From: an uncultured Oscillospiraceae bacterium
GTDB taxonomy: Bacteria > Bacillota_A > Clostridia > Oscillospirales > Oscillospiraceae
DNA: 24,916 bases
Direction: 5' to 3'
Assembly: GCA_944386965.1 (NCBI GenBank)
Contig: CALXDE010000103.1
Coordinates: 1 to 24,916, forward strand
The translations under genes were made by a program, and so were the position numbers. Under the pieces are notes generated by a model. The model ran no database searches and was not told the origin of the DNA. It was given only the letters and a program-made list of their open reading frames with translations. Positions 1 to 24,916 of the stretch are shown here, piece after piece (within the stretch, counting starts at the first letter, position 1; every line of letters starts with the position of its first letter).

Positions 1-5
1 AGACG

Positions 6-1169
6 ATGAGTGAAGAAAAAATCCTGAACGGGGCCGTGGAAAGCGGCGAAAAGGCGGAGAACGTGGAGAGCGGCGAAAACTTTGCGGAAATGGTTGAACA
101 GTATACCAATACTTTGCATACAGGAGACAAGGTAACCGGTGTGGTCATCGATATCACCCCCACGGAAGTCCATGTGGACCTGGGCTGCAAGCAGACCGGC
201 TATATCCCCCTGGATCAGCTGACCGACGATCCGACGCTCAAGCCCACCGATGTGGTGAAGATCGGCGACGAGGTGGAGCTGTTCGTGGTCCGCGTCAACG
301 ATGTGGACGGCTACGCCACCCTCTCCAAGAAGCGCCTGGAGGCCAACAAGATCTGGGAGGTCCTGGAGGAGGCCGTGGAGAGCAAGACCGTGATGGAGGG
401 CACTGTCTCCGAGGTCAACAAGGGCGGCGTCGTGGTGTATATCAAGGGCGTGCGGGTGTTTGTCCCCGCTTCCCAGTCCGGCCTGCCCCGGGAGGCTGAT
501 CTCAATCAGCTCCTCAAGCAGAAGGTTCAGCTGCGCATCACCGAGGTCAACCGCGCACGCCGCCGCGTGGTGGGTTCCATCCGCGCCGTGCAGCAGGAGG
601 CCCGGGCCGCCGCTGCCGCCGCCGTGTGGGACGGCATCGAGGAGGGCAAGCACTACACCGGCACGGTCAAGAGCATGACCAGCTACGGTGTGTTTGTGGA
701 TATCGGCGGTGTGGACGGGATGGTACATATCTCCGACCTGTCCTGGAGCCGGATCAAGCATCCCTCCGAGCTGGTGAAGGTGGGCGACACCCTGGATGTG
801 TACGTCATCTCCTTTGACAAGGAGAAGAAGAAGATCTCCCTGGGCGTCAAGGACCGCTCCACCAATCCCTGGGAGAAGTTCATGGAAACCTACAAGGTGG
901 GCGATGTGGCCCAGGTGAAGATCGTCAAGCTGATGTCCTTCGGCGCCTTTGCCGAGGTCGTCCCCGGCGTGGACGGTCTGGTCCACATCTCCCAGATCGC
1001 CGACCGCCGCATCGACAGCCCCGCCGACTGCCTGCGCGAGGGCGAGATGGTGGAGGCCAAGATCATCGAGGTCGACGAGGAGAAGAAGCGTATCTCCCTG
1101 TCCATCCGGGCGCTGCTGGGCCAGGCTCCCGCCACCCAGGAGGACGCGGAGAGCGAGGACGCTGAGTAA
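6..1169 (+). CDS. S1 RNA-binding domain protein (RpsA-like, four S1 domains)
   Basis: A 387-residue protein built from four S1 (OB-fold) repeats at about residues 38-110, 127-195, 214-284 and 299-369. The last two are the best conserved, with the typical 'GVDGMVHISDLSW' and 'GVDGLVHISQI' motifs. The N-terminal 30 residues and the C-terminal tail are acidic and probably disordered. S1 proteins of this kind bind single-stranded mRNA and may assist its loading on the 30S subunit; in Firmicutes the four-domain form is not a strict equivalent of the six-domain E. coli S1. The ATG lies only five bases into the window, so its ribosome site and any upstream partner cannot be seen. In many Clostridia this domain follows, or is fused to, IspH; that cannot be tested here. 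A strong terminator follows directly. Confidence 0.9.
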   Translation: MSEEKILNGAVESGEKAENVESGENFAEMVEQYTNTLHTGDKVTGVVIDITPTEVHVDLGCKQTGYIPLDQLTDDPTLKPTDVVKIGDEVELFVVRVNDVDGYATLSKKRLEANKIWEVLEEAVESKTVMEGTVSEVNKGGVVVYIKGVRVFVPASQSGLPREADLNQLLKQKVQLRITEVNRARRRVVGSIRAVQQEARAAAAAAVWDGIEEGKHYTGTVKSMTSYGVFVDIGGVDGMVHISDLSWSRIKHPSELVKVGDTLDVYVISFDKEKKKISLGVKDRSTNPWEKFMETYKVGDVAQVKIVKLMSFGAFAEVVPGVDGLVHISQIADRRIDSPADCLREGEMVEAKIIEVDEEKKRISLSIRALLGQAPATQEDAESEDAE

Positions 1170-1181
1170 TTCGCTTCCAGC

Positions 1182-1220
1182 AAAGCAGCAGGTGGCTGTC
1201 GTCACCTGCTGCTTTCTTTC
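1182..1220 (+). terminator. Intrinsic terminator after the S1 protein gene
   Basis: A perfect 13-bp inverted repeat (1182-1194 with 1203-1215) encloses an 8-nt loop. The 3' arm ends in TTT and continues into a T-rich CTTTC tail. It starts 12 bases after the stop codon and should close the transcript of the S1 gene. Confidence 0.88.
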
Positions 1221-1360
1221 GCTTTGGCGGAATGCTGGCGGCATTACCGGATGCAATAGTATTCCGCGCCGGGAAAGGTTCCCGGGAACGTTTGCGGCGC
1301 TCTGTTTTCTGAAAACGGGAGAATTTTAGAAAAATTTCAGTAAAATATTCCGATATTTCC

Positions 1361-1389
1361 TTGAACTTATTGCAAAATAGGTCTATACT
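1361..1389 (+). promoter_or_regulatory. Sigma-A promoter of the carD-ispD-ispF operon
   Basis: TTGAAC at 1361-1366 and TATACT at 1384-1389 are separated by exactly 17 bases, inside an AT-rich stretch that contrasts with the GC-rich surroundings. Transcription would start near 1396, leaving a leader of about 50 bases before carD. A perfect palindrome lies at the predicted start of this leader. Confidence 0.82.
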
Positions 1390-1403
1390 AATTGTTATAA
1401 GAG

Positions 1404-1421
1404 ATTGACTGCGCAGTCAAT
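1404..1421. promoter_or_regulatory. Perfect 18-bp palindrome at the carD promoter (possible operator)
   Basis: The sequence ATTGACTGCGCAGTCAAT is its own reverse complement over all 18 bases. It begins 15 bases after the -10 box, so it covers the early transcribed region, where a dimeric repressor could block RNA polymerase. In RNA it could instead fold to a 7-bp stem with a GCGC loop; no T-tract follows, so it is not a terminator. The binding protein is unknown. Confidence 0.5.
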
Positions 1422-1448
1422 GGGTATGAACAGGGAATAGGAGGGAAT

Positions 1449-1937
1449 ATGTTTCAGATAGGGGATAAGGTCGTGCATCCCATGCACGGAGCCGGCGTCA
1501 TTGACAGCATCGTCGATGAGCGCATCAACGGGAAGACCCAGGCATACTATGTCTTCCGGATGCCTGTGAACGGACTGGTGCTGAAAATCCCCACGGCAAA
1601 CAGCGAAGCGGTGGGCCTTCGGGCTGTGGTGGAGCCCGCTTTCGCCGATCAGGTGATCGATTCTCTCTCTGCCCTGCAGATCAATGTAACCAGCAATTGG
1701 AACCGCCGTTATCGGGAAAACCTGGAGCGGCTCAAGAGCGGCGATCTCTACGAGGTGGCCCGGGTCATCAAATGCCTGATGCTCCGGGATTCCCAGCGGG
1801 GGCTCTCCACCGGTGAGCGAAAGATGCTGCACAGCGCCAAGCAGATCTTTATTTCTGAGATCGTCCTGTCCAAAAATGTGCCGTATGGCGATATTGAGGG
1901 GCGGCTGAACGCCTCTTTGATGAGTGAAGGAGCATAG
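1449..1937 (+). CDS. CarD/CdnL-family transcriptional regulator
   Basis: A 162-residue protein with an N-terminal CarD/CdnL/TRCF-type RNA-polymerase interaction domain (residues 1-60, beginning MFQIGDKVVHPMHGAGVI) and an all-helical C-terminal part. Family members bind the RNA polymerase beta subunit through the N-terminal Tudor-like domain and stabilise or modulate open promoter complexes, often at rRNA promoters. The length matches CdnL/CarD proteins (about 160 residues) rather than the long TRCF helicase that shares the domain. GGAGG at 1440-1444 supports the ATG, although the spacer is short (4 bases). Its stop codon is immediately followed by the ispD ATG, so the two are co-transcribed. 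A carD-ispD neighbourhood is also known in other bacteria, including actinobacteria. Confidence 0.93.
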   Translation: MFQIGDKVVHPMHGAGVIDSIVDERINGKTQAYYVFRMPVNGLVLKIPTANSEAVGLRAVVEPAFADQVIDSLSALQINVTSNWNRRYRENLERLKSGDLYEVARVIKCLMLRDSQRGLSTGERKMLHSAKQIFISEIVLSKNVPYGDIEGRLNASLMSEGA

Positions 1938-2675
1938 ATGTTTGGATTTTTGGGTAAGCTGCTGGGCAGGCGGGGGACACAGACGCCTTTTTGCAGCGCC
2001 GTGGTTCCGGCCGCCGGCGCCTCCAGCAGAATGGAGGGGGAGAATAAGCTGTTGGCATCCCTGGGCGGCGGGCCGGTCCTGGGGCGGACTGTGGCGGCCC
2101 TGGCCCAGTCGGAGTTGATTGGCGAGATCGTGGTGGCCGCCCGGGAGGAGGAACTGCTGACGGTGGCGGATATCTGCCGGGCATATGTGACCGGCAAACC
2201 GGTCAAAGTGGTCCGGGGCGGAGAGACGCGCCTGGACTCGGTGCTGGCCGGCCTGGCTGAGTGTGACGAGCGGGCGGAGCTGATTGCCGTCCACGACGGT
2301 GCCCGGCCTCTGGTGACAGTGGAGCTCATCGACGCGGTGATCCGCCGGGCGCGGGAGGCCTATGCGGCGGCCCCGGCGGTGCCGGTGAAAGATACCGTCA
2401 AGGTGGCTGCCGGCGGCGTGGTGCGGCACACACCGGATCGCTCCACGCTTTTTGCCGTTCAAACGCCCCAGGTGTTCGATCGGGATCTGCTCTGTTCGGC
2501 GCTCCAGGCCGCCAGAGAGAGCGGCGCCGCCATTACGGACGACTGCTCCGCTGTGGAGCGGCTCGGCAAGGAGGTTTCCTTAACCGAGGGGTCCTACGAA
2601 AATTTGAAAATCACGACTCCCATCGATCTGGTGCTGGCCGAGGCGATCTGGGACAGCCGGGGAGGGAGCACATGA
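1938..2675 (+). CDS. ispD: 2-C-methyl-D-erythritol 4-phosphate cytidylyltransferase
   Basis: This enzyme transfers CMP from CTP to methylerythritol 4-phosphate, the third step of the MEP route to isoprenoids, in the cytosol. The 245-residue protein shows the nucleotide-binding motif PAAGASSRM (residues 24-32), with R31 and K37 aligning to the catalytic Arg and Lys, the VHDGARPLV motif, a PVKDTVK strand and TPQVFD. About 20 residues ([13 protein letters not shown]...) precede the usual start of the family. The first ATG follows the carD stop directly and is preceded by GAAGGAG inside the end of carD, so this extension appears real. Its end overlaps ispF by four bases, and IspD and IspF act at steps separated only by IspE, which is not in the window. 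Confidence 0.95.
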
Positions 2676-3157
2676 CCGGACTTCGGATTGGTCACGGATA
2701 TGACGTCCACCGCCTGACGCAGGGGCGCAGGCTGATCCTCGGCGGCGTGGAGATCCCCTGGGAGCGGGGGCTTCTGGGGCATTCGGACGCGGATGTCCTG
2801 CTCCACGCGGTGATGGATGCCCTGCTGGGGGCGGCGGCTCTGCCGGACATCGGCCGTCAGTTCCCGGACAGCGATCCCCAGTATGCCGGGGCGGACAGCC
2901 GGGAGCTGCTGCGGACGGTGGCGGCGCTGCTGCGCCGGGACGGGTGGCGGGTGGTCAACGTGGACGCCACCCTCATTGCCCAGGCGCCGAAGCTCTCGCC
3001 CTACATCCAGGAGATGCGCGGGCGGATCGCCGGGGACCTGGAGATTCCGGCAGAGCAGATCAATGTAAAGGCCACCACGGAGGAGCATCTGGGCTTTACC
3101 GGCGCAGGGGAGGGGATCGCCGCCCACGCCGTGTGTCTGCTGGAGCGGGACAACTGA
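2672..3157 (+). CDS. ispF: 2-C-methyl-D-erythritol 2,4-cyclodiphosphate synthase
   Basis: This zinc-dependent trimeric enzyme cyclises CDP-methylerythritol 2-phosphate with release of CMP, the fifth step of the MEP pathway. The 161-residue length is typical. The signature [11 protein letters not shown] lies at residues 5-15 and supplies metal ligands D11 and H13; H45 in [14 protein letters not shown] is the third ligand, and the [11 protein letters not shown] and [11 protein letters not shown] motifs are present. The ATG lies in a 4-nt ATGA overlap with the ispD stop, preceded by a GGAGGGAG ribosome site. The gene ends its operon at a GC-rich hairpin. Confidence 0.96.
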
Positions 3158-3169
3158 ACAACGTTTTCG

Positions 3170-3205
3170 CGGGGAGGCGTATCGGCTCGGTACGTCTCCC
3201 CGTTC
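3170..3205 (+). terminator. Probable intrinsic terminator after ispF
   Basis: A 12-bp inverted repeat (3170-3181 with 3191-3202, one G-U pair) with a 9-nt loop lies 12 bases after the ispF stop. The tail (TTCCCTCT) is pyrimidine-rich but poor in T, so termination may be partial and the downstream pair could receive read-through. Confidence 0.6.
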
Positions 3206-3241
3206 CCTCTCATATGATACGCTGAGAGGGGGAGTATTCTC

Positions 3242-3463
3242 TTGAATCATTATCTCATTGTCTGCCGGTCGGTGACCCAGGCCCAGCGGGCCGGGCGTCT
3301 GTTGACCTCCTATGGGATCACCAACCAGGTGTTTCGTTCGCCTGCGGGACTGACGGAGCGGGGATGCAGCTACGCCGTCCGGGTCCGCTCCGAGCAGCTG
3401 GACCGGGCCGCGGGCATCCTGCGCGCCAATCAGATCAACCCGGTAAAGGTGGCAGCCGTATGA
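3242..3463 (+). CDS. DUF3343 protein, putative sulfur/selenium carrier
   Basis: A 73-residue protein of the DUF3343 family, described in Pfam as putative Se/S carrier-like. The family layout is visible: an N-terminal beta strand (NHYLIVCRSVTQA), a helix, the central RGCSYAVRV stretch that carries the family cysteine, and a C-terminal helix. The start is TTG, preceded by GAGGGGGAG at 3226-3234 with a 7-base spacer. It overlaps the following cysteine desulfurase by four bases (ATGA). This pairing supports a role in accepting persulfide sulfur, or selenium, from the desulfurase, but the direction and final acceptor are inferred. Cys7 (LIVCRS) is a second possible reactive residue. Confidence 0.85.
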   Translation: MNHYLIVCRSVTQAQRAGRLLTSYGITNQVFRSPAGLTERGCSYAVRVRSEQLDRAAGILRANQINPVKVAAV

Positions 3464-4587
3464 TCTATTTCGACGCGGCCGCCACCACCTTTCAAAAGCC
3501 CCTCGCCGTCCGGCAGGCGGTGCTCCGGGCCATGGAAACCATGAGCTCCCCGGGGCGGGGCAACTACCAGAGCGCCGCCCTGGCGGCCGAGATCCTGTAT
3601 GCCTGCCGGGAAGAGGTGGGGGCCCTCTTCGGCGTGGAGGGCCCGGAAAACGTGGTCTTTACCTGCAACGCCACGCACGCGCTGAATCTCGCCATCCACT
3701 CCCTGGTGCCGCCAGGGGGCCGGGTGGTGATCTCCGGCTATGAGCACAACGCCGTCACCCGGCCCCTCCACGCCATTCCGGAGCTGCAGATCCATGTGGT
3801 CAATACCCCGCTGTTTGACCAGCAGGCCATGCTGCGGGGCTTTGAAGCGCTGGTGACGGCCGGGACAGACGCGGTGATCTGCACCCATGTCTCCAATGTG
3901 TTCGGCTATATTCTGCCCATCCGGGCAATCGCCCGGATCTGCCGGGACCGGGGCGTCCCGCTGATTGTGGACGCCTCCCAATCCGCCGGGTCCATTCCCA
4001 TCCACATGGGGGAGCTGGGGGCGGATTTCATCGCCATGCCGGGGCACAAGGGGCTCTATGGCCCCCAGGGCACCGGTGTTCTGCTCTGCGGAAGAGAGGG
4101 AAAGCCTCTGCTTTTCGGCGGCACCGGGAGCAATTCCAAGGAGCAGTCCATGCCGGATTTCCTCCCGGACCGCATGGAGGCCGGCACCCACAATATGCCG
4201 GGCATTGCCGGACTTCTGAAGGGGGTCCGTTTTGTCCGCCGCGCCGGCGCGGAGGCCATCGGCCGGCACAGCCGGCAGCTGAAGGAGCAGCTGCGCCAGG
4301 GACTTGCCGGTGAGAGCCGCTTTCAGGTCTTCGGAACGGAGGACAGCCAGCTCCAAGCCGGCGTGCTGTCCCTGGTTCCCCGGGAGACGGACTGCGAGAC
4401 ATTCTGCCAGTCAATGGCCGAGGCCGGCTTTGCCCTGCGGGGCGGCTTCCACTGCGCCCCCTTTGCCCACCAGAGCGCCGGAACTCTCCGGAGCGGAACG
4501 GTTCGCTTCTCTGTATCCGCCTTCAACACCGCCGATGAGGTGGCGCGCTTCCTGGACCTGCTCACGAAACAAAAAATTTACAAATAG
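3460..4587 (+). CDS. Cysteine desulfurase family protein (class V aminotransferase fold)
   Basis: A PLP enzyme of 375 residues that removes sulfur from cysteine, leaving alanine and an enzyme-bound persulfide. The PLP lysine is K197 in GHKGLYGPQG, VDASQSAG supplies the pyridine-nitrogen aspartate, and C332 in RGGFHCAP is positioned like the catalytic cysteine of SufS/CsdA-type enzymes. The start MIYFDAAATTF resembles the clostridial subgroup annotated as 'cysteine desulfurase family protein' (EGC type) rather than the IscS or SufS housekeeping enzymes. No scaffold protein lies beside it. The open frame extends further upstream, but the ATG at 3460 is chosen because it overlaps the DUF3343 stop as ATGA and gives the canonical N-terminus. 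Confidence 0.9.
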   Translation: MIYFDAAATTFQKPLAVRQAVLRAMETMSSPGRGNYQSAALAAEILYACREEVGALFGVEGPENVVFTCNATHALNLAIHSLVPPGGRVVISGYEHNAVTRPLHAIPELQIHVVNTPLFDQQAMLRGFEALVTAGTDAVICTHVSNVFGYILPIRAIARICRDRGVPLIVDASQSAGSIPIHMGELGADFIAMPGHKGLYGPQGTGVLLCGREGKPLLFGGTGSNSKEQSMPDFLPDRMEAGTHNMPGIAGLLKGVRFVRRAGAEAIGRHSRQLKEQLRQGLAGESRFQVFGTEDSQLQAGVLSLVPRETDCETFCQSMAEAGFALRGGFHCAPFAHQSAGTLRSGTVRFSVSAFNTADEVARFLDLLTKQKIYK

Positions 4588-4611
4588 AGTAAAATTGCCC
4601 CTCCTTATTCC

Positions 4612-4640
4612 TTGCAATTTTCCGGTAGGTATTATAGAAT
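4612..4640 (+). promoter_or_regulatory. Sigma-A promoter of the cdaA-cdaR operon
   Basis: TTGCAA (4612-4617) and TAGAAT (4635-4640) are spaced 17 bases apart in an AT-rich gap of 92 bases. Transcription would begin near 4647, giving a short leader of about 33 bases with AAGGAG at 4668-4673 before the cdaA ATG. No riboswitch fits in the gap. Confidence 0.7.
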
Positions 4641-4679
4641 AAAGTATCTATGTGAATACGCATCGATAAGGAGCGCGCA

Positions 4680-5570
4680 ATGGAGATTTGGACGAATATC
4701 GCGGCGTGGTGCAACCAGTATCTGTTTACCATCCAGTTGACAGACATTCTGGACATCGTCATCATCGCCTATCTGGTATACCGGCTGCTGGGCCTGGTCC
4801 GCAGCACAAACTCGGAGCGGATCTTCAAGGGCGTCCTGTTTGTTCTGATCGCGCTGGGACTGTCCGACTACTTTGAACTCAAAGGGCTGTTCTTCATTTT
4901 GAATATGTTGATGGAATGGGGCGTTCTGGCCCTGATCATCCTCTTCCAGCCCGAGATCCGCCGCGTCCTGGAGCAGGTTGGCGGCAGCCGGTTTTCTTTT
5001 TTGAAGATCTTCAACAAGGAGCAGCAGCTGGGCGACATTGAGCACGCCATCACCGTGACGGTGGAGGCCTGCGGCGATATGAGCAAGAGCCGCACCGGGG
5101 CGCTGATCGTCTTTGAGCGCAAAAACGCTCTGGATGAGATCCTCCGCAGCGGCACCAAGCTGGACGCCGAGCCCAGCCCGGAGCTGCTGAAGAACATCTT
5201 CTTTGTCAAGGCGCCCATGCACGATGGGGCTCTCATTATGCGGGAGGGCCGGGTTTTGGGCGCCGGCTGCATGCTCCCCCTGTCCCGGAACGTGAATTTG
5301 AGCCGGGATCTGGGCATGCGCCACCGGGCCGGCATCGGCATGAGCGAAAACTCCGACGCGGTGGTGGTGCTGGTGTCCGAGGAAACCGGTTCCATCTCCG
5401 TGGCGGTGGGGGGCATGCTCAAGCGTCACCTCACCACAGAGACACTGCGGATGCTTCTCAATAACGAGCTTCTCCCCAAGGATGACACCAAGGAGGAGAC
5501 GAAGCCCTCGCTGCTGCGGGATATGCGAAACATTCTGAAACCGAAGAAGGATGAGGACCGCCATGAGTGA
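4680..5570 (+). CDS. cdaA: Membrane diadenylate cyclase
   Basis: This enzyme condenses two ATP into cyclic di-AMP, the messenger that controls potassium and osmolyte uptake and cell-wall homeostasis in Firmicutes. The 296-residue protein has three N-terminal membrane helices (about residues 15-100), a short linker and a DAC/DisA_N catalytic domain. The catalytic DGA motif is at residues 182-184 and the RHR motif at 214-216, followed by the SEETGSISVA strand. Length and architecture match CdaA rather than DisA, which lacks membrane helices and has a DNA-binding tail. The start is backed by AAGGAG with a 6-base spacer. The end overlaps cdaR, its usual regulator. glmM, the common third gene of this operon, is not here. 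Confidence 0.96.
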   Translation: MEIWTNIAAWCNQYLFTIQLTDILDIVIIAYLVYRLLGLVRSTNSERIFKGVLFVLIALGLSDYFELKGLFFILNMLMEWGVLALIILFQPEIRRVLEQVGGSRFSFLKIFNKEQQLGDIEHAITVTVEACGDMSKSRTGALIVFERKNALDEILRSGTKLDAEPSPELLKNIFFVKAPMHDGALIMREGRVLGAGCMLPLSRNVNLSRDLGMRHRAGIGMSENSDAVVVLVSEETGSISVAVGGMLKRHLTTETLRMLLNNELLPKDDTKEETKPSLLRDMRNILKPKKDEDRHE

Positions 5571-6804
5571 ATTCTGGAACAAGAAAACCGTCCGCATCAT
5601 CCTCTCTATCCTGGTGGCGCTGGTGATCTGGCTCTACGCCGACAACCAGGACACCGATCCCCGCACTGTGCGGGTCAACAACGTGCCGGTGGATTTCATC
5701 GGCGAGGATGTGCTGATGGAGCGGAGCCTGCTGGTCACCAGCGACATGGACATTACCGTGGACCTGGAGCTGAGCAGCAGCAACCGCACCATGATCAAAA
5801 ACCTGGAGCGGGGAAAGGGCGACATCCGTCTGCGGGTAAACCTCAGCGGTATCAATGGTGTGGGCTCTTACCCGTTGGAGTGGGACATCTTCTACCCTGA
5901 CAGCGTGAACCCCTCCAGTGTGACCGTGACCTACGCCAGCTCTTATAACATCACCGTGGACGTGGTGGAGCTCTACACCAAGTCCGTCCCCATCCGGGGC
6001 GAGCGCAGCGGCACACCGGCGGACGGGTATGTGGTCGGGGAGATGACCTTTGACCAGGACTCCATCACTGTCTCCGGGGAACAGCTGGCGGTGGCCAATA
6101 TCAGCCACGCCCTGGTCACTGTGGACATCAGCGGGGCCACGGAGTCCTTCTCCACGGTGTCGGAGTTCCAGCTCATCGACTACAACGGAGAGGTCATTGA
6201 AAACAGCACCTTCCGCACCAGCGTGGACAGTGTGGAGGTCAACGTCCCCATTCTGATGATCCGGGAACTGCCCCTGGAGATCACGTTTACAGAGGCGCCC
6301 GGCTCCACTTTGAGCGAAGTGCGGGTGGATATCGACCCCGACACAATCACGGTGTCCGGCGACAGCCGGAGCATCGGGCGTCTGGAGAGCGTAGTCCTGA
6401 CGGAGATCGACCTGAGCAAACTCACGGGAGATACCGCTTTCACCGTTCCCATCCCTGTGCCGGCGGGGTCCACCAGCGTCTCCGGAGAGACAGAGGCCAC
6501 TGTGACCATCACTTTCCTGGACACGGTGACTACCCAGGTCTTTGAGACGACCAGCATCTCCTATGTCAACGAGCCCAGCGGCAGCACCGTAACGGTTCTG
6601 TCAAACGCCCTGGAGGTAACGCTCCGGGGACCGGCGGAGGAGCTGGCCTCTGTCACCAGCAGCAACATCCGGGTCGTCGGCGACCTGACGGATATCAGCG
6701 CCCGCGGCGGCAACTATACCGTTCCCGCCACGGTGTATGTGGACGGGACAGAAAACGTGGGGGCCATCGGCTCCTACCAGATCACCGTCCAGATCAGCGG
6801 CTGA
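5563..6804 (+). CDS. cdaR: YbbR-domain protein, CdaA regulator
   Basis: A 413-residue protein with one N-terminal membrane anchor (about residues 9-25, VRIILSILVALVIWLYAD), followed by an exported region of about four YbbR-type beta-rich repeats. CdaR binds the membrane part of CdaA and modulates cyclic di-AMP synthesis from outside the membrane. The repeats are visible as recurring 'VPI...', 'ITVSGE/D' and 'V.L.EIDLS' patterns. The start at 5563 gives MSEFWNKK and has GAGG at 5553-5556; an in-frame ATG at 5551 lies too close to its ribosome site. It overlaps the cdaA end by eight bases. The next gene follows after 11 bases. Confidence 0.92.
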   Translation: MSEFWNKKTVRIILSILVALVIWLYADNQDTDPRTVRVNNVPVDFIGEDVLMERSLLVTSDMDITVDLELSSSNRTMIKNLERGKGDIRLRVNLSGINGVGSYPLEWDIFYPDSVNPSSVTVTYASSYNITVDVVELYTKSVPIRGERSGTPADGYVVGEMTFDQDSITVSGEQLAVANISHALVTVDISGATESFSTVSEFQLIDYNGEVIENSTFRTSVDSVEVNVPILMIRELPLEITFTEAPGSTLSEVRVDIDPDTITVSGDSRSIGRLESVVLTEIDLSKLTGDTAFTVPIPVPAGSTSVSGETEATVTITFLDTVTTQVFETTSISYVNEPSGSTVTVLSNALEVTLRGPAEELASVTSSNIRVVGDLTDISARGGNYTVPATVYVDGTENVGAIGSYQITVQISG

Positions 6805-6815
6805 CGGAGGGCGTT

Positions 6816-7223
6816 ATGACACAGACTGCAACAGTAGAGCAGCTTCTGGGAAACGGTCGGGTCCGAATCGCCGTCGCCCGGCAGACCGCCTGCGGACACG
6901 ACTGCGAGAACTGCGCCGGATGCGGCGCCCAGGCGGGAACCATCCGGGCTGTGGCGGAGGACCCCTTGGGTGTCTCGGTGGGGGACCGGGTGGAGGTTTC
7001 CAGTGAAAACCGGCAGATCATCGCCATTGCCGCGCTGGTGTATCTCCTGCCCTTCGCCGCTTTTTTCCTGGGATACGCGCTGGGCGCCATGACCCGGAGC
7101 GGGGTGCTGCACGCCCTGATCACGCTCCTGACCACAGCGGCCGGCTGTCTCCCGGCTCTCCTCACCGACCGCCGCTCCCGGCGCCTGGGGGGCGTCCGAT
7201 TCACGATCCAAAGGAAGCTGTAG
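6816..7223 (+). CDS. RseC/MucC-family membrane protein (SoxR-reducing-system type)
   Basis: A 135-residue protein with a short N-terminal beta domain, a cysteine cluster at C26, C30, C33 and C36 (CGHDCENCAGCG) and two membrane helices at about residues 69-90 and 95-115. This is the RseC/MucC family layout. In enterobacteria RseC is linked to reduction of the iron-sulfur sensor SoxR and to sigma-E control; in Clostridia the role is not established, though relatives occur near Rnf complexes. The four cysteines could hold an iron-sulfur cluster. The ATG follows cdaR by 11 bases, with GGAGGG at 6805-6811, so it is probably in the same transcript. No rnf or soxR gene is near. Confidence 0.85.
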   Translation: MTQTATVEQLLGNGRVRIAVARQTACGHDCENCAGCGAQAGTIRAVAEDPLGVSVGDRVEVSSENRQIIAIAALVYLLPFAAFFLGYALGAMTRSGVLHALITLLTTAAGCLPALLTDRRSRRLGGVRFTIQRKL

Positions 7224-7226
7224 CCT

Positions 7227-8117
7227 ATGTTCGGATATGTAAGGCCGGCCCCCGGCAAGCTGACGGCGGATGAGGAGCGCAGCTACCGCGCGCTTTACTG
7301 CGGGCTGTGCCACACTTTGGGAGAGCGCTGCGGCGCCGTGTGCCGCATGACTCTCAATTACGACTTCACCTTTCTGGCCGCGCTGCTGTCCGGTCCCATT
7401 GCAACCTCGCAGCGGCGGTGTATCGCAAGTCCGATCAAAAGGCGGGCCGCGGCGGACCCAAACCAGGCGCTGGAGCTGGCGGCGGATGTAGGCGTCATCC
7501 TGACTTACTGGAAGCTGCGGGACGCCGCGGCAGACCGCGGCGGCATCTCCGGTCTGGGATGCCGGGCTGCCGGCGGTGTGCTGGCAGGCGCCTATCGGGA
7601 GGCGGCGGAGCGCCATCCGGCGCTGGAGGCCGCCACCGTTCGGGAATTGGAGCGCCTTGGCGCGCTGGAAAGCGCCCGCTGCCCCACATTGGACGAGCCC
7701 GCGGATACCTTTGCCGCGCTTCTCTCCGGTATCGCCGGTGAGCTGTCCGATCCCATCCAGCGGCGGATTCTCGGGCAGCTCCTCTACCATCTGGGGCGCT
7801 GGATCTACCTGGTAGACGCGCTGGATGACCTGCGGGAGGACGCAGAAAGCGGAAACTATAACCCAGTCGCCCTGCGCTTTTCTCTGGAGGGCGGCGTATT
7901 GACCGCGCCGGCCCGGGAGGCGATGGCGTCCACGCTGGACGCCTCGATCCGCCAGATGGCCGCGGCCTATGAGCTGTGGGATTTCGGCATGTGGAGTCCC
8001 ATCATCCGCTCCACGGTATACGAAGGGTTATACTGTGTGGGCAATGCGGTTTTAGAAGGAACATTTCACGCCGCGGGCAGCAGGAGGGGTTCCCGCGGTC
8101 AGAAGGAGCAGCTATGA
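7227..8117 (+). CDS. DUF5685 family protein
   Basis: A 296-residue, largely helical protein of unknown function. The N-terminus carries the family hallmark YRALYCGLCHTLGERCG with further cysteines at CGAVC, followed by LNYDFTFLAALL. In the last third, residues 200-205 read DDLRED within the stretch LVDALDDLREDAESGNYNP, a pattern reminiscent of the second aspartate-rich motif of squalene/phytoene synthases. No signal peptide or clear membrane segment was seen. It starts 3 bases after the RseC-family gene and overlaps the J-domain gene by four bases (ATGA); a DUF5685 gene beside a dnaJ-like gene is common in Clostridia. A metal- or redox-linked role is suggested by the cysteines but not shown. 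Confidence 0.82.
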   Translation: MFGYVRPAPGKLTADEERSYRALYCGLCHTLGERCGAVCRMTLNYDFTFLAALLSGPIATSQRRCIASPIKRRAAADPNQALELAADVGVILTYWKLRDAAADRGGISGLGCRAAGGVLAGAYREAAERHPALEAATVRELERLGALESARCPTLDEPADTFAALLSGIAGELSDPIQRRILGQLLYHLGRWIYLVDALDDLREDAESGNYNPVALRFSLEGGVLTAPAREAMASTLDASIRQMAAAYELWDFGMWSPIIRSTVYEGLYCVGNAVLEGTFHAAGSRRGSRGQKEQL

Positions 8118-8746
8118 ACGACCCGTATAAGATACTCAATGTCCCCAGCACCGCCACCGATGAGGAGGTCAAAAAAGCGTATCGGGAGTTGGCCCGAAAA
8201 TACCATCCGGACAACTACCATGACAGCCCTCTGGAGGATCTGGCCCAGGAGAAGATGAAGGAGATCAACGAGGCCTACGATACCATCATGAAGATGCGCG
8301 GCGGCGGCCATGGGGCGGGGAGAAATTCCGCCGGCAGCGGCTACGGGGCAGGCTACGGCGGCTATGCAGGCGCCCAGGCGGGCCCCCGTTTTCAGGAGAT
8401 CCGCGCTGCCATCTCCCGTGGGGATCTGCAGATGGCGGAGTACCTGCTGGCCAATCTCCAGGAGCACAACGGGGAGTGGTATTTCTTGAAGGGCGTGATC
8501 TGCCAGCGGCGCGGGTGGATGGACGAGGCCCGGCGCAACTATGAAACCGCCTGCCAGCTCTCGCCGGACAACCCGGAATACGCCCAGGCGCTGGAGCATA
8601 TAACCGGCGGCGGACACGCCTATCGGCCTGAGGGATACGAGGTCTTTACCACCGGCTGCGGCGACAATATGTGCAGCAGGCTGATGTGCACTTACTGTCT
8701 GTGCAACGTGCTGAGCTGCGGCAGCGTGCGGCTCTTCTGGTGCTGA
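8114..8746 (+). CDS. J-domain protein with TPR-like region and cysteine-rich tail
   Basis: A 210-residue protein. Residues 4-65 form a J domain with the HPD motif at 31-33, needed to stimulate the ATPase of DnaK. A Gly/Ala/Tyr-rich linker follows (about 67-90), then about 80 residues of paired helices resembling TPR repeats (FLKGVICQRRGWMDEARRNY), and a C-terminal tail with seven cysteines in about 30 residues. It lacks the zinc fingers and substrate domains of true DnaJ, so it is a specialised cochaperone. The ATG at 8114 overlaps the DUF5685 stop and sits after AGAAGGAGCA. The open frame extends upstream, but only this start gives a normal J domain. The tail could bind metal or be lipid-proximal; no client is known. 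Confidence 0.88.
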   Translation: MNDPYKILNVPSTATDEEVKKAYRELARKYHPDNYHDSPLEDLAQEKMKEINEAYDTIMKMRGGGHGAGRNSAGSGYGAGYGGYAGAQAGPRFQEIRAAISRGDLQMAEYLLANLQEHNGEWYFLKGVICQRRGWMDEARRNYETACQLSPDNPEYAQALEHITGGGHAYRPEGYEVFTTGCGDNMCSRLMCTYCLCNVLSCGSVRLFWC

Positions 8747-8778
8747 TTTTCTTGCGGGAATACTAGGAAGGAGACATC

Positions 8779-9666
8779 ATGGTCAAAAGTATGACGGGCT
8801 ACGGCCGGGCCCGGGAAATGCGCGGCGGCCGGGACATCACGGTGGAGGTGCGCAGCGTCAACAACCGCTATCTGGACTGCACGGTCAAGATGCCCAGGAT
8901 GTATATTTTTGCCGAGGATGCGGTGAAGTCCCTGGTGCAGAAGTCCGTGTCCCGGGGGAAAGTGGATGTATTCATCACCATCGCTTCCGGCGAGGATGCC
9001 GGTACGGCGGTGTCTGTCAATGAGGCGCTGGCGCTGGCCTATCTCAGTGCGTTCCAGCAGCTGCGGCAGCTGGGGGAGGGACAGGTGTCCCCAGCGGCCT
9101 GCACCGCTATGGAGCTGGCCCGCTTCCCGGATGTGCTGACCGTCACCAAGGCCGAGGAGGACCTGGAGGCCGTCAGCGCCGACATCTGCGCGGTCCTCGG
9201 CCAGGCGCTGGAGGCATACAATGCCATGCGCGCCACCGAGGGAGGGAAGCTGGCAGAGGATATCCTGGGCCGGCTCGCCACCATCGAGTCCCTCACCGCC
9301 GCGGTGGAGGAGCGCTCTCCCCAGACGGTGGCGGAGTATCGGGAAAAGCTGCTCGCCCGGATGCACGAGGTGCTGGGCAGCACCACCATTGATGAGGGCC
9401 GTATCCTAACCGAGGCCGCCATCTTTGCCGATAAGGTGGCCGTGGACGAGGAAACTGTCCGCCTGCGCAGCCATCTCTCCCAGCTGCGGGAGATGCTCCG
9501 GGGCGGCGAGCCCGTGGGACGAAAGCTGGACTTTCTCATTCAGGAGGTCAACCGGGAGGCCAACACCATCGGCTCCAAGTGCAGCGATGTGGCCATCGCC
9601 CGGAAGGTCGTGGACCTGAAGGCGGAAGTGGAGAAGATCCGGGAGCAGGTGCAGAACATTGAATAG
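8779..9666 (+). CDS. yicC: YicC/YloC family endoribonuclease
   Basis: A 295-residue member of the YicC (B. subtilis YloC) family, which are endoribonucleases linked to small-RNA and stationary-phase RNA decay. It begins with the conserved [11 protein letters not shown] and contains RSVNNRYLD. It ends with the DUF1732 region ([21 protein letters not shown], near residues 245-265, then a helical end). Length agrees with the family. AAGGAGA at 8767-8773 precedes the ATG. It opens the conserved block yicC-remA-gmk-rpoZ-priA known from B. subtilis and many Clostridia. The last eight bases overlap remA. Confidence 0.94.
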
Positions 9667-9946
9667 AGAAGAAAACCTCGTCAAGCTGGTGAACATCGGC
9701 TACGGCAATCTGATCTCCACGCAGCGGCTCATCGCCGTGGTAAGCCCGGACTCCGCGCCCATCAAGCGTATGGTGTCTGAGGCCCGGGACCACAGCATGC
9801 TCATTGACGCCACCTTTGGCCGCAAAACCAGGACGGTCCTTATTATGGACAGCGACCATGTGGTCCTGTCGGGACTGCCGCTGGAGAAGCTGGCGCCGCG
9901 TCTGGGCGTGGCGCCCACAGAACTGGAGGAGGAAGAGGATGCGTAA
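9659..9946 (+). CDS. remA: RemA-family regulator (DUF370)
   Basis: A 95-residue DUF370/RemA protein. In B. subtilis RemA is an oligomeric DNA-binding activator of biofilm matrix and osmoprotection genes. The family core is clear: [52 protein letters not shown]. The start is assigned to TTG at 9659, which overlaps the yicC end by eight bases; no ATG is available upstream of the conserved core, and the ribosome site is weak (AGGT at 9647-9650). A slightly different non-ATG start cannot be excluded. The C-terminus is short and acidic. It overlaps gmk by eight bases, as in the conserved order. Confidence 0.92.
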
Positions 9947-10538
9947 AGGGAAGACATTCATCATTGCCGGCCCCTCCGGAGTCGGCAAGGGAACCATTAT
10001 CAAAAAGCTCTTTGAGCGGCGAAGCGACCTGTATTTCTCCGTCTCCGCCACCACCCGCTCTCCCCGCCCCGGGGAAATGGACGGCGTGGATTACCACTTT
10101 CTCAGCCGGGAGCGATTCCTGGAGTGGATCGACCGCAACGCGTTCCTGGAATACGCGGAGTTTGTGGGAAATCTCTACGGGACGCCGAAGAAATATGTGG
10201 ACGAGGCCATGGACAGCGGCCGGGATGTGATCCTGGATATCGAGGTCCAGGGCGCTGAGCAGGTCCACCGCCAGCGGCCGGACGTGGTGCGCATCTTTAT
10301 CGCCCCGCCCTCCTGGGAGGAGTTGGAGCGCCGCCTGGTGGGCCGGGGCACGGAGGACTCCGAAAAGGTCCGCAAGCGCCTGGAGCGCAGCCGGGAGGAT
10401 ATCCTCCTGGCCCGGTACTACGACTATCTGGTCATCAACAGCGACCTGGACCAGGCGGTGGAGGAAATTCAGGCCATCATCACCGCCGAACACTGCCGGG
10501 CCAGGGAGCGCTATGATACGGTGGTCCGCCGCCTGTAA
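9939..10538 (+). CDS. gmk: Guanylate kinase
   Basis: This cytosolic enzyme phosphorylates GMP (and dGMP) to GDP with ATP, and it sets the GTP pool that also feeds stringent control. The 199-residue protein has the P-loop GPSGVGKGT at residues 11-19, the GMP-binding segment [18 protein letters not shown], and the lid and downstream region with [10 protein letters not shown]. Length is typical. The ATG at 9939 overlaps remA by eight bases and is preceded by GGAGGAAGAGG; the open frame runs further upstream within remA, but that part is not conserved. The order with rpoZ is the classical Firmicutes one. Confidence 0.96.
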
Positions 10539-10609
10539 CGCCGCGGACCGCGAAGAGACTGCCCCGTTGATTTTGTGTAATTTATTTATTGTAAAGGAAG
10601 TATGCCATT

Positions 10610-10831
10610 ATGATGCTCTATCCCGCTATGAACAAGCTCACCGCCAACGTGCCCAATCGCTATCTGCTGGTCAATGTGGTGGCCCGCAGGGCCCGGCAGA
10701 TCGCCTCCGAGGCTGAGGAGGAGGGCTATGAGCTGTATGAAAAGCCGGTAACCCTGGCCATCCAGGAGGTGGCGGACAGCAAAATCAAGGTAGACGCCAC
10801 CGACGTCGTCATCCGGGAGGAGGAGGCCTGA
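10610..10831 (+). CDS. rpoZ: DNA-directed RNA polymerase omega subunit
   Basis: A 73-residue omega subunit, which helps assemble and stabilise the beta-prime subunit of RNA polymerase. Recognisable elements are YPAMNKL, NRYLLVNVVARRARQIA and the C-terminal helix (KPVTLAIQEV), as in clostridial omega proteins. AAAGGAAG at 10593-10600 is nine bases before the ATG; a second ATG follows directly at 10613, so the protein may start one residue later. A three-codon reading frame (10602-10613) between the ribosome site and the start is probably accidental. A 71-base gap with an AT-rich segment separates it from gmk, and 49 bases separate it from priA. coaBC, which often lies in between, is absent. 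Confidence 0.93.
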   Translation: MMLYPAMNKLTANVPNRYLLVNVVARRARQIASEAEEEGYELYEKPVTLAIQEVADSKIKVDATDVVIREEEA

Positions 10832-10880
10832 GGCCCCGGCGCCCGATCCGGAACAGAAAACTTGCAGCAGGGGGGATGAA

Positions 10881-13346
10881 ATGGAACAGGTTTTGCTGGC
10901 CCGGGTGGCGGTGTCCGCCGCAACCTATGCCTTTGACAAGCCCTATGACTATATCGTTCCCCCATCCCTCGCGGAAAAGGCACAGGCGGGCGTTCGCGTC
11001 ACTGTGCCTTTTGGTCGTGGCAACAAGCGCTCGGAAGCGCTGATTCTCAGCACCTATACCGGGGAGAAAAAGCCGGAGCACAAGCAGCTGGATTGTGTTC
11101 TGGACAGCGAAACAGTCATGGACCAGGGGCAGATGCGTCTGGCATTCTGGCTGCGGGAGCGGTACTTCTGCACCATCTATGACGCGGTGAAGGTCATCCT
11201 TCCCGCGGGACTCTGGTACCGCATCCGGGAGACGTATCATCTGACCGGCCAGTGGACGGACGAGGCGGCCTCGGCGAAGCTCTCCGGCAGACAGCGCGCC
11301 AGAGCGGTGTACGAAGCCGTCACCGCCGCGGGCGGCAGCGCGGAGCTGGAGGCGCTGAAGGCGCAGTTCGGCGAGGGTGTGACCGCGGCGCTGCGGGAGC
11401 TGGTTGGCATGGACCTTGTCGCTGCGGAGGCGACAGCCAGCCGCCGCCTGGGAGATAAGCTGGTGCGGCGGGTCGCTCTGGCGGTCCCGCCGGAGGAGGC
11501 CATGGCCAGCGCCGAGGCCAAGCGGAAATCCGCGCCTCTGCGCTATGAGGTGGTCAAGCTTCTCTCCGCCATCGGCAGCGCCCTGTCTACGGACATCTGC
11601 TATTTCACCGGTGCCTCCACCGCCACCCTGCGCAACCTCCAGAAGGCGGGCATCGTCACGATGGAGGCGGAGGAACAATACCGGGTCCCCAGTCTCAGCG
11701 GCCGGGAAACCGGCAGTCCCATCACCCTGAACGAGGAGCAGGAGCGCGCCTGCGAGGGGATCGAGGCGCTGTTTTGGGCGGGAAAGCCCGCCTGCGCCCT
11801 GCTCTATGGGGTCACCGGCAGCGGCAAGACGCTGGTGTATATCCGTCTGCTGCAGTCGGTGGTCGAGAGCGGGAAAACCGGCATGGTCCTTGTGCCGGAG
11901 ATCGCTCTCACACCCCAGATGATGGAGAAGTTCTCCGCCTACTTCGGGGACAAGGTGGCCATGCTCCACAGCTCCCTGTGCCTGAGCGAACGCTATGACC
12001 AGTGGAAGCGCATCCGCCGGGGGGAGGTCCAGGTGGTGCTGGGCACCCGCAGCGCGGTGTTTGCCCCTCTGAAAAATCTGGGCATGGTGATCCTGGACGA
12101 GGAGCAGGAGAGCAGCTATCAGTCGGAAAATCTGCCCCGCTACCATGCCCGGGATGTGGCAAAGTTCCTCTGCGCGGAAAACAACGCTGTGCTGCTTCTG
12201 GGGTCCGCCACTCCCACGGTGGAAACCGCCTATTACGCCAAGACCGGGCGCTACCACGCCTTCTCCATCCAGAGGCGCTATAACGACCGGCCGCTGCCCC
12301 GGGTCGTTCTGGCGGATATGCGCCGGGAAGTGAAACAGGGGAACAGCGGCGCCGTCAGCGGCGTATTGTATGAGGAATTGCGGCAGAATATAGAGCGCGG
12401 GGAGCAGAGCATTCTCTTTCTCAACCGCCGGGGTAACAGCCGGATGCTGTTGTGCGGGGAGTGCGGCGCCGTGCCGGAATGTCCCAGGTGCAGCGTCCCC
12501 ATGACCTACCACAGCGCCAACGGGCGGCTCATGTGTCACTACTGCGGCCACTCGGAGCGGGCCTGGGAAACCTGCGACGATTGCGGCGGGATCATGAAGC
12601 ACGTGGGATTTGGCACCCAGAAGGTGGAGGAGGAGCTCAGGGAGCTCTTTCCCGGCGTCGGGGTGCTGCGCATGGACGCGGACACCGCCGCCGGCGGACA
12701 TGAAAAGATCCTCCAGACCTTTCGGGACAAACAGATTCCGATTCTCCTGGGCACCCAGATGGTGGCCAAGGGGCTGGACTTTGAAAATGTGACACTGGTG
12801 GGCGTCCTGGCGGCGGACCTTTCCCTGTATGTGGACAGCTTCCGCGCCGCGGAGCGGACCTTCAGTCTGCTGACCCAGGTGGTGGGCCGGGCCGGCCGCG
12901 GAGAGAAGGAGGGCCGGGCGGTGATCCAGACCTACAACCCGGACAACGACGTGATCGTCTCCGCCGCCCGGCAGGACTACACCGCCTTTTACCAGTCGGA
13001 GATCCGCATGCGGCGCGTCCGCCGCTATCCGCCCTTTGCGGATATCTTCACCCTTACTGTGTCCGGTGGGGAGGAGGGGGCCGCGCTTCGGGCGGCGGCA
13101 AAGCTGCGGGACGGGATGCGCAGGGGACTTGCCTATCCCTCCGCCGCCAACATGGGGGTGGAGGTCCTGGGACCGGCTCCGGCGCCTGTGTTGAAGGTGA
13201 ACAACCGCTATCGCTGTCGGGTGCTGTGGGTGGGAAAAAACGCCCACCAGACCCGGGAGCTGATGAGCTACTATTTGAAGGCATTTTACAACCAGAAAGA
13301 AAACCGCGGTCTGAACCTGTTTATTGACTGCAACGCTTTGGATTAG
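10881..13346 (+). CDS. priA: Primosomal protein N' (PriA), replication restart helicase
   Basis: An 821-residue 3'-to-5' DNA helicase that recognises stalled forks and reloads the replisome. It has the N-terminal DNA-binding domain (AFDKPYDYIVP), Walker A GVTGSGKT at residues 310-317, the DEEQ box at 406-409, and a helicase C lobe ending in LLTQVVGRAGRG. A zinc module is inserted in that lobe, with eight cysteines at 525, 528, 534, 537, 552, 555, 565 and 568, all present. Length is near the 730-830 range of the family. The start follows GGGGGGATGAA; upstream is non-coding. It lies in the conserved order before def and fmt. Confidence 0.97.
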   Translation: MEQVLLARVAVSAATYAFDKPYDYIVPPSLAEKAQAGVRVTVPFGRGNKRSEALILSTYTGEKKPEHKQLDCVLDSETVMDQGQMRLAFWLRERYFCTIYDAVKVILPAGLWYRIRETYHLTGQWTDEAASAKLSGRQRARAVYEAVTAAGGSAELEALKAQFGEGVTAALRELVGMDLVAAEATASRRLGDKLVRRVALAVPPEEAMASAEAKRKSAPLRYEVVKLLSAIGSALSTDICYFTGASTATLRNLQKAGIVTMEAEEQYRVPSLSGRETGSPITLNEEQERACEGIEALFWAGKPACALLYGVTGSGKTLVYIRLLQSVVESGKTGMVLVPEIALTPQMMEKFSAYFGDKVAMLHSSLCLSERYDQWKRIRRGEVQVVLGTRSAVFAPLKNLGMVILDEEQESSYQSENLPRYHARDVAKFLCAENNAVLLLGSATPTVETAYYAKTGRYHAFSIQRRYNDRPLPRVVLADMRREVKQGNSGAVSGVLYEELRQNIERGEQSILFLNRRGNSRMLLCGECGAVPECPRCSVPMTYHSANGRLMCHYCGHSERAWETCDDCGGIMKHVGFGTQKVEEELRELFPGVGVLRMDADTAAGGHEKILQTFRDKQIPILLGTQMVAKGLDFENVTLVGVLAADLSLYVDSFRAAERTFSLLTQVVGRAGRGEKEGRAVIQTYNPDNDVIVSAARQDYTAFYQSEIRMRRVRRYPPFADIFTLTVSGGEEGAALRAAAKLRDGMRRGLAYPSAANMGVEVLGPAPAPVLKVNNRYRCRVLWVGKNAHQTRELMSYYLKAFYNQKENRGLNLFIDCNALD

Positions 13347-13356
13347 GAGGCACCAT

Positions 13357-13899
13357 ATGGCCATACGAAAGATTGTACTGCAGGGGGACGAAATTCTGAC
13401 AAAGGTGTGCCGCCCTGTAACAAATTTTGACGCAAAGCTTCACCAGCTGCTGGACGACATGAAGGAGACGCTGATCCAGGCCAACGGAGCCGGATTGGCG
13501 GCGCCGCAGGTGGGGATTCTCCGCCGGGTGGTGGTAGTCCTCGCGGAATCCGCCGACGGGGAGGCGGATGAGATTCTGGAGCTGGTAAATCCGGAAATTC
13601 TCTCCACCGAGGGGGAGCAGACCGGGCCTGAGGGGTGCCTGAGTATCCCGGGAAAGACCGGCATGGTGACCCGGCCGGAGTTTGTCCGGGTTCGGGCCCA
13701 GGACCGCGACGGCGCGTGGTTCGAGGCGGAGGGATACGATCTCACCGCCCGTTGCTTCTGTCACGAGCTGGAGCACCTGGACGGGCACCTGTACACGGAG
13801 CATATCGACCATTTTCTCACCGACGAGGAGCTGATGGCCTACTACCGGGAGCAGGGATACGACGTGGAGGAAATTGCAAGCGAGGGCGAAAACGCATGA
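13357..13899 (+). CDS. def: Peptide deformylase
   Basis: This metalloenzyme removes the formyl group from the N-terminal methionine of new proteins, the counterpart of Fmt encoded next door. The 180-residue protein has all three motifs: GAGLAAPQVG (residues 44-53), EGCLS (92-96, metal ligand C94) and HELEH (136-140, ligands H136 and H140, catalytic E137). The usual QHExDH is here CHELEH, a mild variant. The ATG at 13357 has AGGAGG at 13345-13350; the frame is open a little further upstream, inside the priA end, but the conserved N-terminus begins at this ATG. The stop overlaps fmt by four bases. Confidence 0.96.
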   Translation: MAIRKIVLQGDEILTKVCRPVTNFDAKLHQLLDDMKETLIQANGAGLAAPQVGILRRVVVVLAESADGEADEILELVNPEILSTEGEQTGPEGCLSIPGKTGMVTRPEFVRVRAQDRDGAWFEAEGYDLTARCFCHELEHLDGHLYTEHIDHFLTDEELMAYYREQGYDVEEIASEGENA

Positions 13900-14807
13900 G
13901 AATTGTATTTATGGGTACGCCGGAATTCGCCGTGCCCTCCCTGGAGCGGCTGGTGGCCGACGGCCATGAGATCGCCGCCGTCTTTACCCAGCCGGACAAG
14001 CCCCGCAGCCGGATGAAGATGATCCCCTCCCCGGTGAAGGCGGCGGCCCTGGAGCATGGGCTCACCATCCTCCAGCCTGCCACCGTCCGGGACGAGGCGG
14101 TATTGCGCCAGGTGCGGGACCTGCGTCCGGAGCTGCTGGTGGTGGTGGCCTATGGGAAGATCCTGCCCAAGGACCTGCTGGAGATCCCAACCGTGGCCGC
14201 CATCAATGTCCACAGCAGCATCCTGCCCCACTATCGGGGAGCGGCTCCCATCAACTGGGCCATCCTCCAGGGGGATACGGAAACCGGCGTCACCGTGCAG
14301 CACCTGGGGGTGGAGCTGGACGCGGGAGATATCATCCTTGTGAAGAGGACCCCCATCGGAGCGGAGGAGGACGCCGGTGAACTGACCCGTCGGCTCTCCC
14401 TGCTGGGGGCGGAGGCCCTCAGCGAGGCGGTGGCCGCCCTGGCTGCGGGCACCGCGCGGCGCATCCCCCAGGGGGAGGCCGTTGCGCCCTATGCCGCTAT
14501 GCTCAGCCGTGAGATGTCTCCCATCGATTGGAACAAACCGGCGCAGACCATCGTCAATCAGATCAGAGGGCTCATTCCCTGGCCCTGCGCCAACATGGAG
14601 CTGGATGGGAAGCGCGTGAAGGTCTATCGGGGCAGCGTGGGGGAGGCCACTGCCGCCCGGCCCGGGACCGTGGTCGCCGCCGACAGGCGCGGCATCGCCA
14701 TTGCCGCCGGAGACGGAAAGAGCGTGGTCATCACGGAGCTCCAGAGCGAGGGGGGCAAGCGGATGGGGGCGGACGCCTATCTGCTGGGACACCCCATTCG
14801 CGTCTGA
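13896..14807 (+). CDS. fmt: Methionyl-tRNA formyltransferase
   Basis: This enzyme transfers a formyl group from 10-formyl-tetrahydrofolate to initiator Met-tRNA. The 303-residue protein starts with the typical MRIVFMGTPEFAVPSLERL and has the catalytic N104, H106 (INVHSSILPHYRG) and D142, aligning with N106, H108 and D144 of E. coli. The C-terminal tRNA-binding OB domain covers roughly residues 205-303 and begins near the RGLIPWP segment. The ATG at 13896 overlaps the def stop as ATGA; the long open frame upstream in this phase is a shadow of def. The def-fmt pair is nearly universal in bacteria. Confidence 0.96.
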   Translation: MRIVFMGTPEFAVPSLERLVADGHEIAAVFTQPDKPRSRMKMIPSPVKAAALEHGLTILQPATVRDEAVLRQVRDLRPELLVVVAYGKILPKDLLEIPTVAAINVHSSILPHYRGAAPINWAILQGDTETGVTVQHLGVELDAGDIILVKRTPIGAEEDAGELTRRLSLLGAEALSEAVAALAAGTARRIPQGEAVAPYAAMLSREMSPIDWNKPAQTIVNQIRGLIPWPCANMELDGKRVKVYRGSVGEATAARPGTVVAADRRGIAIAAGDGKSVVITELQSEGGKRMGADAYLLGHPIRV

Positions 14808-14822
14808 GAAAGGACTGGCTAT

Positions 14823-15527
14823 ATGCTGTTTTACTACGACTACACCTACTGGATGATGCTTTTGCCGGTGCTGCTGGTTACCATTTACGCCCAGGCAAAA
14901 GTCAAGTCCAATTTCAATAAATACTCACGGATCACCAACCGCCGCTATCTCACCGGCGCGCAGGCCGCGGAGGCGGTGCTGCGTCAGCACGGGATTTACG
15001 ACGTGCGGATCGAGCGGGTGGGCGGAACCCTGACGGATCATTATGATCCCCGGACCAACGTCATCCGCCTGTCCCGGTCGGTCTATGACAGCCCCACCAT
15101 CGCCGCGGTGGGGGTGGCCGCCCACGAGGCGGGCCACGCCGTGCAGTACGCGGTGGGATACGGTCCCATCCGCGTCCGCTCCGCCCTGATTCCCATAACA
15201 CAGGTCGGCTCCCAGTTTGGGATCGCTCTTCTGGTCCTGGGGGTCATCATGACCTTTGAGCCGCTGTTTCTGGCGGGAATCGTCCTCTTCGGCGCCACCA
15301 CGGTGTTTCAGCTGGTGACGCTGCCGGTGGAGTACAACGCCTCCCACCGGGCCATTGAGACAATCGAGGGTGCCCAGCTGCTGGATGACGAAGAACTGGC
15401 GGGGGCCAAAAAGGTCCTCAGCGCCGCGGCGCTGACCTATGTGGCGGCGCTGCTGACCTCCGTGGTGCAGCTGCTGCGCTTCCTTCTGCTCTTTGCCGAC
15501 CGCAGTGACCGGGGAGGCCGCCGATGA
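14823..15527 (+). CDS. Membrane zinc metallopeptidase (YugP family)
   Basis: A 234-residue integral membrane protein of the Zn_peptidase_2/YugP family. The zinc motif HEAGH is at residues 101-105, with the downstream EYNASHRA stretch likely supplying the third ligand. Membrane helices lie at about residues 8-24, 125-150, 152-172 and 195-220. Its physiological substrate is unknown; a role in membrane protein quality control is only inferred from the fold. The GAAAGGA ribosome site lies 8 bases before the ATG, 15 bases after fmt. In B. subtilis the homologue is elsewhere; its placement between fmt and rsmB is a clostridial variation. The end overlaps rsmB by four bases. Confidence 0.9.
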   Translation: MLFYYDYTYWMMLLPVLLVTIYAQAKVKSNFNKYSRITNRRYLTGAQAAEAVLRQHGIYDVRIERVGGTLTDHYDPRTNVIRLSRSVYDSPTIAAVGVAAHEAGHAVQYAVGYGPIRVRSALIPITQVGSQFGIALLVLGVIMTFEPLFLAGIVLFGATTVFQLVTLPVEYNASHRAIETIEGAQLLDDEELAGAKKVLSAAALTYVAALLTSVVQLLRFLLLFADRSDRGGRR

Positions 15528-16822
15528 CAGAGAATGCCAGGGAAACGGCTCTGGAGGTCTTGACCGTCTGCCGAAAGGCGGACGCCTGGGCAGACGGCGC
15601 GCTGAAGAGCGCCTTGCGCCGCGGGAATCTGGACAGGCGGGAGGCGGCGCTGGCCGCAGCCCTGACCTACGGAGTCCTTCAAAACCGGATGCTGCTGGAT
15701 TTTCGCATTGCGCGCTACTGCAAAAATGGACCGCGCGGTTTGGAGCCGGTCATTCTGGATATCCTTCGCATTGGCGCCTGTCAGATCCTGCTGATGGATC
15801 GGATTCCCCCCAGTGCCGCCGTCAATCAGGCGGTTGAGATGACCAAAGCCCATCGCCGTCCCCGGGCGGCGGGGCTGGTCAACGCCATTCTGCGCAGTCT
15901 CAGCCGTGAAAAGGATATGCTGCCTCCTGTGGAGGACCTCTCCATCCGGTACAGCCATCCAAAGTGGCTGGTAGACACCTATATCTCCCTGCTGGGCAGG
16001 GAGGAGGCGGAGCGCGCCCTGGCGGAAAACAACCGCCCGGTCCCCATGTCCATTCAGCGAAATCCTCTGCGCTGCTCCCGGGAGGAGCTGGAGGCGGAGC
16101 TTCCCGCCGCCAAGCCCCACCCCTGGCTTCCGGACTGCTACCACCTCAGCGGCACCGGAGACTTGGAGCAGCTGCCGGCCTTTCAGGAAGGGCGCTTCTT
16201 TGTTCAGGATGCGGCGGCTAAACTGGTAAGCCTGGTTTCCGGCTGCCAAAGGGGAGATACCGTTGTCGATGTGTGCGCCGCTCCGGGCGGGAAGTCCTTT
16301 GCCATGGCCATCGCCATGGGAAATGCGGGGGACATCCTTGCCTGTGATATTCACGCCAACAAGCTGCGCCAGGTGGAGTATGGGGCGGCGCGCCTTGGCA
16401 TCACCTGCATCCGCACGCTCCAGACGGATGGGCGGCTGTTTCGGCCGGAGCTGGAGGAATCGGCGGACGTGGTGGTGTGCGATGTGCCCTGTTCGGGTCT
16501 GGGCATCATCCGCAAGAAGCCGGACATCCGCTACAAACAGGCGGATGAACTGGTGAGACTGCCGGAAATTCAGGGTGCGATCCTGGCCAACGCCGCAAGC
16601 TACGTAAAGCCGGGCGGGGTGCTGCTCTACTCCACCTGCACCATTCTCCCTCGGGAAAATGAGCAGGTTGTGGACGCATTTCTGGAGAAAAATTCCCGGT
16701 TTGCCCGGGAACCGTTTTCCCTCCCCGATCCCATCGGGGAGACGGCGGGGGAGATCACCCTGTGGCCCCAGCGCCATCAGACGGACGGGTTTTACATCTG
16801 CAAATTGAGGAAACAGGCATGA
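15524..16822 (+). CDS. rsmB: 16S rRNA (cytosine(967)-C(5))-methyltransferase
   Basis: An S-adenosylmethionine-dependent enzyme that makes m5C967 in 16S rRNA of the small subunit. The 432-residue protein has an N-terminal NusB-like RNA-binding domain (residues 1-125) and a C-terminal Rossmann methyltransferase. SAM motif I is DVCAAPGGK. The two cysteines of the family are C323 in DVPCSGLG (release) and C372 in YSTCT (nucleophile). The ATG at 15524 overlaps the YugP-type gene, and the stop overlaps rlmN. It has the standard length and no anomalies. Confidence 0.95.
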   Translation: MTENARETALEVLTVCRKADAWADGALKSALRRGNLDRREAALAAALTYGVLQNRMLLDFRIARYCKNGPRGLEPVILDILRIGACQILLMDRIPPSAAVNQAVEMTKAHRRPRAAGLVNAILRSLSREKDMLPPVEDLSIRYSHPKWLVDTYISLLGREEAERALAENNRPVPMSIQRNPLRCSREELEAELPAAKPHPWLPDCYHLSGTGDLEQLPAFQEGRFFVQDAAAKLVSLVSGCQRGDTVVDVCAAPGGKSFAMAIAMGNAGDILACDIHANKLRQVEYGAARLGITCIRTLQTDGRLFRPELEESADVVVCDVPCSGLGIIRKKPDIRYKQADELVRLPEIQGAILANAASYVKPGGVLLYSTCTILPRENEQVVDAFLEKNSRFAREPFSLPDPIGETAGEITLWPQRHQTDGFYICKLRKQA

Positions 16823-17856
16823 GAGACATCAAATCCATGACGCTGGAGGAGATCACCCAGGCGCTGCGGGAGCTGGGGGAACCAGCTTTCCGCGGAAAAC
16901 AGGTCTTCACCTGGCTCCACCGGGGCGCCGCCTCCTTTGAGGAGATGACCAATCTCTCCAAGCCCCTGCGGGAGAAGCTGGCGGCCTCCTTCTTGATCAC
17001 CGTTCCAAAGGTGGCCTGCAAGCAGGTTTCCCGCCTGGACGGAACCACCAAGTACCTCTGGGAACTGGGGGACGGCAACTGCATTGAAACGGTCCTCATG
17101 CACTATCACCACGGCAACACCGTGTGCATCTCCTCTCAGGTCGGCTGCCGCATGGGCTGCGCGTTCTGCGCCTCCACAGTTGGTGGCAAGGTTAGGAACT
17201 TGACACCAACTGAGATGCTGGACCAGGTGCTTTTTACCCAGCTGGACAGCGGAGAGACGATTTCCAACATTGTTTTGATGGGGATTGGAGAGCCTCTGGA
17301 CAACCTGGATACGGTGCTGCGCTTTCTCACCCTAGTGAACCATCCGGAGGGGCTGAACATCGGCATGCGGCACATCTCCCTCTCCACCTGCGGCCTGATC
17401 CCTGGGATTCGGCGGCTGGGGGAACTGGAATTGCAGCTCACCCTGTCTGTGTCCCTCCACGCTCCGGACAGCGAGACGCGCAGCAGGATCATGCCTGTCA
17501 ACCGCGCCTATGATGTAGAGGAATTGTTCGCGGTCTGCCGCTGGTACTTCCAGCGGACCGGGCGGCGGATCTCCTTTGAGTACGCCATGATCGACGGCGT
17601 CAACGACCACGACTGGCAGGCGGACCTGATCGCGAAAAATGTGCGCGGAATGCCGGCCCATGTGAACCTGATCCCGCTCAACGACGTGCGGGAGAGTCCG
17701 CTCAAGCCCAGCCGCCGCCTGTCGGCGTTCCAAAAGCGGCTGGAGAGTCACGGCCTTACCGCCACAGTCCGGCGGAGCCTGGGCGGAGATATCGACGCGG
17801 CCTGCGGCCAGCTGCGCAAGCGGGCGGCGGAGGCAAAGGGAGGAGAACCCCTGTGA
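16819..17856 (+). CDS. rlmN: Dual-specificity rRNA/tRNA adenine C2 methyltransferase (radical SAM)
   Basis: RlmN methylates C2 of A2503 in 23S rRNA and A37 of some tRNAs. The 345-residue protein has an N-terminal accessory domain, then the radical-SAM cluster motif CxxxCxxC at C110, C114 and C117 (CRMGCAFC), the MGIGEPLDN SAM-binding stretch, and the C-terminal methyl-carrying or resolving cysteine C329 in DAACGQL. These place it as RlmN rather than Cfr, which shares the fold; the conserved genomic context after rsmB also fits RlmN. The ATG at 16819 overlaps the rsmB stop. The last codon overlaps the GTG of the phosphatase gene. Confidence 0.95.
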   Translation: MRDIKSMTLEEITQALRELGEPAFRGKQVFTWLHRGAASFEEMTNLSKPLREKLAASFLITVPKVACKQVSRLDGTTKYLWELGDGNCIETVLMHYHHGNTVCISSQVGCRMGCAFCASTVGGKVRNLTPTEMLDQVLFTQLDSGETISNIVLMGIGEPLDNLDTVLRFLTLVNHPEGLNIGMRHISLSTCGLIPGIRRLGELELQLTLSVSLHAPDSETRSRIMPVNRAYDVEELFAVCRWYFQRTGRRISFEYAMIDGVNDHDWQADLIAKNVRGMPAHVNLIPLNDVRESPLKPSRRLSAFQKRLESHGLTATVRRSLGGDIDAACGQLRKRAAEAKGGEPL

Positions 17857-18596
17857 AAATGAAAGTCTGCGGCATGACAGATATCGGCTTGGTGCGTCGG
17901 CAAAACCAGGACGCTTACGGCGTGGATATCAACAGCGACACCGGGCAGGTCATCTGCGTGGTGTGCGACGGGATGGGCGGTCCCGCCGGCGGCGACATCG
18001 CCAGCCGCATCGCGGTGGACGCCTTCCTTCAGTCGGTAAAAGAGCATCTGCGTCCCGACATGGACCCGGAACGGGTCCGGGAGGTGTGCTCCTATGCGGC
18101 CAGTGTGGCCAACTCCGCTATCCGTCAGGAGGTGGAGGCCCGTGCCGAATACCGGGGCATGGGCACCACGCTGGTGGCGGCTGTCAGCTATGGCGATGGC
18201 GTGGTGGTTTCCAACATAGGGGACAGCCGGGCCTATCTCATCCAACCCCGCGGGATTCGCCGGGTCAGTAAGGACCACTCCCTGGTGGAGCGGCTGGTGG
18301 ACCGGGGCGATATCACCGAGGCGGAGGCCCGCACCCACCCCCAGCGCAACTACATCACCCGGGCCCTGGGACCGGAGGAAAATCCCCTGTGCGACGGGTT
18401 TATCGTCCCCATGGAGCGGGGGGACTTTATCCTCCTGTGCACCGATGGTCTGGTGGAGACGGTGACGGATCAGGAGATGTACGACGAGGTCCGCGCCGCA
18501 GCGGATATGGACCAGTGTCTCCGGCGTCTGCTGGAGATCTCCAAGGGCAACGGCGCGGCGGACAATGTGACCGCTGTGCTGATGCAGAAGCTGTGA
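17853..18596 (+). CDS. prpC: PP2C-type Ser/Thr protein phosphatase (Stp/PrpC)
   Basis: A 247-residue metal-dependent phosphatase that reverses phosphorylation by the PASTA kinase encoded next. PP2C motifs are in order: RRQNQD at residues 15-20, DGMGG at 39-43 (metal-binding D39), GDSRAYL, KDHSLV, CTDGL and GAADNVTAV. The start is assigned to GTG at 17853, in a 4-nt GTGA overlap with rlmN and with GGGAGGAG 7 bases upstream; the ATG at 17859 would shorten it by two residues and is too far from the ribosome site. The pairing and order with prkC are the standard Firmicutes arrangement. Confidence 0.95.
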   Translation: MKMKVCGMTDIGLVRRQNQDAYGVDINSDTGQVICVVCDGMGGPAGGDIASRIAVDAFLQSVKEHLRPDMDPERVREVCSYAASVANSAIRQEVEARAEYRGMGTTLVAAVSYGDGVVVSNIGDSRAYLIQPRGIRRVSKDHSLVERLVDRGDITEAEARTHPQRNYITRALGPEENPLCDGFIVPMERGDFILLCTDGLVETVTDQEMYDEVRAAADMDQCLRRLLEISKGNGAADNVTAVLMQKL

Positions 18597-18612
18597 GAAG
18601 GGAGGGAAGACG

Positions 18613-20463
18613 ATGGAGCGATATATAGGGAAGATGCTGGACAACCGCTATGAGATTCTGGAGGTCATCGGCCAGGGCGGCATGGCGGTGGTGTTCAAGG
18701 CCAAGTGCCATCGCCTCAACCGTCTGGTGGCCATCAAGGTCTTAAAGCCCGAACTGGCGGACGACGCGGAGTTCCGCCGCCGGTTCCACGACGAGTCCCA
18801 GGCGGTCGCCATGCTCTCCCACCCCAATATTGTTTCGGTGTACGACGTGTCCAAGGGCGGTGGGCTGGAGTATATCGTCATGGAGCTGATCGACGGCATC
18901 ACCCTCAAGCAGTACATGGAACGCCGGGGACAGCTGAACTGGCGGGAGGCCCTCCACTTCATCACCCAGGTCATGCGGGCTCTGAGCCACGCCCACAGCC
19001 GCGGCATCATCCACCGGGACATCAAGCCCCAGAACATTATGATCCTGCGGGATGGCAGCGTGAAGGTGGCAGACTTTGGCATCGCCTGCCTCACCGCAAA
19101 AAACAGTCAGACCATGGCGGGGAAGGAGGCCATGGGCTCTGTCCATTACATCTCTCCGGAGCAGGCCAAGGGAGATCGGATTGACCAGCGCTCGGACATC
19201 TACTCCGCCGGTGTGGTGCTCTACGAGATGCTCACCAGCCGCCTGCCCTTTGAGGGGGATACGCCGGTGTCCATTGCCATCCAGCATTTCAGCGCCGTGC
19301 CCCTCAATCCCCGGGAGATCAACCCCGACATTCCCGAGGCCCTGGAGCTCATCTGTATGAAGGCCATGGCGCCCCAACTGGACCGGCGCTACCGCACGGC
19401 GGATGAGATGATCCGGGATCTGGAGGAGTTCCGGAAAAATCCGGATATCAATTTTGACTATGATATCCTGGATCTGCGGGGGGAGGCCCCCATGGATGAG
19501 CCCACCATGCTGCTCAATGCCAAGGAGCTTCAGGATCTCAGCAGCCGGGATGACCGGCACAGTCACGATCGGGAAGTCCGCAGGCGGTCTGCCTCCCCTT
19601 GGAAGCGGGCGCTGCTGGTGCTGCTGGGCATCACCGCTTCCGTCCTGGTCATCATCGGCGTCTACCGGGCGATCTTCAACAGCTTTGGCGGCAACGATAC
19701 CGGGGAATACGCGGTTCCCAACCTGCTCGGCATGACGCTGGAGGAGGCCTATCTGGATGAGCGCATCCTGACGGAGGAGGAGATGGCCCTGGAGGAACCG
19801 CCGGAGGGCAAATTTGAATTGAATGTGCTCCGGGAGACATACGACGCGGCGCCGGCGGGGGAGATCATTGACCAGAGTCCCGATCCGGGCACCACCCGGA
19901 AGAGCGACCTGGTGATCAGCGTCACCGTAAGCCTTGGGGAACAGACCGAGGAAATGCCGCGCCTGGTGGACCAGGAGCGGAACGCCGCGGAGGCTCTCCT
20001 GAACAGCCTGAAAAACACCACCGGCCTGGAGTTTGCGGTGGAGTGGGCGGAGCCGGTCTATCACGATACCATCGAGGCGGGCCGGGTCGTCTCCACAGAT
20101 CCCACCGAGGGAGAACCCATCCACAATGGGGACACGGTGACGATCGTAACCAGCAAGGGGCGGGAGCCGCAGCCTGTGACAATCATTCCCTTTGTGGGCA
20201 TGACCCAGGAACTGGCGGAGGAGAATCTCAAGAAAATGCAGCTGATCTATACCTTTGAGGAGGCGCCGGACAGCTCCTCTCCGGGCACCATCTTTGACCA
20301 GAGCATCCCTGCCGGCACCCAGGTGATGGAGGGCACCTCCATCACGCTGTATGTCAGTACCGGGCCCCTCTACGATCCGGAGGGGGTACGTCCCAGCGAC
20401 CCGGAGCCCCTTCCGGACGCGGAGGCCGGAGAGAGTACCGGTGATCGCGAGGACACGCCATGA
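18613..20463 (+). CDS. prkC: Membrane Ser/Thr kinase with PASTA domains
   Basis: A 616-residue PrkC/Stk-type kinase that senses muropeptides or lipid II outside the cell and controls wall synthesis, growth and spore germination. The kinase domain spans about residues 13-275, with ATP-binding K42 (VAIK), catalytic D136 (HRDIKPQN) and DFG at 154-156. A basic juxtamembrane linker precedes one membrane helix at about 333-353. Outside are three PASTA repeats, about 365-442, 443-515 and 516-590, the first two fairly divergent, then an acidic, proline-rich tail. GAAGGGAGGGAAG precedes the ATG. The stop overlaps rsgA by four bases. The number of PASTA units matches B. subtilis PrkC. Confidence 0.95.
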   Translation: MERYIGKMLDNRYEILEVIGQGGMAVVFKAKCHRLNRLVAIKVLKPELADDAEFRRRFHDESQAVAMLSHPNIVSVYDVSKGGGLEYIVMELIDGITLKQYMERRGQLNWREALHFITQVMRALSHAHSRGIIHRDIKPQNIMILRDGSVKVADFGIACLTAKNSQTMAGKEAMGSVHYISPEQAKGDRIDQRSDIYSAGVVLYEMLTSRLPFEGDTPVSIAIQHFSAVPLNPREINPDIPEALELICMKAMAPQLDRRYRTADEMIRDLEEFRKNPDINFDYDILDLRGEAPMDEPTMLLNAKELQDLSSRDDRHSHDREVRRRSASPWKRALLVLLGITASVLVIIGVYRAIFNSFGGNDTGEYAVPNLLGMTLEEAYLDERILTEEEMALEEPPEGKFELNVLRETYDAAPAGEIIDQSPDPGTTRKSDLVISVTVSLGEQTEEMPRLVDQERNAAEALLNSLKNTTGLEFAVEWAEPVYHDTIEAGRVVSTDPTEGEPIHNGDTVTIVTSKGREPQPVTIIPFVGMTQELAEENLKKMQLIYTFEEAPDSSSPGTIFDQSIPAGTQVMEGTSITLYVSTGPLYDPEGVRPSDPEPLPDAEAGESTGDREDTP

Positions 20464-21356
20464 GCCGGGGACAGATCGTCAAGGCCCTCAGCGGATTTTA
20501 TTACGTGGCGGCGGAGGATGGGGGCATCCTGTGCTGCCGGGCCCGGGGCAAATTCCGTAAGGACGGTATGTCCCCCCTGGTGGGGGACTGGGTGGAGGTC
20601 CGGGACATCGACGCGGATGGCCGCGGCATGGTCTGGACCATCGAAGAGAGGAGAAACGCCTTTACTCGGCCGGCGGTGGCCAATATCGACCAGCTGGTGG
20701 TGGTGGCGACCCACGCCATTCCGGAGACGGACCCGTTTCTCATTGACCGGGTTTCCTCCATCGCCGCGCTGAAGGGGTGTCCGACCCTCCTGGTCCTCAA
20801 CAAATGCGACCTGGACCCCTCGGAGGAGTTGCGGGCAATCTATGTGCGTGCCGGCATGACCACCGTCACCGTCAGCGCCCAGACCAGCGAGGGGATTGGG
20901 GAATTGATCCCGCTGCTTTCTGGAAAGCTGTCTGCCTTTACAGGCAACTCCGGCGTGGGCAAATCCAGTATTCTGAATGCCATCGAGCCGGATTTTGCCA
21001 TCAGCACCGGGGAAGTCAGCGAGAAGCTGGGCCGGGGCCGCCATACCACCCGCCATGTGGAGCTGTTTACCCTCTCCTGCGGGGCCCGGGTGGTGGATAC
21101 ACCGGGGTTCAGCTCGTTCGATGCCTCGGAGCTGAATCTGGAATGGAAGGAGCACCTGCCGGAAACTTTCCCGGAGTTCCGGCCCTATCTCAGCCAGTGC
21201 CGCTTTGTGGGGTGCAGTCACACCAGGGAGAAGGGCTGTGCCGTGCTCCGGGCGGTGAAGGACGGCCTGATCCCCAAGAGCCGGCACAGCAGCTACCTGC
21301 GGCTGTGTCAGGAGCTGAAAGATGTGAAGGCTTGGGAACAAAAAGAAAATCGGTGA
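20460..21356 (+). CDS. rsgA: Small ribosomal subunit biogenesis GTPase RsgA
   Basis: A 298-residue circularly permuted GTPase that binds the 30S subunit late in assembly. In order: N-terminal OB fold (about 1-70), the G4 motif NKCD at residues 114-117, then the P-loop GNSGVGKS at 162-169 and DTPGFSSFD, and a C-terminal zinc finger with C, C, H and C in CRFVGCSHTREKGC. The G4-before-G1 order is the family hallmark. The ATG overlaps the prkC stop; PrkC phosphorylates RsgA (CpgA) in B. subtilis, so the coupling may be functional. rpe and thiN, which usually follow in Bacillus, are missing here. A strong hairpin follows ten bases after the stop. Confidence 0.96.
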   Translation: MSRGQIVKALSGFYYVAAEDGGILCCRARGKFRKDGMSPLVGDWVEVRDIDADGRGMVWTIEERRNAFTRPAVANIDQLVVVATHAIPETDPFLIDRVSSIAALKGCPTLLVLNKCDLDPSEELRAIYVRAGMTTVTVSAQTSEGIGELIPLLSGKLSAFTGNSGVGKSSILNAIEPDFAISTGEVSEKLGRGRHTTRHVELFTLSCGARVVDTPGFSSFDASELNLEWKEHLPETFPEFRPYLSQCRFVGCSHTREKGCAVLRAVKDGLIPKSRHSSYLRLCQELKDVKAWEQKENR

Positions 21357-21365
21357 TCATGCGCG

Positions 21366-21396
21366 CCGGCCGGAGGAACCCCTCCGGCCGGTTCTC
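21366..21396 (+). terminator. Probable intrinsic terminator after rsgA
   Basis: A perfect 11-bp GC-rich stem (21366-21376 with 21381-21391) with an AACC tetraloop lies shortly after the rsgA stop. The tail TTCTCACTAT has few T residues, so termination could be incomplete. A TATACT box at 21399-21404 follows, but no -35 box lies at the right distance, so I do not call a promoter. Confidence 0.6.
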
Positions 21397-21435
21397 ACTA
21401 TACTGGTAGAGAACAGCGGAGAGGAGGGGCAACCT

Positions 21436-21585
21436 TTGTGCAATAAGCATTGGCTGATGGGGGTGTTCGCCCTGTGCCTGGGGCTTGGGATCTTCATCTG
21501 CGCCATCTTCCCCACGGGGCTGCTCCTGTTTCTGGTGGCATCCCTGCTGGTGGGGTGTGGCTGGGCCTGTATCAGACGACGGTAA
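21436..21585 (+). CDS. Small two-helix membrane protein of unknown function
   Basis: A 49-residue open frame starting with TTG, preceded by GAGGAGGGG (21421-21429) at good spacing, and ending with TAA that overlaps the ribosome site of spoVM. The protein is almost all hydrophobic: positions 8-24 and 28-44 form two probable membrane helices joined by an FPTG turn. Charges are confined to the ends (NKH near the start, RRR at the end), so both ends should lie in the cytoplasm by the positive-inside rule. It contains five cysteines. I do not recognise the family. Placement immediately before spoVM and a SipL-like gene suggests a possible sporulation or forespore-membrane role, which is inference. 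An internal ATG at 21457 would give a shorter form. Confidence 0.65.
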   Translation: MCNKHWLMGVFALCLGLGIFICAIFPTGLLLFLVASLLVGCGWACIRRR

Positions 21586-21599
21586 AGGAGGAACTTCGG

Positions 21600-21674
21600 A
21601 TGCGCATCGTCATTGTCAAACCGCCCAAAATCGTTGGGGAGCTCCTGCGGAAAATCCTGAAAATCAAGGCATGA
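21600..21674 (+). CDS. spoVM: Stage V sporulation protein SpoVM (24 residues)
   Basis: A 24-residue amphipathic peptide beginning MRIVIVKPPKIVGELL and ending in a basic stretch. It has the SpoVM pattern: a short hydrophobic start, a Lys-Pro-Pro-Lys segment matching the KLPKFLGG core with its key proline of the Bacillus protein, and a basic amphipathic helix. SpoVM inserts into the convex forespore outer membrane, senses curvature and recruits SpoIVA to build the coat base. The ribosome site AAAGGAGG (21584-21591) is near perfect with an 8-base spacer. In B. subtilis spoVM also lies downstream of prpC-prkC-rsgA(cpgA)-rpe-thiN, so position supports the call. It is short enough to be missed by most gene callers. 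Confidence 0.85.
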   Translation: MRIVIVKPPKIVGELLRKILKIKA

Positions 21675-21697
21675 AGCTTCGCTCTCCCTCATACACT
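21668..21697 (+). promoter_or_regulatory. Candidate sigma-E promoter for the sipL-like gene
   Basis: CATACACT at 21690-21697 matches the sigma-E -10 consensus CATACAHT at every position. Fourteen bases upstream, GGCATGAA (21668-21675) partly matches the -35 element KMATATT (first four positions fit). Transcription would begin near 21704, some 27 bases before the ATG at 21731. The -35 part overlaps the last codons of spoVM. SipL-type and SpoVM genes belong to mother-cell sporulation programmes, which fits sigma-E. Confidence 0.5.
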
Positions 21698-21730
21698 GTC
21701 CATGACAAGAGCGTCAGAGGGAGGAGAGCA

Positions 21731-23275
21731 ATGGAACTGAATCTGAAAAAAGAGGCTTTTACATACTACGAGGCGGTCAGTGAGGCGCCAGTCTCCTTTG
21801 AAACCACCCAGGAAACCATTGTCCCGGACTACTGTCAGGATGTGGCCCGGGTGGTGGACACCACCGGCATGGTACTGGTGCACAACAAAGAGATGACTCC
21901 CGATGGCCGCATGGAGGTGGGCGGCGCCATCAAGGCCACCGTCCTCTTCATCCCCGAGGGTGGGACACAGCTGTGCGCGCTGCACCTGTCAATCCCATTT
22001 CACAGCTACTGCGAGGGCCGAAATCTCGCCGCGTGCAGCCGCTGTACCGTCAGCGCCAGCCTCAAGAGCATCGACTCGCGGCTCCTCAACCCCCGGAAAC
22101 TGCTGACCAGAGCGGAAATCATCCTGGAGAGCACGGGTTATCGGCAGCAGGAGGCCAGCCTGTGTACGGCGGTGGAGGCCGACGAGGCGTACGGACTGCA
22201 GGTGCTGGAGGAGCGCGCGGAAACCACAGTGATTTCCGATATTCTGGAGCGGGAATTTCCCTACACCGAGGAGCTGAATCTCTCCGCCGGACGCAGCGGC
22301 ATCCAGGAAATTCTGGATACCGCCACCTGCCTCTATCCGGCGGACTCCAAGATCGTTGGGAACAAGCTGGTGCTCAAGGGCATCATCCGCAGTGACGTGC
22401 TCTACCGGGACCAGGACGGGGCGATCGCCACCCTGACCCAGGAATTTCTGTTCTCCCAGATTGCGGAAACCGGCGCCTCTGAGGAGACGGGGATGGCAAA
22501 AGCCGCCTTCGACCTCACGGGATATGAGTATCTCATCGGCACGGAGAGCGAACCGGAGGACACCCACGCCATCACCATGTCCCTGCATATCCGCTCCAGC
22601 GCGGAAGTTTTGGAGACTAAACCGCTGCGGTTTCTATCGGATCTGTACAGCATCTCCAAAAATGTATCCCTCACCACGCAGCCGCTTCCCCTGGTGGAGG
22701 ATGTGCGCTCCTTCACCAAGAAGCAGAATATGCGGGAGACACTGGAAACCGCCGTGGCGGTGCGGCAGGTCTGTCATGTCGCCGTGTCCTGCGGGGCCTG
22801 TTCCTGTCAGGTGGGGGATGGCATGGCCGCCGCCCAGATCCCCGTGACCATCAAGGCGCTCTACCTGGATGAAAATGACGCGGTGCTGCTGGCGGAAAAA
22901 AATATTCTGGTGAAAGGGGAGCTGGAGGCGGGGGAGGGGAGCCTTCCCCACATCACCCTCCGCTGTCCGGGAGAGATTACCGGCGCGCCTTCACCGGAGG
23001 GCATGGAGATCCGCTTCACCCTGGAATTCTGGATGGATACAGGGCGGCAGATCCAAAAGCTGTGTATCGCGGACGCCTCTCTGGAGGAGGCGGAGCCCGG
23101 CGCCCAGCGGCAGCCCTCGGTGATCCTGCGGAAGTTTGACCGGGGCCTGCGGCTCTGGGACATTGCCAAGCAGTACCGCACCACCTGTGCGGATATCCTC
23201 TCGGCCAACCAGGTGGAGAGCGAACAGACCATCCCCACGGACAAATTGCTGCTGATTCCCCGGCGAAAGGCCTGA
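21731..23275 (+). CDS. sipL: SipL-like spore coat morphogenesis protein (DUF3794 repeats + LysM)
   Basis: A 514-residue protein with about three DUF3794-type beta-rich repeats (roughly residues 25-110, 165-250 and 325-420) and one C-terminal LysM domain in the last 48 residues (RGLRLWDIAKQYRTTCADIL ... IPTDKLLLIP). This is the architecture of C. difficile SipL, which binds SpoIVA through LysM and anchors the coat to the forespore, replacing SpoVID of Bacillus. The start at 21731 (MELNLKKEA) has GGGAGGAG five bases upstream. A second in-frame ATG at 21671 overlaps the spoVM stop as ATGA and would add 20 basic residues, but it lacks a spaced ribosome site. Its neighbour SpoVM acts on the same SpoIVA platform. 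Confidence 0.85.
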   Translation: MELNLKKEAFTYYEAVSEAPVSFETTQETIVPDYCQDVARVVDTTGMVLVHNKEMTPDGRMEVGGAIKATVLFIPEGGTQLCALHLSIPFHSYCEGRNLAACSRCTVSASLKSIDSRLLNPRKLLTRAEIILESTGYRQQEASLCTAVEADEAYGLQVLEERAETTVISDILEREFPYTEELNLSAGRSGIQEILDTATCLYPADSKIVGNKLVLKGIIRSDVLYRDQDGAIATLTQEFLFSQIAETGASEETGMAKAAFDLTGYEYLIGTESEPEDTHAITMSLHIRSSAEVLETKPLRFLSDLYSISKNVSLTTQPLPLVEDVRSFTKKQNMRETLETAVAVRQVCHVAVSCGACSCQVGDGMAAAQIPVTIKALYLDENDAVLLAEKNILVKGELEAGEGSLPHITLRCPGEITGAPSPEGMEIRFTLEFWMDTGRQIQKLCIADASLEEAEPGAQRQPSVILRKFDRGLRLWDIAKQYRTTCADILSANQVESEQTIPTDKLLLIPRRKA

Positions 23276-23283
23276 AGCGAGAA

Positions 23284-23315
23284 AGCCGCCCCCAACCTCT
23301 TGGTTGGGGGCGGCT
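23284..23315. terminator. Bidirectional terminator between convergent genes
   Basis: A perfect 14-bp stem (23284-23297 with 23302-23315) with a TCTT loop lies between the plus-strand sipL-like gene and the minus-strand CBS gene. Read on the minus strand the stem ends in GGCTTTCTC, giving the better T-rich tail; on the plus strand the tail is GC-rich. It probably serves both transcripts. Confidence 0.75.
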
Positions 23316-23345
23316 CCGCTCCGCGCGGGAAACAATGGGAGGCCG

Positions 23346-23774
23346 TCAGACCTCCACCGGCGCCTCACGGCTTTGAAACGCCAGTTCCGCCAAGTATTTG
23401 ATCACGTCCCGGCGGGTGACGATGCCGCAAAAGCAGTTCCGGTCGTCCACAATGGGCACAAAGTTCTGCTTCTGAATCTGTTCCAGCACGTCCTCCAGTG
23501 ACGCCACAATCGTCAGAGGCGGGCAGAAATCCTGGCGCATAATCTCCCGGATCTTATACTGCTCATGGACCTTCAGGTCCACCGTCTCGGTCTGGAGCAG
23601 GTGGCGGAGGAAATCTCCCTCACTGATGCAGCCGAAGAACTCGCCGCTCTCGGTGAGGACCGGAATGGCGGTGTAGCCGTGGTGCTTGAACTTTTCCAGG
23701 CCCTGCCGCACAGTCTGGGACTCCAGCAGGTAGATGGAATTGGCCTTTGGGGTCAAAAATTTCGCAATATTCAC
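23346..23774 (-). CDS. Stand-alone CBS-domain protein
   Basis: A 142-residue protein made of two CBS motifs (about residues 7-66 and 78-135), with the typical 'AIPVLTESGEFFGCISEGDFL' and 'FVPIVDDRNCFCGIVTRRDVI' strand-helix patterns. Paired CBS motifs form a Bateman module that binds adenine nucleotides or cyclic di-AMP. The start is GTG, with AAAGGAGG (23784-23791 region, reverse strand) nine bases upstream. It lies 22 bases after the amino-acid transporter ATPase and is probably its operon partner. In glycine-betaine importers a similar module is fused to the ATPase and shuts transport; a regulatory role here is inferred. The ligand is unknown. Confidence 0.9.
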   Translation of the reverse strand: MNIAKFLTPKANSIYLLESQTVRQGLEKFKHHGYTAIPVLTESGEFFGCISEGDFLRHLLQTETVDLKVHEQYKIREIMRQDFCPPLTIVASLEDVLEQIQKQNFVPIVDDRNCFCGIVTRRDVIKYLAELAFQSREAPVEV

Positions 23775-23796
23775 CGGGGATATCCTCCTTTGCGCC

Positions 23797-24582
23797 TCAG
23801 GAACCGGAGTAGTTGGAGAGGAACTGTCTGGTGCGTTCCTCTTTGGGGTGGTCGATCAGATCATGGGCCGGCCCCTCCTCCACGATGTAGCCCCCATCCA
23901 TAAAAATGATGCGGTCGGCCACATCCCGGGCAAAGGCCATCTCATGGGTGACAATGATCATGGTGGTCTTCTGTTCGGCAAGGCTTCGGATCACCCGCAG
24001 GACCTCGCCGGTGAGCTCCGGGTCCAGGGCGCTGGTGGGCTCGTCGAAGCAGAGAATGTCCGGGTGGAGGGCCAGGGCCCGGGCGATGGCCACCCGCTGC
24101 TGCTGGCCGCCGGAGAGCTGGCTGGGGTAGTGGTTGGCCCGGTCGGAGAGTCCCATCCGGGCCAACAGTTCCCGGCCCTCGTCCTGGATCTCCTCCAGGA
24201 TCTGCTTTCTGTTCTCCTTGAAGTCCGGCCGCTCCTGGCTCAGCAGCTCCTTGGCCAGGGTGACGTTTTTCAGGGCCGTATACTGGGGGAAGAGGTTGAA
24301 GGACTGGAACACCAAACCGAAGTGGAGGCGCTTTTTCCGCACCTCGCTCTCCCGCTGGGTATCCGGGTCCTCCGCGTCAAAAATCACATTGCCCCCCACG
24401 GAGATGGTACCGCGGTCCGGCTTCTCCAGGAAATTGAGGCACCGCAGCAGGGTGGTCTTGCCGCTGCCGGAGGAGCCGATGATGGCGATGGCCTGCCCCT
24501 GTTCCAGGGAGAAGCTGATATCGTTGAGGACCTGGGTGGCCCCAAAGTGCTTTTCGATATTGTGTACTTCCAAAATTGCCAT
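23797..24582 (-). CDS. Polar amino-acid ABC transporter ATP-binding protein
   Basis: A 261-residue GlnQ/HisP-type ATPase that powers a polar amino-acid importer at the cytoplasmic face. Walker A GSSGSGKT is at residues 36-43, then the Q-loop ([19 protein letters not shown]), the signature LSGGQQQRV, Walker [15 protein letters not shown] and the switch histidine in VTHEMAFA. The run [17 protein letters not shown] and short length are typical of this subfamily. The start at 24582 ([14 protein letters not shown]) has AGGAGGG nine bases upstream; the frame is open into the permease, but that part is not conserved. The exact substrate (Gln, Glu, Cys or other) cannot be told. Confidence 0.94.
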
Positions 24583-24599
24583 GGGATCACGCCCTCCTC

Positions 24600-24916
24600 T
24601 CACTGGAAATAGCTGAGCTTCCGCTCCACCCAACCAAAGAGCAGGGTGAGCAGGCCGTTGAACAGCAGAAAATAGACACCTGTGAAGAACAGCGGCCAGA
24701 TCAGCCCGGAGTAGCCGTGGGAGCCCTTCAGGAAGGCGTAGCCCGCCCAGATGACCTCCTGGAAGGAGATGATGCGGGCAATGGAGGTATCCTTCACCAG
24801 GGTGATGATCTCGTTGGACATGGGGGGCACGATCCGCTTGATCATCTGCAGCAGCGTCACATGGCGGAAAATCTGATGTTTGGTCATGCCCAGCACCTGG
24901 CCGGCCTCCTGCTGGC
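24600..24916 (-). CDS. Amino-acid ABC transporter permease (partial, 5' end outside window)
   Basis: The C-terminal 105 residues of a HisM/GlnP-type permease. The frame stays open to the window edge, so the N-terminus and the usual substrate-binding protein gene lie outside. The EAA loop that docks onto the ATPase is visible: EAGQVLGMT, then the conserved [10 protein letters not shown] helix start, followed by a last membrane helix ([19 protein letters not shown]) and the family end [10 protein letters not shown]. It is 17 bases upstream of the ATPase in the direction of transcription, so they form one operon. Confidence 0.93.

Follow-up and report, generated by a model that had tools for sequence, protein, structure and literature searches.

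Does the 25-codon frame that lies behind rsgA in a contig of an uncultured Oscillospiraceae bacterium encode SpoVM, and which genes form the block around it? We analysed the whole stretch of 24,916 nucleotides, here called the window, together with related genomes. The best explanation is that the frame is spoVM, the gene of a coat-base peptide within one block of base-layer genes, and we give this reading a probability of roughly 94%.

The frame, 21600-21674 on the forward strand, encodes the 24 residues MRIVIVKPPKIVGELLRKILKIKA followed by a stop codon. An earlier note on this DNA had described a ribosome site eight bases before the ATG, a frame of 25 codons and a KPPK motif. All three are present, with eight bases between AAAGGAGG, a strong ribosome site, and the start codon and with the motif at residues 7-10. 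The peptide is short (24 residues, i.e. below 30), basic and amphipathic, with seven basic residues and one acidic residue as read from the sequence. It matches the NCBIfam model SpoVM_broad (NF033436), a search that the earlier note had suggested, over residues 1-23 with an E-value of 2.3e-6, though the score of 27.5 bits misses the curated cut-off of 31 bits.

A Pfam search of the peptide gives no match, and when its 24 residues alone are searched against the PDB, a designed protein comes up but no SpoVM. A profile of 37 SpoVM-like peptides, including that of the window, finds the B. subtilis SpoVM structure 2mvh in PDB with an E-value of 2.1e-6; the alignment is ungapped over residues 1-21 and places Pro9 on Pro9. 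The second PDB match of the profile is 2mvj, which has an alanine at the Pro9 place. All 37 profile peptides match SpoVM_broad at E <= 1.

Pro9 is found in the window peptide and in 83 of 84 SpoVM copies extracted from the family, the exception having a doubtful start codon. According to the C. difficile SpoVM paper, Pro9 is the sole fully conserved residue. Residue 6 is a valine in the window peptide and in 48/84 family copies, and an isoleucine in 12/84. Ile6 of B. subtilis SpoVM is required for SpoIVA binding, according to the same paper, and valine for isoleucine is a conservative change. The family model (below its cut-off), the profile match to a solved SpoVM, Pro9 and the surrounding genes, with rsgA and other coat-base genes near the frame, all support the name given in the earlier note. 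Against it count the score below the cut-off, the Pfam and PDB searches with the peptide by itself, Val6, the 54 of 149 sipL loci read in which no spoVM is recognised, and the C. difficile SpoVM, described as largely dispensable. The peptide is very probably the spore coat peptide SpoVM, and it appears to be an ordinary if divergent member, an identity as settled as sequence can make it.

Table 1. Features of the window around spoVM. Positions are those of the window.
Feature	Positions	Strand	Evidence or remark
prpC, PP2C-type phosphatase	17853..18596	+	NF033484, 248.5 bits, above cut-off
prkC, PASTA-domain Ser/Thr kinase	18613..20463	+	NF033483, 545.3 bits, above cut-off
rsgA, ribosome small subunit-dependent GTPase	20460..21356	+	TIGR00157, 201.1 bits, above cut-off
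Inverted repeat GGCCGGAGG-CCTCCGGCC, 3' of rsgA, terminator-like	21368..21389	+	Intact in L001; paired change at stem base in L002
Candidate -10 box CTATACTGG of micropeptide gene	21398..21406	+	One base off the family pattern
49-residue micropeptide gene, two-helix model, TTG start	21436..21585	+	Absent from the ORF list; profile, context and model
Ribosome site AAAGGAGG of spoVM	21584..21591	+	Read from sequence
spoVM, 24 residues (very probable)	21600..21674	+	SpoVM_broad match, profile match, Pro9
Candidate sipL promoter and hairpin	21684..21723	+	-10-like CATACACT at 21690-21697; arms CTCCCTC 21684-21690 and GAGGGAG 21717-21723
sipL, SpoIVA-interacting protein L, 514 aa	21731..23275	+	PF12673, E 2.8e-15; PF01476, 21.1 bits; both over cut-off

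The gene order on the forward strand is rlmN, prpC, prkC, rsgA, a 49-codon gene, the 24-residue frame and sipL, Table 1. The frame lies downstream of prpC-prkC-rsgA, the place that the earlier note gives for spoVM of B. subtilis, and all three genes score over the cut-offs of their models. Two neighbours had been overlooked: the 49-codon gene between rsgA and spoVM, whose stop codon overlaps the spoVM ribosome site, and sipL downstream of spoVM. The product of the latter has matches to the SPOCS domain and a C-terminal LysM domain, both passing the Pfam cut-offs, which identifies it as SipL. In the nearest genome (G001) spoIVA is located 3.5 kb beyond sipL, and therefore spoIVA of the window would fall past the 3' end. 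The SpoVM-SpoIVA coat base proposed in the earlier note keeps both of its members and has to be widened to SpoVM, SipL and SpoIVA. After sipL, an inverted CBS-domain gene and an ABC transporter gene occupy 23346-24633 of the reverse strand; in many relatives spoIVA is found directly at this place.

A SipL search of genome contigs identified two close relatives, L001 and L002 (88% and 87%), both from uncultured Oscillospiraceae. Both carry an unbroken spoVM frame in the corresponding position, free of indels, with peptide identities of 83% and 75%, respectively. The synonymous and nonsynonymous codon changes number 10 and 4 between the window and L001, 7 and 6 between the window and L002, and 10 and 3 between L001 and L002. 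When SpoVM genes of the family are compared in 207 pairs, not independent of each other, with a peptide identity of at least 70%, 2661 base differences fall on the third codon position, 1113 on the first and 533 on the second. The conservation in relatives that the earlier note had asked about is thus found, as an unbroken frame and as a third-position bias.

A different explanation is that the frame encodes no coat peptide and either is open by chance or serves as a leader peptide of sipL. With 25 codons it is short, its end is 56 nt from sipL, a possible leader position, and the gap between the two holds a possible hairpin. Against this stand the conservation of the amino acids with a third-position bias, the matches to SpoVM models and, via relatives, to the solved SpoVM, and the similar frames that follow the 49-codon gene in a class-wide sample, mostly without an adjoining sipL in the loci seen. 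We consider this explanation scarcely credible, and both the chance frame and the pure leader peptide were rejected on the conservation and the family matches.

The nearest relatives also bear on the lifestyle of the organism. Each of the two nearest genomes contains SpoIVA and Spo0A, and one of them GPR and SASP, and therefore it is likely, by inference from these relatives, that the window organism sporulates.

To place spoVM among its neighbours, we used a sample of 200 genomes from the family of G001. The SpoVM model matches 114 of these genomes at E <= 1 and only 17 over its cut-off; a sipL profile and SpoIVA each match 169 of 200. The cross-tables cover, among the matches listed, 150 for sipL (149 genomes), 150 for SpoIVA and 111 of 150 for the SpoVM model; the other 39 score at most 13.8 bits and, by eye, none of them lies before a listed sipL. 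A SpoVM-model match precedes 82 of the 150 listed sipL matches on the same strand, at a distance of 57-303 nt and with scores down to 12.4 bits. Because most of these 82 also miss the cut-off, it is the cut-off that we question and not the identity. In the best 30 family loci sipL follows spoVM in all 30, and rsgA lies upstream in 21, several of the loci reaching only a short way in that direction. Among the listed matches there are 67 cases of spoIVA and sipL on the same contig, and in 46 of them the two point the same way with under 400 nt between them.

We read 149 regions upstream of sipL: 82 with a model match, 65 without, the window and L002. The 65 come from 68 loci without a model match, three sipL loci at contig ends being left out. 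The profile start of sipL is not a start codon in 12/149, therefore some spacer lengths are approximate. A home-made SpoVM profile, built from the extracted copies, finds eleven more SpoVM in the 65 unmatched loci (above 10 bits), with none on the reverse strand and none in shuffled sequences. In total, spoVM is recognised upstream of sipL in 95 of the 149 regions.

The coupling to sipL in the family, together with Val6, can also be taken to mean that the peptide descends from SpoVM with a shifted role, acting with SipL and the 49-residue product and no longer as the main recruiter of SpoIVA. In 54 of the 149 regions read, no spoVM is recognised before sipL, and in C. difficile, according to the C. 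difficile SpoVM paper, SpoVM is largely dispensable and SipL is required. However, Pro9 and the overall pattern are kept, spoIVA is often near, and the same paper describes C. difficile SpoVM as still binding SpoIVA in an assay. A shifted role is possible but, in our judgement, doubtful.

The 49-codon gene belongs to a family of small hydrophobic frames upstream of sipL. Its members are some 50 residues long and charged at both ends, with two hydrophobic stretches in between, and we refer to them as the micropeptide. Forty members were picked by hand from a list of small frames and used to build a profile; Gly16, Pro26 and Gly42 (window numbering) are invariant in all forty. At 15 bits or more the profile finds the micropeptide in 106 of the 149 regions, 71 of these with sequences outside the profile, whereas the opposite strand and shuffled versions of the 149 regions give no match. 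The micropeptide is found in 60 of the 95 regions with spoVM and not found in 35; it is also present, 56-186 nt before sipL, in 46 of the 54 regions without a recognised spoVM, and eight regions have neither. According to an AlphaFold2 model of the window copy, two helices (4-23 and 26-48) are separated by a break at Pro26, at moderate confidence (pLDDT 73.6, pTM 0.39).

The window micropeptide passes no curated cut-off, its best scores being 12.1 against 33 bits for Pfam (DUF6249) and 11.5 against 240 bits for NCBIfam, and we rejected its assignment to a known family of either database. The 40 members show scattered weak matches to Pfam and NCBIfam, the best with an E-value of 2.8e-4 in one member. 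Homologues in a protein collection (120 of 227 listed) are unnamed or 'hypothetical', with a few generic or doubtful labels. In the open-licence literature we found the family undescribed beyond C. difficile CD25622, which may be a member and agrees with it in size and place.

For a wider view we used 216 genomes from the class of G001, which we take to be Clostridia, as for Oscillospiraceae in general. SpoVM_broad matches 85 of these genomes at E <= 0.05, five of them over the cut-off. As the cut-off is passed in only 17/200 family and 5/216 class genomes, it is plausible that spoVM is unannotated in the genome record, as the earlier note suggests. The micropeptide profile matches 62 of 216 genomes at E <= 0.001, and 27 of 64 listed micropeptide matches sit 7-79 nt before a SpoVM-model match. 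This class-wide comparison took in a part of the sipL matches, and its neighbour counts are those for the SpoVM model. By this profile no micropeptide-SpoVM pair is found in 58 of the 85 genomes with a SpoVM-model match; in these the gene may be missing, the reach of the profile too short or the weak SpoVM-model matches false.

We read 18 of the 27 paired loci and 35 of the 37 unpaired ones, omitting one additional place in G256 and one additional, weak match in G408. The search for frames behind the micropeptide covered those with a proline at residues 7-11. A SpoVM-like frame directly follows the micropeptide in 23 of the 35 unmatched loci, with the proline at residue 9 in 17 and at residue 8 in six (L200, L201, L205, L206, L210, L213). 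The other twelve have no such frame. One of them, in G359, has an open frame of 675 codons and is probably a false micropeptide match. The remaining eleven are L183, L185, L186, L189, L191, L195, L198, L199, L204, L208 and L211; none of these genomes is among the SpoVM_broad matches at E <= 0.05, and SpoIVA is found in ten of them. G365 and G318 contain a block of micropeptide, spoVM, sipL and spoIVA. Judged by coordinates, a divergent spoIVA lies beside the micropeptide-spoVM pair in L217, L222, L223 and L225 (G397, G251, G217 and G352).

The micropeptide could instead be no sporulation protein at all, and belong to a translation neighbourhood of rsgA or rpmB. In the two loci without spoVM that we checked, rpmB (ribosomal protein L28) adjoins it on the other strand, SpoIVA is not matched in five of the 62 micropeptide genomes, and the 58 class genomes without a pair point the same way. 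In C. difficile, a polar insertion in CD25622, if this is a family member, appeared no worse than the loss of SpoVM alone (PMC5607322). On the other side, SpoIVA is found in 57/62 micropeptide genomes and in 98/154 of the others (Fisher p 1e-5, kinship uncorrected), and in many loci of both samples the micropeptide stands directly before spoVM or sipL. In addition, the C. difficile gene at the micropeptide place is described as cotranscribed with spoVM, itself under sigma-E control. We regard a translation neighbourhood in place of a sporulation role as quite unlikely.

The spaces before the micropeptide gene and before sipL contain candidate promoters. The motif CATAnnnT resembles the sigma-E -10 consensus. 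It occurs within 95 nt before sipL in 110 of 149 regions, compared with 9 in the reverse complement and 12.4 in shuffled sequences; some matches further upstream may be parts of -35 elements. Before the micropeptide it is found in 42 of 98 regions (13 reverse, 6.1 shuffled), and a looser -10-like box in 84 of 100, in many of them enclosed in a hairpin loop. Stem scores average 22.2, compared with 15.0 for shuffled sequences, and 43 of 84 reach p <= 0.05. The arms vary between genomes with the pairing kept, and in 37 of the 45 strongest hairpins the 3' arm carries a ribosome-site-like motif, often followed by T. Such an element could possibly combine a terminator, a promoter and a mask of the Shine-Dalgarno (SD) site, and the hairpin may in part just be the rsgA terminator. 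A promoter-like box in a hairpin loop is seen at 21379-21429 of the window and also upstream of micropeptides in L036-L152.

In the window itself the layout is less clean, with a perfect inverted repeat before the box, a box one base off and competing folds. In one of two alternative folds, 21379-21385 pairs with the micropeptide ribosome site at 21423-21429 and CTATACTGG lies inside; a longer fold prefers the inverted repeat over this SD-pairing hairpin. A consensus scan for sigma-70 promoters and terminators finds nothing in this region, the inverted repeat included, and an Rfam search of 21300-21800 gives nothing at E <= 1.

Before sipL, the GAGGGAG arm overlaps the ribosome site. The mean stem score is 15.7 here, compared with 13.2 for swapped arms and 12.7 for shuffles, and 50 of 148 loci reach p <= 0.05. 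A control stretch further upstream of sipL has no stem excess (13.9 against 13.8). The predicted pairing of the SD site is 0.59, compared with 0.50 with a swapped 5' part, and the window's own hairpin has p 0.1 and a fold z of -1.47. The SD-hiding hairpin before sipL is thus a weak signal, weaker than the one before the micropeptide. The 42 consecutive bases 21684-21725, which contain CATACACT within the inverted repeat, are identical in the window, L001 and L002.

For the window peptide, curvature sensing, SpoIVA binding and mother-cell expression would carry over from its family. SpoVM, with a kink at Pro9, would most likely sit on the outer forespore membrane, on the side that faces the mother cell, and would mark this convex surface for the coat's base layer. 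There it would be joined by SipL and SpoIVA and perhaps by the micropeptide. Its gene stands in a single block of base-layer genes, made up of the gene of the two-helix micropeptide, spoVM and sipL, with spoIVA beyond it in the nearest genome.

We also propose, tentatively, a joint reading that goes further and that we hold possible rather than probable: the micropeptide would be an unrecognised sporulation membrane protein, widespread in the class, and a partner of SpoVM at the surface of the forespore. Where a lineage has no spoVM, it would take over, from its place before sipL or rpmB, the task of anchoring the SipL-SpoIVA base layer to the membrane. A hairpin-promoter switch would serve both the micropeptide gene and sipL. 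Read-through RNA of the rsgA operon would fold and hide the ribosome site, or end before it, and RNA from a sporulation promoter, lacking the 5' arm, would be translated.

What is new here is the partner peptide, its presence without a recognised spoVM, and the layout with a promoter in a hairpin; the functions we give them are inferred. Gene order uncovers many SpoVM below the standard model cut-off, and a second small protein is often found beside SpoVM and also where SpoVM is not recognised. The micropeptide is a concrete candidate for coat anchoring in clostridia without SpoVM. A 2012 survey (PMC3533761) had not decided whether clostridia without a detected SpoVM carry distant versions of it. 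In the open-licence literature we found nothing on SpoVM in Oscillospiraceae or Ruminococcaceae, and PMC5607322 alone on CD25622 or the spoVM neighbourhood.

Compared with SpoVM of B. subtilis, the window peptide has the same basic amphipathic pattern, Pro9 and, through the family profile, an ungapped alignment over 21 residues. The B. subtilis gene likewise has the rsgA region upstream. The B. subtilis peptide differs in having 26 residues and Ile6, whereas the window peptide has 24 residues and Val6 and scores below the curated model cut-off. The downstream gene of the window resembles SipL in passing the cut-offs for both PF12673 and LysM, and differs in that it is coupled to spoVM in the family sample. 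SipL is reported as absent from Bacilli in the C. difficile SpoVM paper, and in the window sipL follows spoVM.

The pair of CD25622 and spoVM in C. difficile is the closest parallel to the micropeptide in size and place. According to PMC5607322, CD25622 has 50 residues and an unknown function, precedes spoVM and is mainly found in Peptostreptococcaceae, and its disruption was polar on spoVM and resembled the loss of SpoVM alone. The window has a 49-residue gene at this place. In contrast, spoVM of C. difficile is near rpmB and that of the window near sipL, and the micropeptide family extends to 62 of the 216 class genomes. For the hairpin, the sigG leader of B. subtilis offers a comparison. 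There, a large hairpin is proposed to keep read-through transcripts from being translated, and RNA started at sigG's own promoter is unable to form it (PMC5942855). The candidate elements before the micropeptide differ in having a -10-like box in the loop and a 3' arm that is often followed by T.
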